Positions 1 to 64,000 of a DNA stretch of 64,000 nucleotides are shown here, one piece after another. The DNA lies in the IMG/VR virus record IMGVR_UViG_3300025087_000038, positions 1 through 64,000 of that record. One strand, 5' to 3'. Both the position numbers and the translations under genes were made by a program. The notes under the pieces were generated by a model. The model was given only the letters and a program-made list of their open reading frames with translations, did no database searches and was not told the DNA's origin. This stretch comes from a virus. Position 1 is the stretch's first letter, and each line of letters opens with the position of its first letter.

Positions 1-1
1 C

Positions 2-829
2 GTAAACGTTTTTGGTGATGGTAGTGAGAGAACAGTAACTTATGACCCCAAAAAACATCTTTTTGTAGAAGATGTTTACAGTAGAGGTTTAGAAGGAGAA
101 GGAACAACGATGTATACTCCTGAAGAGTATTTTGAATACTATAAAGAAGATATAGAAGAAGAAGATTCTGACGGATTAACAGCAAAAAGAAAAGCGCAGA
201 AAGGTTTAAAAGTCTACAACGAAAGAGGAACACCTAGTGAAATAGAAGACTCTATTGACAAAGGTATAGACGTTGGAACCTATAGAACAACGGGTAGAAA
301 AGCTCAAGAAGAGGTGAACCTTACGACGCCACCTTTAGCAAATGAAATAGTAGATGAAATACTAAGTGAACTAAAAGAACAACTTAATGCTAACGCTGAT
401 GCTTTAAATTCCTTAGAAGTTCGTAAGTATCTATTGAAAAAAGTTAGAACATTAGCTCAAGGCCCGAGTAGAAAAGCTCAACTCAGTGAAACCGACCCAA
501 TGCAAATGTCAACTGGAGCACCAACAAGCGAAATAGAAAAAATAAAAATGACAAGAAAGGAAGTAACTGAACCAATAAATGTTATAATGACCCCAAGCAT
601 AGAACGAAGTAAAGGCGCTGGAACTCCAATAGACCCAACCTACTTAGCAGAACAAATAGTAAGAGGATTACGGTATAGTCATTACCATACCGCACAGGAA
701 GGGTTTAACCATATAATCAGGGCCACTAAAGACATAACAAAGGAACAGGTTGGAGAGTTAAAAGAACTAATGAGTCAGTTAGGCTACAGCGTAGAAGAAC
801 AAAAAGAAGGAATAGTAAAAACAGGATAA
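2..829 (+). CDS. Partial virion-type protein with three RKAQ motifs
   Basis: The reading frame is open from base 2 to the stop at 829, so the gene probably begins left of the window. An ATG at 110, with a loose GGAG about a dozen bases upstream, is the alternative start (239 aa). No family is recognised. The protein is acidic and hydrophilic with no membrane segment. Counting from the ATG at 110, RKAQ occurs at residues 27-30, 63-66 and 121-124. The same motif recurs in the large protein at 3561-6119 and, as KKEAQ, in the tagged small proteins at 20.7-24.9 kb. The motif may mark prohead-protease processing (inference). Confidence 0.6.
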   Translation, partial: VNVFGDGSERTVTYDPKKHLFVEDVYSRGLEGEGTTMYTPEEYFEYYKEDIEEEDSDGLTAKRKAQKGLKVYNERGTPSEIEDSIDKGIDVGTYRTTGRKAQEEVNLTTPPLANEIVDEILSELKEQLNANADALNSLEVRKYLLKKVRTLAQGPSRKAQLSETDPMQMSTGAPTSEIEKIKMTRKEVTEPINVIMTPSIERSKGAGTPIDPTYLAEQIVRGLRYSHYHTAQEGFNHIIRATKDITKEQVGELKELMSQLGYSVEEQKEGIVKTG

Positions 830-832
830 ACG

Positions 833-1117
833 ATGCCAGAAGACTCAATAACAGATCTATATACTAAGAGACAACTACAAAAAAGTAAGGAGACTAAACC
901 TAACAAAGACAAATACTATATAGAGCTGTCCGATGTAAAAAGTATTAAAGGAATAATAGATTTAGAAATATTTAGTGATATAGAAGAATTTGAAAGTTAC
1001 CTTATGACTGAGTTAAGAGGAATAGAGCCAGGTATAGAAATGACAATAGGAAAAGGTAAAGAAGGGGACAAATGGTTTCCGCAACCAGTACGAGATATAA
1101 TAACCAAGGAGATATAA
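833..1117 (+). CDS. Hypothetical protein, 94 aa
   Basis: No family recognised. It starts four bases after the stop of the preceding gene and is followed after one base by the next ATG, so it sits inside one transcription unit. The protein is soluble and mixed in charge. Its 3' end carries the AAGGAGAT that serves as the ribosome-binding site of the next gene. Confidence 0.6.
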   Translation: MPEDSITDLYTKRQLQKSKETKPNKDKYYIELSDVKSIKGIIDLEIFSDIEEFESYLMTELRGIEPGIEMTIGKGKEGDKWFPQPVRDIITKEI

Positions 1118-1118
1118 A

Positions 1119-1424
1119 ATGGAAGGATCAAGGGAGAGATACAAAAACTTTTCAGTAACAGCAACAACGACAGAACAGGCCGTAACGTTTCCGCAAGCTA
1201 CAAAGTTCATAAAGATTAAAAATACTGGCGGACAGGCAGTAACCATAGTATTCCTAACTGACCAAGAGCTAGAACATGTTACGACTACAGTAGACAAATA
1301 CTTAAGTCTAATAGCCGGAACAACTGCGTTCATAGATACATTTGAAGATGACTTGGCAGTAAAAACAGTACGGTTTAAATCAGCTTCGTCAACTAGCGCA
1401 ATGCAGATATATGGTTCTTGGTAG
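1119..1424 (+). CDS. Small beta-rich protein, probable virion component
   Basis: 101 aa with alternating hydrophobic/polar residues and many Thr and Val, suggesting a small beta-sandwich (for example the segments around FIKIKNTGGQAVTIVFL and TVRFKSASSTS). No signal peptide or membrane segment. An AAGGAGATATAAA ribosome-binding site precedes the ATG. Small beta-sandwich proteins of this size are common as phage head or tail accessories, but no specific role can be assigned. Confidence 0.6.
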   Translation: MEGSRERYKNFSVTATTTEQAVTFPQATKFIKIKNTGGQAVTIVFLTDQELEHVTTTVDKYLSLIAGTTAFIDTFEDDLAVKTVRFKSASSTSAMQIYGSW

Positions 1425-1441
1425 AGTTAAAGGTAGGGAGA

Positions 1442-1549
1442 ATGCGCCAGAAAAAGTTAGCCGACGATATATTCTCAGGATTTGTGTTTACGTTAATTCT
1501 TATAGTTGTAACAGCAATATTCGTTTATTTAGTAACTAAAGGGAGGTAA
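1442..1549 (+). CDS. 35-aa single-span membrane peptide
   Basis: A short ORF with a good ribosome-binding site (AGGTAGGGAGA just before ATG). It has a basic N-terminus and one hydrophobic stretch (residues about 10-30) ending in a short basic tail. It lies directly before a second one-span protein and overlaps its ribosome-binding site (GGGAGGTAA is both stop and Shine-Dalgarno). A holin or antiholin role is plausible from size and context, but is not shown. Confidence 0.6.
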   Translation: MRQKKLADDIFSGFVFTLILIVVTAIFVYLVTKGR

Positions 1550-1552
1550 TGA

Positions 1553-1924
1553 ATGGATGGTTTGCCAATTACATTTTTAGACAAGTATGGGGTAGGAGTA
1601 TTTCTAGTGGTATGTACATCCGGGTTCCTATGGTACTTAATACGAATGATAGGAAAGTTAGTTACATCGTTTGCTACACAGATAAGTGATGAACGAAAAC
1701 GATGGGAAGTAATAGTAGATAACCATTTATCAGAACTAGGTAAAAGTCAACAGAACATAGCAACTTCTTTAATCGAATCATCTAATATACTAAAAAGTAT
1801 AACTATTTCTCATGCTGCGCATAGTGAAAACCAGGCAACTGACCATAGTCAACAAAGTACAGATCATACAGTAATGTTAGAACGATTACCTTCCAGGATA
1901 AACGGAAGGAAAAAGCGAAGATAG
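1553..1924 (+). CDS. Holin/UviB-like one-span membrane protein
   Basis: 123 aa. Residues about 13-32 form a single hydrophobic span, followed by an amphipathic helical region and a very basic C-terminus (GRKKRR). This is the layout of BhlA/UviB-type phage membrane proteins: short N-terminus, one span, cytoplasmic helix. The C-terminal half is His/Gln/Ser rich. It sits in a run of four membrane-associated genes (1442-2633) that could form a lysis cassette, although no endolysin is present in the window. Confidence 0.5.
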   Translation: MDGLPITFLDKYGVGVFLVVCTSGFLWYLIRMIGKLVTSFATQISDERKRWEVIVDNHLSELGKSQQNIATSLIESSNILKSITISHAAHSENQATDHSQQSTDHTVMLERLPSRINGRKKRR

Positions 1925-1927
1925 AAA

Positions 1928-2146
1928 GTGAGAAATATAAATAAAGCAATAAGAGATATAACAATTATTATTTTAATAGGATTTATTGGTGTACTGTTAA
2001 GTATCGGAATAATAAGAATAAAAGACTATATGTTTGGTAAACAAGGCATATATGAATATGGAAGAAAATTAGGATTTACAAAAGTTCAAGTAGATAAACT
2101 AATAGAAGGAACAAAAAGGAGAGCAAATGATCCTAACTGGGAATAA
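1928..2146 (+). CDS. Small membrane-anchored protein (GTG start)
   Basis: 72 aa starting at GTG. Residues about 9-30 are a hydrophobic span (IIILIGFIGVLLSIGII), followed by a basic soluble tail. The gene overlaps the next, lipoprotein-like gene by 20 bases in another frame. Overlap of a membrane-anchored gene with a lipoprotein gene resembles i-spanin/o-spanin pairs, but this tail is short for an i-spanin. Confidence 0.55.
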   Translation: MRNINKAIRDITIIILIGFIGVLLSIGIIRIKDYMFGKQGIYEYGRKLGFTKVQVDKLIEGTKRRANDPNWE

Positions 2147-2633
2147 GAAATTAATTCTAATTGTATGTTTAGGATTACTATTATCCGGTTGCATAACTTT
2201 ACCAAGAATAGTATCTCCAAGTAAACCAGAAACAACCTATGAGTATAGTGAACAAATAGTAACAAAACCAGTATCGGTAGTAGTAGGAAAAGATGGCGGA
2301 ATGGTAGTTGTAACACAAGAAACCTCTAAAACTGTAGGGGCAACCTATACAGTACCAAAAAAGGGATTCATGCAACGATTAGGTAACTGGCTAGGAAGTT
2401 TAAGTATTCTTGGAATTGTAGCGTTAGTAATATGCTTAGTAGTATTTCCAGGCGGAACAATGGCATATTTAGTAAAACAGGTATTTAAATGGAGAAATGC
2501 ACTAAAGGAAACTGCCTCGGCTATAAAGGATGCAAAAGCAGTAGAGAACGATAATGCTTTAGAACTAGCTTTAAAAGAAAAACAAAGCGATGAAACAAAA
2601 GAGTTATTAGGTAAGATAAGAGCAAAACTATAA
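2127..2633 (+). CDS. Lipoprotein with internal membrane span (spanin-like)
   Basis: 168 aa. The N-terminus is a lipoprotein signal: basic residues, a hydrophobic core and the lipobox LLSGC with the lipidated Cys at about residue 22. A second hydrophobic segment lies near residues 93-115 and is followed by a charged helical tail of about 50 residues. A lipidated N-terminus combined with a second transmembrane segment is the plan of unimolecular spanins, although their span is usually at the extreme C-terminus. The start overlaps the preceding gene. The spanin assignment is inference from architecture and neighbours. Confidence 0.5.
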   Translation: MILTGNKKLILIVCLGLLLSGCITLPRIVSPSKPETTYEYSEQIVTKPVSVVVGKDGGMVVVTQETSKTVGATYTVPKKGFMQRLGNWLGSLSILGIVALVICLVVFPGGTMAYLVKQVFKWRNALKETASAIKDAKAVENDNALELALKEKQSDETKELLGKIRAKL

Positions 2634-2908
2634 TGGGCAGAATTTGCAAAGACTGTAGAGTTGAAATTAAACAAGGACTAAGCGCTAATAGTGCAATGTT
2701 AGCTGAGTATAAAATGAATGAGTTTATACCAGAAGAATTTGATATAGAAAAAGGTTGCGCTGTTTGTAATCACCCAGAGTTAAAAGAAGAAACAAATAGG
2801 AAGATAACAGATATGACTGATGGGTTAAGAAAAGTAGCACGAAGATATTATGAAGAAGAAGTAAGACCCCAAATTATAGAATCCAGACTTCTGGGAAGTA
2901 GTTTATAA
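2633..2908 (+). CDS. Zinc-ribbon protein, 91 aa
   Basis: Two CxxC pairs (CKDC near the N-terminus and CAVC near residue 42) give a likely four-cysteine zinc site, followed by a charged helical C-terminus. The ATG overlaps the last base of the preceding stop. No specific family is recognised. Several other small zinc-ribbon proteins occur in the window. Confidence 0.55.
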   Translation: MGRICKDCRVEIKQGLSANSAMLAEYKMNEFIPEEFDIEKGCAVCNHPELKEETNRKITDMTDGLRKVARRYYEEEVRPQIIESRLLGSSL

Positions 2909-3375
2909 TGAACTTAAACTTAGGTTGTGGTACTGATTATATAGATGGTTGGATAAACATAGATACAAGGACTGATGTTAAAGCTGATATACATTGTAGC
3001 ATACAAGAAATAGAGAAGCATGTAGAACCCGAAACAGCAGACCAAATACAAGCAACAAATATACTTGAACATATTAGTTGGAAAGAAATAGATAAAGTTT
3101 TAAAGGGCCTTTATAACTTACTTAGGATTAACGGAAAATTATTTATACGCGGGCCTGATATAAACCGAGCGGCAGAAAAATTTATAACCAAAAAAATAGA
3201 CGAACAAGAATTTATAAAAGTAGTATACGGAGACCAAGACTATTTAGAAAACACTCATAAGTCTGGTTGGTCAGAAGAAGGATTGAAAGAAAAATTAAAG
3301 GATGCTGGATTTAAAGATATTGAGGTAACATGGAGAGATGAATCGTGGGGATTTGAAATAGGTGGGAAAAGATGA
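2908..3375 (+). CDS. Small class I SAM-dependent methyltransferase
   Basis: 155 aa. The glycine-rich SAM-binding motif I (LNLGCGTDYIDGW) is at the very N-terminus and is followed by an acidic strand end (NID). An EHI segment near residue 52 matches the post-II region of Methyltransf_11-type enzymes. The enzyme is compact, with no target-recognition domain, so the substrate cannot be predicted. It overlaps both neighbours by one or a few bases and is therefore translationally coupled. Confidence 0.65.
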   Translation: MNLNLGCGTDYIDGWINIDTRTDVKADIHCSIQEIEKHVEPETADQIQATNILEHISWKEIDKVLKGLYNLLRINGKLFIRGPDINRAAEKFITKKIDEQEFIKVVYGDQDYLENTHKSGWSEEGLKEKLKDAGFKDIEVTWRDESWGFEIGGKR

Positions 3376-3551
3376 AAGATAACTACACAAAAATATGTAA
3401 TTGCGGCCATGAAATGAAAGTAGACGATAACACTTATAAACTAAATGTAGAATACGAAGACGAAAAACAAATAAGACATGAAGAGTTCGCTTTTATTTGT
3501 AAATCTTGTAATAGAAAAATTCAAAGAGTAGTAACCGAAAAGGAATTATAA
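3372..3551 (+). CDS. 59-aa CxC/CxxC zinc-binding protein
   Basis: The start overlaps the methyltransferase stop in an ATGA. Two cysteine pairs (CNC near residue 9 and CKSC near residue 45) suggest a zinc ribbon. The function is unknown. The clear overlap start and the AAGGAGG placed just after its stop, for the next gene, support it as a real gene. Confidence 0.55.
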   Translation: MKDNYTKICNCGHEMKVDDNTYKLNVEYEDEKQIRHEEFAFICKSCNRKIQRVVTEKEL

Positions 3552-3560
3552 GGAGGAAAA

Positions 3561-6119
3561 ATGTTTAATGTTATAAGTAGAGTCAAAAATGCAATAGTAG
3601 ATTTCTTAACTAAAACTGATACTGAGGACAAGCCCCCTTTAAAAGTGAAAGCACAAACTCCTGCACCTATCCCCGCTGTTCAACCAGGAGTAACTCCAAC
3701 TGGAACTACTGCTACTACTCCAATGCCTAGTACTCCTTGTCCAGCAGGTAAGATGTGGGTTGAAGACGGTACAGGTGGATGGGTATGTGCTGGCCCTGGA
3801 GAAGTAACAAAGAAAGCGCTTATTCACAAATACGACCCCAACGAACTAAAAATGTTTGGAGAAATAGACCAAATAAAAGACTTAGTAAGAAACAAATACC
3901 AAATAGGACTAAACATAGAGGAAGCAAAAGAGTTACTAGCTTGGCTTAAAGACCAAGAATTCACCCAAGACTTTGCAAATAGTGATACAGATTACTTCTA
4001 CGCTATTACATCATGGCTAAAGAGTAAAGGTTGGACAGTACAAGGAACAAAAAGAACGGCTGACATTACTTCTATACTTGAACCTTTACTACCAGAAATA
4101 GAAAAACAAATAAACACCAAAGTACCTCTAGAAGAAATAAAAAATTTTATCATAGAAAAAGTAGGCGAAAGAAAGATAAACGAAGAAGACAAGAGAAAAA
4201 TTAAATATAATGTAGAAAAACTCCAAACACCAGATAACCTCTTAAAGTACCTATACAACTCAATACTAAAATATGAAGGACATGGAGTTATTAGTACAAA
4301 AAATCTTATATCTATTAAGATAGGACAAAAAGTTAAGATAATAAAAGACCTTATTTATTCTCCAAAATATGGCGGTATTTTACCAAAAGAGGAGTATGCG
4401 GGGTCTCAATATTGGGAAGAGGATAATTCTGGTAAAAAAAGTAGCATGTATTTAAAGAAAGGAACTATTATGACAGCATTAGAAGATGGTTCTTTAGACC
4501 AAGTTGAATTTGAAGGGGGTGGGCATAATACATCCCTAGAGAAAAATTGGTTTACCCGTTTAAATGAAGGACATGGCGTAGTATCAAAACAAATAAAAGA
4601 ACAAGGAAGACAAATAGGCTTAAAAGAAATAGTAAAAGACAAATATAAAGTTGAACTAAACGATAAAGAGGTAGAAAGTCTATTCAACTTCCTCGAAGAC
4701 CAAGATGTTCAAAGTACTGACGAATTTTACTTTAACGAGATAGAAAACTGGCTTAAAAGGAAAGGTAGGAAAGGCCAGTTATCTTCTTATATAACTGAAG
4801 GTATAGAAGCTGGGGCAGAAGAAACATTGAATAACGATAATGTCTTTGATTGGACAATAGAAACCTTTAACGCAAATGATATCTGCAAGCGAACAGGTTT
4901 ACCAGATGATGCTGACTTGTTAGAACACAAAGAAGAAATAAGTCAATCCTTTTTACCTAGTTATGAAGAACAAATCGAGAATAGTGGATTTGATTGGTTA
5001 TTTGAGGACAACGAAGACATATATGATATAACTGATGGAAACTCAATTGATACGTGTGAGATAGATGAACTTGATGAGGTTCCTAGTGGTACAACTGCTG
5101 GTAGGAAAGGACAAAGCGAGAATTTAATTGGAAGACAGTTTACAAGGGATGGAAAAACATACACTGTAAAACATACAAATAGCGGTTTAAGACTAGTTAC
5201 TATACAAGAAGGAACTACTGGAGAACTAAAAACTATAAATTATATAACTCTTTTACATGGCTATAATGAAGTTAGATCAAGTAGGGCTCAAATGGAAAAA
5301 ACTGTTCCAGCACCTGTAACTCCAGTCAATCCAGTTGAACCCTTAAAACCAGGAGAGATACCTGTAATCCTCGAAGACGAAGTAACTGACGAAAAAGCAA
5401 AACCAAAAGGTTTAAATCCAGAAGAAGAAGAGGTAGAAAAGAAAACTGATCTTGGCAGAGAAGAAAAGGTAAAAACAGATGTGGGAGAATTAAAAGAAAA
5501 TATAATTAACTTAGCAAAAAGTGTTTATAGTATTGAAATGTCTGAGCAACAAGTCACAGATTTACTAGGCAAGATAATGGGATTTTTAAGTGAAAAAATA
5601 AGTGAAGTAACATTGGGTAGAGTTCAAGACATAGTAGGAGATTTATTACCAAGGAAGGCAAAGTTAAGTAATAGGAAAGGGCAAAATAAATATACCTACA
5701 AACCTGAAAATGCTGCAAAAGAAGCAGCGGATATAGCAGCTGGCCAAATTCTGGAAGCTGATGTAGATAACGTAGAAATGAAAAGAAAAATGATACAGCA
5801 AGCTATAGATGATTTTAGTGATTTCGGTTATGAAAATTGGAACATAGCTGAGGAACAAATAGGAAAAGTAACAAGAGAAATGGAAAAATTACTAAGGAAG
5901 GCAAAGTTAAGTAATAGGAAAGGGCAAAATAAATATACCTACAAACCTGAAAATGCTGCAAAAGAAGCAGCGGATATAGCAGCTGGCCAACTAAGGAAAA
6001 TGATACAGCAAGCTATAGATGATTTTAGCGATTTCGGTTATGAAAATTGGAACATACCTTATGAACAAATAGGAAAAGTAACAAGAGAAATGGAAAAATT
6101 ACTAAGGACATATTTGTAA
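3561..6119 (+). CDS. Large repeat-containing protein with RKGQ/KAQ motifs
   Basis: 852 aa, not assignable to a known family. It has a short N-terminal helix, a Pro/Thr-rich linker (residues about 30-60), then diverged copies of a helical unit ending in a WLKxKG-type motif (near residues 105-160 and 350-405). A Pro-rich linker lies near residue 580. The C-terminus is an almost identical tandem duplication. Motifs ending in AQ or GQ after basic residues occur at about residues 28-32, 403-406, 515-518, 574-577, 705-708 and 786-789. This pattern would fit a virion precursor cleaved at several points, or an internal head protein. Both ideas are inference. Confidence 0.55.
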   Translation: MFNVISRVKNAIVDFLTKTDTEDKPPLKVKAQTPAPIPAVQPGVTPTGTTATTPMPSTPCPAGKMWVEDGTGGWVCAGPGEVTKKALIHKYDPNELKMFGEIDQIKDLVRNKYQIGLNIEEAKELLAWLKDQEFTQDFANSDTDYFYAITSWLKSKGWTVQGTKRTADITSILEPLLPEIEKQINTKVPLEEIKNFIIEKVGERKINEEDKRKIKYNVEKLQTPDNLLKYLYNSILKYEGHGVISTKNLISIKIGQKVKIIKDLIYSPKYGGILPKEEYAGSQYWEEDNSGKKSSMYLKKGTIMTALEDGSLDQVEFEGGGHNTSLEKNWFTRLNEGHGVVSKQIKEQGRQIGLKEIVKDKYKVELNDKEVESLFNFLEDQDVQSTDEFYFNEIENWLKRKGRKGQLSSYITEGIEAGAEETLNNDNVFDWTIETFNANDICKRTGLPDDADLLEHKEEISQSFLPSYEEQIENSGFDWLFEDNEDIYDITDGNSIDTCEIDELDEVPSGTTAGRKGQSENLIGRQFTRDGKTYTVKHTNSGLRLVTIQEGTTGELKTINYITLLHGYNEVRSSRAQMEKTVPAPVTPVNPVEPLKPGEIPVILEDEVTDEKAKPKGLNPEEEEVEKKTDLGREEKVKTDVGELKENIINLAKSVYSIEMSEQQVTDLLGKIMGFLSEKISEVTLGRVQDIVGDLLPRKAKLSNRKGQNKYTYKPENAAKEAADIAAGQILEADVDNVEMKRKMIQQAIDDFSDFGYENWNIAEEQIGKVTREMEKLLRKAKLSNRKGQNKYTYKPENAAKEAADIAAGQLRKMIQQAIDDFSDFGYENWNIPYEQIGKVTREMEKLLRTYL
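5651..6107 (+). repeat. In-frame tandem duplication in the 3' end of the 852-aa gene
   Basis: Bases 5651-5747 recur identically at 5894-5990 (offset 243 bases, 81 codons). A following segment from about 5786 to 5898 recurs nearly identically at about 5996-6108 (offset 210). The second unit lacks 33 bases between the two blocks. Few differences between copies indicate a recent duplication followed by a small in-frame deletion. Confidence 0.9.
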
Positions 6120-6132
6120 AGGCTTAATAATA

Positions 6133-6384
6133 ATGGACATTCAAATCTTTATAGACAGACTAAAAGTAGTAGGGGAGAGGGAAAAACAAAGAATAATCGA
6201 TGCTTACCTTGAAGAAGTAAATAGAGAAGAAGAAATAATGTACAACATTGAATATTACTTGAAGAGAATAGAAGAAAACATAATATACTTAGAGGAACCA
6301 CAAGAGTTACAAAGATTAATAATCTTATTCAAAGGAAAATTAGAAGAAATAAAAGTAACACATAAAGACAGATTAGAGGTATAA
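6133..6384 (+). CDS. Helical hypothetical protein, 83 aa
   Basis: Strongly charged and predicted to be all helical or coiled coil, with repeated Leu/Ile spacing. No family recognised. It lies just upstream of the portal gene and its stop is followed at once by the portal ribosome-binding site AAGGAGG. Confidence 0.55.
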   Translation: MDIQIFIDRLKVVGEREKQRIIDAYLEEVNREEEIMYNIEYYLKRIEENIIYLEEPQELQRLIILFKGKLEEIKVTHKDRLEV

Positions 6385-6395
6385 GGAGGAAGAGT

Positions 6396-9107
6396 TTGTC
6401 AAATAGAGTAATAGTAACAGACAACATAAACGAAGAGTATAGAAAAGCTACCTCAAAAGCTGTAACCTTAGAAGGATTACCAAAAGAAATACAGGATAGA
6501 ATGAAACGTAGAGCAACTTCTGGCGTATCAGTTGACAGAGTCGCTGACCAATATTATAACCCGTTTTTACAGACTACTGAAATAGAAGTTCCAAAAGACC
6601 GAAAGGAACGAAATCGTTGGTACCGATATTTCTTTTTAAATGAACCATTGGTACATTCGGCGTTGACTCTTCATACAATGTTTCCGTTATCTTCTTTTAG
6701 AGTCTCACATGAAGATAAAGAGATAGAAGATGAATTTAACGCAATGATAGAAGACATAAGGCTATTTGATTTTATTTTAGAGTTGGGGTTAGAGTATTGG
6801 ATAACTGGCGAGGCGTTTCCATTCGGATTTTTTGACGACCCTGATGATCCTAAGATGTGGACTGACTTTATTTTACTTCATCCAAACTTTGTAGAAGTAG
6901 AAGGTGACCCGTGGGTAAGAGGAAAAAGAAAGAAGCATATTTGGTTAACTCCTACCGATAGCTTAAAAAAATTAGTAGAAGGCGGGCCGAACGATCCCAA
7001 AACAGGGGAACTCTATAAAAACCTTCCTCCAGACATAATAGAAGGAATAAAAGTCGGAAAAATAGAATTAGGGGATGTTCAAATAAGTCACATAAAACGC
7101 CCTGGAATATATTTTAATACAAGAGGAACAAGTATAATAGATTGCATTTTAAAGGCTTTAATGTATAGAGATAAACTAAGAAGTGCCCAGTATTCCATAG
7201 CTGATCGCCACATAAGTCCGTGTCACGACGAACAAACAGAGTGCTTAACTAAAGTAGGATGGAAGAGATATGAGGAACTTACTTTAGAAGATGATATAGC
7301 TACTTTTAATATATCTAATGGATTACTAGAGTATCAAAAACCTGAGGAGATATATATTTTCCCCCATAAGGGAGATCTTGTACATTTTAAGAAAAATAGA
7401 ATAGATGTAATGGTTACACCTAATCATAGGATGTTAGTAAAAGAGCTAAATTATGATAAGGTTAAATCTAAAGAAGCAAAGAAAGTTAAAAAAAATATTC
7501 CTGGGATATACACTTATAGTGATTGGAAAGTAGTAGAAGCTTCTAAGGTAAAAAAGAGTAGTATCTTTAGGTGCGTTATTAACAATTTTATTGGGGAAGA
7601 TGTAAAAGAAACTATAGTAGTTAATGATGTTTCAATTCCAATAGACATCTATTTAGAGTTTGTAGGTTACTACTTAAGCGAGGGCACTATTTGGCAATAT
7701 AAGAAAGAAGGCAAAGATGTGTCTATTTCTCAAATGAAACATTCAAGGCACTATCAACAAATGAAGATAGCTCTTGAAAAATTTCCACTTAAGTTTACTG
7801 AGAAACTTACTAATCGCGGATGCGCTATATGGAGTAGAACAGATACGGTTTTATGCGAGCACATAATAGAAAATTACGGGCAAGGGAGTTTCAATAAAAA
7901 AATTCCCGTTTGGGTTAAAAATTTATCTCCAAGGTTACTAAAGATACTTATAGATGCAATGGTTAGGGGCGATGGTAGTGTTAATACTATTGCTACTTGG
8001 AATAACAAAACTTACAGTAATCGATATATAAACTATTATACTGTCTCTAAACAACTAGCGGATGATGTTCAAGAAATTGTCTTTAAGTGCGGGTATGCAG
8101 TGGCTTTAAAGAAAAGTAAAAGTAGAACTGCCCCCGTTAACTGGGCGGAAATATATACAGTTTATTGGTCAGAAACTACAAAAAATAGCAAATTTCCAAG
8201 ATTAACTGCAGGAAAAGATTGTATTCAGAAAGTTTCTCATACTGGATATGTATGGTGTGTAAAGGTCCCAAACAAATTTTTTGTAACAAGGCGAAATGGA
8301 AAAATAGGGATAAATCACAATACGGAGTTTTACTTTATAGGAGAACCTGGAGATCCAGCTGACGAAGACGAATTAGAGAAATTCCAGAATGCTTTAGTAG
8401 CATCTTGGACACAACCTAATCGAGCGATAATTTGGCATCATGCCGTAAAAGTTCAATGGGAAGGGGCTGCCGGACGCATATTACCACTACAACCGGAATT
8501 TGACATGATAGATAACCAAATTTTAATTGGATTAATGGTATCAAAAGGTGTTATCTTTGGGGAGGGGCCGACGTTCGCTAATGCATCAGTTGCACTGGAC
8601 ATTCTAATTCAACGATATTTAAGTTTTAGAATGCAGATAGAAAAATGGATAGAAAATTGCGTATTTGCTCCAATATGTAAGATACATGGACTTTACAAAC
8701 CTACTCAAGCAGAAATAAAACATAGAATAAGAATTAAGGGTAAAGACAAACCTTTATGGATACCCCAAGTAAAATGGGACAAAGAAAACCTAAGAGATAA
8801 CATGCAAAAATTAGAGTTTATGTCTAGACTAGCGGAGAAAGAAATTGTTCCTTGGAAAATGGTAACAAACTTACTAGATTTAGATTGGGAAACAATTAAG
8901 AAAGGAATGGTTGAACAAAGAAAAGAAAGGGGTAAAATCGGATTACCCTCCCCGGTTGTTCCTACAGGGGCAGTACCTACAGGACTTCCAACTCCACCTA
9001 CAGGTAGTCCTGTTGTAGAAATAACTCCTGCCGAAGGACCTTTAGAAGGGGGCGGGCCAATACCTTCAGAATCTCATCAACTTCCAGAAGTACCAACGGG
9101 CGGATAA
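6396..9107 (+). CDS. Portal protein precursor interrupted by an intein
   Basis: 903 aa including a 367-aa intein at residues 276-642, leaving a mature portal of about 536 aa. The start is TTG, chosen because AAGGAGGAAGAG lies just upstream and no other start fits. The extein has features of large phage portals: an N-terminal segment near a WYRYFFLNEP motif, the clip-proximal ADRHISP segment joined after splicing to TEFYFIGEPGD, and a long C-terminal helical region ending in a Pro/Gly-rich tail. The portal forms the dodecameric ring for DNA entry and tail joining. The position upstream of the protease and capsid genes agrees with standard head-gene order. Confidence 0.8.
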   Translation: MSNRVIVTDNINEEYRKATSKAVTLEGLPKEIQDRMKRRATSGVSVDRVADQYYNPFLQTTEIEVPKDRKERNRWYRYFFLNEPLVHSALTLHTMFPLSSFRVSHEDKEIEDEFNAMIEDIRLFDFILELGLEYWITGEAFPFGFFDDPDDPKMWTDFILLHPNFVEVEGDPWVRGKRKKHIWLTPTDSLKKLVEGGPNDPKTGELYKNLPPDIIEGIKVGKIELGDVQISHIKRPGIYFNTRGTSIIDCILKALMYRDKLRSAQYSIADRHISPCHDEQTECLTKVGWKRYEELTLEDDIATFNISNGLLEYQKPEEIYIFPHKGDLVHFKKNRIDVMVTPNHRMLVKELNYDKVKSKEAKKVKKNIPGIYTYSDWKVVEASKVKKSSIFRCVINNFIGEDVKETIVVNDVSIPIDIYLEFVGYYLSEGTIWQYKKEGKDVSISQMKHSRHYQQMKIALEKFPLKFTEKLTNRGCAIWSRTDTVLCEHIIENYGQGSFNKKIPVWVKNLSPRLLKILIDAMVRGDGSVNTIATWNNKTYSNRYINYYTVSKQLADDVQEIVFKCGYAVALKKSKSRTAPVNWAEIYTVYWSETTKNSKFPRLTAGKDCIQKVSHTGYVWCVKVPNKFFVTRRNGKIGINHNTEFYFIGEPGDPADEDELEKFQNALVASWTQPNRAIIWHHAVKVQWEGAAGRILPLQPEFDMIDNQILIGLMVSKGVIFGEGPTFANASVALDILIQRYLSFRMQIEKWIENCVFAPICKIHGLYKPTQAEIKHRIRIKGKDKPLWIPQVKWDKENLRDNMQKLEFMSRLAEKEIVPWKMVTNLLDLDWETIKKGMVEQRKERGKIGLPSPVVPTGAVPTGLPTPPTGSPVVEITPAEGPLEGGGPIPSESHQLPEVPTGG
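7221..8321 (+). other. Intein in portal protein (class 1, LAGLIDADG)
   Basis: Cys1 starts the intein after ...HISP (the CHDEQTECLT block). Block B is TPNHRM. The two LAGLIDADG blocks are GYYLSEGTIW and DAMVRGDGSV. The C-terminal block ends GINHN with Thr as the +1 residue. These blocks identify a full-length class 1 intein with a dodecapeptide homing endonuclease domain. No frameshift or stop is present and the residues needed for splicing are intact. Confidence 0.9.
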
Positions 9108-9150
9108 ATAAAATTGAAGGGTTAAACTATTATCTATATGAGAGGATTAT

Positions 9151-9294
9151 ATGAAAAGAGTTATTAGTGGAAAAATTAAAGGCATTTTAAAGACGAAGAG
9201 CTGTCTAAACTGCGGTAAGGATATAGATTTATACGGGATAGACCTTTGCGCTGAATGTAAAAAGGGTATAGAAAAAAGTGGAAAACAAAGATAG
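9151..9294 (+). CDS. 47-aa zinc-ribbon protein
   Basis: A basic N-terminal helix is followed by CLNC and CAEC pairs spaced about 12 residues apart, a classical short zinc ribbon. ATG follows AGAGGATT. It overlaps the next gene by 17 bases in another frame. Confidence 0.55.
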   Translation: MKRVISGKIKGILKTKSCLNCGKDIDLYGIDLCAECKKGIEKSGKQR

Positions 9295-9535
9295 AGGCAA
9301 AATACCAGCGCAAATTGTAGATATTTGCCGAAACCGCCTTGATGAACTAAGTTTGGTGCAATTTGGAACAGTAGCTTTTGACATTCGTTTTGGTAATGTG
9401 TATAGATTACGAACCCAGAACGATATTTTGGTAGATAAAGATAAGTTACCAAGAGACGTTTTAGAAGGTAAAACCAAGGAAGAATTAGTAGATTTGATAA
9501 TCGGAAAGCGGAAGGAAGAAAAAGGAGGAACCTAA
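9278..9535 (+). CDS. Hypothetical protein, 85 aa (GTG start)
   Basis: Starts at GTG inside the end of the preceding zinc-ribbon gene. It contains a short beta-rich core (VAFDIRFGNVYRLR) and a helical acidic/basic C-terminus. No family recognised. The 3' end encodes the GGAGG used by the next gene. Confidence 0.5.
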   Translation: MENKDRGKIPAQIVDICRNRLDELSLVQFGTVAFDIRFGNVYRLRTQNDILVDKDKLPRDVLEGKTKEELVDLIIGKRKEEKGGT

Positions 9536-9537
9536 AA

Positions 9538-9825
9538 ATGCGTTATACGTGTACAAGTTGTAATGTGGATGTAGAGTTAGGAAAAGATAATGAGAAAAGA
9601 TGCCCTAGATGCGGTTATAAAAGTTATATGAAAGAAGCAAAAGAAAAAGTAGTGGCAAAAGTAATATCTAAAAAAGATATAGTGTATACAGCAGTCCAAT
9701 GTGAGAACTGCGCTGTTGTCTGGGATAAAAGTTTATCAGAAAAGTGCCCAGTATGCGGAAAGATAGGCGGTAAATTTATAAATAAAAAAGAAGCATTGAA
9801 AAAAGAGGAGTTAGTAACAGTATAA
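9538..9825 (+). CDS. Double zinc-ribbon protein, 95 aa
   Basis: Four CxxC pairs form two rubredoxin-like ribbons: CTSC/CPRC at the N-terminus and CENC/CPVC in the second half, linked by a Lys/Glu-rich helix. The stop overlaps the protease ATG (TAATG), so the two are coupled. The role is unknown; it may bind nucleic acid or act in head assembly. Confidence 0.6.
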   Translation: MRYTCTSCNVDVELGKDNEKRCPRCGYKSYMKEAKEKVVAKVISKKDIVYTAVQCENCAVVWDKSLSEKCPVCGKIGGKFINKKEALKKEELVTV

Positions 9826-12800
9826 TGTTTTACCGAACAGCACAACTGAAAATTAAGGATAAAGATTTATATTTATGTGGTAAAGACGAAACTAAGGTTT
9901 GTAACTGTTGCGGAACCCAGTCTTGTAGTTTTAGACAAGCCGCAAAACGGTTAATAGCTGTTGACCCAAATTTCCTTTATGTTATTGTAAGCGGATTACA
10001 CGGCGACTCTCCTAATGAGAACGGAGATTATTTTGAATGGGATAAAAATCATTTCGATTGGGAGAAAGAAGTATTCGGGTATGAAGGAGAGCTTTTAAAC
10101 AAACGAAACGGCGCATACGTTTATGAGACTTGGCGGGGAAAACCAAATTTGACCAACCACGATGAAAAGTCAGTCGTAGGCCATATAGAAGATGTGTTTC
10201 ATATACTCGAAGAAAAAAGTATAGATAAACTATTAGCCGTTAATCGTAGAACACAACCTTTATTAGTAGGGGATATAGAGAAAGGACTTATTAATGAAGT
10301 TAGTATGGGATGCCTAGTAGCATCGTCAATCTGTAGTAAGTGCAAACATATTGCGCATGATGAGCAAGAATGGTGCTTTTTACCCGGCACTAAAGTTTTA
10401 ATGGCGGATTATACCTTAAAAAATATTGAAACTGTTTGTGAAGGGGAGCATGTTATTACACATAAAGGAAATAAGAAAAAGGTACTTAAACCAATGTCTC
10501 GTAGTTATGAAGGCGAGATACTAGTAATTACTAGTGTAGGAGATAGTGGTAAGTATCCTTTAAGATTGACTCCTAACCATGAAATTTTTACATTACAAAG
10601 TAATGGAAGTATTGGAAGTGGGACGGTAGGATTTATTCTGGCGAAAGAAATACAAATAAATAATGAATTACTTGTTCCAGTAGTAAGGGAACAAAAAACC
10701 AATTTAGAAGTAACAGAAGAGGAATCGAGGTTATTGGGTTATTATGTTAGTGAGGGAAGTATTGGAAATAAAAATTATAAGACTACTAGACAGCTATCTT
10801 TTTCTTTTAATAAATCTGAAGCGGCATACGTAACTGAAGTCGCTAGTTTATGTACTAAGTTATTTAATCGGCAAATTTGCGTATACGAAAACCCAAAATC
10901 ATCTGGAGTAGAAATACGTACTAGTGTTCCTTTGAATGTCGCTTCTAAGCTCCAATATATAGGAGGAGAATACGCAAAACAGAAACAACTTGTAGGCGAA
11001 TTTGTAGAGCAACCCCTTGATATTGTTAAAGCATTTTTAGATACCTACAATAATGGGGATGGTTGGAAAAATGCGAAGGGGTTTAGTTTTGAAACAGCTT
11101 CAGAACAATTAGCTTATCAGTTAGTAATATTAGGAAGACGCTTTGGAGGTAGTGTATATTGGAATAAATTACCTAATACACATTCTCCTACTAATCCTGT
11201 TAAAGACCTTACCATTTATAGGGTAAATATAAAACCCCTTATTAATGTGGTACGATATTTATCTTACGATGGAATTGGTTATTTTAAGAGATTAGTAAGA
11301 GATATCAAATCTGAAAGGTATTCCGGATTAGTATACAACTTGGAAGTAGAGGATGACAATTCTTATATTGCAAATGATGTAGCAGTTCATAATTGTGATC
11401 ACTTAAAGTATCATAAGGGAAGGTTAGATGATGAAGGAAGCAAAATTTACGAAATAAATAAGGGTGTAGTAGGACAAGAATGTTCTTGGATAACAATGGG
11501 TCAGGCCGCTGATCCAAAAGCAACAAAGAAAAAGATAGTAGCAGAAAAGGAGGAAGAGATGAGCACATTTAAAATAAACCCAATTGCTGGTAAACGGTCC
11601 GTAGAGGCAGGAGTCTCAAGTGAAACAAGTGTTCCTGCTGGGGGTATAAAAAACGCAATTGCTTATGAATCGGATATGAGCAGGTTTACAGGTATGAAAA
11701 AAGAAAAAGGGATGGCTGGAGTATCCCCTGAAATGCAAACTAAATTAGCTTTATTAGCAAAAATCCCTGTAGATAAATTAATTGGATTAGTAGATGATAA
11801 AGATGTAAAAGAGATTTTAGCTCAAACAATGACATCTTCTACAGTAGCAGAAGAAAAGGAAACCATAGCAACTGAAATAGAAAAATTAGAAAAAGAGATT
11901 GTAAAACCCGTAGTTGCAGAAAGTTTAGGGAATGTCAAGGAAGAAATAGCTAAAAGGAAAGAAATTTTAGCGGGTTTATACAAAAAAGAAGAAGCAATGA
12001 AAGGAACAAATGCTGTTAGACGTATATCAGCAGAAATTATTAGATTAGAAGATGAAGTAACAGAATTAGAAAAGCAAGAACCAGCAGTTGCTACTAAGGG
12101 GAGAACCATGAATTCCTTTAGAGATGTAGATGTAAGTAAAATAGATGAATTTAAGAGGTTGTATGATTGGGATCAGTTTGATGATTTATGGCAAAAAGCT
12201 GTTGAAAAAGCGTTAACTATTATTGATGAAAAAGATTACAAAGTTTTTCAAGAAGTATTACAAGATATTCCTACTTCAGCTGCTGAAGATATTACTACCC
12301 CCAATGCTTTAGCACGCTATCTTTTTAACTATGTAGAACGATATAAGAGGACACCTCTCCTCGAGGAGGCAAGCATGGATATAAATGCATTAGCAAAAAT
12401 GATAAAAGAAACAGTAAGGGCTGAAATGAAATCCTTAAAGGCCCAATTTGGTGAAGAGAAAGATAAGGATAAAGATTTAACAGAATTGCCGGAGCCTGCT
12501 TTAGAAAAGCCGAAGGTAGATAAAAAGGAAATTCCTAAAGAGACTAAAGACGAACCTTCAGATGAATCTTTAGAATTAGAAGACAAAAAAGAGGAAAAAC
12601 CAGCAACTCCTAAGAAAGAGTTACAGAAAGATTTAGAAGAGGGGGCTAATATTGAATCCGGTAAGGCTAAAGAAATAGTAACTGACATAGAAAAAATAGT
12701 AAAGGACGAAGTAAAGAAAACTAAACTTTCTAAACCAGAAGAGAAGGAAGTAGTAGAGATGGAACCTAAAGAAGAAACTGAAGAGCCTTTAATGGATGAA

Positions 12801-13976
12801 GATTTGGACTTAAACTTCATAGAAGGAAAAAGAAAGTCAGAGTCAAAGTGGATAGTAAGAGCAAAAAAGAAACCAGTATTTTCAGTTAACCTAAAACAAG
12901 CGTTTGATACAGATAGTTGGAGTAAAAACTGGAAGTTCTTTAGTTCAAAAGAGTATGGAAAAGAGTTGCGGGAAGCAATAAAGGAGAAAGGTATTAAGCG
13001 AACAATAGTTGAAGAGTTTCCAGCAGGGGTAACTAGATTAAGTCAAGTTGAACTTCCCCCAGAAACGCCAACTACTCAACCAGTTGGACAGGCCCCTCAA
13101 GCTGTTTTACCGCCACAGTCTCAGCAACAGATTTTGGAAGGGCCAAAAGCAAAAGGGTCATTCGTGAAATTCTTAACAAATATGACAGCTCCGTTGATTG
13201 CATTAGATACTCCAGTATTTGATGTAGATAGTATTACGACAGAGTTAACCTCAACTTTTGGTGATGAAGCAGCAACTAATCAGTTTAAAGGTGAACTAGA
13301 AGCAAAGGTTCAAAGCTTAAAAGAACCAAAAGAGGGAGTGCCGGCTCAACCAATAACTACTGCAAAGAGTATTAAAGCGCTTAAGAAAGCGTTATTTGAA
13401 GAGTTCCAAAAGGTAAAGCCAACTATAAGTGAAGATGAAGTATGGTTAATTTATAGTGCTGGAGACTCTGAATTTAAGAGAGAACTTTTAAAAGGTGGAG
13501 AAAGAATAACGGCTCTAAAGGGGGAACTCAATAAAGAAATTAGTGCTCATAAGAGAACTCAAGCATCTTTAGAAAACCTTTTAGAGGAGAGAAGCCTTAG
13601 ATTTAAAGCTCGTAAAGCAGTTGAGTTAGTAGATAGAGAAATTATTGTCGGGTTAGTTGATACAAAAGAAACTTTAATGGCAAAAGGCGAAAAAGATGAA
13701 AGAGTAGCAACAAAGACAGCAAAAGAAATCTACGAGCATGAAGTAGATGAGTTAGTAGCTATGGACGATAAAACGTTTAATAGTTTTACTAAGAAAGTAG
13801 AAGCAATGTTAAAAGAAACAAAAATGACAAAAAGAGCTTCAATAGGAAAAGTAATAGGGTCATTAGTAGATGCAACAACTGATGATGAACCTAGAGCAAG
13901 TATAGAAGGAAGCAAAAGTACAACTCTTGAGACCGTATGGTCAAGGCCACCTATAGTAAATGAGAATGAGAAATAA
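9825..13976 (+). CDS. Prohead protease with scaffold-like C-terminus, intein-containing
   Basis: 1383 aa including a 340-aa intein (residues 184-523), so about 1043 aa mature. The N-terminal domain has the phage prohead protease signature: a His in TNHDEKSVVG (near residue 111) and a Ser in EVSMGC, followed by a Cys/His cluster (CSKCKH...WCDH) that looks like a zinc site. After about residue 560 the protein is long, Lys/Glu-rich and helical or coiled coil, typical of scaffold or core protein. A fused protease-scaffold is therefore likely. The N-terminus itself carries RTAQ|L, similar to the KKEAQ motifs of the tagged small proteins. Confidence 0.75.
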   Translation: MFYRTAQLKIKDKDLYLCGKDETKVCNCCGTQSCSFRQAAKRLIAVDPNFLYVIVSGLHGDSPNENGDYFEWDKNHFDWEKEVFGYEGELLNKRNGAYVYETWRGKPNLTNHDEKSVVGHIEDVFHILEEKSIDKLLAVNRRTQPLLVGDIEKGLINEVSMGCLVASSICSKCKHIAHDEQEWCFLPGTKVLMADYTLKNIETVCEGEHVITHKGNKKKVLKPMSRSYEGEILVITSVGDSGKYPLRLTPNHEIFTLQSNGSIGSGTVGFILAKEIQINNELLVPVVREQKTNLEVTEEESRLLGYYVSEGSIGNKNYKTTRQLSFSFNKSEAAYVTEVASLCTKLFNRQICVYENPKSSGVEIRTSVPLNVASKLQYIGGEYAKQKQLVGEFVEQPLDIVKAFLDTYNNGDGWKNAKGFSFETASEQLAYQLVILGRRFGGSVYWNKLPNTHSPTNPVKDLTIYRVNIKPLINVVRYLSYDGIGYFKRLVRDIKSERYSGLVYNLEVEDDNSYIANDVAVHNCDHLKYHKGRLDDEGSKIYEINKGVVGQECSWITMGQAADPKATKKKIVAEKEEEMSTFKINPIAGKRSVEAGVSSETSVPAGGIKNAIAYESDMSRFTGMKKEKGMAGVSPEMQTKLALLAKIPVDKLIGLVDDKDVKEILAQTMTSSTVAEEKETIATEIEKLEKEIVKPVVAESLGNVKEEIAKRKEILAGLYKKEEAMKGTNAVRRISAEIIRLEDEVTELEKQEPAVATKGRTMNSFRDVDVSKIDEFKRLYDWDQFDDLWQKAVEKALTIIDEKDYKVFQEVLQDIPTSAAEDITTPNALARYLFNYVERYKRTPLLEEASMDINALAKMIKETVRAEMKSLKAQFGEEKDKDKDLTELPEPALEKPKVDKKEIPKETKDEPSDESLELEDKKEEKPATPKKELQKDLEEGANIESGKAKEIVTDIEKIVKDEVKKTKLSKPEEKEVVEMEPKEETEEPLMDEDLDLNFIEGKRKSESKWIVRAKKKPVFSVNLKQAFDTDSWSKNWKFFSSKEYGKELREAIKEKGIKRTIVEEFPAGVTRLSQVELPPETPTTQPVGQAPQAVLPPQSQQQILEGPKAKGSFVKFLTNMTAPLIALDTPVFDVDSITTELTSTFGDEAATNQFKGELEAKVQSLKEPKEGVPAQPITTAKSIKALKKALFEEFQKVKPTISEDEVWLIYSAGDSEFKRELLKGGERITALKGELNKEISAHKRTQASLENLLEERSLRFKARKAVELVDREIIVGLVDTKETLMAKGEKDERVATKTAKEIYEHEVDELVAMDDKTFNSFTKKVEAMLKETKMTKRASIGKVIGSLVDATTDDEPRASIEGSKSTTLETVWSRPPIVNENEK
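10374..11393 (+). other. Intein in prohead protease (class 1, LAGLIDADG)
   Basis: It begins at Cys in WCFLPGTKVLM. Block B is LTPNHEIF. LAGLIDADG blocks are GYYVSEGSIG and LDTYNNGDGW. Block F is VYNLEVEDDNSYIA, and the end is AVHN followed by Cys as +1. All class 1 splicing residues are present. It interrupts the Cys/His cluster directly before the Cys of the WCDH segment, about 25-30 residues after the catalytic Ser. Confidence 0.9.
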
Positions 13977-13985
13977 GGAGGAAAA

Positions 13986-14495
13986 ATGAAAAGAATTAAA
14001 TGGTTATTAGTAATAGTACTAGGAATGTTAATTGGACTGGTAATAGTAACAAATGTTACAGCGGGTGACAATACAGCATTTAGAAAGTATATCAATAATG
14101 AGTTATCTATTGGTATAGATAAAGGGTCACCTGTTTCTGTTTATGACATTAAGAAAACAGAAGTAAAAGTTGGTTATTCAATTCCGTTGATATTGTATGA
14201 GTTTTCAGACAGTAACGCGTTACTTGCACCATATGATGTTTCTTTAGATGGCGGTATAGTAGGAGACCTAAATGGTATAGACCCTATTTTAGGTCCTGGA
14301 TCTAACGTTCCTAAAGTATTTGCTCAGTGGGTTATAGATCACTCTATTAATAAAGTGTTAAGTAACGATATAACTATTCCAGAAATCGTAAAAATAGGTA
14401 TAGTAGGAAGAGCAGATACTCAACGGTTATGGAATGAAAAAGAGTTAGCTATTAGTCCTGGTATCGAAGCAGGTGTAAATTTTAAGTTTAACTAG
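13986..14495 (+). CDS. Secreted or membrane-anchored beta-rich protein
   Basis: 169 aa with a clear N-terminal signal sequence: basic MKRIK, a hydrophobic core to about residue 22, and VTAG as a possible cleavage region. The rest is beta-rich and ends in Phe (FKFN), as many outer-membrane beta-barrel proteins do, but 147 residues is short for a barrel. It is unusual to find an exported protein between the protease and capsid genes. It could act in superinfection exclusion or be a moron-type gene. The family is not recognised. RBS AAGGAGGAAA. Confidence 0.6.
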   Translation: MKRIKWLLVIVLGMLIGLVIVTNVTAGDNTAFRKYINNELSIGIDKGSPVSVYDIKKTEVKVGYSIPLILYEFSDSNALLAPYDVSLDGGIVGDLNGIDPILGPGSNVPKVFAQWVIDHSINKVLSNDITIPEIVKIGIVGRADTQRLWNEKELAISPGIEAGVNFKFN

Positions 14496-14533
14496 CTTCA
14501 AATTTAATTAAATAGGTAGGTGATAAATTTTAC

Positions 14534-14637
14534 ATGGCAAATAAGAAAAAGAAAAAGGGTAAGTAACAAGAATCAAAAACAGGGAAGGTGATAGGATGAA
14601 AAGTCAAAACTATATTATAAACAAGGAGGTGAAATAA
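14534..14637 (+). other. Gap with two micro-ORFs that have their own ribosome-binding sites
   Basis: Between the secreted protein and the decoration-like gene lie two very short ORFs: ATG at 14534 (10 aa, MANKKKKKGK) and ATG at 14596 (13 aa). Each is preceded by an AGGTGAT-type site. They could be leader peptides or chance. The second overlaps the AAGGAGGTGA of the next gene. Confidence 0.3.
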
Positions 14638-14641
14638 CAAT

Positions 14642-15100
14642 ATGGCAATAATGAAAATATTGCATGGTGGTAGAATACGAATGGCATTTGATGTTCCTGC
14701 AGACCCAACAAGTGGTACAACTCGTGCTGCTGCTGAATTTTGGACCAAGGGTGATGTAGGCCAACTTCAGACTGATGGGATAGTAAAATCAGCTACAGCT
14801 GTGAATGGCGCAGTATTTGGACCTCTTTATGAGACTCGTACTGAGGACGTAAATCCAGGACTATTAACAGATGAGTGCGCTGGAAGCGGAAAGGTAACTA
14901 TGATATTAGACCCGGCTGTTGTTGAGACAGATCAGTATGCTTCTGGACTGAAGAACTGGGAAGAGAATCAGAGTGTATATACCAATACAAGTGGAAAATT
15001 GACCAACGTTGATGGTGGTTCAGCTACTAAACTTGGTATGTGCTTAACACCAATACAATCTGACGGAACATTTAAATATTTGTTTAGTCCACAATATTAA
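14642..15100 (+). CDS. Probable capsid decoration/head-stabilising protein
   Basis: 152 aa, Gly/Thr-rich and beta-like, with no helices of note. It sits directly upstream of the major capsid gene, where decoration proteins usually sit (for example gpD-type genes), and has a strong AAGGAGGTGA site. The assignment rests on position, size and composition only. Confidence 0.5.
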   Translation: MAIMKILHGGRIRMAFDVPADPTSGTTRAAAEFWTKGDVGQLQTDGIVKSATAVNGAVFGPLYETRTEDVNPGLLTDECAGSGKVTMILDPAVVETDQYASGLKNWEENQSVYTNTSGKLTNVDGGSATKLGMCLTPIQSDGTFKYLFSPQY

Positions 15101-15176
15101 AATATAAGAGAGAAAGGCCTATTCTTTAGCCAAAAAGTAAAGAAAAGTAAAAAGTTAAATATAGGAGGTGAAATGT

Positions 15177-18100
15177 ATGGAAAGAACCGAAGCACAGAAA
15201 GAGTACGCAGTGGCAGCTGCACTTCGAACTGCGTCGGGTCGGAATGAAATTGGTCAAACTATGTTGGAGCCTTTTAAGGAGGGCAGAGATTACGTAGGAA
15301 TGGGTCGTAAGTGTTTCTACGTGGATAAACTCCCAACAGCAGCACCGATTCGTACAGAGTCGCACTTAAGTAGTAGTAAGTGAAAAATTTGGCTATATGC
15401 TGGAAACTCTTTAGAACCTTAAATACAAAACAGTAACTTGGAAAAGTAGACTGAAAGTGAAAATTTTAAGGATTAGACAATCAGCAGGGAAGTTTAAGAG
15501 AACCTTAAACCCCTCAGAGACTACACGCCAAACTAAAAGTTATGGATGAAATAAAACTAAAAAATACATTGCAAGAATACCATTTATTTAAAGGGGTATT
15601 TGATAGCCTCTTTAAACGATTACTGGCAAACTGGGATAGATTGGAACTAAATTGGATACGAAACGAGATAACCATCCTTTCTAGACTGTTTGCAGAATCC
15701 AAAAAATGTTTAGAGGGTATAGATATTGAAACCACTCTGGAACAGAAAAAGTTAATCAATTTAGGCACTTTAAAAAAGAAATGGGAAAAACAATTTAGAC
15801 ACCCTTGGGAAAAATTTTTAGAAAAATGGCGCCCAAAACTTTTTAGATGATATAGTCCGAGCATGTATAGCGATATACAGAAGCAAACAGAAATGATTTG
15901 CTCTTAACTAAAAAAGTTAAAGTAACAGAACTGGTGGTATGACAAGGACCCGCAGTTTAGTGCAGTAGTGATTAGCCAAAGAGGTAGTGTTCCATACGAG
16001 CGGATTGAAGGAACCAGGGTGGAACTCGAACCGATTCCAATAGCGGTTTGGGTGAAGATCCCGGTTTTAGAGATAGCAGTTCGTAGGTTCAATATTCTTG
16101 ACCGTGAAAAATCTCACTTAATGTTTGCGGTCAAAAAACTTAACCATATGCTGGAACAACCGAGTATTCAACTTAGCCAAAGAGCAAAATTAAGTTGATG
16201 CGGTCAATCAGCAGGAAAGGATGGCAAAAATGGCAAAAAGATCGTTCAAATTTGAGGCTTGGACTCCTGAATTAGCTTACGTGATAGGAGCTTATTTAGG
16301 CGATGGGTGGTTGGATTTAAACCAAAGATATGGATTTGGAATAGGATCTATTGATAAAGAATTCATTGAAAAGGTTAAATCATGTTTAACTACTTTCATC
16401 AAAGGCAATTTAAATGAGATTAAGCAGTCAGAATGGAATAAGCAACAGTCTTTTAAAAATAACACAGTTTGGAAGTTGACCTTTACTTGTAAAGACTTTG
16501 TTATTTGGTTAAAGGATTCTTGTAGTGGCAAAGAGCATGTTCCTATAAATTTTCCTAAAGATAATATACTAATTACTACAGAGTTAATCAATGGTTTTAT
16601 GGATGCAGAGGGGTACATTAGTATGAATAGAAATAGGTATGGAAAGTTACGTTTTCAAATAGGAGTGTGTTGTTGTGATTCTTGCATATTTGGTATTATT
16701 GACTTATGTAGTCAATTAAATCTGTTACCTTGGAAGTGTTACAAACATATTACCAAGAGTGGTAGAGTATCGAATGACTTTAGATTTCACGTTAATCAAA
16801 TTGCCAAAAGTCCTATAAATTTTTCAATAGAAAGAAAGCAGAAACGGTTAGTAGTGCTTAGGAAGGCCATCTTCCTCAACGACTTTACGTTAAGTGATAA
16901 AGATTTAGAATCTTTATCAATGATAAAGTCTGGTCTTATTGGCGACGATAAGAGACGATTAGAAATAAGTCGTCCATTATATGCTGGGCAAGGATATAAG
17001 TTTACGTCTTCTACAGGTAAAGAAGCAGTAAAAATTCAGAAAGAAAAAGGGTTGCTTAAATCTTTTAATGACTTTGATAGATGTAATGCAGCTCAACGTA
17101 GAATGGAACTTGGACAAATAAAGAAGAGTAAATTACTTCCTAGCTAAATATAGTGTAACAAGTAACAGAACAGGTGAGAGCGCGCGCGGAAATGGCTGAG
17201 GCAGAAGATACAAAGATTCTGTCAGCTATTAGCACCGCAACGACTACAGCAACCGGTCGGAATACTACGCAAACAAGTACTGGTGGTTTAACAAGAAATT
17301 GTTTAGGCGGCTTGTTTGCAGAAATTGAACAACATGACGCTCCAGTGGCTAACATCATAATGCATCCGATTAACTATAAAGACATTCGCGCATGGGCAAA
17401 GGATAACCAAAAAATTTGTCCTTTTAAAACTTAGCTATATGCAAAGACGCCCTAACAAGGGTAATTTGCAGGGAAGACTCACACAAAATGGATAAAAGAA
17501 TAATAGCAAATAGAAAAAGAATAAAGAAAACTTACGAGGAACTATATGGTATAGAAAGAGCTTTACAGATTAAAGCAAAACAATCAAAAGCTCAGAAAGG
17601 TGTTCCCGATGGGCCACAGTCAGCAGAAACTATAAGGAAAAAGCGTTTAATTATGAAGAAATCTGCTAAAAGAGGTTCTGAACACTATAGATACAATTAC
17701 CATTATACAACAGATGAAAAGAAACAGCTTTCTCAAAGATCTACATTTGGATTGTTGAAGTACTACTCAAAAAATTCGGGTAGTCGAATAACGGGTGGGC
17801 ATTGGAGTAAGGATGGAAGACGGGTAGACCTTGACAACCAATATTTCAGAAGTACTTGGGAAGCTAACGTAGCTAGACTGTTAAACTTTTTAAAAGTCTT
17901 TTGGATTTATGAACCTGGAAGGTTTTCTTTATACGATGAGAATGACGATTTAATTTGCACATACAAACCAGATTTCTTTTTACCAGGGTGTAAGGTATAC
18001 CTTGAAGTAACGGGCCGAACTTTTGGTAACAAGTTAAGAAAACTAGACTTGTTTAGTAAAAAGTATAATTTGGTTGTTATTGATCAAGGAATGTATGTTT

Positions 18101-19890
18101 ACTTAAAAGAATGGATAAGTAATGTTATTCCCTTTTGGGAGAACCCTCAGAGACTATACGCTAAGCATTTAGAGATGAATGATGACATAGTCCAAACTGC
18201 ATGTATAGATAAAGATGCAGACCTAAACAGAAATGATTTAGGCGCTACTTAAACTAGTAGTTATGTAAGTAATAGATTGGAATTTGACCCCGTTAATAAC
18301 ATAGCGGCGCTAAATTAGAAATGATTTAGTGGAAAAGTTGACTATATCGGTGGAACTCCTAGCAATAGGACAATACCGAGGAAAGATTTTAAAGGTAAAA
18401 CTTTAAAAAATCCGTAGAGACTGTACGTCAACCTCCTTTGAACTTAAAGGAGATGATACAGGCCGAGCTGTTTGGTAACAAACAGAGTTCAACAGAAATG
18501 GTTGAACCCTTAACTATAAAAAGTTAAGAGTAACAAAACTGTACAAAACGCGAAATGATAAAGACTGGTTACATCGGAGATATTTGGAATTCACAACTGC
18601 GTATAACAAAGAAAGCAACATCCGGTACTGTGTATGCTTTGGCTGACCCTGAGTTCATGGGTGTAATATCCGTTAGGATCGATTAAAAATGAAAATGTTA
18701 ATAGAGAATATTGGAAAAATCATTTTCAGAAAATAGTCGCTTTTATCAGTAATGATAATTGCAAAACCAACTATATCGGTGAAACTCCTGAAAAGGACAA
18801 TACCGAGGGAAGTCTTAGTGACCCCGTAGAGACTGCACGTTGGATTCCTATTAATAGGAATATGATACAGTCCAATCTGAATAGTAATATTCAGAGTTTA
18901 CCAGAAATGAGTAAACCCCAACTAAATTAGTTGGAGTAATAAAAATGTTAGACCAAATGGATGCGCCAGATCAAGAGAACTTATGTCTTGGTTGGATATT
19001 CTATGAGTAAACAAACTTGCTCATATAAAACCTAGCTATATCGGTGGAACTCCTGCGAAGCAGGACAATACCGAGGGAAGAGAGGATATGGACACAAATA
19101 GAAAAGCATTGGCTTATGTAATTGGTGTATATTTGGGTGATGGTTGGATAACTAAGCAAACTATTAATGGTAATGATTACTACACTTTTGGGGTGGCTTC
19201 AATAGACAAAGAGTTTATTGAAAGAGCAAAATCTCAAATGGAAGTGATATTATCTAGATGATCCATACCCGAAGTAAAACACTGGTTAAATAACATGTAT
19301 GCTTTTCAAATAAGTGGTTCACCCTTTTTTAAAGAATTAAAAGAAGAAACTTTTAATAAATTAGTAATTCCTAATTGGATCTGTGAATTAGATCCGTTTT
19401 CAGAGGAACTAACAGAATTCTTTAGAGGGGCTATTGATAGTGAAGGGTGTATTACACGAGGAAATTGTGCAATGGATTTTGGGTTTATAATGAATGTTAA
19501 AGGAGATTGGTTTTTACCATTTGTATCTCTTTTAAAAAACAGGTTCAAAACCCTACCATTAACAAAAAGAAAAGATGGTATTTGGAATATAGAAAAACCG
19601 CTTTATTCCTTTTTACAGGCGCATATACCATTGACTATTAATAGAAAAAGGGACCGAATAAAAGAGTATCTATATAAGGTAAGTCATAGACCTCTCCCCG
19701 TAGAGACTATACGCTGGGCATCTTTAGAATATGGTAAAGATGATGATATAGTCCGAGCTGCATAGTAATATGCAGAGGATATTAGAAATAGATATCCCCC
19801 TAGAAATAGGAGCAACAAACTGACGTAGGAATTGCCGTAATCATAGCCCAAGGCACAGCAAAAGCTACTATTACTGGTAGTATAGCATAG
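15177..19890 (+). CDS. Major capsid protein, seven exons
   Basis: HK97-type major capsid protein assembled from seven exons: 15177-15349, 15934-16105, 17174-17404, 18280-18293, 18542-18683, 18948-19008 and 19823-19890. They total 861 nt, one open frame of 286 aa. Joined junctions read sensibly against this capsid family: LPTAAPM|WYDKDPQF, NILDR|VRARAEM, RAWAKD|EFDPV|TKREMIKTG, VRID|LDQMDAPD and WIFYE|YVGIAV. The EFDPVTKRE, GYIGDIW and LGWIFYE segments are typical of capsid proteins from long-tailed phages. ATG at 15177 is chosen because GGAGGTGAAATGT precedes it. Junctions rest on P1 pairing and a shared 3' end; I2 is the least certain to the base (an alternative joins LDR-EQVRAR). Confidence 0.88.
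15350..15933 (+). ncRNA. Group I intron 1 of major capsid gene
   Basis: 584 nt. P1 forms from exon CCGAT and intron GAGTCG (about 15346-15362) with a U-G pair at 15349. Core elements: P near 15391 (CTATATGCTGG), Q near 15478 (CAATCAGCAGGGAAG), R at 15511-15529 (CAGAGACTACACG) and S at 15848 (GATATAGTCCGAGC). R GACTA pairs with S TAGTC as P7. The intron ends in AGTAACAGAACTG. An ORF of 102 aa lies between R and S, that is in the P8 loop. Confidence 0.85.
15542..15850 (+). CDS. Intron 1 ORF, 102 aa, family unknown
   Basis: An ORF inside the P8 loop of intron 1, running into the S element. The protein is basic, Trp/Leu/Lys rich and helical. It has no LAGLIDADG, GIY-YIG or HNH motif that I can see. 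It may be a maturase-like or degenerate endonuclease protein. No strong ribosome-binding site precedes the ATG. Confidence 0.45.
   Translation: MDEIKLKNTLQEYHLFKGVFDSLFKRLLANWDRLELNWIRNEITILSRLFAESKKCLEGIDIETTLEQKKLINLGTLKKKWEKQFRHPWEKFLEKWRPKLFR
16106..17173 (+). ncRNA. Group I intron 2 of major capsid gene
   Basis: About 1068 nt. P1 is strong: exon TTGACCGT pairs with intron GCGGTCAA at 16126-16133, with the U-G at 16105. P element near 16144 (CATATGCTGGAAC) and Q near 16203 (TCAATCAGCAGGAAAGG) match intron 1. R could not be placed confidently, and S may be the AATATAGTG near 17148. The end is AGTAACAGAACAG. A LAGLIDADG ORF fills the loop after Q. Confidence 0.75.
16221..17147 (+). CDS. 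LAGLIDADG homing endonuclease in intron 2
   Basis: 308 aa with two dodecapeptide motifs: VIGAYLGDGWLD (near residue 20) and INGFMDAEGYIS (near residue 125). This marks a monomeric double-motif LAGLIDADG endonuclease, which would cut intronless capsid alleles and promote intron spread. The ATG follows AGGAAAGG, which is also part of the intron Q element. The acidic catalytic residue of each motif (D and E) is present, so the enzyme may be active. Confidence 0.85.
   Translation: MAKMAKRSFKFEAWTPELAYVIGAYLGDGWLDLNQRYGFGIGSIDKEFIEKVKSCLTTFIKGNLNEIKQSEWNKQQSFKNNTVWKLTFTCKDFVIWLKDSCSGKEHVPINFPKDNILITTELINGFMDAEGYISMNRNRYGKLRFQIGVCCCDSCIFGIIDLCSQLNLLPWKCYKHITKSGRVSNDFRFHVNQIAKSPINFSIERKQKRLVVLRKAIFLNDFTLSDKDLESLSMIKSGLIGDDKRRLEISRPLYAGQGYKFTSSTGKEAVKIQKEKGLLKSFNDFDRCNAAQRRMELGQIKKSKLLPS
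17405..18279 (+). ncRNA. Group I intron 3 of major capsid gene
   Basis: 875 nt. P1: exon AAAGGAT pairs with intron GTCCTTT near 17419-17426, U-G at 17404. P near 17433 (GCTATATGCAAAG), Q near 17461 (GTAATTTGCAGGGAAG), R at 18144-18162 (CCCTCAGAGACTATACGCT), S at 18184-18193 (GACATAGTCC). The end is AGTAATAGATTG. The ORF begins after Q and runs through R and S. Confidence 0.85.
17488..18252 (+). CDS. PD-(D/E)XK/Vsr-like homing endonuclease in intron 3
   Basis: 254 aa. The N-terminus has a basic helical region similar to NUMOD DNA-binding modules. The C-terminal half has a nuclease-like core: STWEANVARLLN, then YKPDFFLPG and a YLEVTG strand, then LVVIDQ. The conserved E, PD and E are present, although the Lys usual after E is Thr. 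The last 35 codons are encoded by the intron core (R and S), so protein sequence and ribozyme structure constrain each other. Confidence 0.65.
   Translation: MDKRIIANRKRIKKTYEELYGIERALQIKAKQSKAQKGVPDGPQSAETIRKKRLIMKKSAKRGSEHYRYNYHYTTDEKKQLSQRSTFGLLKYYSKNSGSRITGGHWSKDGRRVDLDNQYFRSTWEANVARLLNFLKVFWIYEPGRFSLYDENDDLICTYKPDFFLPGCKVYLEVTGRTFGNKLRKLDLFSKKYNLVVIDQGMYVYLKEWISNVIPFWENPQRLYAKHLEMNDDIVQTACIDKDADLNRNDLGAT
18280..18293 (+). other. 14-nt micro-exon (exon 4) of major capsid gene
   Basis: Only GAATTTGACCCCGT lies between introns 3 and 4. It encodes EFDP and two bases of the next Val codon. Joining KD|EFDPV|TKRE restores the motif expected in this capsid family. The exon must act as 3' exon for intron 3 and supply the P1 strand (CCGT with intron GCGG) for intron 4. 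Confidence 0.8.
18294..18541 (+). ncRNA. Group I intron 4 of major capsid gene (no ORF)
   Basis: 248 nt and ORF-free. P at about 18341-18360 (CTATATCGGTGGAACTCC), Q at 18369-18385 (GACAATACCGAGGAAAG), R at 18411-18429 (CCGTAGAGACTGTACGTC), S at 18454-18463 (GATACAGGCC). R CTGTA pairs with S TACAG as P7. The end is AGTAACAAAACTG. A compact minimal ribozyme. Confidence 0.88.
18684..18947 (+). ncRNA. Group I intron 5 of major capsid gene (no ORF)
   Basis: 264 nt and ORF-free. The P1 candidate is exon CGAT with intron GTCG near 18736, across a long loop. P near 18769 (CTATATCGGTGAAACTCC), Q near 18795 (GACAATACCGAGGGAAG), R near 18821 (CCCCGTAGAGACTGCACG), S at 18864 (GATACAGTCC). The end is AGTAATAAAAATG. 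Very similar core to intron 4. Confidence 0.85.
19009..19822 (+). ncRNA. Group I intron 6 of major capsid gene
   Basis: 814 nt. P1: exon TATGAGT pairs with intron GCTCATA (about 19019-19025), U-G at 19008. P near 19033 (GCTATATCGGTGGAACTCC), Q near 19064 (GACAATACCGAGGGAAG), R near 19695 (CCCGTAGAGACTATACGCT), S near 19745 (GATATAGTCCGAGC). The end is AGCAACAAACTG. It carries a broken LAGLIDADG gene. Confidence 0.87.
19088..19765 (+). pseudogene. LAGLIDADG homing endonuclease in intron 6, broken by TGA
   Basis: The frame opens at ATG 19088 with the first dodecapeptide (VIGVYLGDGWIT). It hits an in-frame TGA at 19259-19261, then continues in the same frame with the second motif (GAIDSEGCIT in the segment near 19430) to the stop at 19765. 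TGA is a normal stop elsewhere in this genome (several ATGA overlaps), so this is a nonsense mutation. The C-terminal part overlaps intron elements R and S. Confidence 0.8.
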
Positions 19891-19900
19891 CACTAAGTCT

Positions 19901-19982
19901 TAGGAGGGGTAGACAACTATCCCTCCTAGGATTACTTATCTACCAAGAGTAGAAAAAGGAACGGGGGCACGAAAATGCCCCC
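19901..19982 (+). terminator. Two strong hairpins after the capsid gene
   Basis: Hairpin one: TAGGAGGG (19901-19908) with CCCTCCTA (19921-19928). Hairpin two: GGGGGCA (19963-19969) with TGCCCCC (19976-19982) and loop CGAAAA. Neither is followed by a clear T run, so they may protect or attenuate the transcript rather than end it fully. The rest of the 244-base gap to 20134 shows no gene. Confidence 0.5.
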
Positions 19983-20134
19983 TGAAGTTTAAAGGTAATG
20001 GTGATTGAGACAGTCGTAAGTGTGCGATTGGTAGAGCAACCGCTCTCTCGGCCATTTAATTAAATAAGGTTTTAAACATCGTTAAAAAGGTATCTCCAAT
20101 ACCAAAAATAAGGAAAACCGATAGGAGGAATAAA

Positions 20135-20680
20135 ATGGACAAAATAGTAAGAGACGGCTTTGATTCAGCCGAAAAAGAATTAAAGGAAAAACAGATCGCA
20201 GAAGTCAAGAAAATAGTCTTAAAGACACTAGAAAAAATAGAAGGAAAAACTAAAGAACGCGATAAGCTAAGTGAAGAGATAAGACTATTAAAAATGGACA
20301 TAGACGATTTAAAAGAAGGAAAAATAGAAAGAATTGTTGAGAGACAGGAGAAGGATCCAAAGGCAAAAGAAGTAGCAGTAGTAATAATTATCAAGGAAAA
20401 AGAGGTAAGAGAGCTAAGTCCTTGGTATTGGCCATATCAGATTATATGGCAATATCCGGTATATTCTACTCCAGGATTAACGTTTACAGGTGGAACATTT
20501 GGAAGTTATGCAACCAGTAATGCAACAATTGGATTGGCAGAAGGGGCTACAATAACAGGTACTTCAGGCGGTGGCTCTATAACTTTAACATCCGACAATT
20601 GTTGTATAACCAATTCAACGGCAAAAGATGGGGTAGTAGGAAGTTACACAATAGAAAATAAGGTAATACACTTAAGGTAA
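20135..20680 (+). CDS. Coiled-coil protein with Gly/Thr-rich C-terminus
   Basis: 181 aa. Residues 1-85 are a highly charged helix with heptad-like spacing. The C-terminal half is aromatic then Gly/Thr rich (WYWPYQ, then TFTGGTFGS). The last 26 residues are duplicated about 630 bases downstream as part of a direct repeat. It has an AGGAGGAATAAA site. The role is unknown, but position after the capsid gene suggests a head or neck component. Confidence 0.6.
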   Translation: MDKIVRDGFDSAEKELKEKQIAEVKKIVLKTLEKIEGKTKERDKLSEEIRLLKMDIDDLKEGKIERIVERQEKDPKAKEVAVVIIIKEKEVRELSPWYWPYQIIWQYPVYSTPGLTFTGGTFGSYATSNATIGLAEGATITGTSGGGSITLTSDNCCITNSTAKDGVVGSYTIENKVIHLR

Positions 20681-20742
20681 GTAGAGTATTGGAGATATCC
20701 TTTTATGGGTGAATTAATAAACTTATTTTGGAAGAAAGAAGC
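20600..20742 (+). repeat. 143-bp direct repeat, copy 1
   Basis: Identical to 21230-21372 (offset exactly 630 bases). It spans the 3' end of the coiled-coil gene, the intergenic leader, and the start and first 12-13 codons of the tagged gene at 20705. Confidence 0.92.
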
Positions 20743-21220
20743 GCGAAAATATACCGAATTTAATCCTAAAGACTTCCAGTCTGGGAATGAAGAAGCAGAT
20801 AAGCATAATTTATTGTTTCATTTATCAGTGTTAGATAGCATACTATTAGAGTATGATCCTGAAGATCCTCCAATCAACTCAAAAGAAGAGATAGTTACAG
20901 AAATAGTTGAAGCAATGCAGTACTATAAAGAACGCTTTAACGAAGTTCCAGAATATGAGGGATTTACAACATCGATTACTGTTAAAACAAAAGAAGATAT
21001 GGAAAAAGTATTTCCTAAAATAGAAGAATCTTTTTTAGATATAGTAGAAGAAGGAAATACTGCTCAAGTATCCTTAAGTGCTATAACTACATATCTTGGT
21101 GGTAGAATACAAGAAGGAAAGACTTTTACTAATTCTAAAGGAAAAGTCTTTAAAGTGCTTAAGGTAGATTCTAAAATTCAAAAAGCAACAGTAAAAAGAA
21201 TAGCCCAACGGAGTCAATAA
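20705..21220 (+). CDS. Tagged small protein 1 (LINLFWKKEA N-terminus), 171 aa
   Basis: Begins MGELINLFWKKEAR, the shared tag of this cluster, followed by an acidic helical domain and a small beta segment (GKTFTNSKGKVFKVLKV). It ends near KRIAQRSQ, another AQ motif. No family is recognised for the body. It lies between the two copies of the 143-bp repeat, so the whole unit looks like a cassette gained by duplication. A virion-internal role is inferred from the tag (see findings). Confidence 0.6.
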   Translation: MGELINLFWKKEARKYTEFNPKDFQSGNEEADKHNLLFHLSVLDSILLEYDPEDPPINSKEEIVTEIVEAMQYYKERFNEVPEYEGFTTSITVKTKEDMEKVFPKIEESFLDIVEEGNTAQVSLSAITTYLGGRIQEGKTFTNSKGKVFKVLKVDSKIQKATVKRIAQRSQ

Positions 21221-21223
21221 ACA

Positions 21224-21310
21224 ATGGCATGTTGTATAACCAATTCAACGGCAAAAGATGGGGTAGTAGGAAGTTACACAATAGAAAATAAGGTAATACA
21301 CTTAAGGTAA
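21224..21310 (+). CDS. 28-aa remnant ORF from the duplicated gene tail
   Basis: ATG at 21224 opens a frame that repeats the last 26 residues of the coiled-coil gene and ends at the same stop. It is probably a by-product of the 143-bp duplication rather than a functional gene, but it retains a start codon. Confidence 0.25.
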   Translation: MACCITNSTAKDGVVGSYTIENKVIHLR

Positions 21311-21372
21311 GTAGAGTATTGGAGATATCCTTTTATGGGTGAATTAATAAACTTATTTTGGAAGAAAGAAGC
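21230..21372 (+). repeat. 143-bp direct repeat, copy 2
   Basis: Second identical copy. It supplies the leader, start codon and tag-encoding region of the gene at 21335. Confidence 0.92.
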
Positions 21373-21694
21373 ACAATTAGGGAAGGTTATAGATTTTGTT
21401 GGCCCGGCACAAGATGTACCTAAAATTCTGTTAGACTACGATGTTGTAAGCGTTAAGGGTTTCCCTGCTAGCGGAACATTTAAAGCTGTAGAACAAGCAG
21501 AAAACTGGTTAGTGGAGAATGGTTATGGCCTTGGACCTATGCAGAGGGATGCCCCTAGGGGTATTGCCAAAGACGTTGATTATATTGCTAAATGGAGAAA
21601 TATCTCTCCAGACGAGTATTCTAGATTAGACGGCGTTATGTTACCAGCACCTGAATTTCGAGAGGGCGGGGCTACAATACTATTTTTTAGGTAA
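21335..21694 (+). CDS. Tagged small protein 2 (LINLFWKKEAQL N-terminus), 119 aa
   Basis: The first 13 residues are identical to tagged protein 1 because they lie in the direct repeat. The body (from about residue 14) is unrelated to it: a mixed alpha/beta domain of about 100 residues. After the tag the sequence reads KKEAQL, the same order seen as RKAQL and RTAQL elsewhere. No family recognised. Confidence 0.6.
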   Translation: MGELINLFWKKEAQLGKVIDFVGPAQDVPKILLDYDVVSVKGFPASGTFKAVEQAENWLVENGYGLGPMQRDAPRGIAKDVDYIAKWRNISPDEYSRLDGVMLPAPEFREGGATILFFR

Positions 21695-21711
21695 GAGAAG
21701 AGGAATACTAA

Positions 21712-22671
21712 ATGCCATTAAGTAACTATTTACGAATACGAGAAGATTACATATACAATGGATCAAAAGCAAACTTTGACTTGTATGGAACCGCAAGTAC
21801 CGGACATACAATAACAGTAACAAACCCGTCTGGAACAACTGTAGATACATTTACTATGACTACGGATAACAATGGAATAGCAACCACTGAACGGTCAGTA
21901 GGTGCATCAACTTGGGGAACAGCAATAGGGACCTATACCGGAAAAGTAACTATAGGGGCGACTGAATATTCTGATAATGCTACATATTCATATAAGGAAG
22001 TACTTATAAACCACGGACTAAATACTTTATTTGATTTATTCCAGAATTTAGAGGTAAGGGATGAGGTAGGCGTATTAAACAGTGATAGAAGTCAAGCAAG
22101 GTTTACTTATGATAACTGGCAACGAAAATACGTTCCTCAGTTCTTTAAAAATGATACTACATTTTTAACTTTATGGACAGACATAGACATAGATCATGAA
22201 ACTGGAATAGCTTACCCTGGAACTACCGCACAAGGAGATGAAATAAGCTCTCAGTATAGATTTAAATATTTTACTGATGGGTACTGGGGCGATATTTTAG
22301 ACCTTGCAATAACGATGGGTAATGCGTTAAAACCCCACACAAGTTACAGTATCAATGATGCGCCCGCAGAGTGGGATGATTTACTCGTAATGTATTCATA
22401 CATAAAATCTTTAGAGAAATTATTACTTGATTTAAACTTGTGGCGGACACGGTTGATATTTCCAGACCCAACAGCCATGTACAATACGTTAACAAGTTTA
22501 TTGGCTGCTGCAAGAGCGGAGATGATAGAAATAAAAAAGCAAACAAAGAGACGTGGGGATACAAGTCCAAAAGTGGTAACCAGTTTTAAACAAAGTGTTC
22601 CTCGGAGTGTTAATGGTGTTAACTGGCGGTCCTACAGCATACTTGGTACGTTTGATGCTAATGGCAGTTAA
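21712..22671 (+). CDS. Virion protein with N-terminal Ig-like region
   Basis: 319 aa. Residues about 15-95 have a Thr/Gly-rich beta pattern typical of Ig-like (Big/fn3-type) modules, with segments such as TASTGHTITVTNPSG. The rest is mainly helical with many aromatics. The gene lies between capsid and connector genes, so a neck or head-surface role is likely. No exact homologue is recognised. Confidence 0.5.
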   Translation: MPLSNYLRIREDYIYNGSKANFDLYGTASTGHTITVTNPSGTTVDTFTMTTDNNGIATTERSVGASTWGTAIGTYTGKVTIGATEYSDNATYSYKEVLINHGLNTLFDLFQNLEVRDEVGVLNSDRSQARFTYDNWQRKYVPQFFKNDTTFLTLWTDIDIDHETGIAYPGTTAQGDEISSQYRFKYFTDGYWGDILDLAITMGNALKPHTSYSINDAPAEWDDLLVMYSYIKSLEKLLLDLNLWRTRLIFPDPTAMYNTLTSLLAAARAEMIEIKKQTKRRGDTSPKVVTSFKQSVPRSVNGVNWRSYSILGTFDANGS

Positions 22672-22680
22672 GGAGTAGAA

Positions 22681-23448
22681 ATGACAAAAGAGCACAGAGA
22701 TAAAATATCATTGGCTAATAAACTTTCTTGGATAAATAAACCAGAAAAAGAGAAAATGGAAAGAATCCAAAAGTTAAGCAGAATTACTAAACAATTATGG
22801 CAAGATCCGGAATATATTGAAAAAATGAAGTTACGATATCGCGGAACAGGCATGACTGGTAAAAGACATTCTGAAGAAACGAAAAGGCAAATTTCGGAAA
22901 GGAAGAAAGGTAATGTTCATTTAAGTACAGAATCACGTAGAAAAGTATCTGAATCATTAAAGAAAGCGTATACTTCTGGGAAAAGAACTTTAGGAATGAA
23001 AGGAAGAAAACACTCTTTAGAGATCCGAAAGAAAATGTCAGAATCTCAACTACGGGTTAGACAGTATCCAGAAGTAGTATTAAGGATAATAAAGGGGCAA
23101 CATAGAAAACCAAATAAACCTGAACTAGCATTACAGAACCTACTAAACAACCTTTTACCAGGAGAATATCATTATACAGGAGACGGAAAAATAATCATAG
23201 ATGGCAAATGTCCCGATTTTCTAAATATGAATGGACAAAAGAAACTAATAGAGTTATATGGAACATATTGGCACAAAGGCCAAGATCCACAAGACAGGAT
23301 AGCCTTATTTAAGAAGTTTAGTTTTGATACTTTAGTTGTTTGGGAAAATGAATTAAAAGATACAGAAACACTGAAAATCAAAATTTTAGAATTTCATAAT
23401 AAACCTCACGAAGAACCAGACAAAGTTTTACAGGAGATCTTAGTTTAG
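22681..23448 (+). CDS. Free-standing homing endonuclease with NUMOD3 repeats (EDxHD-like)
   Basis: 255 aa. The N-terminal 130 residues contain several NUMOD3-type units (GKRHSEETKRQISE, then similar copies). The C-terminal domain has NKPELALQ, KCPDFLN, IELYGTYWHKG and DTLVVWENEL. This arrangement of E, D and H fits EDxHD/Vsr-like nucleases such as the I-Bth0305I group. It lies in an intergenic position with no intron of its own, so it may promote transfer of the flanking region. Confidence 0.7.
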   Translation: MTKEHRDKISLANKLSWINKPEKEKMERIQKLSRITKQLWQDPEYIEKMKLRYRGTGMTGKRHSEETKRQISERKKGNVHLSTESRRKVSESLKKAYTSGKRTLGMKGRKHSLEIRKKMSESQLRVRQYPEVVLRIIKGQHRKPNKPELALQNLLNNLLPGEYHYTGDGKIIIDGKCPDFLNMNGQKKLIELYGTYWHKGQDPQDRIALFKKFSFDTLVVWENELKDTETLKIKILEFHNKPHEEPDKVLQEILV

Positions 23449-23476
23449 TGTCTAACGGCATAGATAAGGAGTAGCA

Positions 23477-23737
23477 ATGTCTTTAATAAATTTATTTTGG
23501 AAGAAAGAAGGTCAATTAGAAGAATTTAAAGTAGGGAGCAAAATAGTAGTAATAGAAGATAACGAATTTGATCCAAATTCTCCTAGTTCTGGAGATACTG
23601 GAAATGTGGTAGAGATAGATCCTATGGATGTGTTGATTAAAGTAAAATTTGATAGCTGGAAAAGTAAGAGCGGAAGTCCTTTTTGGCACATTAGTCCAAG
23701 TAGAATAAGAAAAATTTATACTAATGGAAGACATTAA
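23477..23737 (+). CDS. Tagged small protein 3 (LINLFWKKEGQL) with SH3-like body
   Basis: 86 aa. Starts MSLINLFWKKEGQLEE. The remaining 70 residues form a compact beta pattern (KVGSKIVVIED, GNVVEIDPMDVLIKVKF) like KOW/SH3 barrels. The tag and its codons match those of the other tagged genes, while the body is different. The stop is followed immediately by the next ATG. Confidence 0.6.
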   Translation: MSLINLFWKKEGQLEEFKVGSKIVVIEDNEFDPNSPSSGDTGNVVEIDPMDVLIKVKFDSWKSKSGSPFWHISPSRIRKIYTNGRH

Positions 23738-24205
23738 ATGAGTTACGCAAATAGTGTTTCAGAAGTATTAAGGTGGGCAAGACAGCTCGTTGTCGGAACA
23801 GGAAAAGCAGACACTATGCAAAATCCAGATGCTCTTTTGTACATGTCCGATGCAGACGAAATAATAAATTCAATGTTAAGTCCAATATATGCAGTACCGT
23901 TAAACACAATTACAAGGGCGAGTAGACCCGATATTTATCCTGACCCAATACCATTAATAGCCAAACGTTTATCAGCAGGGTTGATGATAAAAAATGTGTA
24001 TACAGAAATAGAACCAAACGCTAGTGCAAGAGGAGAAGAAGAAAGAGCGCAAGCAATGGATATGCTTAGTGATTTTATAAGTGGGTTAGTAGGTGGAACC
24101 GCAAGATTAGCAGGGCAACGTTTAAAAAGCCGGAATCGATTTTTACCACCCGGAGTTTATCCAAATGAGTTGCCAGCTAAACCCGCAACGGTATTAGGAG
24201 TATAA
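23738..24205 (+). CDS. Probable head-tail connector protein
   Basis: 155 aa, largely helical, with a pattern seen in gp6-like adaptor proteins: an N-terminal helix, an ADEIIN segment, then LIAKRLSAGLMIKNVY and a long helix. It follows the head genes and precedes the tail-terminator-like gene, the expected place. No catalytic motifs. The call rests on size, helix pattern and order. Confidence 0.5.
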   Translation: MSYANSVSEVLRWARQLVVGTGKADTMQNPDALLYMSDADEIINSMLSPIYAVPLNTITRASRPDIYPDPIPLIAKRLSAGLMIKNVYTEIEPNASARGEEERAQAMDMLSDFISGLVGGTARLAGQRLKSRNRFLPPGVYPNELPAKPATVLGV

Positions 24206-24685
24206 ATGGTATCATTACAAAACGAAATTCTGAATAGTTTATGGAAATTATTAGATAACAACTTACAATATTTGACAAACAAGTTAACCGAATTTACAAG
24301 TTCACAGCCGATAACAAGGGTATGGAAAGGTGCAGCAGCGGTAATAGACAAATACCCAGCAATAAGGATAGTCCCTCAAGGACGAGATAGCGAATGGGGC
24401 GCAACAAGAAGCCAGGATGACACGTACCGTTTTTCCGTAGAATGTTTCATACGTACTACCGCACAACCGGAAATAGCACAGGAATGGATAGGCGCATTTG
24501 AAGCAGTAGTAATGAACTTATTATTGGAACCTGTAAACCTAACCTTAGATATAGGAAGTGGATTAAAAACTTATGATGGTTATGCCACAAGCGGAACAGC
24601 GCCAGAACGAACCGGAGAAGGAATTTATCAAGCGAATATTGATGTATGGTACAAAACGTGGCAAAGTCCAATAGCGGTTGCTTAA
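24206..24685 (+). CDS. Probable tail terminator/completion protein
   Basis: 159 aa alpha/beta protein. An N-terminal helix is followed by strands containing YPAIRIVPQGRD and TYRFSVECFIRT, a helix, and a C-terminal strand DVWYKTW. This is the plan of gpU/gp-type tail completion proteins. It sits between the connector and tail tube genes. Moderate confidence from layout. Confidence 0.5.
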   Translation: MVSLQNEILNSLWKLLDNNLQYLTNKLTEFTSSQPITRVWKGAAAVIDKYPAIRIVPQGRDSEWGATRSQDDTYRFSVECFIRTTAQPEIAQEWIGAFEAVVMNLLLEPVNLTLDIGSGLKTYDGYATSGTAPERTGEGIYQANIDVWYKTWQSPIAVA

Positions 24686-24694
24686 AGGAGAAAA

Positions 24695-24949
24695 GTGATG
24701 TCTAACATAGTAGATTTATTTTGGAAAAAGAAGGCGCAAGAAGACTTTGAAGAAATAGAAGGCCCAAAACGAGAACGAAGGTTTCGAGCTTCAATTTACG
24801 TAGACGTATGGGTAATTGAAACAGACAATATAGAAAATGATAGAGAAGTAGCAAGAAAGGAAGTAGAAGAATACCAAAAAGGGATACCTAATTCGTATAT
24901 TGGAGATATAGGCTGGTTCAAAGGAATGACGTTAGATAGAGAAATATGA
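24695..24949 (+). CDS. Tagged small protein 4 (IVDLFWKKKAQ N-terminus)
   Basis: 84 aa. Begins MMSNIVDLFWKKKAQEDFEE, a slightly diverged form of the cluster tag. The body has a short beta hairpin (RASIYVDVWVIE) and a helix. The function is unknown. RBS AAAGGAGAA. Confidence 0.55.
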   Translation: MMSNIVDLFWKKKAQEDFEEIEGPKRERRFRASIYVDVWVIETDNIENDREVARKEVEEYQKGIPNSYIGDIGWFKGMTLDREI

Positions 24950-24950
24950 A

Positions 24951-25163
24951 ATGGATAAAAGTATCATTAACATATTTTACAAGGAACAAATGAAAAAGAA
25001 AGCAACTACTGACAAATATAAACTAAATAGACTAAAAGAAGAAATAAACAAAATAATAGAAGTAAGAGAACTAACTAAAGAGGATATGCTGAAATTTATG
25101 GAAAAATATGAAGTAGGAATGCACGATTTACAATTTATCATAAATAAAATAAAGGAGAAATAG
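24951..25163 (+). CDS. Tag-like small protein 5, 70 aa
   Basis: Begins MDKSIINIFYKEQMKKKA, which resembles the tag (IINIFYKEQ compared with LINLFWKKEAQ) but is more diverged. The rest is a charged helix-turn-helix. It starts one base after the stop of tagged protein 4. Confidence 0.5.
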   Translation: MDKSIINIFYKEQMKKKATTDKYKLNRLKEEINKIIEVRELTKEDMLKFMEKYEVGMHDLQFIINKIKEK

Positions 25164-25164
25164 T

Positions 25165-25956
25165 ATGCCGATTTTGTCCAATACTTTAATGGAAAATCTA
25201 AGTGACCGACTTGCAAAACAGGTGCAACTTATACTTGCCGGGATTAGGGATGCTAGAGTAATTGGTGGCGGGGAACACTTTGACCGAGTAACAACAGCCG
25301 ACGATTACGATGTGGAAAACGATTTTATAGATGATACGCATTCCTGGGACAAATATGTTAGTGGTCAGTACATATTTCCTGATATAACTGAATTAGCTGA
25401 TTATGTGAATGTGTTCAACACCCATGCTACAAATCAGGGAGCACCCGACTTAAACAGGTTCCTTCAGACATCTGGTATAGATGTAGCCGACTATTTTGCT
25501 GATGTTTATTATTGGATTAGAGGAAATAGACTTTCTGCATACAACGTATTTTATACTACCTCTTTAGATCCTATGGGTACTTTAGATGTAATTTCTTCGG
25601 GAATAGGAACTTTTACAGACGGTTATTCTTTATCAACAAACGGAACGGGAAATTATACGGGACGAGACGACTTAACAGCATTAAACACAGCCGCAGTAAA
25701 TCTTGAATGTTACGCTTCTGGAGTAGGTATCGGCGCAAATGGTTTAGGTGTAAACATAACTTGTAAAAAAGATGACAATACTACTGAGGTAAAAACAGTA
25801 ACTTTTGCAGCTAATGATCCCGTGTGGACAAGTAAAGATATAGGAACAAGTGTAAATAAATATATTGATATTACAAATATGGCTATTGCTACTGGAAGTA
25901 ACGCTAATGACAAAGTAATTGTAAAATCTAAAATATTAAGGGCAATAGCCCTTTAG
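25165..25956 (+). CDS. Virion-type protein, paralogue of the next gene (263 aa)
   Basis: Shares with the following gene the opening MPxxS(N/T)TxxxxxSDRLxKQ, the GGEHF segment, the (I/A)TCKKxxxxTEVKTV strand and the ending (K/R)SKxxRxIAL. The N-terminal part is helical and the C-terminal part beta-rich. It lies between terminator and tail tube genes. No known family recognised; probably a tail or neck structural protein. Confidence 0.6.
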   Translation: MPILSNTLMENLSDRLAKQVQLILAGIRDARVIGGGEHFDRVTTADDYDVENDFIDDTHSWDKYVSGQYIFPDITELADYVNVFNTHATNQGAPDLNRFLQTSGIDVADYFADVYYWIRGNRLSAYNVFYTTSLDPMGTLDVISSGIGTFTDGYSLSTNGTGNYTGRDDLTALNTAAVNLECYASGVGIGANGLGVNITCKKDDNTTEVKTVTFAANDPVWTSKDIGTSVNKYIDITNMAIATGSNANDKVIVKSKILRAIAL

Positions 25957-25965
25957 GAGGATAAA

Positions 25966-26727
25966 ATGCCAGTAGTCTCAACTACAATTTTTAAGACAAT
26001 AAGTGATAGATTGTCAAAACAACACAGTTTAATCAACACCGCTCTCAAAGATGCTGGAGGAGGAACCGAACATTTTACTACTATTACAACTTCAAACGAT
26101 TACAATGTAGAACTTGATTTGAATCAACGTGGTTATGAATTAGATCATGGTTTATCAGGAATAGAAATATTCCCTAGTATACCAGAATTTACAAATATTA
26201 TAAATTCTCATGTAACACACATAACAAATAGAGGGTTACAAACACTAGATCAATATCTTACTTTAAGTGGTACAAATGTATCGTCTGAGTATGATGATTT
26301 GCATTTTGCTATCAAAAATAGTCACCTAAACTCAATCAATGTCTTCGGGCCAGTTATGCAAATGGGGACATATCAAGTAACAAGTGGGTTAAGTGGGGTA
26401 TTCACAGATTTAGATGCTGTAGGAACAGGTAGTGGAAAAGCCGGTTCTGGAAACTATGCTGCAGCGAACTGTGAAATTTATGTAGATACTGGAACCACAA
26501 TAGGCGCCAAAGATGTAAATATAGCTATAACCTGTAAAAAAGAAAATTTAGCAACGGAAGTAAAAACAGTAAAGGTACCAACAGGGGTATCAGGATTGAA
26601 TACTTTTGCAATAGGGATACCAGACACAAATATGTATTTGGATATTTCGGATGTGACACATCAGTCTGGCATGGCTGATGATTTAGTGAAATTTCGGAGT
26701 AAATTAGAACGGATTATAGCGTTATAG
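25966..26727 (+). CDS. Virion-type protein, paralogue of the previous gene (253 aa)
   Basis: Second member of the tandem pair. Same layout and conserved blocks, roughly one third identical by eye, so the duplication is old. AGGAGGATAAAATG start. The stop is followed by AGGAGGA for the next gene. Confidence 0.6.
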   Translation: MPVVSTTIFKTISDRLSKQHSLINTALKDAGGGTEHFTTITTSNDYNVELDLNQRGYELDHGLSGIEIFPSIPEFTNIINSHVTHITNRGLQTLDQYLTLSGTNVSSEYDDLHFAIKNSHLNSINVFGPVMQMGTYQVTSGLSGVFTDLDAVGTGSGKAGSGNYAAANCEIYVDTGTTIGAKDVNIAITCKKENLATEVKTVKVPTGVSGLNTFAIGIPDTNMYLDISDVTHQSGMADDLVKFRSKLERIIAL

Positions 26728-26735
26728 GAGGAACC

Positions 26736-27116
26736 GTGCATCAAGAATTAGAAATAAAATTTAATGGAACAGGCGCTCAAATCCTCCATTTAGGCCCTTT
26801 AGAGTTAAAAGGAGGAGAAACAAAATACTTGCCAATAAAAAATGATATAGCAACATTTGAGCAGTTAAAGAAAATAAGCAGTTTATCGGTAAAAAAGGTG
26901 AGTGTTGCTGATAAAGAAGACAAAAAAGAAGATTTAGGAAAAGATGTGGTAATAAAAGAAGTAAAGAAAAAATACTTTGTAAAATATGTGGGTCATCAAT
27001 TAGAGCGGCCTGTTAGAGGGTTTGGGAGTTTTTATAAGGATGTAGAAAAAGAATTAAAAGTAGAAGAACTTGAACGGTTTAACAATGACAAAGAATTTGT
27101 TGTTAGAGAAGAATAA
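26736..27116 (+). CDS. Hypothetical protein, 126 aa (GTG start)
   Basis: Starts at GTG after AGGAGGAACC. The N-terminal part is beta-like (LEIKFNGTGAQILHLG) and reminiscent of small capsid or neck accessory proteins. The C-terminal part is Lys/Glu-rich. No family recognised. Confidence 0.55.
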   Translation: MHQELEIKFNGTGAQILHLGPLELKGGETKYLPIKNDIATFEQLKKISSLSVKKVSVADKEDKKEDLGKDVVIKEVKKKYFVKYVGHQLERPVRGFGSFYKDVEKELKVEELERFNNDKEFVVREE

Positions 27117-27129
27117 GGAGGAATGAACT

Positions 27130-27960
27130 ATGCCGATGGTATGGCGCGGATATTTATCTTTGGGCGGCGTGGCTGTCCCATGTAACAGTACGGGATTAGA
27201 AATAGAACCAGGGTTTAAATTTAGTGATGATGCAATAACCTCAAAGGGGCATGTAATAAACTATGCCCAGGTACAAAATGCCTATCAAGGAAGTATAGAA
27301 TTTCCGTTAAATAGAGATTTTATGGCTACGTTATGGGCATGGGCAATTACATCTAGAGATACAAGCAAAACAGTTATTTTGTCCCCTGATGGAACAACTG
27401 CATATACATACCCCGAAGCAAGCGGTAAGTGTTTAGTTAAAACACTTACTATTACTGGGGCACAAAATGAGTATATAAAATGTTCACTTGATTTAGTAGC
27501 AACTGGACGTAGCGCTGCTGGAAGTGTGCCTACATATACAGCAACAAGTACTACTAATTTAAATTATACGCCAATACCATATTGGAAAACAAGTTTTATA
27601 TCAACTACTCCTACGGCATATGGCGGCGCAAGCGATGCAACACAGGTAGTATCTTGGAATGTATCAATAAACAATAACCAGTTTGTATTATATACTTTTG
27701 ATTTATCAAATGACCCGCATGATATACAACCGGGTTTAATGGATGTAACAGGAAATGTAGTATTGTATAATGCAAGCAGCACTCCTATACCAAGTGATGG
27801 CGGTAGCTCAACAGTAACTATAGATAATGATAGTTTAACACTTAACTATTTGGTATACACCAAATACGCTATGGAGATGTCTGGCCCGAACGTAAAAGCA
27901 ACGAGGTCATGCGATTTTAGATCAATAGGGAGTACATTAGTAGCTCCAATATACGAATAA
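27130..27960 (+). CDS. Probable major tail tube protein
   Basis: 276 aa, beta-rich with Gly/Ser/Thr content and an opening similar to tail tube proteins (WRGYLSLGGVAVPCNSTG). It contains the recurring SWNVSINNN strand typical of tube folds and ends at APIYE. It is followed by the assembly chaperone gene pair and the tape measure, the classical order of siphophage tails. Confidence 0.6.
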   Translation: MPMVWRGYLSLGGVAVPCNSTGLEIEPGFKFSDDAITSKGHVINYAQVQNAYQGSIEFPLNRDFMATLWAWAITSRDTSKTVILSPDGTTAYTYPEASGKCLVKTLTITGAQNEYIKCSLDLVATGRSAAGSVPTYTATSTTNLNYTPIPYWKTSFISTTPTAYGGASDATQVVSWNVSINNNQFVLYTFDLSNDPHDIQPGLMDVTGNVVLYNASSTPIPSDGGSSTVTIDNDSLTLNYLVYTKYAMEMSGPNVKATRSCDFRSIGSTLVAPIYE

Positions 27961-27989
27961 AAAGTATAATTTAAAGGGAGGAACCCAAA

Positions 27990-28490
27990 ATGGAAGAAAA
28001 GGAAGCAGTAAAAGAACAACCAATAGACTTTACAGTTGGGGAGGGGGAAACATTTAAGGTCAAAATCAGTGTGGATTGTAGCAAAAAGAAACCGGTACCA
28101 ATCATAGGCCCAGTATCTGATGCTTTGCAAGGCAAAGTAAAAGAGATCTGGGCTGAATTTTATTATCAGCAGTTTGGAGTAGAGCAACGGATACACGGGG
28201 AATCGATAGCAATAACAACAGTCTTTGACCCACAAAGTAAGCAGGTAGTAAACCAACGATTTTTAGACGTAGTAAGGTTGGAAGAAAACAGGTTAAAGTA
28301 TTTGTTAAAGGACTGGAACTTAACCGACAGGTTTGGCAAAATAGAGTTAAAACGTGAGAACGGTCAGTTGACAGGAGAAAGTCTAAAAAAAGTGTTAAGT
28401 GTCCAACCAGTAATTCTAAGAGCAATTTTGAATAAAACGTCAATGATACTTGATATGGGAGCAGAAGAAGACTCGGATTTTCCAAGTTAG
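27990..28490 (+). CDS. Tail assembly chaperone, short form (gpG-like)
   Basis: 166 aa. It lies between tail tube and tape measure genes, has an acidic/helical C-terminus and the motif RLKYLLKDWNL, also seen in the paralogue at 30728 (LLRYCLKEWNL). The stop at 28488-28490 is preceded by a TTTT run, and the -1 frame is open for a further 68 codons, giving a possible gpGT-like fusion. Confidence 0.6.
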   Translation: MEEKEAVKEQPIDFTVGEGETFKVKISVDCSKKKPVPIIGPVSDALQGKVKEIWAEFYYQQFGVEQRIHGESIAITTVFDPQSKQVVNQRFLDVVRLEENRLKYLLKDWNLTDRFGKIELKRENGQLTGESLKKVLSVQPVILRAILNKTSMILDMGAEEDSDFPS

Positions 28491-28684
28491 CGAGTGCATA
28501 TTTTTCTCCAGGCAGGCGCGATATTGACGTAAGTGGGGAACCAATTTTATACGAGTACGGAATACTAAAATATTTCCACGAGGAGTTTGGGCTAAACAAA
28601 AAAGAATTGGAGGCTATGGACAGTCGGTGGGTCAAAAAAATGATTGTGTTGGGAAATATCAAAAGCCAAATAACAAGTCACTAA
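28478..28684 (+). CDS. -1 frameshift extension of the tail assembly chaperone (gpGT-like)
   Basis: Reading slips from GAT TTT CCA to the -1 frame at the TTTT run (28478-28481). It then reads through FSKLASAYFSPGRRDID and about 50 further residues to TAA at 28682-28684. No start codon with a ribosome-binding site opens this frame near its beginning. The slip is not a perfect X-XXY-YYZ heptamer (P-site pairing GAT to GGA is weak). Frameshifting in this gene is widely conserved in long-tailed phages. Confidence 0.55.
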   Translation, partial: FSKLASAYFSPGRRDIDVSGEPILYEYGILKYFHEEFGLNKKELEAMDSRWVKKMIVLGNIKSQITSH

Positions 28685-28806
28685 AAGTAGATACATTAAA
28701 AATAGCAAGGGAAGACTACATAAAATTTTTTAAAGGTATATGTAGAATTATACATGATTATAATGCAGTAATAAAAGAGGTTAGAAGAAAAAGGAAAAAG
28801 AAATGA
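28627..28806 (+). CDS. Hypothetical basic protein, about 59 aa (GTG start)
   Basis: An open frame from GTG 28627, overlapping the frameshift extension and ending in an ATGA overlap with the next gene. The C-terminus is very basic (EVRRKRKKK). The start is uncertain. The ATGA coupling and the absence of another gene in this space support it. Confidence 0.4.
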   Translation: MGQKNDCVGKYQKPNNKSLKVDTLKIAREDYIKFFKGICRIIHDYNAVIKEVRRKRKKK

Positions 28807-28976
28807 CTGTATGGTGTTATAATTGTCAAAAACATGCAATAACAAACCAAACAATACAAGATAATATAGACCCAAAATTGGAGACCGTAGAATACAGTTG
28901 CGCAACTTGCAATATTACTTTACAACATCGGTATAGGCAAAAACAAGATTTATTGGTAGAAATACCTAAATTGTAG
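28803..28976 (+). CDS. 57-aa zinc-ribbon protein
   Basis: CYNC near residue 5 and CATC near residue 33 form a likely zinc site. The start overlaps the previous stop (ATGA). Its stop codon TAG lies inside the promoter element TTGTAGTATAAT. Confidence 0.55.
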   Translation: MTVWCYNCQKHAITNQTIQDNIDPKLETVEYSCATCNITLQHRYRQKQDLLVEIPKL

Positions 28977-28982
28977 TATAAT
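28971..28982 (+). promoter_or_regulatory. Promoter element TTGTAGTATAAT (copy a)
   Basis: TATAAT at 28977-28982 with the invariant TTGTAG in front. A TTGGTA about 18 bases upstream could act as a -35. It lies just before the unit starting at 29000. Confidence 0.6.
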
Positions 28983-28999
28983 ATAAGTGGGGAGACAAG

Positions 29000-29179
29000 A
29001 TGAGTAACCTATACGGAGAAAAATTACTAGGAACTGGAAATCACTTAACTGATTACAAAGTAAAATATGTAGAAGTGAAATGCGAAGACTGCAATGGCAA
29101 CGGGTTTAATGAAATAACTGGAGAAGACTGTATGCCCTGTGATGGAACTGGCTCGATAGAAGTAGAAAAGTGGGAATAA
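29000..29179 (+). CDS. DnaJ-type zinc-finger protein, 59 aa
   Basis: Contains two CxxCxGxG motifs (CEDCNGNG and CMPCDGTG), the repeat of the DnaJ cysteine-rich domain. A protein with only one pair of these repeats would bind one zinc ion. Phage versions are common and their function is unknown. Confidence 0.65.
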   Translation: MSNLYGEKLLGTGNHLTDYKVKYVEVKCEDCNGNGFNEITGEDCMPCDGTGSIEVEKWE

Positions 29180-29180
29180 A

Positions 29181-29636
29181 ATGGATACTTTCGAAGAAAG
29201 AGAATTGACTAAAGACAAACAAATAAATGGCCTCTTACAAAATATTAAGAAGAACTTACCTGAATTAAAGAAAGTATTAGAAGAAGTAAAAGGGATAGAT
29301 TATGAAGATGCCTTCTATAGGTTTTATCATCATTCATTTAAGGCATACTATATTCAAGGCTATACAACTGAAATAGTTAAAGTATTAACAAGCGTTTCAC
29401 CGTCTAGCGAAATAGAAAACGAGGATTTTAAACAAATATTAAAAGAAGGCACAAAAGACTGGAAGCATGAACATAACAGTGGATGGCACAAAGAGGTAAG
29501 ACCTATTTTAGAAGCATACTTTCATGCACGATATTTTCTTGAAATGGCAATAAAATATGGCGAGAAATATGATATAGCACCGCACGTAATGGATTACGGT
29601 TGGGCGGCAGTATTATATTTGTATAGGTTAAGATAG
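29181..29636 (+). CDS. Helical hypothetical protein, 151 aa
   Basis: All-helical and rich in Tyr, His and Trp (YHHSFKAYYIQGY, HVMDYGWAAVLYLYRL). No family is named with confidence, although similar short helical proteins are widespread in phages. It starts one base after the preceding stop. Confidence 0.55.
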   Translation: MDTFEERELTKDKQINGLLQNIKKNLPELKKVLEEVKGIDYEDAFYRFYHHSFKAYYIQGYTTEIVKVLTSVSPSSEIENEDFKQILKEGTKDWKHEHNSGWHKEVRPILEAYFHARYFLEMAIKYGEKYDIAPHVMDYGWAAVLYLYRLR

Positions 29637-29652
29637 GAAGGAGAAGAGATAA

Positions 29653-29940
29653 ATGTCTACTGACAATGGTATATACATAATCAAATTTCCAGAAGGCTTT
29701 AGAGTAGCACATTGCCAAGCAATAGAAAGCATTGACTATTATTCTCCTGGGTCAAAAGAAAGAAAGCAAGAATTAAAATGGAGGTTTAGTAAAAGTAAGG
29801 TATTTCAAACATGGCATGATGCTATTTCAAATGCTCGTAATTTAGCAGAAGAAATAAGGAATGATGACTTTTGTCCAATACTTGAATATGGGATACAGTA
29901 TTTAGGAGAATATGAAAGTTGGAGAAAGGATAAAAAATGA
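29653..29940 (+). CDS. Hypothetical protein, 95 aa
   Basis: Mixed alpha/beta with an opening GIYIIKFPEGFRVAH and a WHDAISNARNLAEEI helix. It resembles small conserved phage proteins of unknown function. The stop overlaps the next start (ATGA). Confidence 0.55.
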   Translation: MSTDNGIYIIKFPEGFRVAHCQAIESIDYYSPGSKERKQELKWRFSKSKVFQTWHDAISNARNLAEEIRNDDFCPILEYGIQYLGEYESWRKDKK

Positions 29941-30257
29941 ACATAGGATTTGATGTAACGGATACAATAACAAGATATCCTAAACAATGTAAAGCTTTAA
30001 TAGATTCTCTACATAAAGATGGTTGGAAAATATTTGTGGTAAGTCCTAATGCTATAGATACAATAGAGAATGACTTGTTCCTAACAAAAATAGACAAAGA
30101 AAAAGTAGAAATAATAGTTAGTAGAGATAAATGGGTAGTATGCAAAGAAAAAGAAATAGACATCTTTCTAGACGATTTAGACGATTACCTAGATCCAATG
30201 TTAGAAAATAAGTTAGACATAATGCCCCTAAAAGTAAAAAGGAAGGACATGCTGTAA
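29937..30257 (+). CDS. Small HAD-like hydrolase
   Basis: 106 aa. Motif I is FDVTDTIT at residues 5-12, with nucleophile Asp6 but Thr where many HAD enzymes have the second Asp. A strand-loop VVSPNA follows (motif II-like Ser), and an acidic motif DIFLDDLDDYL lies near residue 75 (motif IV). It is short and cap-less, like phage-encoded nucleotidase or polynucleotide-phosphatase-like HADs. Substrate unknown. Confidence 0.6.
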   Translation: MNIGFDVTDTITRYPKQCKALIDSLHKDGWKIFVVSPNAIDTIENDLFLTKIDKEKVEIIVSRDKWVVCKEKEIDIFLDDLDDYLDPMLENKLDIMPLKVKRKDML

Positions 30258-30712
30258 TGGAAGGCTACTGGTTAAACCTAGACAACGGAAAATATGAAGA
30301 AGTATTTGACCACGCTAACTGGATACATAATCCCGATAACCAGCAGTTAATTGGACTAGATGAGGGTATTGGTCAACAGATTTCAGCATTACCGGATTCT
30401 GATTTTAAAGGAAAGAACCGGGAAAATATTGTTATGCTTGCTACGCAGGGAGATTTAATACGGATACGCAGATATGAAGGGGCAATATCATTTGAGTTTC
30501 AATCAAAAGGGGTAAACAAGGAAAAAGTGTTATTAGCAATATACCAGTTTTTAATTGTTGTTGGAATAGCAGGAGATTATACACAGCTAACAATAACCAA
30601 TCTCAGTAACAATGAATCAGTAGGAATATTGTGGAAAGATTTTAAAGGCAAAGTAGAACAAAATGACTTGGATGGAATTCTAAGGTTAGCACAAAAAGTA
30701 GTAAGAAGATAA
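30257..30712 (+). CDS. Hypothetical protein, 151 aa
   Basis: Mixed alpha/beta with no motif recognised. The start overlaps the preceding stop. It lies between the HAD gene and the second chaperone-like gene, in a set of small genes inserted in the tail operon. Confidence 0.5.
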   Translation: MEGYWLNLDNGKYEEVFDHANWIHNPDNQQLIGLDEGIGQQISALPDSDFKGKNRENIVMLATQGDLIRIRRYEGAISFEFQSKGVNKEKVLLAIYQFLIVVGIAGDYTQLTITNLSNNESVGILWKDFKGKVEQNDLDGILRLAQKVVRR

Positions 30713-30727
30713 AAGGAGGAACCTAAG

Positions 30728-31330
30728 ATGAGCGTAGAACCATTAAATTTAGAAAATGTACCAACAGAAACAACAGTAACAAATTTGGAGTTAGACAAAA
30801 AGGATAGTCAAGAACCAGGTATGACAATAGTAACTGTACAAGGGAAAGAAATTCCTATACCAAAAATAAAAGAGCTTTCGAGTTCAATACCCCCCGGAAC
30901 CGCAGCAGAAGGTGACCATGACGGTAGAGATGGCGACCCAGAACTAGTAAATTTTTTAATGGACGAAAAGGACAAATACATAAAAGTAGAAATAAGGGCA
31001 GATATCGTTGATGGAAAACCAGTAATAAAAGAAGATGGCAAATACCTGATTTGGGCGAAGTTTTTAAGGCCAACGTGGAAGTTGGATAATATTTTAAAGA
31101 ATAAAAGGTTAGGAATGACACAAGAAGGAACAGTAGTATTAGATAACACAAAGTATAATGAAAATCTCTTACGGTACTGTCTAAAAGAATGGAATCTCCC
31201 ACTTCAGTTAATTTTTGGTTTTGATTTAGATAATAATGCCGAATTAAAAAATATAGATAAAATTACAAGTGAAACTGGCGTACATCCTATAATTTTAAAT
31301 GAATTATTAAATAACATAAAAGAGGAATAA
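30728..31330 (+). CDS. Second tail assembly chaperone-like protein
   Basis: 200 aa, directly upstream of the tape measure gene. Its C-terminal half resembles the chaperone at 27990 (LLRYCLKEWNL, then a TGVHPIILNELLN ending similar to VQPVILRAILN). The N-terminal half is acidic and probably disordered. No frameshift extension is visible here. Confidence 0.5.
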   Translation: MSVEPLNLENVPTETTVTNLELDKKDSQEPGMTIVTVQGKEIPIPKIKELSSSIPPGTAAEGDHDGRDGDPELVNFLMDEKDKYIKVEIRADIVDGKPVIKEDGKYLIWAKFLRPTWKLDNILKNKRLGMTQEGTVVLDNTKYNENLLRYCLKEWNLPLQLIFGFDLDNNAELKNIDKITSETGVHPIILNELLNNIKEE

Positions 31331-31345
31331 TTTTAAGGAGTAAGC

Positions 31346-33397
31346 ATGGCTGAGAAATATTCTGACTGGCAAAAAGATGTATTATTTACATTAGTTTCTA
31401 TTAATAAAGTACTTGCCGGTACAAAAGGTAGTAGTGGTTCGCCCAGTAGTTCAGGATTAAGTGGTGGTAAACCTAGGGTAATGGATCCCAGAACTGGCCA
31501 AATGATAGATTTGGATACTTCCAAAATTAAAGCTGCTGAACAATCAGTATCGAGACTTGGTAACGCTTTTAATCTTGCAAAAGGCGGAGCTAAAAATCTT
31601 AAAGAGGCTGTTGGTGCTTTAGATAGCGGTTTACGCGGTTTAACTGGAGTTAGCGTTCTTGGTATAGGTTCTCTTGTTGGTTTAGGTAAAGTTATACGAG
31701 ATGTAACTAGTATTACGGTATCGTATAAAAAAGAACTTTACGAAGTATCAAGAAGCTTTAGTGTTGGTACTTCTAATATGGCAAGTTATAGTAAATTTCT
31801 TAAAGAAATGTCTAGTAGTACTGGAAGAGGAATAATAGAAACAACTAAATTAGTTTCAACATTAAAATCCAGTTATGTAACAGCTAATTTATCTAATGCA
31901 TCTATGAAAAAAATAGTAGAAACCTTATCAAAAGAATTTCCATTTAACTTAGAAGAAGTTACTAAAAAATATATAGAACTTCAGAAAGCTCTTCCTACAG
32001 TAAATAATTTATTAGAAAAAGAGGCGTTAACTCTAGCTGATTTAGCTGATGTTTCCAGAGCTACCGGGGGCGATAAAGACTTCTTTTTAAGACTATATGC
32101 AAGACAGCACGGGGTATTGACGCAAGCTTCAGAAGATATAACTGAATTAACAGAACGAATGCTGCGATTTAATAAAGTAAAAGAAGACTGGCAATTGGGT
32201 TTAGGCGGAGCATTATTTGATTTTGGTATGTCTGCAATGGAACTAGCTTCACATCCCCTTAAGACAAGAGAAGAAACTTTAGAGGGAACATCTGCCTTAG
32301 GAGAAGAACGCGGGGGATTAATAAAAAGAAAAGCGGCAAAACAAGAAGCGTTATCACGACTTATGCCAGGCCCTTTAGGCGGTATTTTTAGAGGGGGGCT
32401 GGAAAAAGAAATAAAAGAGCTAGATTACCAAATTAAAGCGATTGATATCGTTATTCAAAGCACGCGTAATGCAACCATGGCAGAAACTGATAGATTAAAT
32501 AAATTAAAAGCTGAATCAGATGAATATGAAAGACAAAAAGATGCTGCTAATAAACACATAGATATAATTAATATAATAAACCAACGATATGATGCACAAC
32601 TTGGAATTTTAGAAGCTACATATAGGCCGATAATGGAACAAGGTTCCTTTCTTTTATTACAAGTAAATATGTTAGAAAATATAGTATCAGAACGCCAAAA
32701 AATTGTTGATACATTACGAGAGGAAGGAAAAGCCCTTGAGGATAATAAGGAATATCAGGAAGCTCAGACTAATTTAGCACAAGCCGAATTAGCAGTAGCT
32801 CAAAAACGTCAATATATTCAACGTTCCTTTATGGAAAAGATGTTACAGTTACAGCTAGGACTATCAAAAGGAACATACACAATGCCAACAACTATGGGAG
32901 AAGGTTTAACCAAAGGGCCAGGATACAGTCCATTTGCACCGTTAGAACGAGGTGGAACAGGCGGTAAGGCATGGGGAAGTTATAATGCAAAAGGAGAATT
33001 TGAAAAAAGACCGCAGACGGGACCTTACGAAAAGTTTTATCAACGGTTATTTGGTGGAGCTGCTGGATTTAGGAGTCCGCATGAAAAAGTAGTAGAAAAC
33101 AGGTTAAGTGGAATAGAAGACAACACCCAAAAAATGGTAAATACCTTGAATGTACCAACTACTGCTGGAACTACTCCAGTTGCAGGGGGGTCCCCCGCAA
33201 TTACCGGAACAGTTGGGAGTACAGTTACTCCTGTAGCTTCAACTACACCAAGGTGGAATGAATCTCCTTCTTGGGGAAGGGTAAGAGCCGAAGAGGAAAA
33301 ACCTATTCCTATAGCTAAAGAATCAATTAAAGAACTTATAGATGGTTTTATTAATGGACTAAAAGATATTGGTATAAGCATAGTAACGCACCCATAA
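31346..33397 (+). CDS. Tape measure protein
   Basis: 683 aa, long and helical, with a Ser/Gly-rich N-terminus, a hydrophobic segment near residues 95-125 (LRGLTGVSVLGIGSLVGLG) and long coiled coils between about 360 and 500. The C-terminus has Pro/Thr-rich linkers. Position after the chaperone genes and before the distal tail genes fits. About 680 residues implies a tail of the order of 100 nm if all of it spans the tube. Confidence 0.65.
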   Translation: MAEKYSDWQKDVLFTLVSINKVLAGTKGSSGSPSSSGLSGGKPRVMDPRTGQMIDLDTSKIKAAEQSVSRLGNAFNLAKGGAKNLKEAVGALDSGLRGLTGVSVLGIGSLVGLGKVIRDVTSITVSYKKELYEVSRSFSVGTSNMASYSKFLKEMSSSTGRGIIETTKLVSTLKSSYVTANLSNASMKKIVETLSKEFPFNLEEVTKKYIELQKALPTVNNLLEKEALTLADLADVSRATGGDKDFFLRLYARQHGVLTQASEDITELTERMLRFNKVKEDWQLGLGGALFDFGMSAMELASHPLKTREETLEGTSALGEERGGLIKRKAAKQEALSRLMPGPLGGIFRGGLEKEIKELDYQIKAIDIVIQSTRNATMAETDRLNKLKAESDEYERQKDAANKHIDIINIINQRYDAQLGILEATYRPIMEQGSFLLLQVNMLENIVSERQKIVDTLREEGKALEDNKEYQEAQTNLAQAELAVAQKRQYIQRSFMEKMLQLQLGLSKGTYTMPTTMGEGLTKGPGYSPFAPLERGGTGGKAWGSYNAKGEFEKRPQTGPYEKFYQRLFGGAAGFRSPHEKVVENRLSGIEDNTQKMVNTLNVPTTAGTTPVAGGSPAITGTVGSTVTPVASTTPRWNESPSWGRVRAEEEKPIPIAKESIKELIDGFINGLKDIGISIVTHP

Positions 33398-33405
33398 AAG
33401 GAAAA

Positions 33406-34242
33406 ATGGAATTTAATTTATTGGATAAAGAAAAAGAAGGCTTATTCAAAAGATACCCCTATGTATCCGAGTGGACTAAAGGCCTCTCTAAAATTTTATT
33501 TTATATGTGTATTAGCATTTTAATAATTTTATGGTTTCAATTTTCTTTTACGCCAATAAGTAAAAATCTACAAAAGCGAGAAATTACTCAAGTCCCTTTA
33601 GAAGTTACACTTTTACCGGCAATTGAAGAAACAAAAAAGAATTTAGATATAAAGATTGTTAAAGAAGAAGTTAAAGATACTTCTATTAGACAAGTTCAAG
33701 CGAAAGGTAATTTAGTATTTGCTAAAAATAATATAAGGGGGTCACAATCGTTCTCTTTGGAGGACTCAAGCGAAGTCATACAGCAATCTATAAATGAATT
33801 GCCGCATAGAGCAGGACCTGTTGTTGCAGAAACACCTTTAGAAAAGTCTTTAGAAGAACCTGTAAAAGAGGCAGTAGGAAAATATGAAGGAGCGGTTTTA
33901 GATATTGAAGCATTTTATTCTCTATTAAAGAAATTTAATAAATCTGTTAAGTTAGCATTATTTGCTAATGCCCAGTTTAATGGAGGAACTGCCGTGGATA
34001 ATCTGCCATCTCCTTATAGAGAAATGGCTATACAAGACAGAATTGAATTGTCAAACAAGTATTCGTTTATTACTAAAAAATCTCCAAAAGAAGATAAAAT
34101 GCTTTTAGAGGCTACTGCTGAAGACATAACCAGAGAAGCAGAAAGCTTGGGTGGTTGGCAAAATGTAGAAATAAGAATATTGCTAGACAGAACTGATTCT
34201 TATGGAAGAAGAATGTATATTCGTTTTGAAAGAAAAGTTTAA
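33406..34242 (+). CDS. Membrane-anchored protein after the tape measure
   Basis: 278 aa with one hydrophobic span near residues 27-47 (ILFYMCISILIILWF), followed by an exposed helical and beta region. No family recognised. A membrane segment in a tail-operon protein could mean a role in DNA injection, or simply an insertion into the operon. Confidence 0.5.
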   Translation: MEFNLLDKEKEGLFKRYPYVSEWTKGLSKILFYMCISILIILWFQFSFTPISKNLQKREITQVPLEVTLLPAIEETKKNLDIKIVKEEVKDTSIRQVQAKGNLVFAKNNIRGSQSFSLEDSSEVIQQSINELPHRAGPVVAETPLEKSLEEPVKEAVGKYEGAVLDIEAFYSLLKKFNKSVKLALFANAQFNGGTAVDNLPSPYREMAIQDRIELSNKYSFITKKSPKEDKMLLEATAEDITREAESLGGWQNVEIRILLDRTDSYGRRMYIRFERKV

Positions 34243-34277
34243 AAAGTAAAAAACTCTAAATAGATAAGGACTATCAT

Positions 34278-34335
34278 AAAAGGAGTAAGTAGTTTTACTG
34301 TAAAAGGTAAAAGCTTACTCCTTTTCTATTTTATA
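34278..34335 (+). terminator. Intrinsic terminator after the membrane-anchored protein gene
   Basis: AAAAGGAGTAAG (34278-34289) pairs with CTTACTCCTTTT (34314-34325), and a T-rich tail follows. The ribosome-binding site of the next gene lies a few bases further on. Confidence 0.75.
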
Positions 34336-34345
34336 GGAGAAAGAA

Positions 34346-35185
34346 ATGTTTGAACACTATTTGGACCGTTGCCTAACTTTGGGAGACAACGAGCTCAATT
34401 CGATATGGAGCATTGATGTAAGAAAATCACTGTTAGGTCAAAATGGTGAAACTGAAGGTGTAGGCAACGCCTATGTTTTAGGGCAATGGGACACAACTTT
34501 AGACTACAGCAGCAGCGGTTTGAAAGCTTCTTCGAAGGCAATAGGGTTTGGCAGAGACGAAAACGGAAATCCTTCTACTCTTAGCGTTATTTTTACTGAC
34601 AAAAATTTAAAAGGATATTCAAGAGCAATTACGCCGTTATTGTCTTCTTTAACTACAGTAGCAAATACGCCAACAAGTTACTACAATAATACCGGAGGCA
34701 GCCAATACTACACAACCGGGAACACAATTTACAATCACACGTATACTTTGTCTTCAACAATACAAAGAAAAGACAAAGACGGGAACTGGCAGACATACAC
34801 TTATAATCCTACAGGAATAGTAAGAGATAAAAGGAATATTTGGTGGATATGTAGTAAAGACTTAGGCAGAATAAGTCGATTAGCAAACAACATAGACAGT
34901 TTAACAGGAACCAACTTTACTGGGCAAGCTGGTAGAATAGACTACGAGGAAGAAATAAAAGAAACCGGAACTTTACTTCATCCAACAGGGTTAGCAGTTT
35001 TACCAGAGAAAAGTTCTATGTTTGATACAGATTTAGATGAAAGCGGTAGATTTTGGATTTGTTGCGATAACGGATACATCTATGAAATAAAAATAAACGG
35101 GTTGGGTGGAATCGAAATACTAGAATCTCAAACCGGAGTAGGAACTAATCATTTTATAACTTGCTATTCTAAAGAGGACTTATGA
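34346..35185 (+). CDS. Distal tail protein, beta-propeller-like (279 aa)
   Basis: Tyr/Gly/Thr-rich. Contains a segment (IWWICSKDLGRISRL next to TYTYNPTGI) that recurs in diverged form in the following protein (LWYCSSSENTIGRI, YTYNPTAI). The pattern suggests propeller blades or a repeated beta domain. It overlaps the next gene in an ATGA. Probably part of the tail tip or receptor-binding apparatus. Confidence 0.5.
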   Translation: MFEHYLDRCLTLGDNELNSIWSIDVRKSLLGQNGETEGVGNAYVLGQWDTTLDYSSSGLKASSKAIGFGRDENGNPSTLSVIFTDKNLKGYSRAITPLLSSLTTVANTPTSYYNNTGGSQYYTTGNTIYNHTYTLSSTIQRKDKDGNWQTYTYNPTGIVRDKRNIWWICSKDLGRISRLANNIDSLTGTNFTGQAGRIDYEEEIKETGTLLHPTGLAVLPEKSSMFDTDLDESGRFWICCDNGYIYEIKINGLGGIEILESQTGVGTNHFITCYSKEDL

Positions 35186-36597
35186 ACGAAGTACAAGTAT
35201 TAAACAAGATAAAAGCACCCGGAAATCTACCACAAGGACTAAGTGGAGTAGAAATGGCTTTATGGATGATTTTAGTTGAAAAAGGCGAAAAACGATTGTA
35301 TGGAATACCAGTTTTAGATGCTTTAGAAACAGGGTCTGCTAAATCTTTTATTGCAGTAAAACTAAGAGATGAAACTGGAAAAGAAATAACAAATGCTGAA
35401 CCTATAAGTGTAGCAAGCTACGGAACAGGCAACGGAGTTGAGTGGTGGTCTTATAGCGAACTTGCTACAATTTTTGTAGGGTTTAGTGATAACAAAATAA
35501 GAACATACAGTATGAATATGACTCCTACAATTGCTTATGGAACAAAATATTATTACACTGTTTCTTCTGCTCCGGATAGTTTATGGGATTCTTCTACTGG
35601 TCACTTATGGTATTGTTCTTCTAGTGAAAATACAATAGGTAGGATTACCCAAGGAACTAATAATACTGTTGTGTATACTCTTAAAAGAAAATCCGGAGAT
35701 TCCTGGGTAGATTATACTTATAATCCTACAGCAATAAGCTATTATTTAGCATGTTCTGGGAATTTAAATATTGCCAGTTATTGGATACCAATATTAGCTC
35801 CTTTTGGGGAGAACTGGATGTCACTTGGTGAATATAGTATATCGGGAGGGTCTAATTATACTGAATCCTACGAGACTCCGGGATTTATTGTAGGAATGGC
35901 GACTGTTAATTGGTATTTTGGTGGAACAGGTGGGGCTAATATTGGTTATTATTTATCAAGTACTGATGGAAATATTTATAAAGCGCAATTTGAGGCGCCT
36001 TGGTTGTATCCTCCACCCATACGCGCAGGTACCTTTACCATAGTAGACCAATTTATCGGAAAGATTAATCAAGGAGGAATTCATATAGGCTACAAAATTC
36101 CATACATAAAAGTAACGGGTCAAAGTAAAGATGGATACATGAAAAAAAGTGGGGCAACCTATACAGAAGCAGTAGCATCTACTCCAGTAGTAACAATAAA
36201 TGGAGGAAGTTCAATAAAGTATGTAGGAACAAGACTAACTGGAGGAAACTACGAAATTTATAGGTCTTACCTTTCTTTTGATACAGAGTTTATAGATTTT
36301 ACTCCTACAGTAATACATCTTTATCTTAAAACTGTTTCTTTAACAGTAAGGGATATGGAAATACTGGTTTATGAAATGCCAGCACATGATGTTCTGACTT
36401 CAGACCACTGGGGTTCGGTAGGAAGATTGTTAGCAAGAAAACATGTTTGCGCTTACCATTCAATTTATCTTCCTGTAGATACAGATTTAAGTAATGGATT
36501 ATATGTAGAAATAAGGGGAAGTCAAGAAGAAACAAATAGTTATATACAAAACGACTTAATAACAATTAGCGCTTACGAGTTGAGGTTATTTTCATAA
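35182..36597 (+). CDS. Distal tail protein, related to the previous one (471 aa)
   Basis: Shares the YTYNPTxI and xxGRI segments with the previous gene. The C-terminal 150 residues have a jelly-roll-like beta pattern. It overlaps both neighbours, so the genes at 34346-37436 form one coupled set. Probable tail-tip or adhesin component. Confidence 0.5.
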   Translation: MNEVQVLNKIKAPGNLPQGLSGVEMALWMILVEKGEKRLYGIPVLDALETGSAKSFIAVKLRDETGKEITNAEPISVASYGTGNGVEWWSYSELATIFVGFSDNKIRTYSMNMTPTIAYGTKYYYTVSSAPDSLWDSSTGHLWYCSSSENTIGRITQGTNNTVVYTLKRKSGDSWVDYTYNPTAISYYLACSGNLNIASYWIPILAPFGENWMSLGEYSISGGSNYTESYETPGFIVGMATVNWYFGGTGGANIGYYLSSTDGNIYKAQFEAPWLYPPPIRAGTFTIVDQFIGKINQGGIHIGYKIPYIKVTGQSKDGYMKKSGATYTEAVASTPVVTINGGSSIKYVGTRLTGGNYEIYRSYLSFDTEFIDFTPTVIHLYLKTVSLTVRDMEILVYEMPAHDVLTSDHWGSVGRLLARKHVCAYHSIYLPVDTDLSNGLYVEIRGSQEETNSYIQNDLITISAYELRLFS

Positions 36598-37436
36598 TGG
36601 GAACAGGATATTGTAGAATAGGTGATTACGAATTTATGTTAAAGAAAAGTGTTTGCGGATATTCTGTTATATCAGTAGCTAATATAGAAAGGCCATCAGG
36701 ACAGATAGAACTTTTTTATCAGCATACAGGTGCGACCCAAACTTTAACTATGGATAGAACAAGGGATAGAGGAGTAACGCAAACTCAGACAAACTATACT
36801 CTAAAAGACGAAAATAACGTTAATGTAGTATCAGGACTTTTAACAATGCCAATATGTTCATTAGTATTTGCTGCGGCATTGAATACTTATTTTTTAATCT
36901 ATTATTACAACTTTAAAATATTATTTACAAAAGGGACGTTAAATGTAAGCGATGTAATAACTTGGGCACAACCTACAATAGTAGTAAGTAATATAACTAT
37001 GGCTAGACCACAAATAATCTATAACACTGATGGAAGTATAGATGTCTATTACAAAGTTTATAATGATGCCTTTGATGAAATAATAAAGATAAAACGAAGT
37101 AAAGACTATGGAATAACATGGACAGATATACCTTACGATCCCGTAGTAGAAATAAAAAAAGAAAATATAAAACTATTCAATTTGCCAGAATGTAGTAAAG
37201 TAGGTATGATAAGCCATGATGGGAAAACTATGAACCAAGATTTCTTAACCCATACAGTAGACGGAAAACTAACATTAACAGAAAATACAGGAGGTACTAG
37301 TATAGTTCCAACTCAAACACCCGCAGTATTAAGAAGTAGAACTGACGAGTATTATGTAGCGTATCAATCAGGAATTGGCTTAACTTTAAACTTTGGTATA
37401 AGCCGAGATGCAGGATTAACATGGAGTAAAGTATGA
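36597..37436 (+). CDS. BNR/Asp-box beta-propeller tail protein
   Basis: 279 aa with two clear Asp-box motifs, SKDYGITW and SRDAGLTW, typical of BNR repeats in sialidases and phage tailspike-like propellers. A sugar-binding or structural role at the tail tip is likely. No catalytic triad of sialidases is evident. Confidence 0.6.
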   Translation: MGTGYCRIGDYEFMLKKSVCGYSVISVANIERPSGQIELFYQHTGATQTLTMDRTRDRGVTQTQTNYTLKDENNVNVVSGLLTMPICSLVFAAALNTYFLIYYYNFKILFTKGTLNVSDVITWAQPTIVVSNITMARPQIIYNTDGSIDVYYKVYNDAFDEIIKIKRSKDYGITWTDIPYDPVVEIKKENIKLFNLPECSKVGMISHDGKTMNQDFLTHTVDGKLTLTENTGGTSIVPTQTPAVLRSRTDEYYVAYQSGIGLTLNFGISRDAGLTWSKV

Positions 37437-39901
37437 CAAGAAAAATTCGGTATTATCCGCATGTAAAAGCAGAATGGGCACGAACCTTTAACGTTATGAC
37501 ACGCTGGGGATTCTGTATGTATGTGCCAATGAGCGAAGCAATAGATAACGTAGGACTAATAACCAGTGATAAAAGTATTAGTAATAGTACTACTGACAAT
37601 AAAAAAGCACAAACGCTATACGAATACCAAACAATTTTTCATTCTACTTTAGATAGGCAATCGACGTTATGGGTAGAGCGAAATTTAGGAGCGCTAATGT
37701 TGCGGCCAAAAAACTTTAATTATACTTATGCTGATACAACACTTTCAGCAAACCATTCTTGGTCTGGTGGTACTCCTTCTGGAGGAACTACTACTGCTTG
37801 GGAGGCGGTAGTAGGTACAGCTGGAGATGACAAAAATAACGTTTGGGTAGAAGAAACAACTTCTCCGCTTACAAAATGGGTAGTAGAAGATGATCCTAAA
37901 ATTCCGCCTTATGGTACTGTTACACCAACGCTTTCTGCTATTAAATTTCTTCATTTAAAAAACAGTAATACAAATACTCCTAGAACTATTAAATCAACAT
38001 TTCCAGTGGTCGAAAATGGCTCCTTTTGTGTAGTAGTGGGATTACCGGTACAAGCAAACAATCAGACACCAGCGTCTTCAGTAGTTATAGGATTTGGAGC
38101 AGATGCATGGAAAATAAAATGGGCTGCAAACGAAAGACCGGTATTGCTAGACCAAAAAGATAATGTGCTTGATACTATAAGAATACCAGAAGAAGACACA
38201 ACAATATTCCATAAACAATGGGCAAGTAACAATATTAAAACTTACGCGTTTATGGTCCAATGGGCATTTCATAGTATACTTATTTCTAATGGAATCCAGA
38301 TAGACTATACGCAAACCGAAAAAGAGCCTAAACACGCAAGAAACTGGTTATATAAAGTGCCTACAATGAGCGCTGCTACTGATGGTATAGAAATAGCCGA
38401 AAGTCCTATTTCAGTAACGGTTAGTGGCGGGAATGGGTTCTTAGCATATATACCAATAGAATATGCAGAAAGTGGCCTTTTACAAGCTGGTAAAACTAAT
38501 ATTGGGTATAAGCCAACTACAACTAAAATGACTACAAACTCGGTAACGCAAGGAAAGACAGAAGTAGTCAATAATTTTACAACTTCTGATACCGAATACG
38601 ACTGGAATGTAACACTAAATCGATGGAACGGTGATGGAACAGACGTTCCAAACTATACCCCTATACTGTTTGGTGTAGAATTCAACGGCAGCCCAAAATA
38701 TGAAATCGCTACGTTAGATTCTACTGATATACCAGATATACTTAGTGAACATATTTTAAATTGTTCAATATCAGAATATGTAGACCAACCTAGAACTTGT
38801 ACTTTATCGGTTTGGAATAGAGGCGGACGATACAAAAATTTGTATGGGATGTATCCCATAAAAGTAAGTATCGGACAAAAAACAGGGCCAGAACGAATAG
38901 GTGATTTTGAAAACGTTCCTACTGGCGAACCTACTATGTATCAACATATATTTGGGTTTGTATCAGACATAAAATATTCAAGACCGGATGCTGCACAGAG
39001 CACAGTAGATTTAACCATAACTGATAGACGAATACAGGTAACAGAAGCGATAGCGGTAAATTTACCAATCTACGACGGATGGGTACATTATGAGGCAATA
39101 GCCGATTTAGCTGATAGAAGTGGAATAGAAACAGGTGATAGAGTTATTGATGTTATAAATTCTGGGACATTATCCCCTGGTAACCTCCCTAATTCTGGAT
39201 TGATGAAAGAACCGTTATATATGTTTAGCGCCGGAACATCTATGTGGGAATGTATGGAAAAGATTCGGCAATGGAGCCAATGGTGGATGTATTTTGACGA
39301 AGATGGAAAACTGAATTATAGGGATCCGGTGCTTACAACAGTATCTTCGCCGACATCTTCACCAAACGGACGAAAATTTAAAGAAGTCCCAAGCACAGTT
39401 GATGCTTATGACGAGCTAAAACGAATGAACATAGTAAAACGATTAGCCGAAATTATAAATACTGTTTTTGTACAAGGATTAGATTACAACTATCCAGTGC
39501 CTCGACCTTTGTTTGCATTAGAGCAATCACCACTTGGCGGAACTATAGACAGAGCGAGAATGGGCTGGGTACCTTGGAACCGGTTCCAAATAATTAGTGA
39601 TAGCGCATTAAATAGTCCGGGCGTAGTACAAAGTGTGGCAGCTGAAGTATTTAAACGCGCCTCACGCCCAAGATTTTTTATACAGTTTAGTGCTTGGGGT
39701 CAACCAGACCTGTATCCACTAAACATAATAGAAATAGAAGAAATAGATAAAGAAACTGGTATAATGGAATTAACAGAAGCCAAAAAGTTTAGGATAACAT
39801 CAATAACACATAACCTAAGCAAAAGCACTGAGGCATACACATGCGATATAGAAGGTGAATGGGTAGACCCACAATATACTTACGACCCATATTGGAGTTA
39901 A
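37433..39901 (+). CDS. Large tail protein with hub-like C-terminal region
   Basis: 822 aa. The N-terminal two thirds are beta-rich. The C-terminal third has features of tail hub or prophage-tail proteins: a domain opening near ADRSGIETGDRVID, then SMWECMEKIRQWSQWWMYFDEDGKL, then a late-control-D-like beta domain with ITSITHNLSKS. It lies before the fibre gene. Likely central tail hub or minor tail protein. Confidence 0.6.
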   Translation: MTRKIRYYPHVKAEWARTFNVMTRWGFCMYVPMSEAIDNVGLITSDKSISNSTTDNKKAQTLYEYQTIFHSTLDRQSTLWVERNLGALMLRPKNFNYTYADTTLSANHSWSGGTPSGGTTTAWEAVVGTAGDDKNNVWVEETTSPLTKWVVEDDPKIPPYGTVTPTLSAIKFLHLKNSNTNTPRTIKSTFPVVENGSFCVVVGLPVQANNQTPASSVVIGFGADAWKIKWAANERPVLLDQKDNVLDTIRIPEEDTTIFHKQWASNNIKTYAFMVQWAFHSILISNGIQIDYTQTEKEPKHARNWLYKVPTMSAATDGIEIAESPISVTVSGGNGFLAYIPIEYAESGLLQAGKTNIGYKPTTTKMTTNSVTQGKTEVVNNFTTSDTEYDWNVTLNRWNGDGTDVPNYTPILFGVEFNGSPKYEIATLDSTDIPDILSEHILNCSISEYVDQPRTCTLSVWNRGGRYKNLYGMYPIKVSIGQKTGPERIGDFENVPTGEPTMYQHIFGFVSDIKYSRPDAAQSTVDLTITDRRIQVTEAIAVNLPIYDGWVHYEAIADLADRSGIETGDRVIDVINSGTLSPGNLPNSGLMKEPLYMFSAGTSMWECMEKIRQWSQWWMYFDEDGKLNYRDPVLTTVSSPTSSPNGRKFKEVPSTVDAYDELKRMNIVKRLAEIINTVFVQGLDYNYPVPRPLFALEQSPLGGTIDRARMGWVPWNRFQIISDSALNSPGVVQSVAAEVFKRASRPRFFIQFSAWGQPDLYPLNIIEIEEIDKETGIMELTEAKKFRITSITHNLSKSTEAYTCDIEGEWVDPQYTYDPYWS

Positions 39902-39904
39902 TAA

Positions 39905-40132
39905 ATGTTAAAAACTTATAGGAATATAGGAAGAGAATTAAGCCGAAATATAGTCTACAAAGTTTTAAAAGGAACAGATACAGTAAGTCGTCTAAACATG
40001 ACCCAAAAAGCTACTATGGAAAAAGGGCAAAGTTTAGGTATAGAAAAGAAAGAGCTGTTTGATTCCCTATTTAGGGGTTACATAATGTGCGGAAGCTCAA
40101 AATTAGGAGATGGGTCAGTTTGTGGCCCATAG
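39905..40132 (+). CDS. Hypothetical protein, 75 aa
   Basis: Small helical protein between the hub and fibre genes, with no motif recognised. It ends in a Gly/Ser/Cys-rich tail. Confidence 0.5.
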   Translation: MLKTYRNIGRELSRNIVYKVLKGTDTVSRLNMTQKATMEKGQSLGIEKKELFDSLFRGYIMCGSSKLGDGSVCGP

Positions 40133-40137
40133 CATAA

Positions 40138-43100
40138 ATGAGTTACGGATACTTTTCAGATAAATATTTGTTACCGACACAAGTCCATGGGGACAACATG
40201 TCGGGAACGCAGGAGAAACGAAAGTCCCGGATACTGGATAATCAACTTTATATTTCGCTTTGGTTGCACGGAACCGGTAATGGAGTAATCAAAGAAGGAA
40301 TGTATCTGGGAACATTTTCTTCAAATAATTCTACTGTGCAATTAATCGAGAATAAACCAAATCCAGCGTTAGAATGCTTAATAAATCAAGTATACGGATA
40401 TACAACAGGGGCATTAACTTGGACTGGATTGGCAAACAACACTATTTATTATCTTTATGCTAACATAGTAGAACAAGCGACAGATACAAACCCTTCTGGG
40501 GCATCAACCAGAGAATACAAAAGTATAGGAACAAGTTTTAATATTACTGGAATAACCCCTACAGACGCAATTCTAATAGCTACCGCTACAACTACAGCTT
40601 CAGCAATTTCTATTAATATCAACCCAAGTGGAAAACGGTACATAAAATCAATAGAAGACACAACGGATTTTGTAAGCGGAATAACAGTATTTGGAAATGC
40701 TGAGTTCAAAAAAGCGGTAGAAATAGATGGCGGAATAACAAGTGGAATAAATATTTACGGGAACGTAACAATAACAGGGACTGGTAATACATTTGCAGTA
40801 TGGAATCCAACAACCTTTAACAGACCAGTAACATTTAACGATTACATTATTGGTAATCCTTTAACAGTACGAAGTGGAGAGGATGTATATGGAAACGAAA
40901 CGGTACGAGGAAACTTAATACTCCAAGGAAAAATAGCAAGTGGAATAGACGTATTTGGCGGAGATTCGATTTTCAGAGATGACGTAGTCTTACAGAGGAC
41001 TTTAGAGGTAATCCATGGAACAACCTTAGATAGTTTAATTGTACGAAGTGGAGAAGACGTTTATGGGAACGGTATATTCCATGACAATGTAACTATTCAA
41101 GATAACCTAACAGTTTTAGGAAAGGTAGATATAACAAAAAATCTTATAGTAAGAAGCGGAGAGGAGATATTCGGAGATTCAGTTTTTAGAGACAAGGTAA
41201 CCGTTCAAGACGGTATAGACAGCAATAGTCCTATCTCTACTTCAGGGTTAAGCATATTCGGAGATTTGTATGTAACTGGTGGATTTCCGCAAGGGGCGGA
41301 TGAAAAAGCAAGGGTAACAATAACCGATACAACACCAAACTTTTTAGCCAGCAAAATAGTAGCAGGGGCTAACGTTACTGTAACAACATTGAATCCTGGT
41401 GGAGATGAAACGTTACGGATAGCGTCAACTGGTGGAAGTGGGAGTCCGGGAGGAAACAATACTGAAGTCCAGTATAATGATGCAGCCGCCTTTGGAGGCG
41501 CTGCAGGCTTGCGATACAATAATAGTACTCATTTAGTAACAATCAATAGCGGAATAGATGTAACTGGTACTTCAACTTTTAGAGGTAACACAAAAGTTCA
41601 AGGCACATTAGCAGTAGGAAATGATTATAATGAACCTTGGTTTGGTTCACAAGTTCACGTTATAGATGAGCCGGATACCTACATAATGGTTGAAACTTTA
41701 AATAGTTTAGGTTATGCAGGAATAGCTTTTAAAACCCCAAATATAACTATGCTGAATGATGTTCCATTTGTATATGCTAATGATTCGGATAAATCATTAC
41801 GGCTTTACGCATTTGGAAAAGACGAAATAATCCTAGAAGATGAACAAGTAAGAATACAAGATAGATTGCTATTACATAGTGGTATAGATGCATACGGAAA
41901 CATTTTCTTTAGAAGTGGGGTAGAAGTACAAGAAAATTTAAGAATTGATAGAACACTAAATGTAGAAGGACAATCAAACCAATCAGGTATAAATGTATTT
42001 GGTGATTTAATAGTAAAACAAAATTTAAGAACAAATTTTTTGCAAGTATCCCAAAATGTAAATGATAGATTTTCTTCTGGAATGGAAAACCCAAATGCGG
42101 GCACTGCAGCAATAACGGAATGGAGAATCGGCGAAGATATTACAACAATAGATAGCAAATATTTTACTATCGGATACGTTGGAAGCGGATATACACCATC
42201 TGGATACGTAAATCCAAATCAAGCAGATATTATCGCTACATCTCTTGTAACAAATGGATTTGTTATCGGAACTAACGGGAACGCCCCTATAAAGTTTGTT
42301 ACAAACCAAGCGGAACGTATAAGAATAGAAGGTGGCGGAAACATCGGTATCGGGACAACAAGCGCACAGTCAAAATTACATTTTGTCTCTACTGGCGCAG
42401 GGTATAATCCTGTTATGATAGAAGATATAATTGCAGCAACAACAGGCGGGGATATATTTCTTCAACATGCGAGGGGAACAACAGAAGCAAATAAGACCAT
42501 ACTTTTAAATAATGATGTAATGGGTGGTATTTATGCGAGGGGTTATGACGGTTTTAATTATCAGACTGGTGCAAGTATAGAGTTTGAAGTTGACGGAACT
42601 CCGGGTGCGACAGATATGCCGGGTCGTATAGTATTTTCTACTACCCCGGATAACTCAAGTACTTTAATAGATAGATTTATCGTAAATAGTAATGGCCATT
42701 TATTACCAGCTGCTTTAGGATATAATATAGGAGAAAGTGGATTAGGGGTAAGCCAGTTATGGGTAAGCAACGTAAACAGTAGCAAAGTTTCGTTTGATGA
42801 TGGGACAACCCTTACAACTGGTGGTAGTTCAGGCGCAACCACCGCATTAGACAACCTCGCCTCGGTAGCGATAAATACACACTTATTGCCTTCTGGAGAT
42901 AGTTCTATTGATTTGGGAACTTCTACAGGTCCGAACAGATTTAGAGTCGGCTACTTTGACCGCCTGAACGTAAACGATGGGACGCTGGCGGATGATACAT
43001 CTAATGCGATTATGGGGATAATAAATTTAAGTGGAGCAGGTGCACCAAAAGGATTAAATTTAGATGTTGATTATTCTGGAGTTACTGCAAATTTAGTTTC

Positions 43101-44085
43101 CTATGGAATATATTTAGATTGCGATTCAACATCTACGGGTATTCTTTCTAAAACCTATGGACTTTATGCTTATGCACATGGAGCACAGAACAGTTTTGGC
43201 GTATATGGAATCGGAGAAGCAGGGACAAATAATTATGGAGGATATTTTGAAGGCGCAACTGCCGATATCTGGCTTGAAAATAGAAAACTCAAAGCAGGCG
43301 GAACATGGACTTTCCCTGTAGCGGATGCGGCAGGAGTTTTATATTCAAACGGTTCTGGAACTTTGGCGTTAGGAGATACATTAGTTGCCGATGGCGGCAC
43401 TGGCGCTTCTACTGCAACTTTAGGATTTAATGCTTTATCTCCTGTAACTACAAGAGGGGATATTATCGTTAGGGACGCAACAAATAATATTAGACTTGCG
43501 TTAGGTAGTGCAGGTAAAATATTACGGTCTGATGGGACGGATTTAGTATATTCAACCTCAACTTTCGCTGATACCTATACCGCTTCAACCCTCTTATATT
43601 CCAACGGTGCTAACACTGTTCAGGGGTTAGCGACTGCCAATGATGGCGTTTTAGTTACATCGGCAACTGGTGTGCCGAGTATTGCGGCGGCGATAGCGGC
43701 GGTTAATCTGCCGACTGGGTCGTTCACGTTATTGACTTTTGATATGACCGCAACGGCTTTAACTTCAACAAACGTATTGAGGGCTTTCACCTTACCCGCA
43801 AACACTTATGCTTACATTATTGTAATGTGTGGTTGGCACGTAGCGGGCGGGACGAACGAGGCTTGTGAATGGAATGTGCAAGTAAGAGATAACACTGTCG
43901 TAAAAGGTAACGCAGTCCCGTGGAAACAATCGGCGACAGGAACGGGTGATACTTGGACAAACGGTAGTGTAACAGCCGCTATTTTTACTGATACGAGTGC
44001 GAATAGCGTAGACGCCTACGGTACGGAGGTAAGTGGAACTGGGACTTTGACGGCGGACTGGTTTGTAGTTCTGGGAGTCAAGTAG
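40138..44085 (+). CDS. Long tail fibre with repeated beta-helix motifs
   Basis: 1315 aa. The N-terminal 190 residues are shared with the gene at 44768 and probably attach to the tail. Residues about 180-620 contain roughly eight to ten copies of a unit of the form SG(I/E)DVxGxxxFRxxVxxQxxL, which suggests a trimeric beta-helix or triple beta-spiral shaft. A segment GGGNIGIGTTSAQSKLHF near residue 740 is the motif found in many tail fibres before the tip. The C-terminus is a beta-rich head. Likely the receptor-binding fibre. Confidence 0.75.
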   Translation: MSYGYFSDKYLLPTQVHGDNMSGTQEKRKSRILDNQLYISLWLHGTGNGVIKEGMYLGTFSSNNSTVQLIENKPNPALECLINQVYGYTTGALTWTGLANNTIYYLYANIVEQATDTNPSGASTREYKSIGTSFNITGITPTDAILIATATTTASAISININPSGKRYIKSIEDTTDFVSGITVFGNAEFKKAVEIDGGITSGINIYGNVTITGTGNTFAVWNPTTFNRPVTFNDYIIGNPLTVRSGEDVYGNETVRGNLILQGKIASGIDVFGGDSIFRDDVVLQRTLEVIHGTTLDSLIVRSGEDVYGNGIFHDNVTIQDNLTVLGKVDITKNLIVRSGEEIFGDSVFRDKVTVQDGIDSNSPISTSGLSIFGDLYVTGGFPQGADEKARVTITDTTPNFLASKIVAGANVTVTTLNPGGDETLRIASTGGSGSPGGNNTEVQYNDAAAFGGAAGLRYNNSTHLVTINSGIDVTGTSTFRGNTKVQGTLAVGNDYNEPWFGSQVHVIDEPDTYIMVETLNSLGYAGIAFKTPNITMLNDVPFVYANDSDKSLRLYAFGKDEIILEDEQVRIQDRLLLHSGIDAYGNIFFRSGVEVQENLRIDRTLNVEGQSNQSGINVFGDLIVKQNLRTNFLQVSQNVNDRFSSGMENPNAGTAAITEWRIGEDITTIDSKYFTIGYVGSGYTPSGYVNPNQADIIATSLVTNGFVIGTNGNAPIKFVTNQAERIRIEGGGNIGIGTTSAQSKLHFVSTGAGYNPVMIEDIIAATTGGDIFLQHARGTTEANKTILLNNDVMGGIYARGYDGFNYQTGASIEFEVDGTPGATDMPGRIVFSTTPDNSSTLIDRFIVNSNGHLLPAALGYNIGESGLGVSQLWVSNVNSSKVSFDDGTTLTTGGSSGATTALDNLASVAINTHLLPSGDSSIDLGTSTGPNRFRVGYFDRLNVNDGTLADDTSNAIMGIINLSGAGAPKGLNLDVDYSGVTANLVSYGIYLDCDSTSTGILSKTYGLYAYAHGAQNSFGVYGIGEAGTNNYGGYFEGATADIWLENRKLKAGGTWTFPVADAAGVLYSNGSGTLALGDTLVADGGTGASTATLGFNALSPVTTRGDIIVRDATNNIRLALGSAGKILRSDGTDLVYSTSTFADTYTASTLLYSNGANTVQGLATANDGVLVTSATGVPSIAAAIAAVNLPTGSFTLLTFDMTATALTSTNVLRAFTLPANTYAYIIVMCGWHVAGGTNEACEWNVQVRDNTVVKGNAVPWKQSATGTGDTWTNGSVTAAIFTDTSANSVDAYGTEVSGTGTLTADWFVVLGVK

Positions 44086-44100
44086 AGGAGGAAACAAAAG

Positions 44101-44298
44101 ATGAAAGAAGGAATTTCGCAGGAATTTATATTTAAGTCAGAAGATAACGAAACATTAAGCGCAGTAATAATAGACTTAGAAAAATTAGATGGAACACCGC
44201 CCGAATCTATAAACATTTTGCCCAACTTAAGTCCGTTTGGAGTAGCAATTTTTCAAGAAATATTTAATGGTATAAAACCGTATTTACCGATAAAATAA
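44101..44298 (+). CDS. Hypothetical protein, 65 aa
   Basis: Small acidic protein following the fibre gene after an AGGAGGAAAC site. No family recognised. Its place just downstream of the fibre fits a fibre-associated or assembly protein. Confidence 0.5.
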   Translation: MKEGISQEFIFKSEDNETLSAVIIDLEKLDGTPPESINILPNLSPFGVAIFQEIFNGIKPYLPIK

Positions 44299-44309
44299 GG
44301 AGGGCAAAA

Positions 44310-44570
44310 ATGGCAAAAGTATTAAAGCAATCGTGGCTAACGCTTTGGGATAAAAATGGAGATGGTATAATAGACGAAGTGGACGCCAGTTGGATAATAG
44401 GTACAACTGATGATGTAAATCTAATTAGACAAGGGGGAAGAAGTTATACTATACAAACAACCTATTTGAACCCAGCTGGAGATTTGAATAGTTTAACTGG
44501 AACAATAACAATAAGTCAGTTGATAACGGCAATAAAAACCAACATAAAAAGCGCAGAAAACATAATATAG
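44310..44570 (+). CDS. EF-hand/dockerin-like calcium-binding protein, 86 aa
   Basis: Residues about 12-24 (DKNGDGIIDEVD) form a canonical EF-hand calcium loop with Asp at positions 1, 5 and so on, as in dockerins. Only one loop is clear. It may bind calcium at the tail tip. Strong AGGAGGGCAAAA site. Confidence 0.6.
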   Translation: MAKVLKQSWLTLWDKNGDGIIDEVDASWIIGTTDDVNLIRQGGRSYTIQTTYLNPAGDLNSLTGTITISQLITAIKTNIKSAENII

Positions 44571-44582
44571 GAGGAACCTAAA

Positions 44583-44741
44583 ATGAAAGAAAAAATAGAA
44601 GCGAGAATAAAAGAATTAGAAAAGTTGGTAGAGGAAAGGCAAATAGCCCTTCAACAATTATCAGCTAATCATAATGGGTTATTACACCGAATAGACGAAC
44701 TAAAACTACTGATAAAGGAACCAGAAGTAAAAGCAAGCTAA
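44583..44741 (+). CDS. Coiled-coil protein, 52 aa
   Basis: A nearly uninterrupted charged helix with Leu/Ile heptad spacing. ATG follows AGGAGGAACCTAAA. Unknown function. Confidence 0.5.
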   Translation: MKEKIEARIKELEKLVEERQIALQQLSANHNGLLHRIDELKLLIKEPEVKAS

Positions 44742-44767
44742 AAAATAAGTAGTTAAAGGAGAAACAT

Positions 44768-45763
44768 ATGGGATATGGATTTTTTACTGATAAATACACT
44801 TTCCCTGCTCAAGTTAAAGGAGATATTATGTCTGAGCGGGAAGAAAAAAGAAAAGCAAGAATTATAGATAACAACCTCTACGCCGCAATACTTTTACATA
44901 GTGCAGGATATGGCGTTATAAGTGAAGGAACTTACTCAGGAGTGTTTGTAAACAATGGTTCCGCAGTATATCTTACTGCATTAGAAGCATTGATAAGCCA
45001 GATTTATGTTTCTCCTACAAGTACTTTATCTTGGACAAATTTGTCTAATAATACTACTTATTATCTTTATGCTACTTTAATAGAACAAGCAACTGATGCC
45101 AATCCTGCTGGGGCCAGTAGTAGAGAATACAAAAGTGTGGATACAACCACAAACACAACAGGGATAATTCCGTCTAACTCTATTTTAGTAGCAACGGCAA
45201 CTACTACGGCAACTGCTATAACCATAAACAGTAATCCTACTGGGAAACGTATGATAGTAACTGTAGCCGACCATGATTTACATGGTAGTGGGGTAGATAC
45301 CTATAACGATTCTACATTTAGAGGAGATGTAAACATTCAAGATACACTTACTGTTGAGGACCCTTCTACATTCCAGAGACTAGTAACTTTTGAAAAGGAT
45401 ATAAAACTAAACGGTGGAATAGAAAGTGGACTAAGTATTTACGGGGCTGATACTATAGTAAGAGACGATTTAGTTGTACAAAAAACAGCTACTATTAATC
45501 AAACCCTAACAGTAAACGATGATTCAACTCTAGAACATCTTTTAATAAGAAGTGGAGCTGAGGTTTATGGAAACTCAACGGTACATGGAGACCTAACAAT
45601 TACAGCAGACTTAGTAGTAAGAGGAAACAATAATGAAGTATATGTATCTGCCGGTTCGGGACTAGACATAGAGTTTCACGATTTTGCCGGTACCAAAATA
45701 GCTTACATGGATGGTGGCGGAAACTTTTATTTGAAGGGTCAGTCCTATAATAATGCTTTTTAA
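44768..45763 (+). CDS. Short tail-fibre paralogue (331 aa)
   Basis: Starts (MGYGFFTDKYTFPAQVKGD) and continues like the N-terminus of the 1315-aa fibre over about 190 residues. It then has two to three of the shaft motif units and ends in a short beta tip. It lacks the long shaft and the receptor-binding head. It could be a short alternative fibre or a donor for recombination. Confidence 0.65.
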   Translation: MGYGFFTDKYTFPAQVKGDIMSEREEKRKARIIDNNLYAAILLHSAGYGVISEGTYSGVFVNNGSAVYLTALEALISQIYVSPTSTLSWTNLSNNTTYYLYATLIEQATDANPAGASSREYKSVDTTTNTTGIIPSNSILVATATTTATAITINSNPTGKRMIVTVADHDLHGSGVDTYNDSTFRGDVNIQDTLTVEDPSTFQRLVTFEKDIKLNGGIESGLSIYGADTIVRDDLVVQKTATINQTLTVNDDSTLEHLLIRSGAEVYGNSTVHGDLTITADLVVRGNNNEVYVSAGSGLDIEFHDFAGTKIAYMDGGGNFYLKGQSYNNAF

Positions 45764-45765
45764 AA

Positions 45766-45876
45766 ATGAATAGTCTAAAAATTCAACCTTTATATGTGGG
45801 ATCATTGATACAGTATACAACTCTTTTTAGAGGAAATGAAAAAATAGCAAGCACTTTTGCCAGTTCTGTAGTATAA
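45766..45876 (+). CDS. Possible 36-aa ORF before the early unit
   Basis: Open frame that ends inside the promoter element (copy b). It has no convincing ribosome-binding site. Possibly only the leader before the promoter. Confidence 0.25.
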   Translation: MNSLKIQPLYVGSLIQYTTLFRGNEKIASTFASSVV

Positions 45877-45877
45877 T
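45866..45877 (+). promoter_or_regulatory. Promoter element copy b (TCTGTAGTATAAT)
   Basis: TATAAT at 45872-45877. The first position differs from the TTGTAGTATAAT consensus (C for T). An AGGAGG follows 7 bases later for the gene at 45898. Confidence 0.55.
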
Positions 45878-45897
45878 ATAGATAGGAGGAATAAACT

Positions 45898-46185
45898 ATT
45901 AAAATATCTGATGTAACTAAAGACTACCGAATTTTTCTTTTTAAATATCTAAAATCTCACCCGGACGAAGTATTTACAACTAGGGATATGGAATTGCTAT
46001 GTCTTACTAATGGATATAATAAAATAAGTATCCATTCTATAAGAGGATTTGCTTCATCTTCTTTACCGCACTTCAAAAAACAACTAATCAATTTTAGTAA
46101 TAAGACAAGTAAAAACACCCCAGTTTGGTATGGGTGTCCGCAAGCAATTAAAAAACTGTCTACAACGTTTAAGGAGGTAAAATGA
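45898..46185 (+). CDS. Small possible winged-helix protein with probable ATT start
   Basis: The frame has an in-frame stop at 45892-45894, then ATT at 45898 exactly 8 bases after AGGAGG (45884-45889). The first ATG (45988) is 90 bases further on and has only a weak site. The ATT start gives 96 codons (95 aa). The sequence (HPDEVFTTRDMELLCL, then a basic region) looks like a small DNA-binding protein. The stop overlaps the next gene (ATGA). Confidence 0.5.
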   Translation: MKISDVTKDYRIFLFKYLKSHPDEVFTTRDMELLCLTNGYNKISIHSIRGFASSSLPHFKKQLINFSNKTSKNTPVWYGCPQAIKKLSTTFKEVK

Positions 46186-47018
46186 AACTAAGTTACTTTA
46201 GTGAAGTAATTCCAAAATGGCAACTAAGACGAGAAACTAGATATAATTTAGAGGAGAAGTTTACCAGTTTTACAGGACATATAGACATAGTTGAATTGCA
46301 TATCCCTTACACTAAATACAAATATCTATTTGAGTTGTTTGAACAAACGAAAAGGATAAAAAGCAAAAAGATACTAGTCTGCGCAGGAGATAGTTTGAAT
46401 TTAGATTTATTTGGTCCATTTTACCCTAAAACTTCCGAAGATACAAAACCTTCCTTTGAAATAAAGATATTGATAAAAGTGTTACAAGAAGCAGAAAAAG
46501 TATATGACCATATAATATTTTTGACTACTAACCATGAAGGAAGATTAGAGAAAATAATTCAAAGAAATCTACACTCAAGAGAACAAGCTGTAGAGCTAAT
46601 CGATAGAATGCGAAAATTAAATGAGGACTTTAAAGAGAGCGGGTTAAAAAAAATAGTGGTTGTACCTGATTGTATATTTCAAATAGGCGATGTAGTAATA
46701 ACCCATTTTGAAAATAATTCTATGGTTCCTGGTACTATACCTAAAAATATCATACAATATCTCCTGCCAAGACTAAAAAAAGAATGGAATATTTGTTTTC
46801 AAAGTCATACTCATGGTCAATCCAAAATGGCATTAGAACGTAAACTGGTAATAGAAACGGGAGCGTTATGCCCAACTTTGGATTACTGGCGTAGAGGGCA
46901 AATGTCTGGACGAGGTAAAATGACAAGTCTTGGATACGCCCAAGCAGAAACAGTAAAAGGTAAAGCAAGTTTAAATAGTTGTAATTTTGTAATTTGTGAG
47001 TGGGAAGATTGGTTGTAA
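46182..47018 (+). CDS. Calcineurin-like metallophosphoesterase
   Basis: 278 aa. Motifs of the metallophosphoesterase fold are present in order: VCAGDSLNLD (a GDxxD-like motif), TTNHEGR (a GNHE-like motif), VITHF, and FQSHTHGQS (GHxH-like motif). The first canonical DxH motif is not clear, so activity cannot be assured. Substrate unknown. It is the first large gene of the early region. Confidence 0.6.
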   Translation: MKLSYFSEVIPKWQLRRETRYNLEEKFTSFTGHIDIVELHIPYTKYKYLFELFEQTKRIKSKKILVCAGDSLNLDLFGPFYPKTSEDTKPSFEIKILIKVLQEAEKVYDHIIFLTTNHEGRLEKIIQRNLHSREQAVELIDRMRKLNEDFKESGLKKIVVVPDCIFQIGDVVITHFENNSMVPGTIPKNIIQYLLPRLKKEWNICFQSHTHGQSKMALERKLVIETGALCPTLDYWRRGQMSGRGKMTSLGYAQAETVKGKASLNSCNFVICEWEDWL

Positions 47019-47056
47019 AAAATATATTTTTAAAAACACGCTTTTTTTCTTAAATT

Positions 47057-47068
47057 TTGTAGTATAAT
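47057..47068 (+). promoter_or_regulatory. Promoter element copy c (TTGTAGTATAAT)
   Basis: TATAAT at 47063-47068, preceded by a T-rich tract. It is followed by a ribosome-binding site and a 5-codon ORF, then a terminator. Confidence 0.65.
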
Positions 47069-47100
47069 TTCTCTAGAAAGAAATTAATAAGGGAGACTAA

Positions 47101-47148
47101 ATGGGGAGAAAAAGATAAAAAATCTTTTTTAGAAAAAAAGATTTTTTT
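47101..47148 (+). terminator. 5-codon ORF followed by intrinsic terminator
   Basis: ATG at 47101 encodes MGRKR and a stop, after AAGGGAGACTAA. AAAAAATCTTTTTT (47117-47130) then pairs with AAAAAAGATTTTTT (ending near 47147), and more T follows. The unit from promoter copy c to here would make an RNA of about 75-80 nt. Confidence 0.6.
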
Positions 47149-47211
47149 CTAAATTTTTATAAGTCTATTAAATATAAAGAGTTACAAAAACAAAATATTT
47201 TTGATTTGCCC

Positions 47212-47240
47212 TTGATTTTTTACCAAAAATAACATATAAT
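47212..47240 (+). promoter_or_regulatory. Sigma-70-type promoter (TTGATT-17-TATAAT)
   Basis: A -35 TTGATT (47212-47217) and -10 TATAAT (47235-47240) with a 17-base spacer. This one lacks the TTGTAG box of the other promoters, so it may be read by host RNA polymerase. The gap 47019-47269 holds the promoters, the 5-codon ORF and a terminator. Confidence 0.6.
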
Positions 47241-47269
47241 TATATTGTAGGAAAGGAGACGTAAAGAGG

Positions 47270-47647
47270 ATGACTATTCACAGCAAGATAAAGCTAAAGA
47301 AAAGTCAAAAGTTTTGGAATATTACTCATAACCCTAAGTATACAAAACTAGTATTTGTCTACAGTAACCAAGGGTTAGTCTATAATCAAGCTAATCCTAC
47401 GCATTCAACTTTATTTTCAGATTTTGCCAATCAAATAAGTTCTTTATTTATTGATGGACGGGTAGCAGAATATAATGGTAAATCTGTAGTTCAGTTTTAT
47501 GGACTTACAAATTCTTTTACGCTTGTAGAACGGGAATTGATAAAATCTTGTTTACAGGAATTACTTTCTCTAGGCTATGTTACCGTTAATAGTTATGCAA
47601 TAGATGGTGCTGATAATGTATTAGGAATAGTAGAAAGTTTAACTTAG
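47270..47647 (+). CDS. Hypothetical protein, 125 aa
   Basis: Small alpha/beta protein preceded by AAAGGAGACG. No motif recognised. As the first gene after a host-type promoter it could be an early host-takeover protein. Confidence 0.5.
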   Translation: MTIHSKIKLKKSQKFWNITHNPKYTKLVFVYSNQGLVYNQANPTHSTLFSDFANQISSLFIDGRVAEYNGKSVVQFYGLTNSFTLVERELIKSCLQELLSLGYVTVNSYAIDGADNVLGIVESLT

Positions 47648-47654
47648 ATTAAGA

Positions 47655-47666
47655 TTGTAGTATAAT
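47655..47666 (+). promoter_or_regulatory. Promoter element copy d (TTGTAGTATAAT)
   Basis: TATAAT at 47661-47666. It drives a short stretch ending in a terminator-like hairpin at 47737-47812. Confidence 0.65.
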
Positions 47667-47686
47667 GTAATTGAAAGGAAAGGGAG

Positions 47687-47818
47687 ATGCAAAGAGGATT
47701 AGCACGAGGAAAATCAATCAAAACAATTTTAGGGAAAGCAGATAGGTTTTGTCAGTCTCCGGCTACTTCTCCTCGGGGTAGCAATCCTCAGACACTATCT
47801 GCTTTTTCTATTTTATAG
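47687..47818 (+). ncRNA. Short structured transcript or 43-aa ORF ending in a terminator hairpin
   Basis: Promoter copy d sits about 20 bases upstream. AGCAGATAG (47737-47745) pairs with CTATCTGCT (47795-47803), followed by TTTTCTATTTT. An open frame of 43 codons starts at ATG 47687 after AAAGGGAG. Either a small protein gene or a small RNA of about 140 nt; the sequence alone does not decide. Confidence 0.4.
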
Positions 47819-47847
47819 GAAAGGAGTTGGACTATTAGGGTAAGTCG

Positions 47848-47878
47848 CCCGCAGACTGGAGCGGGAAAATAGGGAGGT
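47848..47878 (+). promoter_or_regulatory. 5' leader hairpin with ribosome-binding site, copy 1
   Basis: CCCGC (47848-47852) pairs with GCGGG (47861-47865). AAAATAGGGAGGT follows at once, so the Shine-Dalgarno lies just after the stem. The 18 bases 47861-47878 recur at 48095-48112. Confidence 0.55.
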
Positions 47879-47883
47879 AGAAA

Positions 47884-48048
47884 ATGGAAAAATGTCGGCA
47901 ATATGAATTTCCTGAGCGGGATTGTCTTCCCCTCAGAAACCTTTTAGACCTCTGTCCCTCATGCAGGGACGAGGAAAAAGGTAATTGCATGTGTGTTTGG
48001 GCTCCCGCTGGGCACAACCACACATGCAATTTAGTTGAAGAGGCGTAG
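47884..48048 (+). CDS. 54-aa cysteine-rich protein
   Basis: Contains CPSC, CMC and other Cys plus His residues (seven Cys in all), so it probably binds zinc. The ATG lies 6 bases after AGGGAGGT. The stop lies in the stem of the terminator at 48039. Confidence 0.55.
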   Translation: MEKCRQYEFPERDCLPLRNLLDLCPSCRDEEKGNCMCVWAPAGHNHTCNLVEEA

Positions 48049-48068
48049 TAATCTACGCCTCTTTTTTG
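48039..48068 (+). terminator. Intrinsic terminator overlapping a stop codon
   Basis: AGAGGCGTAG (48039-48048) and CTACGCCTCT (48053-48062) form a perfect 10-bp stem with loop TAAT, followed by a T run. The TAG in the stem is the stop of the preceding gene. Confidence 0.9.
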
Positions 48069-48080
48069 TGTTTTCTCGGT

Positions 48081-48112
48081 CCGCCGGATTGCAGGCGGGA
48101 AAATAGGGAGGT
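48081..48112 (+). promoter_or_regulatory. 5' leader hairpin with ribosome-binding site, copy 2
   Basis: CCGCC (48081-48085) pairs with GGCGG (48094-48098). The adjoining AAAATAGGGAGGT matches copy 1. Confidence 0.55.
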
Positions 48113-48118
48113 GGGAAG

Positions 48119-48361
48119 ATGAAGAGAGTAATGATTGGAGAAGGAAAGTCTGCAGGTTTGTGCGAAGAGTATTCGCACAAGGAATTAGTAAGAAAATTTG
48201 GCTTCCCCAATTGGGCAAAATGGTCGGACCATCTGTATCCGGGGCCCTATACCGAGCGTTGGGTAGGGTATGAGGATTGCCCAACCGGGGAGGTTTGTCG
48301 CCACTGGTACAACAACGTCTGGAGAAATCCCCAGACAGGAAGGTTTGTCTGGGTAAAATAA
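48119..48361 (+). CDS. Hypothetical aromatic-rich protein, 80 aa
   Basis: Rich in Trp, Tyr and Pro (WAKWSDHLYPGPYTERW), with two Cys. No family recognised. It follows leader copy 2. The 129 bases after it (48362-48490) hold no clear gene: one 20-codon open frame at 48411 has no convincing site. Confidence 0.55.
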   Translation: MKRVMIGEGKSAGLCEEYSHKELVRKFGFPNWAKWSDHLYPGPYTERWVGYEDCPTGEVCRHWYNNVWRNPQTGRFVWVK

Positions 48362-48490
48362 AAAGAGGCAGGGAGATATCAACTGGGTTTATGCGGATGG
48401 AGATATAATATGTCAGAGGTAATATTCCTGGAGTTTGAAACTGTTCTGTCTATTGTTCTAAGAACAACATAGAAGGAAAGGAGTAAAAGA

Positions 48491-49069
48491 ATGAATCAGG
48501 AGACTAAAAGGATAACGGAGATAGTAGAAGAAATAAGAGGCGGTAATCAAAGTAATTGTCAAGAATTAGTAAACCTTTTAAAGAAGCGCGTAATAGTTAA
48601 GGTAAGAAACGTAAATTTATATGAAGCCGAACAAGATGAGATAATAGACGATTGTGTAGCAACGACTTTGTGTTATGCAATTAACACTTGGAATAAGGGG
48701 CGCGCAGCAAGTTTTTTAACCTACTTCTATTTACGTTGTAGGGCAACAATTTGGAACAAATGTGTGGTTCTACATAACAAACATCAATGCGTTCGTCTAA
48801 ATTCAATTAGTATTGAAGCAATGGAAGACTGGAAAGAGCCTGGAGAAGAAGATAATGTAGTTGAATATAACGACATAGTAAAAGAAATTTCAAACTCTTT
48901 GTCTAAAGAAGCAAGGAGCGTATTTAAAGGGATAGTTCAAGGAAATAGATTAACAACCGTATACCCAAAACAAGTCATTAATGAAATCAGAGACAATCCA
49001 GTAGTTCAAGAAACAGCTTCACACTATACCCGATGTAAAAACGGTAGGGTAGAAAGGGTATGGCAATGA
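48491..49069 (+). CDS. Sigma-factor-like protein, 192 aa
   Basis: An N-terminal region resembles sigma-70 region 2: a helical segment with a DEIIDDCVATTLCYAIN motif, then INTWNKGRAASFLTYFYLRCRATIWN, like the conserved F-x-T-Y helix with basic residues used for -10 recognition. The C-terminal part could be a region 4-like helix-turn-helix but is weak. It may recognise the repeated TTGTAGTATAAT element (inference). AAAGGAGTAAAAG site. The stop overlaps the helicase start. Confidence 0.55.
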   Translation: MNQETKRITEIVEEIRGGNQSNCQELVNLLKKRVIVKVRNVNLYEAEQDEIIDDCVATTLCYAINTWNKGRAASFLTYFYLRCRATIWNKCVVLHNKHQCVRLNSISIEAMEDWKEPGEEDNVVEYNDIVKEISNSLSKEARSVFKGIVQGNRLTTVYPKQVINEIRDNPVVQETASHYTRCKNGRVERVWQ

Positions 49070-52032
49070 AACTTTGTTATGATGGTTTCTTCTATTGTAT
49101 TTCTACTTACGAAGAAAAAGATATCTCAAAGAGCGCTGGTTTTACTTGGCACCCAAAAAAACGTAGGTGGGAAACTAAAGAAGTAGACTTCGCTAACAGG
49201 TTAGTTAATTACGCGGATGAAGCAACCAAAATAGTATTAGAAAAAGCAATGCAGGAAAGAACAAAAAGTATAGAATCTTCCCGGCTAACAAACTTAAACG
49301 TAGACTTACCAGCCCCTCAAGGGCTGGAGTATTTACCATTTCAAAAAGCTGGTATAGCTTATGCTCTACAAAGAAATGGAACGCTAATAGCCGACGAAAT
49401 GGGGTTAGGTAAGGCACAACCCTTGGATGCTAAGGTATTAACCCCAAATGGTTGGATGCTAATGAGAAATATTAAAATAGGTGATGAAATAATAAATTCC
49501 TTAGGGGACGTCTCAAAAGTTACAGATATTTACCCGCAAGGAAGAAAAAAAGTATTTAAAGTAGAATTTACAGATGGTTCAAGTACTGAGTGTACAGAAG
49601 ATCATTTATGGAAAGTTATAACACCTCTTCGAAAACATGGTAAGTACAGTAGCCTAGTATTACCTTTATCTGAAATAAAAGATACTTTATACCTTAAGAG
49701 TCAAGGGAATTTAAAAATACCTAATTTGCGATATTTTATACCATTAGTAAAACCAGTGAATTTTTCGAAAAAAGATTTACTTATTGATCCTTATTTATTA
49801 GGAGTGTTATTGGGGGATGGGTCAATTAAATATACTACAGAGTTTTCCTCCGCCGATATCACAATTGTTAGCGAAATTACAAAACTTTGCAAAATAATTA
49901 ACTTACAAGTTAAACGTATTTCTAAATATGATTATAGAATAAGCGCTGGGAAGCCTACAAAACCAGGAAATAATCCCCTTTTAACGGCTTTAAAAAGTTT
50001 AGGATTATTTGGAAAGGGTAGCGATGATAAATTTATCCCTGAAACGTATTTGTTAGGAAGTTTAGAACAAAGAAAAAGCTTATTTCAAGGACTTATGGAT
50101 ACTGATGGTTATGTAAGTAAGAGTAGTACTTTACAATACGGTTCAAATTCTGAAAAATTAGTAGATGGAATTAAGTTTTTAGTGCAATCATTTGGTGGGG
50201 TTATTCGTAAGAGGTGCAGTATTTCGGCTTCAGGTAAAAACTTTTATACCTTAACAATTGCTTTACCTGATGAAGTAGATAAACCCTTCACTGTACCGAG
50301 AAAAGCTATTAGATATGTACCTCGGGTCAAGTATAAGCCTACTAGGGGCATTAAAAGTATTAGTGAATTTGGGGAAAAAGAGTGCCAGTGTATTGCTGTA
50401 GATTCCCTTGATAGACTATATATTACAGATGAGTTTGTATTAACTCATAATACTATTCAATCTATCGGGGTCATAAACGCCGATAAGGCTATCAGAAAAG
50501 TCTTAGTCATTTGTCCAGCGTCTTTAAAGATAAACTGGAAACGAGAATTAGAAAAATGGTTGTTGGAAAAAAGAACAATTGCAATTTTAAGGGATAAGTA
50601 TGTAGACGCTGACATAGTAATCTGCAATTATGATATGTTAAGAAAAATTGAAGAGCTAAAACGGGAATGGGATTTAGTGGTAGTGGATGAAGCACATTTT
50701 TGTAAGAATAAAAAGAGTCAGAGAACAATTGCGACTTTAGAGATATGCAAGAAGACAAGAAAAAAACTATTCTTAACAGGTACCCCAATAGTTAATAGAC
50801 CTATTGAACTTTATACCTTAATAAAAGCTTTAGGGTTTAATGGAAACTTATGGGGCCAACAAGGATATGCCTTTAGATATTGTAACGCTACTCAAACGGG
50901 TTACGGTTGGGATTTATCAGGTGCTTCAAACTTAGAGGAACTTCAAGACAAACTTAGAGCTCAGTTGATGATAAGAAGGTTGAAGAAAGATGTCTTGAAA
51001 GAGTTACCACCTAAACGTAGACAGATAATTGAATTTTCAGCTAATGGAGTAGCTGGTATTGTAAAAGAAGAACAAGATGCATGGAAACAACACCAAGATA
51101 ATTTAGATAGACTAAAAACTGACGTTGAACTTGCTAAGCTTGAAGGAGAAGAAAGTTATAAAACTGCTGTAGAAAAACTAAAAGAAGGTTCTCAAGTAGT
51201 ATTTGTAGAAATGGCGAAACTACGACATCAAACAGCTGTTGCAAAGATTCCTTACGTTGTAGATCACATTAAGGATTTACTTGAATCAATAGACAAGTTA
51301 GTTGTATTTGCGCATCACCATGATGTGGTAAACGCTATTGTTAATGCTTTTCCAACTATTACTGTTAAACTTACCGGAGAAGAAAAACTAGAAGAAAGAC
51401 AGCAAGCTGTTGATAGATTCCAAAATGACGAAAAAGTAAAATTATTTGTAGGGTCAATTTTAGCCTCTGGTTTGGGCATTACTTTAACTGCTGCTAGCAA
51501 CGTTGTATTTGTTGAACTTGATTGGGTTCCCGGAAATATGAGTCAGGCTGAAGATAGAACTCATAGAATAGGGCAAACAGAAAGTGTTTTAATTCAATAC
51601 CTAGTTTTAGAAGGTAGCCTTGATGCAACTATGGCAAAAACATTAATAAGAAAACAAGAAGTAATTGAAAAAGCTTTGGACAAAAAAGAACGGGAAGAAT
51701 TTGTGATTCCTGAAGTTAATGAGTCTGTTACTAAGCACTGGACTACAAAGGAAATAGAAAAAGAATTGGATAAATTTGAAGAAAAATTAACTGTGGTTAA
51801 AGAAGAATGGATTAGATGTGTTCATCAAGCACTTAAGCATATTGCTAGTGTTTGTGATGATGCTATAGCGTTAGATGGTTGTGGATTTAACAAAGTTGAT
51901 ACTCTGATAGGAAAAAGTTTAGCAGAATGTTTAAAACTTACCCCCAAACAAGCTTTACTTGGAAGAAAAATAATAGAAAAATATAAAAAGCAAATCAGTG
52001 AAGAGTTATACAACAAAATTTTTGAGGGATAG
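49060..52032 (+). CDS. SNF2-family (SMARCAL1-like) helicase, intein in Walker A
   Basis: 990 aa including a 346-aa intein (residues 119-464), so 644 aa mature. The N-terminal 70 residues resemble the HARP domain of annealing helicases. Helicase motifs: DEMGLGK|TIQ (Walker A, split by the intein between K118 and T465), VVDEAHFCKN, LTGTPIVNRP and, near the end, EDRTHRIGQTESV (motif VI). A phage UvsW-like role in replication-fork or recombination processing is likely. Start at 49060, or the ATGA at 49066. Confidence 0.8.
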   Translation: MAMKLCYDGFFYCISTYEEKDISKSAGFTWHPKKRRWETKEVDFANRLVNYADEATKIVLEKAMQERTKSIESSRLTNLNVDLPAPQGLEYLPFQKAGIAYALQRNGTLIADEMGLGKAQPLDAKVLTPNGWMLMRNIKIGDEIINSLGDVSKVTDIYPQGRKKVFKVEFTDGSSTECTEDHLWKVITPLRKHGKYSSLVLPLSEIKDTLYLKSQGNLKIPNLRYFIPLVKPVNFSKKDLLIDPYLLGVLLGDGSIKYTTEFSSADITIVSEITKLCKIINLQVKRISKYDYRISAGKPTKPGNNPLLTALKSLGLFGKGSDDKFIPETYLLGSLEQRKSLFQGLMDTDGYVSKSSTLQYGSNSEKLVDGIKFLVQSFGGVIRKRCSISASGKNFYTLTIALPDEVDKPFTVPRKAIRYVPRVKYKPTRGIKSISEFGEKECQCIAVDSLDRLYITDEFVLTHNTIQSIGVINADKAIRKVLVICPASLKINWKRELEKWLLEKRTIAILRDKYVDADIVICNYDMLRKIEELKREWDLVVVDEAHFCKNKKSQRTIATLEICKKTRKKLFLTGTPIVNRPIELYTLIKALGFNGNLWGQQGYAFRYCNATQTGYGWDLSGASNLEELQDKLRAQLMIRRLKKDVLKELPPKRRQIIEFSANGVAGIVKEEQDAWKQHQDNLDRLKTDVELAKLEGEESYKTAVEKLKEGSQVVFVEMAKLRHQTAVAKIPYVVDHIKDLLESIDKLVVFAHHHDVVNAIVNAFPTITVKLTGEEKLEERQQAVDRFQNDEKVKLFVGSILASGLGITLTAASNVVFVELDWVPGNMSQAEDRTHRIGQTESVLIQYLVLEGSLDATMAKTLIRKQEVIEKALDKKEREEFVIPEVNESVTKHWTTKEIEKELDKFEEKLTVVKEEWIRCVHQALKHIASVCDDAIALDGCGFNKVDTLIGKSLAECLKLTPKQALLGRKIIEKYKKQISEELYNKIFEG
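49414..50451 (+). other. Class 3 intein (Ala1, WCT triad) in SNF2 helicase
   Basis: The first residue is Ala (AQPLDAKVL), not Cys or Ser. Block B is TEDHLWK, with Trp at the B:12 position (intein residue 66). Near the end CIAVDSLDRLY supplies the block F Cys (residue 326), and VLTHN supplies Thr at G:5 (residue 344) before the terminal His-Asn, with Thr as +1. This Trp-Cys-Thr set is the signature of class 3 inteins. LAGLIDADG blocks GVLLGDGSIK and GLMDTDGYVS are present. Confidence 0.85.
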
Positions 52033-52037
52033 CCAGA

Positions 52038-53024
52038 ATGAAATTAGAACAAATAGGGTTTTATACCTTATCAGAAAATAGAGCAAAGACAACAAGTCCT
52101 AAATCGCCTATTATGCGCGCGGAACTATTGTTGACCGATAGGTGTAATTTGAAATGCCCTTACTGTAGAGGATTGAAATCGGAATTAAAGGGGGACATAT
52201 CTTTACCTTACGCTCAATATATTTTGCAACAGTGGGTTGATAATGGATTAACCAATGTAAGATTTAGCGGTGGGGAACCTACTTTGTATCCTTACTTGAA
52301 ACAGTTGATTAAAGGTTGTAAGCGCTGCGGTGTAAGGAGAATCGCACTATCTACTAATGGAACAGCTTCCTTAGACTTTTATAGGGAATTAATTGATTGC
52401 GGTGTTAATGATTTTTCCATTTCACTTGATAGTGGCTGTTGTTCTATTGGTAAGGTTATGTGTGGTGGTAGCACTATTGCTTGGAAGAAAGCAAGTACTG
52501 CAATTAAAGAACTTTCCAAGTTAACCTATGTAACAGTTGGAGCAGTCTTTAACGAATTGAATGTTAACTATGCTGTTGATACAATAAAGTGGATAGACGG
52601 TTTGAATCCTTTAGACATTAGAATAATTTCTTCTGCCCAGTATGATAAAGCTTTAGACAAGTTATCAACGCTTTCAGATTCACTGGTTAATAGGTATCCA
52701 ATACTGAAATACCGGTTGACCAACTTTAAGCAGAAGAGGAATGTTAGAGGATTACGAAAAGGAGATTGCAATAAATGTTACTTGGTATTAGATGATATTG
52801 CAGTAGCTGGAGGGCAGCACTTTCCTTGTATTATCTATCTTCGTGAGCAAGGACAAGCTATTGGAAAAATGAACGGCGATTTTAGGAACGAAAGGGTAGA
52901 ATGGTTTAAGAAACACAATACATTTGAAGATAAGATTTGCTTAAAGAATTGCCTTGACGTATGTATAGACTACAATAATAGGGTTAATTATTATGTTAAG
53001 AAGAATAGACGGAAGCTGTTTTGA
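52038..53024 (+). CDS. Radical SAM protein
   Basis: 328 aa. The radical SAM cluster motif CNLKCPYC binds the 4Fe-4S cluster, and GGEPTLYPYL is the conserved GGEP SAM-binding segment. A C-terminal CNKC...CLKNCLDVC region could bind further clusters, as in SPASM-type proteins. It does not look like QueE, which has a different cysteine spacing. Substrate unknown. Confidence 0.75.
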   Translation: MKLEQIGFYTLSENRAKTTSPKSPIMRAELLLTDRCNLKCPYCRGLKSELKGDISLPYAQYILQQWVDNGLTNVRFSGGEPTLYPYLKQLIKGCKRCGVRRIALSTNGTASLDFYRELIDCGVNDFSISLDSGCCSIGKVMCGGSTIAWKKASTAIKELSKLTYVTVGAVFNELNVNYAVDTIKWIDGLNPLDIRIISSAQYDKALDKLSTLSDSLVNRYPILKYRLTNFKQKRNVRGLRKGDCNKCYLVLDDIAVAGGQHFPCIIYLREQGQAIGKMNGDFRNERVEWFKKHNTFEDKICLKNCLDVCIDYNNRVNYYVKKNRRKLF

Positions 53025-53259
53025 CTTTTTGACCTGGCACGGTGGAAGCTTGTTTGGCATTTTAGGAATTATTCAGAGAGAACCTTCCATTTTACAGAGT
53101 AGGGGGGTAATTAAAAAATTCGCTATTGGGTACTGTAGTGGAAGTGCGGTTGTTTGTAGGCCTAAGGTTAATACTGTTGCAGTTATGTTTAGTAAAGACG
53201 ATGAATTATTTTGGACTCATTTAACAAGTTATGAATTTAAAGAAATTTTTGTAGTATAA
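52993..53259 (+). CDS. Hypothetical protein, 88 aa
   Basis: Overlaps the radical SAM gene by 32 bases in another frame. A small beta-rich protein with no family recognised. Its stop lies inside promoter copy e. The start is uncertain. Confidence 0.45.
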   Translation: MLRRIDGSCFDFLTWHGGSLFGILGIIQREPSILQSRGVIKKFAIGYCSGSAVVCRPKVNTVAVMFSKDDELFWTHLTSYEFKEIFVV

Positions 53260-53260
53260 T
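53249..53260 (+). promoter_or_regulatory. Promoter element copy e (TTGTAGTATAAT)
   Basis: TATAAT at 53255-53260, preceded by a T run. An AAAGGGGAGGGAG ribosome-binding site follows for the gene at 53281. Confidence 0.65.
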
Positions 53261-53280
53261 AGATATGAAAGGGGAGGGAG

Positions 53281-53463
53281 ATGATTATAGATTTTGTCAA
53301 ATTGACGAAAGGTGGAATAACTTCTATAGAAAAAGCTATTGCTGAGAGGCATCGTAAGCGTACCTGGCATGTAAATCAATTAGGATCTGTTGAAAAAATT
53401 TTAAAGGAACTTATGCCTGATATTCAAGCAGAACTAGAAGAAAGGTTAAATGAAAATCAATAG
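53281..53463 (+). CDS. Hypothetical protein, 60 aa
   Basis: Preceded by a strong GGGGAGGGAG site, just downstream of promoter copy e. Helical, no motif recognised. Its 3' end overlaps the next gene by 14 bases in another frame. Confidence 0.5.
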   Translation: MIIDFVKLTKGGITSIEKAIAERHRKRTWHVNQLGSVEKILKELMPDIQAELEERLNENQ

Positions 53464-53794
53464 TCATGCTCTTCTAAAAAGATTCTGCGAAAAGTTTAAA
53501 GGAAGTTATGGCGATGACTACGTAGTAGTAAACTGGGCTAAAGAATGTAATACGCTAAAAAATAAAGTTCTAGCAACGTTTGTCTTAAGTGGTTACAAAG
53601 AGGATTTAAGTTTAGATTTTATTGATTGGTGTTTCGAAAAAAAGGCAAGTAATGGTAGAAGACTGTGTCCAGGATTTTTACCATATCTAATTAACGATTT
53701 TATTGGAGAAAGAAAACCAGAAAAAGATAACCCAAACTTTTACTATGATGAAGATGGAATAAAAAGGGTAAAGGAAAATGCAATTACAAAATAG
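53450..53794 (+). CDS. Hypothetical protein, 114 aa
   Basis: Mixed helical protein with several Trp/Cys residues (VVNWAKECNTLKNKV). No family recognised. It lies in the replication region and could be a DNA-binding accessory protein. Confidence 0.45.
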   Translation: MKINSHALLKRFCEKFKGSYGDDYVVVNWAKECNTLKNKVLATFVLSGYKEDLSLDFIDWCFEKKASNGRRLCPGFLPYLINDFIGERKPEKDNPNFYYDEDGIKRVKENAITK

Positions 53795-53813
53795 GTTGAA
53801 AGAAGGTGCTTGA

Positions 53814-54005
53814 ATGGTAGTAGATAAGAATATGGTTGTTATTGTAAATGAACTTCCCAAATGTGATTTTTGTATTCTTAAAGCGTGTTATGACGGTAGG
53901 ACTATTTATGGCCCTTGGGCCAATATGTGTTTAATACATTTTGGACAATACGGAGTCGGAATAGGATTAGGTAAAGGTCAAGAGTTAGTAAAGAAAGGGA
54001 AATAG
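53814..54005 (+). CDS. Hypothetical protein with Cys pairs, 63 aa
   Basis: Contains CDFCILKAC near the N-terminus, a possible metal site. GAAGGTGC site. No family recognised. Confidence 0.45.
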   Translation: MVVDKNMVVIVNELPKCDFCILKACYDGRTIYGPWANMCLIHFGQYGVGIGLGKGQELVKKGK

Positions 54006-54006
54006 A

Positions 54007-54264
54007 ATGAAACACAACGTTATTAGATATAGGAATTATTTTTCTTGGCGGTGGTGGAAATACGCCTTATGGAGAGTATATATTTTGGGTTTCTTTGGTT
54101 GTATAGTAGATTTTCACAACATAGATAATATGTTGTTGTACAATGATTTTGATGGTGCTGGTTGGGTTTGCTGGGTATGTGGTTATACTCATCCAGATAT
54201 TGCAAGTTATAAAATTAGGGAAGGTTATAGGAATACAATTCATCAGAATAAGAGTGATAAGTAG
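54007..54264 (+). CDS. Hypothetical Trp/Tyr-rich protein, 85 aa
   Basis: Starts just after the previous stop. Aromatic-rich (FSWRWWKYALWRVYILGFFG), with a short hydrophobic stretch that may be membrane-associated, plus a CWVC pair. No family recognised. Confidence 0.45.
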   Translation: MKHNVIRYRNYFSWRWWKYALWRVYILGFFGCIVDFHNIDNMLLYNDFDGAGWVCWVCGYTHPDIASYKIREGYRNTIHQNKSDK

Positions 54265-54277
54265 TATTGAATATAAT

Positions 54278-54348
54278 TGCCCGGTAGTGTAGTGGTAACA
54301 CATCAGACTTTGGTTCTGGTATCTAAGGTTCGAACCCTTACTGGGCAG
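54278..54348 (+). tRNA. tRNA-Gln (anticodon TTG)
   Basis: 71 nt. Acceptor TGCCCGG pairs with CTGGGCA. D-arm GTGTAGTGGTAACAC. Anticodon arm CAGACTTTGGTTCTG gives anticodon TTG (Gln, CAA). T-arm AAGGTTCGAACCCTT. G73 discriminator. The 3' CCA is not encoded, which makes the phage CCA-adding enzyme (61358) relevant. It lies alone between small genes. Confidence 0.92.
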
Positions 54349-54368
54349 AGAACAGAAAAGGGGGAAAT

Positions 54369-54563
54369 ATGCTTAATTTTGTAGTACATGAACATACTTT
54401 TGTTTACCCAAGTGGTGAAGAACAACTACCATTAATAGTCTGCGGTTATGGTTTTACTGAATATGAAATTAGGTTTTGTGTAAACTGTGGAGAAATTGTT
54501 TGGCGGTTAACTAAGGATATAGACAATTTGTATCCCCATTTGAGTCAGTTAAGAAAAGAATAG
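54369..54563 (+). CDS. Hypothetical protein with CVNC motif, 64 aa
   Basis: The CxxC (CVNC) near the C-terminal half suggests metal binding. GGGGGAAAT site. Unknown function. Confidence 0.5.
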   Translation: MLNFVVHEHTFVYPSGEEQLPLIVCGYGFTEYEIRFCVNCGEIVWRLTKDIDNLYPHLSQLRKE

Positions 54564-54571
54564 ATAGAAAA

Positions 54572-55648
54572 ATGAAAATAAACTTAGAAGAACTAAAAAA
54601 GAGAGATAAATACATATTCTGTCAAAGGCATCCAGATGAGCCTCTGATAATATGGAACTATACTCACGCTTGTCAATACGATAAAGCATGGGATGAATAT
54701 ACAAAGATGTGTAGAGGACTTATTACTAATTTAGATGGAAGAGTGCTCGCAAGACCCTTTTCTAAGTTTTTTAATTTAAACGAATCAGAAGAATCCAAGA
54801 TAGAAAACCTACCGGCTATAGAGTCAGAAATATACGAAAAATTAGATGGCTCATTCCTTATTCAGTATTATAGTAATTATGACAAAGATGACAACAAAGT
54901 TTACGTGGCTACAAGAGGAAGTTTTAAATCAGACCAAGCAAAATGGGGAACAGAATGGTTGCAGAATAAGGGGTATAGAAGAGCAGATTTTAAAGAAGGT
55001 TACACCTATATGTATGAAGCCATTTATCCTGGGAACCGTATTGTGGTAGATTACGATGGTAGAGAAGAATGTGTTTTGTTGGCAGTAAAAGAAATAGAAA
55101 CTGGAAAAGAGATAGACCATATAGAAGAAGCAAAAAGGTTAGGATTACCTTATGCAAGGAAATTTAATCATACCTTGCAACAACTATTAGAATTGTTACC
55201 GCAAATGTATAACGAAGAAGGGTATGTAGCAAAATATAGTGATGGGTTAAGGGTAAAATTAAAAGGGGAAGACTATAAACGTCTGCATAAACTATTAACC
55301 CAGTTTTCTACTACCTCTATCTGGGAATATTTAAAAGATGGAAAAGGCCTAAAAGATGTTGAAGATAGGGTACCTGTAGACTTTAAGAATTGGGTAGAAG
55401 AAAAGAAAAATGTGTTGGTTTCAGAGAAATGTAGTATAATAGAAGCAGTAAAGAAAGCATATGGACTCATTAAGGGATTAGAGTCCAGAAAAGAACAGGC
55501 GCTAAAACTAATGAAAGAGCATAAGAAGGTGGCGCCGCTAGTATTTAATTTGTTGGATGGGAAAGAAGAATCGGCAGAGCAAGGGGCATGGAAAATGGTA
55601 AAACCAAAATGGGAACTACCTTTTAGAAAGGAGATGGATAATGGATAA
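54572..55648 (+). CDS. T4 Rnl1-like RNA ligase
   Basis: 358 aa. Nucleotidyltransferase motif I EKLDGSF with the AMP-accepting Lys at residue 90. Motif IV EEGYVAKY lies near residue 215, and motif V RVKLK near residue 226. The C-terminal helical domain has the length and basic character of Rnl1-type ligases, which seal broken tRNA. The neighbours (tRNA, CCA-adding enzyme) support RNA repair. The last codons (WELPFRKEM) encode the AAGGAGAT ribosome-binding site of the next gene. Confidence 0.85.
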   Translation: MKINLEELKKRDKYIFCQRHPDEPLIIWNYTHACQYDKAWDEYTKMCRGLITNLDGRVLARPFSKFFNLNESEESKIENLPAIESEIYEKLDGSFLIQYYSNYDKDDNKVYVATRGSFKSDQAKWGTEWLQNKGYRRADFKEGYTYMYEAIYPGNRIVVDYDGREECVLLAVKEIETGKEIDHIEEAKRLGLPYARKFNHTLQQLLELLPQMYNEEGYVAKYSDGLRVKLKGEDYKRLHKLLTQFSTTSIWEYLKDGKGLKDVEDRVPVDFKNWVEEKKNVLVSEKCSIIEAVKKAYGLIKGLESRKEQALKLMKEHKKVAPLVFNLLDGKEESAEQGAWKMVKPKWELPFRKEMDNG

Positions 55649-56282
55649 GGGGTTTGGGGAAGATGGGATGAGTCTTTTGTTGGAGGGTATGATTCTCGGT
55701 AATCCCTCTAAAGCAATCGAGAACCAAGAGGCAAGAGGGCAAACAAGGTTTGTAAATTCGGAATGTTTGCCAAAACGATGTAATGATTGCTCGCGTGCGA
55801 ACTTTGAAAAAATGGGTATAGGTTTTGGTGAGGATGTAGATGCCTTGTTTGTGAACGTTACACTACCGGCAGGGTGGAAGAAGGTACCTACGGACCATCC
55901 CATGTGGTCTAAGTTAGTGGATGAGCAAGGTAGAGAACGAGCATCAATGTTCTATAAAGCAGCGTATTACGATAGAGATGCCTTTATTTGTATAACAAAA
56001 AGGTTTTCTTGCCCGATTGAACCTACTTGCGGGTGGGAAGACGATAATTACCAGAAAGGCACTTGGCATTGTGTTGTAAAGGACTGCGATAGAGTTATCT
56101 GGAAATCTACAACAGTTGAACCGGAACCAATACTAAAAGAACTATGGGGGGCCTGGTATGATAAAAAGGAGCACTTAAGAGTTTTCGGGGAGGAGTGGTT
56201 AAAGGAACACTATCCTAATTGGGAAGACCCTTGCGCATATTGGGAGTTACCGTTTAAGAAGGAGATGCGTGGGGAAAAATAG
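55641..56282 (+). CDS. Hypothetical protein, 213 aa
   Basis: Cys-rich (for example CNDC, CPIEPTC, CDR) and Trp-rich. Ends WELPFKKEM like the preceding RNA ligase, because both C-termini encode the AAGGAGAT of the next gene. No family is assignable. It overlaps the ligase gene by 8 bases. Confidence 0.5.
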   Translation: MDKGFGEDGMSLLLEGMILGNPSKAIENQEARGQTRFVNSECLPKRCNDCSRANFEKMGIGFGEDVDALFVNVTLPAGWKKVPTDHPMWSKLVDEQGRERASMFYKAAYYDRDAFICITKRFSCPIEPTCGWEDDNYQKGTWHCVVKDCDRVIWKSTTVEPEPILKELWGAWYDKKEHLRVFGEEWLKEHYPNWEDPCAYWELPFKKEMRGEK

Positions 56283-56285
56283 TTA

Positions 56286-58469
56286 ATGCAAAACTTAGAA
56301 GAAACACTTTCTAAAATACGTCCTTACTTAAAAGAATATCTACAGGAACAAGGCTTGGAATTTGGGCATAGTCATTTTCAGTGCCCTAACTTTCAAGTAC
56401 ATAAACGGGACGATAAGAAGCCGGCTGCTAACTTTTGGCCTGATGAAGAGCATTGGAAGTGTTGGGCTTGTTCTGCTAAAGGCGATATTTTTGATGCAAC
56501 AGCTTACCTTGAAGGGAGAGCTTTATCAGGGCCAGAGTTTATTACCGACAATGTTGCATATCTAGCTGAGAAGTATAGCATTCCTTTTGAGATAGACAAA
56601 TCTTCCGTAGAAGGAAATCGAAAACAACTTTATGAAATTTTAAAAGTAGCAAATGAATTTGTAATTCAAGGAAAAGAAAAGATAAAAGATGTCTTAGTAG
56701 GAAGACATTGGAACGAGATTTCTGAATTTGATTTTGGAACATGTTTGCATAAAGACTTGATTGATCACCTTTTGAGTAAGGGATTTACAGAACGAATTAT
56801 AAGAGATACTGGTTTGTTTGATAGGGGTTTGTTTGAAGGAAGGTTAGTTTTTCCGTTAAAAAATCATTTCGGAAAGATAGTTAGCTTTGCTAGTAGAAAA
56901 ATAAATGGGGAAGGTGAAAAGTATCTGAGCGGTATGACAACCGAGATTTATAAGAAATCTCGGTTTCTCTTTAACTTTTGGAAAGCAAAGAAGTATTTAA
57001 AGTTATATGTATTTGAAGGTTATTCTGACGTCTTTATGGCTGTTGCAAATAAGTTAGAAAACGTTGTAGCTTTGGGTTGGAGTTCTATCTCTGAAGGCCA
57101 GTTTGAGTTAATAGTTAAAGGCGGAATAGTTGAGATAGTAATTTGTCTAGACAATGATACCGGGGGAAAAATTGCTTTAGAAAGTATCCTAGTTGGGTTA
57201 CTTGTAAAGCCTGTTGAACTAAAAATTAAAGTAAAACCTTTAGATGTCTGGGAAGATCCTGATGAATATATTTTGAAAGAAGGAATAGAAAAATTTAAAA
57301 CTTTACCTGAGTATGAAGTTTTTGAATTTAGATTAAAACAATTAAAAGAAAACCAAATAGATAAAAAGATAGTTTTTGATTTAATCTCCTCAGAACCAAG
57401 TCAAGTAGAAAAAGAACAAAAAAGTAAAAAGCTATCCGAAATCTTGGGAGTTAGTTTTGAATCAGTTTTAGCAGACTTACAAATAACTGTAAATGCTAAC
57501 ACTAAAGATTTTATAGGTTCTTTTGAAAAAGAAGTAATGCGTTTTGAAGAATGGGCATTTTCTAGAGGAGGGCCCCTTCTTGGTTTAGATACAGGGTTTC
57601 CAATTTTGACACAAAAGTTGGATGGACTACAAAATGGCTTTTATGTTGTAGGGGCGGATACAAACGTAGGTAAAACAGCTTTTCTTTTATCTTTAGCTCG
57701 CAACCTTATTTTAAGCAATTCTGAAAATGTTTATGTTCTTTTCTTTTCTTTAGACGACCCAATACTGAAAATTATTCCTAGACTTGCCGCCTTAATAAGT
57801 GGCGTAGAGATAAACATTATTTCAAATCCTGTTTATAAAATTCAAAAGAACGAGCAGTTAACTCCAGAACAGGCGCTGCAAAAATTTCAAGAAAGGGAGA
57901 AAGCAATAATAGAATTAAAGAAAATGGATAATTGTTTTACAATTAAAGATGAGTCAAGCGCTACTGGAATACGTCAATTGGATATGATAGAAAAAACTAT
58001 TCAAGATTGTAAACAAGTTGCTGATAAAAAACAACTTGTGGTTTTTATTGATAGTCTTCACAAAATACAAATGAAAGGGAAGGATAGTGTAAGAGAAAAG
58101 TATATGTATATTTCTGACAATTTAAAAGCGTTGACTACCTCTCTTGGAATACCAATTATTTGTACTGCAGAATTAAGAAAAAAACAGTCCGAAGGAGCAA
58201 GACCAATTTTAGACGATTTAAAAGAAACCGGTGATATAGGTTATGATTCAGATGTAGGAATGTTACTTTTTAATGCTTTTGAATTTAAGAAAGATACACC
58301 ACTTCATTTTATAGACAAAGGTCAAGTACGCCCTGTAGTAGAAGCAATTTTTAAAAAGAATAAGATAAGTTCTTTTAAGGGCAGCGTATTTTTTGGGTTT
58401 TATACGGATTTAAGTAAGTTTGTTGAATGTTCTGTAGAAGAAAATAGAAGATTTTTGGGGTTAAGGTAA
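56286..58469 (+). CDS. Primase-helicase (T7 gp4-like)
   Basis: 727 aa. An N-terminal zinc-finger region (CPNFQVHKRDD, then WKCWACSAKGD) matches the CHC2-type primase finger. A TOPRIM domain lies near residues 235-290 (VFEGYSDVFMA, then ICLDNDTGG). A DnaB-like helicase domain follows, with Walker A GADTNVGKTAF (near 455) and Walker B VVFIDSLHKIQ (near 583). Primase and helicase in one protein would unwind DNA and make primers at the fork. Confidence 0.85.
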   Translation: MQNLEETLSKIRPYLKEYLQEQGLEFGHSHFQCPNFQVHKRDDKKPAANFWPDEEHWKCWACSAKGDIFDATAYLEGRALSGPEFITDNVAYLAEKYSIPFEIDKSSVEGNRKQLYEILKVANEFVIQGKEKIKDVLVGRHWNEISEFDFGTCLHKDLIDHLLSKGFTERIIRDTGLFDRGLFEGRLVFPLKNHFGKIVSFASRKINGEGEKYLSGMTTEIYKKSRFLFNFWKAKKYLKLYVFEGYSDVFMAVANKLENVVALGWSSISEGQFELIVKGGIVEIVICLDNDTGGKIALESILVGLLVKPVELKIKVKPLDVWEDPDEYILKEGIEKFKTLPEYEVFEFRLKQLKENQIDKKIVFDLISSEPSQVEKEQKSKKLSEILGVSFESVLADLQITVNANTKDFIGSFEKEVMRFEEWAFSRGGPLLGLDTGFPILTQKLDGLQNGFYVVGADTNVGKTAFLLSLARNLILSNSENVYVLFFSLDDPILKIIPRLAALISGVEINIISNPVYKIQKNEQLTPEQALQKFQEREKAIIELKKMDNCFTIKDESSATGIRQLDMIEKTIQDCKQVADKKQLVVFIDSLHKIQMKGKDSVREKYMYISDNLKALTTSLGIPIICTAELRKKQSEGARPILDDLKETGDIGYDSDVGMLLFNAFEFKKDTPLHFIDKGQVRPVVEAIFKKNKISSFKGSVFFGFYTDLSKFVECSVEENRRFLGLR

Positions 58470-58471
58470 AA

Positions 58472-58483
58472 TTGTAGTATAAT
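58472..58483 (+). promoter_or_regulatory. Promoter element copy f (TTGTAGTATAAT)
   Basis: TATAAT at 58478-58483. A TTGGGG sits 17 bases upstream as a possible -35. AAGGAGGTAAA follows. Confidence 0.65.
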
Positions 58484-58502
58484 TCTAACGTAAGGAGGTA
58501 AA

Positions 58503-58679
58503 ATGAAACTAAAAGAACTAGATGAAAAAATAAGAAAGAAATTTAATCTTTCAGAAAGAGCTGGGTGGTTAATTAGAGATACCGGTGAAATCGTTGAGTT
58601 AGAAAGAAGCTACGGAGATTTTATTGGTGGGGAGGAGGGGGAACGCGGCCGGTTAGGTTTCTTGGAAGATTTAGACTAA
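58503..58679 (+). CDS. Hypothetical protein, 58 aa
   Basis: Starts after AAGGAGGTAAA downstream of promoter copy f. Charged and helical, with a GEEGERGRLG tail. It ends TAATG, coupled to the next gene. Confidence 0.5.
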   Translation: MKLKELDEKIRKKFNLSERAGWLIRDTGEIVELERSYGDFIGGEEGERGRLGFLEDLD

Positions 58680-58867
58680 TGTGTAACTTAGATAGAATTT
58701 TTGAGATTGAACAAGCGTTAGAAGTCTTGGGATTGGAGAAGTGTTCATTTTGTTCAACTTGGTGTAAAGAGCGAAACTTTAGAGAAGTAATTTCTGAAGA
58801 CAAAGTGCATAGACGTTTATGTGTTAGTTGTCGAAAGTCAAGGTTTAAAGGGAGGAGAAAATGGTAA
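58679..58867 (+). CDS. 62-aa zinc-finger-like protein
   Basis: CSFC, C, and CVSC pairs with a basic C-terminus (RFKGRRKW). A possible nucleic-acid-binding zinc protein. Start and stop overlap the neighbouring genes. Confidence 0.5.
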   Translation: MCNLDRIFEIEQALEVLGLEKCSFCSTWCKERNFREVISEDKVHRRLCVSCRKSRFKGRRKW

Positions 58868-59223
58868 AAATAGGAACTGAAGTTAAAATTGATGCCGCGC
58901 ATTTTTTGCCTGGTTATGATGGCCCTTGCGGTCTAATTCATGGCCATACCTGGAGGATAGTAGTTGAAGTAGAAGGAACTGTAGATAATACTGGAATGGT
59001 AGTAGACTTTACTCAGATAAAAAAATTGATAAGCAACTACGATCATGACTTCTTTAATAAAACACAAAAACATAATGTTAATTTAATTGAGAACCCCACT
59101 GCTGAAAATATAGCTGAAGTCTTTTGTTATGGTATTTTTTGTTTATCGGAAAATATTCAAAAAGTAGTAGTCAGAGTTTATGAAAGTGCTGTTAGTTATG
59201 CTGAGGTAGAAAAAGAAAGATGA
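58861..59223 (+). CDS. queD: QueD/6-pyruvoyl tetrahydropterin synthase-like
   Basis: 120 aa. Zinc ligands His14, His27 and His29 (DAAHFL, LIHGHTW), the catalytic Cys23 (PCGLIHGH) and a PTAENIAE motif near residue 80 match QueD, which makes carboxy-tetrahydropterin from dihydroneopterin triphosphate in 7-deazaguanine synthesis. In phages this pathway supplies queuosine-type tRNA modification or 7-deazaguanine bases in DNA. Other pathway enzymes are not in the window. Confidence 0.8.
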   Translation: MVKIGTEVKIDAAHFLPGYDGPCGLIHGHTWRIVVEVEGTVDNTGMVVDFTQIKKLISNYDHDFFNKTQKHNVNLIENPTAENIAEVFCYGIFCLSENIQKVVVRVYESAVSYAEVEKER

Positions 59224-59597
59224 AAAAAGAAGCTTGTGAATATATGACTTGGGAAATGTTTGATAAAGCTTCTAGGGAGATAGCGCGATGGGCTAAAGAC
59301 CGAAAATTTACTGGTATATATGGGCCTCCTAGAGGCGGAATAGTTTTAGCCGTTAAATTATCACACTTGCTAAAGATTCCATTAATTGTAAGCAAAGATG
59401 ATATAACTCCAAATGTATTAATAGCTGAGGACATAAAAGATTCCGGAAAAACGCTTTTAGCTGATAGTTATAGAAATTGTCAGATAGTAACTTTGTATTG
59501 GAATAAACAATTATGTCAAGAAACTGATGTCGATAGTCCAGAGTTTTATGTCTATGAAAAAATGGATAAATACATAGTCTTTCCCTGGGAAATTTAG
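59220..59597 (+). CDS. Phosphoribosyltransferase-like protein
   Basis: 125 aa. Contains the PRPP-binding motif VLIAEDIKDSGKT and a GPPRGGIVLAVKLS loop typical of type I phosphoribosyltransferases (xanthine/hypoxanthine type). The hood domain is short. It overlaps the QueD gene (ATGA), so it may work with it, perhaps on a deazaguanine or purine base. Substrate not known. Confidence 0.7.
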   Translation: MKKEACEYMTWEMFDKASREIARWAKDRKFTGIYGPPRGGIVLAVKLSHLLKIPLIVSKDDITPNVLIAEDIKDSGKTLLADSYRNCQIVTLYWNKQLCQETDVDSPEFYVYEKMDKYIVFPWEI

Positions 59598-59601
59598 ATT
59601 T

Positions 59602-59613
59602 TTGTAGTATAAT
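59602..59613 (+). promoter_or_regulatory. Promoter element copy g (TTGTAGTATAAT)
   Basis: TATAAT at 59608-59613, preceded by TTTT. The gene at 59634 starts after AAAGGAAAAC. Confidence 0.65.
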
Positions 59614-59633
59614 ATTAGTGAAAGGAAAACAAA

Positions 59634-59759
59634 ATGACTATATCTTTTAGAAATCCAATAGAATTTATTTCTCAATGGTGGCCCTTAGAAGGCAGACTAT
59701 GGGCAACTTTAATATGGATTTTTTATGTATGGTCAATAAAGGAGATAAGGAGGTATTAG
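59634..59759 (+). CDS. Small membrane protein, 41 aa
   Basis: One hydrophobic Trp-rich span (WATLIWIFYVW), then a basic end (IKEIRRY). It begins soon after promoter copy g. The stop is followed by the next gene. Confidence 0.5.
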   Translation: MTISFRNPIEFISQWWPLEGRLWATLIWIFYVWSIKEIRRY

Positions 59760-59761
59760 GT

Positions 59762-59866
59762 ATGATTTATTTAGTTGTATTTGGTTTACTTTCTGGCGTA
59801 TTTCTTTTAGGTTTTTGGATAGGCTGCGGGTATAGTACTTTAAAGGCACTAAATGATGAAATATGA
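59762..59866 (+). CDS. Small membrane protein, 34 aa
   Basis: One hydrophobic span (VVFGLLSGVFLLGFWIG), then a short tail. ATG follows AAGGAGGTATTAG. The pair 59634/59762 may form a small membrane complex. Confidence 0.5.
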   Translation: MIYLVVFGLLSGVFLLGFWIGCGYSTLKALNDEI

Positions 59867-59877
59867 GAAAGGAAGAA

Positions 59878-60021
59878 ATGGACTCAGTAGTAATGAAAGT
59901 GCTCATACCTATAATCAGGAACAATGATGGCAATGGTTGTTACGTTGTAGGAGAGTGGAATGTTGCCTTGAGGAGTTTTGCAAGACTTACCTCTAAACGC
60001 CTGCTACTGAGTCCTAATTAA
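59878..60021 (+). CDS. 47-aa ORF inside a long inverted repeat
   Basis: ATG 59878 to TAA 60021. GGACTCAGTAG (59880-59890) and CTACTGAGTCC (60004-60014) are perfect 11-base inverted repeats near its ends, so the region could be a structured RNA rather than, or as well as, a gene. AAAGGAAGAA site. Confidence 0.4.
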   Translation: MDSVVMKVLIPIIRNNDGNGCYVVGEWNVALRSFARLTSKRLLLSPN

Positions 60022-60025
60022 AAAA

Positions 60026-60832
60026 ATGGATAAAAACGAAGTTTTAGAAAAGATAAGAAGTAAGATTACACCAGGGCAGGAATGGATGGTAGATAATATC
60101 CAATATCTTACTTTAACGGGTAGTCATGCTTATGGGATAAACAATGAAGATAGCGATTTTGATGTATATGGATTCACTATACCACCTATAGAATATGTTT
60201 ATGCCGATAATTTGTTGGGGTTTGAAGGCCCGCCAACATTTAATCAATTTGAAGGAAAAGTAACCGGAAAGACAAAAAATGAATGTTTAGATTTTACTAT
60301 TTACAATATTACAAGATATTTTAAATTAGTTATGGAAAACAACCCAAATATGATTGATAGTTTATTTACTGGTAAGAATTGCGAGTTAGTAGTAACTGAT
60401 ATAGCTAGAAAAGTAAAGGATAATAGGAAACTATTTTTACATAAAGGTTCGTGGCCGAAGTTTAAGGGATATAGTTTCAGTCAATTGAACAAAATAAGAG
60501 TAAAACCGGAAGATAGAGAAAACCCTGATAGAAAATTAGCAATAGAAAAATATGGTTATGATACACAGTTTGCGGTCCATATTTTTAGGCTTTTAGATGA
60601 AGTAGAACAAATTTTAACTTTAGGCGATATAGACTTAACAAGAAATAGGGAACAATTGAAAAGGGTAAAAGAGGGATACTACAAATTAGAAGAAATAGAC
60701 AAATACTTTAAAGAAAAAGAGTTAATGTTAGAAAAGGCCTACAATGAATCAACTTTACCTTGGGGGCCAAGAGAAAAAGAAATACGAGAATTACTAGTAA
60801 CCTGTTTGGAGGACTTTTATGAAAACCCTTAA
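60026..60832 (+). CDS. DNA polymerase beta-type nucleotidyltransferase
   Basis: 268 aa. TLTGSHAYGINNEDSDFDVYGF has the GS...DxD motif of the pol-beta nucleotidyltransferase superfamily. The C-terminal half is helical. Proteins of this kind occur in phage RNA-repair or RNA-modifying gene sets, but the substrate is unknown. It overlaps the next gene by 14 bases. Confidence 0.65.
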   Translation: MDKNEVLEKIRSKITPGQEWMVDNIQYLTLTGSHAYGINNEDSDFDVYGFTIPPIEYVYADNLLGFEGPPTFNQFEGKVTGKTKNECLDFTIYNITRYFKLVMENNPNMIDSLFTGKNCELVVTDIARKVKDNRKLFLHKGSWPKFKGYSFSQLNKIRVKPEDRENPDRKLAIEKYGYDTQFAVHIFRLLDEVEQILTLGDIDLTRNREQLKRVKEGYYKLEEIDKYFKEKELMLEKAYNESTLPWGPREKEIRELLVTCLEDFYENP

Positions 60833-61007
60833 GATGCCGACACTTTCAAAAGCATTAAAAGACAGTAATGCCTATCTTGATGGTTATATCCATGCCATAA
60901 AATTATTGCAGCGAATTAAGGGCCAATATCCATCTATTTTTAATGAAGTAATAACAGAAGAAGATTTATCAAAACTAAATGTTGGAGAACTACAAAGGAA
61001 AAAATAA
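60819..61007 (+). CDS. Hypothetical protein, 62 aa
   Basis: Overlaps the nucleotidyltransferase gene. Helical, no motif recognised. The stop overlaps the ATG of the 25-codon ORF at 61007. Confidence 0.45.
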   Translation: MKTLKMPTLSKALKDSNAYLDGYIHAIKLLQRIKGQYPSIFNEVITEEDLSKLNVGELQRKK

Positions 61008-61113
61008 TGCTGGCCAGTAGGTGGAAAATCCATAGGAAGATTATAGCAAGTCAGAAAGGCCCTCCTTCCCATGAGCAGCTATAGGCAGAATTGGGTCTAC
61101 TGGTCAGTTTTTT
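61007..61113 (+). terminator. Structured terminator with embedded 25-aa ORF
   Basis: CTGGCCAGTAG (61010-61020) pairs with CTACTGGTCAG (61097-61107), including one G-U pair, followed by TTTTTT. Between the arms is a 25-codon ORF starting in the stop of the previous gene (TAATG) and ending at 61084. Either a long hairpin terminator or a small RNA. Confidence 0.6.
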
Positions 61114-61130
61114 CAAGCAATTTTTAACTT

Positions 61131-61142
61131 TTGTAGTATAAT
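61131..61142 (+). promoter_or_regulatory. Promoter element copy h (TTGTAGTATAAT)
   Basis: TATAAT at 61137-61142, directly after the terminator. It drives the gene at 61165 and downstream genes. Confidence 0.7.
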
Positions 61143-61164
61143 CAAAGTAGAAAGGAATATAGAT

Positions 61165-61356
61165 ATGTCAATAAGGGGTTTGTGGATTTTGTTAATAGGG
61201 TATCCAAATAAAACACTTTATCAGAAGTTAAGAATCCTTTTGAAAGGCAACAAACTATATTTTGCGAGGAAAGGGAAAACCGTAAGATGTGTTTTAGCAT
61301 TGTCTAAAGAACATGCTCAATCCAAACGTTTAACATGGAATATACAGGAAGTCTAA
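61165..61356 (+). CDS. Hypothetical basic protein, 63 aa
   Basis: Basic and helical, with no motif recognised. It is the first gene after promoter copy h. AAAGGAATAT site. Confidence 0.45.
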   Translation: MSIRGLWILLIGYPNKTLYQKLRILLKGNKLYFARKGKTVRCVLALSKEHAQSKRLTWNIQEV

Positions 61357-61357
61357 T

Positions 61358-62884
61358 ATGGAACTAACATTAGAGATATGTAAAGAGATAGATAGGGCCG
61401 GTGGTAAGCCTTACTTTATCGGCGGCTGGGTAAGGGATAAAGTAATGGGAATAGAAAGTAAAGACATAGATATAGAGGTCTATGGATTAGACCAGGATAA
61501 ACTGGAAGAAGTGTTAGTGAGGTTTGGCGACGTAAGCCTTGTGGGGAAACAATTTGGGGTGTACAAATTGTCAATATTTAGGTTAGAGAAAATAGATATA
61601 AGTTTACCAAGAACAGAAAGCAAAACTGGGGTAGGTCATACCGAGTTTACTGTTACGGTAGATCCTTACATAACAATGGGGCAAGCAATACTGAGACGGG
61701 ATTTGACAATAAATAGTTTGTTTTATAACCCGCTTACTGGTGTGATAATAGATCTATGCCACGGTAGGGAGGATATAAAAAACAAAACATTAAGAACCAT
61801 AACCGCAGATAAATTTAGAGAAGACCCACTAAGAGTTTACAGGGTAATGCAGTTTATGGGTAGATTAGAATTTACACCAACCGAAGGGTTAACAGAACTC
61901 TGCACAGAAATAGTGAAATCTGGGGAACTGGATGAACTGTCTAAAGAACGGGTATATGAAGAATTTGAAAAACTGTTGTTGAAATCCAAGAGACCATCTT
62001 TAGGTTTAAGATGGGCATTAAGTATTGGATTACTTGAGAAATACTTTCCAGAACTGTCAATGTTGGTTAAAGTGGAACAAGACCCGCAATGGCACAAAGA
62101 GGGAGACGTGTTTAATCATACTATGATGGCTCTTGACGCAGGCGCTAAGTTGCGCGATACAATAACGGGAGAAGACGAAGAAGAGTTACGGAAACGCAAA
62201 GCAATATTTATGTTTGGAGTGTTATGCCATGATTTAGGAAAAGGAGTAGCCGGAATAACAGAAATAGATGGGGATGGCACTGTCCATTCCAGACGGCATG
62301 AGTCTGCCGGAGAGGAACCGACATTATCATTTTTAGATAGGATAACAAACGATATAGAACTAAGAAAGAAAGTAGTGTTTTTGGTTACTAATCACATGAC
62401 ACCGTTGAACCTTTACAATTCTTATTTGTTAGGCAATAATCCAAGGGATTCAGCATTTAGAAGATTAGGAATAAAAGCTTTAGATGCTATGGTAGCATTA
62501 GACGATTTGCTTTTATTAACACAAGCCGATAATAATGGTAGAATTTCAACTGTGGGTTCTTTGAACGATGGAATAGTGCCATGGTTTAACAAGAGAATAG
62601 AAGACATGATTTTTAAAGGTCCAGTAGTGCCAAAACCGTTAATAACAGGCGATGATTTAATACACGATTTTAGTATGAAACAAGGTATAGAATTAGGAAA
62701 ACTTCGTAAGGAAGCATATGATTATCAAATAGAAAATGATATACAAGATAAAGAGGTAATGGTAGAATACGTTAAGGGGTTGTTAAAAGAAAAGGGGGAT
62801 GCTTATGTTATGGTTAATAATACCAATAGTTTTGTTTGTTGTTTTTGTGAATTATTTGGGTTGGAAAAAATCACCCTATTGTAA
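61358..62884 (+). CDS. cca: CCA-adding tRNA nucleotidyltransferase with HD domain
   Basis: 508 aa. The N-terminal class II nucleotidyltransferase core has GGWVRDKVMG and KDIDIEV (the DxD catalytic pair), then RRDLTINSL and the DPLRVYRVMQF motif. A C-terminal HD phosphohydrolase domain has HKEGDVFNHT and CHDLGK. The enzyme would repair or add the 3' CCA of tRNA. The phage tRNA-Gln lacks an encoded CCA. A phage-encoded copy suggests tRNA maintenance during infection. Confidence 0.8.
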   Translation: MELTLEICKEIDRAGGKPYFIGGWVRDKVMGIESKDIDIEVYGLDQDKLEEVLVRFGDVSLVGKQFGVYKLSIFRLEKIDISLPRTESKTGVGHTEFTVTVDPYITMGQAILRRDLTINSLFYNPLTGVIIDLCHGREDIKNKTLRTITADKFREDPLRVYRVMQFMGRLEFTPTEGLTELCTEIVKSGELDELSKERVYEEFEKLLLKSKRPSLGLRWALSIGLLEKYFPELSMLVKVEQDPQWHKEGDVFNHTMMALDAGAKLRDTITGEDEEELRKRKAIFMFGVLCHDLGKGVAGITEIDGDGTVHSRRHESAGEEPTLSFLDRITNDIELRKKVVFLVTNHMTPLNLYNSYLLGNNPRDSAFRRLGIKALDAMVALDDLLLLTQADNNGRISTVGSLNDGIVPWFNKRIEDMIFKGPVVPKPLITGDDLIHDFSMKQGIELGKLRKEAYDYQIENDIQDKEVMVEYVKGLLKEKGDAYVMVNNTNSFVCCFCELFGLEKITLL

Positions 62885-62993
62885 ATGGTGCAAAGGCAGA
62901 CATTATGGGAGATGTATTTTTAATCCTCGTTCTGGGAAAATTTTTGCTAATACTAATGATGGATATTTTGACTATACCCACCCAAATAAATAA
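62799..62993 (+). CDS. Small membrane protein with CxxC, 64 aa
   Basis: Overlaps the 3' end of the CCA-enzyme gene by 86 bases in another frame. One hydrophobic N-terminal span (LIIPIVLFVVFVNYL), then CKWC and a second Cys. The start is preceded by AAAAGGGGG, but the long overlap makes it uncertain. Confidence 0.45.
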   Translation: MLMLWLIIPIVLFVVFVNYLGWKKSPYCKWCKGRHYGRCIFNPRSGKIFANTNDGYFDYTHPNK

Positions 62994-63011
62994 TGAAGAA
63001 GGGAGCCGAAA

Positions 63012-63986
63012 ATGCCAACTAATTTAAAAGTAGAAGTAGTAGAAATAGGAGAATTAGAAAAACATCCCAATGCCGATACACTATCAATAGTAAAAGTAAA
63101 AGGATGGCAATGTATAGTAAAAACAGACGAGTTTAAAGATGTAAAACTGGCGGCGTATATTCCTATTGATTCCTTGATACCGGAAAGTCTTCAGACCGTT
63201 ATACCAGTAAAACGAATAAAAACTATAAGACTGAGAGGAATAATCTCGCAAGGAGTTTTGTTACCAGTAAGAGAGAATTGGAAAGCGGGGGATGATGTAA
63301 GCGAAGAATTGAGGATAACTAAATATGAACCGCCAGAGCCAACAATACTGGGTGGCGAAGATACCTATACCCCTGAAGGGTTTATAAAATATACCGACAT
63401 AGAAAGAATTCAAAACTACCCAAACATAATTACTCCTGATATGGAAGTAGTAATAAGTGAAAAGTTGCACGGAACCAACTTTAGGGTTGCTATGCTGGAT
63501 GGGAAGTTTTACGTGGGTAGCCATAGAAATACAAAGAAAAGGGCAGAAGGAGATAAAAAAGAAACCGTTTATTGGCAAATGGCGTTACAAGAGGATATAG
63601 AGAATAAACTAAGACGTCAGGGGTATAACAACTTAGTTTTGTTTGGGGAGATATTCGGGTCAGGAATACAGAAATTGCATTACGACTGTGTCCAGAATGA
63701 AAGGAAGGTTGCATTCTACGATATTTGGCAAAATGGCGGATACTTAGATTTTAATAAGTCTTGGAATTGTATATTAAAATTAGAACTACCCTGCGCACCA
63801 ATTTTTTACCAAGGCAAATTTGATATACCGTTAAGTTTGTATGACGAAAGAAAAACATATTATGGCGGGGCGCACAATATAGAAGGAGTAGTAATAAAAC
63901 CAGTAAAAGAAATGTTTAATGAAGAAATTGGAAGGGTGGTATTGAAATACATTTCGCCAGTGTATTTGTTGAGAGGGGGTGAATAG
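63012..63986 (+). CDS. RNA ligase of the Rnl5/DraRnl type
   Basis: 324 aa. The N-terminal 110-120 residues look like an OB-fold domain (VEVVEIGELEKHPNADTL, as in DraRnl-type ligases). Motif I is EKLHGTNF with Lys151. Motif IV is IEGVVIKP, near residue 294. Motif V is RVVLKYIS. This family seals nicks in RNA with a 3'-OH/5'-phosphate. It is distinct from the Rnl1-like ligase at 54572, so the phage encodes two different RNA ligases. Confidence 0.8.
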   Translation: MPTNLKVEVVEIGELEKHPNADTLSIVKVKGWQCIVKTDEFKDVKLAAYIPIDSLIPESLQTVIPVKRIKTIRLRGIISQGVLLPVRENWKAGDDVSEELRITKYEPPEPTILGGEDTYTPEGFIKYTDIERIQNYPNIITPDMEVVISEKLHGTNFRVAMLDGKFYVGSHRNTKKRAEGDKKETVYWQMALQEDIENKLRRQGYNNLVLFGEIFGSGIQKLHYDCVQNERKVAFYDIWQNGGYLDFNKSWNCILKLELPCAPIFYQGKFDIPLSLYDERKTYYGGAHNIEGVVIKPVKEMFNEEIGRVVLKYISPVYLLRGGE

Positions 63987-63987
63987 A

Positions 63988-64000
63988 ATGGGTAAAAATA
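63988..64000 (+). CDS. Start of a gene cut off by the window edge
   Basis: ATG 63988 after GAGGGGGTGAATAG, encoding MGKN before the end. Only the first codons are visible. Confidence 0.5.

Follow-up and report, generated by a model that had tools for sequence, protein, structure and literature searches.

Class 3 inteins are defined by Trp at B:12, Cys at F:4 and Thr at G:5, with no N-terminal nucleophile (PMC3196547), and this definition was applied here. The class 3 mini-intein DnaBi1 of Mycolicibacterium smegmatis (Msm) has a published structure (6bs8) and a published catalytic residue, Cys118 (PMC6195587). Class 3 inteins are also present in mycobacteriophages, and the Lys-Thr site of the terminase is a classic P-loop insertion (PMC5050341). 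The Deinococcus radiodurans Snf2 and mycobacteriophage Bethlehem DnaB inteins, the kind of examples on which the original prediction had drawn, are cited in PMC3196547 as published class 3 members; what they have in common with the element described below is the class, a likeness by description rather than by sequence.

We analyzed a 64,000-nucleotide stretch of viral DNA (hereafter the window). With high confidence, we assign its positions 49414–50451 to a class 3 intein that is full-length, carries a LAGLIDADG homing endonuclease and interrupts the Walker A motif of a phage SNF2-family helicase between Lys and Thr. The window intein resembles DnaBi1 in its aligned WCT triad, its Ala1 and its P-loop site before the Ser/Thr that serves as residue +1, whereas DnaBi1 lacks an endonuclease, resides in DnaB rather than an SNF2 helicase, has Ser at +1 and carries the redox partner Cys48. 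The Mycobacterium chimaera DnaB1 intein (6rix/6riy) shares the class 3 splicing domain, but is a mini-intein without endonuclease in another host protein. Mycobacteriophage TerL1-a inteins (PMC5050341) likewise lie between the invariant Lys and Thr of a P-loop; their host is a terminase, and the likeness covers the insertion site, not the splicing class. The Bixzunavirus intein (Alice gp175), in a phage gene annotated as DNA helicase, combines a GSGK/S site (slash, insertion point) with Ala1, WCT and a LAGLIDADG endonuclease, but it is 34% identical, has Ser at +1 and lies far away on the intein tree. In orthologous SNF2 helicases, Erythrobacter phage vB_EliS-L02 and Brevundimonas phage Papperlapapp carry inteins at the same site that keep WCT, yet these are only 37–39% identical to the window intein and do not group with it.

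Host gene, boundaries and anatomy

The precursor is encoded by a single open reading frame of 990 codons at 49060–52032 (+). Its product matched the Pfam domains SNF2-rel_dom (PF00176, E 1e-30), spread over residues 104–660, and Helicase_C (PF00271, E 2e-11), with a LAGLIDADG_3 match between them, as well as the PHROG 62 DNA helicase (E 4e-101). In the PDB, the host helicase matched the Snf2/Rad54 helicase 1z63 (E 3e-32). The host thus has the SNF2 N-domain, helicase C-domain and Walker A GxGKT of an SNF2-family helicase. A radical SAM protein gene lies directly 3′ of it (52038–53024, +), and a tRNA-Gln (TTG) gene is found at 54277–54349 (+).

The intein comprises 346 residues, A1 to N346 (precursor residues 119–464; 49414–50451, +), and is present as one copy in the 127-kb virus record. 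This segment is stop-free and in frame; the other forward frames contain 31 and 44 stops, and the reverse complement contains many. When aligned, the Walker A loops of intein-free orthologues are uninterrupted (RM378 ADEMGTGK-TIQS, MN1 GDEMGLGK-TVQV, phiLo ADEMGLGK-TVQV). Because these three helicases read straight through, the insertion can be placed exactly between K118 and T465 of the precursor (ADEMGLGK/T), and intein relatives share the same ends. The N-extein (49060–49413, +) accordingly finishes with the Walker A stretch ...LIADEMGLGK (Lys118). The C-extein (50452–52032, +), delimited by the same alignment and by the 1z63 match, opens with the Walker A Thr as residue +1 (T-IQSIGVIN...) and holds the remaining helicase motifs. 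The original prediction of an insert at 49414–50451 starting with Ala and containing W66, C326 and T344 proved correct to the base on translation, and its placement between the Lys and Thr of GKT agrees with the intein-free orthologues.

The N-terminal splicing half, blocks A and B (49414–49623, +), aligned to residues 3–69 of 6bs8 and contains His64 (B:10) and Trp66 (B:12, codon 49609–49611). The C-terminal half, blocks F and G (50341–50451, +), aligned to C118/T137/H138/N139 of 6bs8 and contains Cys326 (F:4, codon 50389–50391) and Thr344 (G:5, codon 50443–50445), followed by His345 and Asn346 (all +). Between the two halves lies the homing endonuclease, whose profile matched PI-SceI (E 2e-21). 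Its block C holds LAGLIDADG motif 1, YLLGVLLGDG, with Asp135 (49792–49821, +; PI-SceI profile match), and its block E holds motif 2, LFQGLMDTDG, with Asp231 (50080–50109, +; Pfam LAGLIDADG_3, E 1e-7).

An AlphaFold2 model of the intein, based on 49 sequences, reached a pLDDT of 94.4 and a pTM of 0.92. Its best solved matches were PI-SceI (1ef0, E 3e-20) and other endonuclease-bearing inteins, followed by the class 3 mini-inteins 6riy (M. chimaera DnaB1) and 6bs8. The insert is thus confidently predicted to fold as a HINT splicing domain with a LAGLIDADG endonuclease. Together with this HINT fold, the block B His, the C-terminal His-Asn, a +1 nucleophile and an intact host frame identify the element as an intein. 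Each of the two LAGLIDADG motifs has its acidic residue (D135 and D231), and both positions are conserved among the 175 relatives that were fetched in full: 164 have D at position 135, 7 have E and 4 have N, and D231 is kept in 171. Since an acidic residue is retained in both motifs, the endonuclease is probably active.

The class 3 signature

The class was checked in the same 175 relatives. W66, C326 and T344 align with W67, C118 and T137 of Msm DnaBi1 (6bs8), and H64 aligns with H65. C326 thus falls on the catalytic cysteine of a known class 3 intein and is the F:4 residue. Trp66 stands at B:12, two residues after the block B His, Thr344 at G:5 is followed by His-Asn, and residue 1 is Ala, so Cys, Ser and Thr are all absent from position 1. 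H64, C326 and N346 are each present in all 175 complete relatives, W66 and H345 in 174 each and T344 in 171, although the W and T figures are biased because some of these relatives were fetched with motifs including W or THN (HLW or THN). We therefore counted separately 78 viral loci fetched by endonuclease motif alone, a type of scan that misses mini-inteins. In this set, W is present in 77, C in 78, T in 74, His (B:10) in 78 and Asn in 78. At the level of sequence, class 3 membership is well supported; the DnaBi1 alignment and the motif conservation in relatives bear out the class originally predicted.

Residue 1 varies widely: it is A in 132, P in 8, S in 8, G in 7 and E in 6 of the 175 relatives, with others in the remainder, and A in 44, P in 7 and G, S and E in 6 each of the 78 viral ones, which also include L, C, D, V, Q, F and M. 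This variation indicates that selection does not maintain a nucleophile at position 1, and that one is probably not required there. Three relatives (L094, L107 and L137) have Cys1 together with the full WCT triad; L107 and L137 lie within strongly supported clades having other first residues, and Cys1 may have been regained in these class 3 inteins. C324 and C326 form a CxC motif (50383–50391) that includes the catalytic Cys. C324 was considered as the F:4 residue and rejected, as it is Cys in only 39 of the 175 relatives versus 175 for C326. Two gp41-1 structure entries differ at the triad residues, with 6qaz lacking W and C; an engineered gp41-1_WCT is described in PMC7664689.

By analogy with characterized relatives, Cys326 would attack the Lys118-Ala1 bond to give the first branched intermediate, and the N-extein would then be transferred to Thr+1. 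Cyclization of Asn346 followed by an acyl shift would produce the native Lys-Thr bond and restore GLGKT. That Thr is less nucleophilic than Cys or Ser speaks against this scheme, but Thr occupies +1 in 66 of the 78 viral relatives.

Relatives and probable mobility

A tblastn search of phages with the intein matched 784 records, 737 of them with a query coverage of 80% or more (best E ~1e-61), so the intein is not a chance resemblance. Scanning viral contigs by motif gave at least 594 confirmed relatives, and a bacterial genome scan, built on an alignment of 8 closer rows, gave 292. The original prediction had called the class 3 mechanism rare; its signature is common in phages, with hundreds of relatives. 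The insertion falls at GK/T or GK/S in 133 of the 175 relatives; given this number, the literature's description of the P-loop site as classic and the class 3 inteins on record from mycobacteriophages, both the site and the class were already known. What the window adds is a clean class 3 intein that bears an endonuclease and lies in an AT-rich phage's SNF2 helicase. Twenty inteins (L140, L143, L145-L147, L149, L182 and others), from Acidobacteriota, Actinomycetota, Myxococcota and a Truepera MAG, form a strongly supported clade and are inserted at MRGR/TL...DEAQNT, a PhoH-like site outside the P-loop.

The intein and its host have different nearest relatives. The closest phage helicase is that of Rhodothermus phage RM378 (44% identity), and those of Thermus phages MN1 and phiLo are 39–40% identical; all three are intein-free. 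In the helicase tree, the 49060–52032 protein groups with RM378-type helicases, some of them without an intein. In the intein tree, the nearest neighbor is that of an Acidobacteria locus (L108), 50% identical, with modest support for the grouping (80), but the L108 helicase is only 27% identical to the window helicase and belongs to another, strongly separated SNF2 group. Conversely, one orthologue (L159) has a helicase 44% identical to that of the window and an intein only 38% identical. A single clade for the inteins of RM378-type helicases was rejected (p-AU 2e-95).

Because the two trees conflict, inteins at this Walker A site were probably gained more than once, and the same conflict suggests that the intein behaves as a mobile element. 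By cutting at the Walker A codons of alleles that lack the intein, its endonuclease would spread the element. The conflict offers a testable case of an intein moving, at one Walker A site, between helicases that are only distantly related. On a more speculative reading, less likely than not, class 3 inteins as a lineage would be specialized for P-loops: their endonuclease would track codon-level conservation of Walker A and they would hop between unrelated phage and bacterial P-loop NTPases, the window copy having reached its present host from another SNF2 family.

Alternative readings and other intervening sequences

The WCT triad could be merely inherited, with splicing by a class 1 or class 2 route that involves a direct attack of Thr+1 on the N-junction or a role for residue 1. 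A few relatives do combine Ser, Thr or Cys at position 1 with WCT, but the window intein begins with Ala, C326 is invariant, also in every relative that starts with Ala, Pro or Gly, and the aligned DnaBi1 uses its F:4 Cys (PMC6195587). We consider such a route very unlikely. Equally improbable is a decayed intein that no longer splices and leaves the helicase inactive, on the pattern of Arthrobacter Arth_1007: although a pseudogene class 3 intein is on record (PMC3196547), the catalytic residues are all intact here, as are both LAGLIDADG acids, the open frame and the downstream helicase sequence.

The intein might also be a conditional switch, with a signal such as oxidation of Cys326 delaying splicing so that the phage helicase becomes active only at the right time. 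Oxidation does inhibit the P-loop class 3 intein of M. smegmatis DnaB, by way of a disulfide between Cys118 and Cys48 (PMC6195587), and the window intein has further cysteines, C60, C159, C268 and C324, the last only two residues from C326. However, Val47 occupies the position of DnaBi1 Cys48, C324 is poorly conserved, the nearest helicases are intein-free and the pattern of occurrence is in keeping with a selfish homing element; the sequence examined gave no evidence tying the other cysteines to control. A conditional switch is therefore improbable, albeit less so than the two readings above. Because the P-loop is split, the unspliced precursor is likely to lack ATPase activity, a loss cited in PMC6195587 for a RadA P-loop intein. 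The on/off control originally predicted is thus reasonable in its weak form, a precursor inactive until spliced; as regulated splicing, on/off control of the helicase is unsupported, given Val47 and the selfish-element distribution.

Other intervening sequences occur in the window. An apparently class 1 intein of 367 residues with Cys1 (CHDEQTECLT...GINHN/T; 7221–8321, +) lies within an open reading frame at 6396–9107, a portal-protein gene (PHROG 16240). Another, also apparently class 1, of 340 residues (CFLPGTKV...DVAVHN/C; 10374–11393, +; Pfam Intein_splicing, E 1e-7), lies within a head maturation protease-like gene at 9825–13976 (PHROG 18299). Two group I introns (Rfam RF00028) were found at 18284–18485 and 18714–18894 (+). 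Counting the helicase intein, the total for the 64-kb window is three inteins and at least two introns. LAGLIDADG-like open reading frames at 16221–17147 and 19295–19765 lie near a major head protein fragment (17174–17434, PHROG 2522), and the capsid gene seems to be split by several introns.
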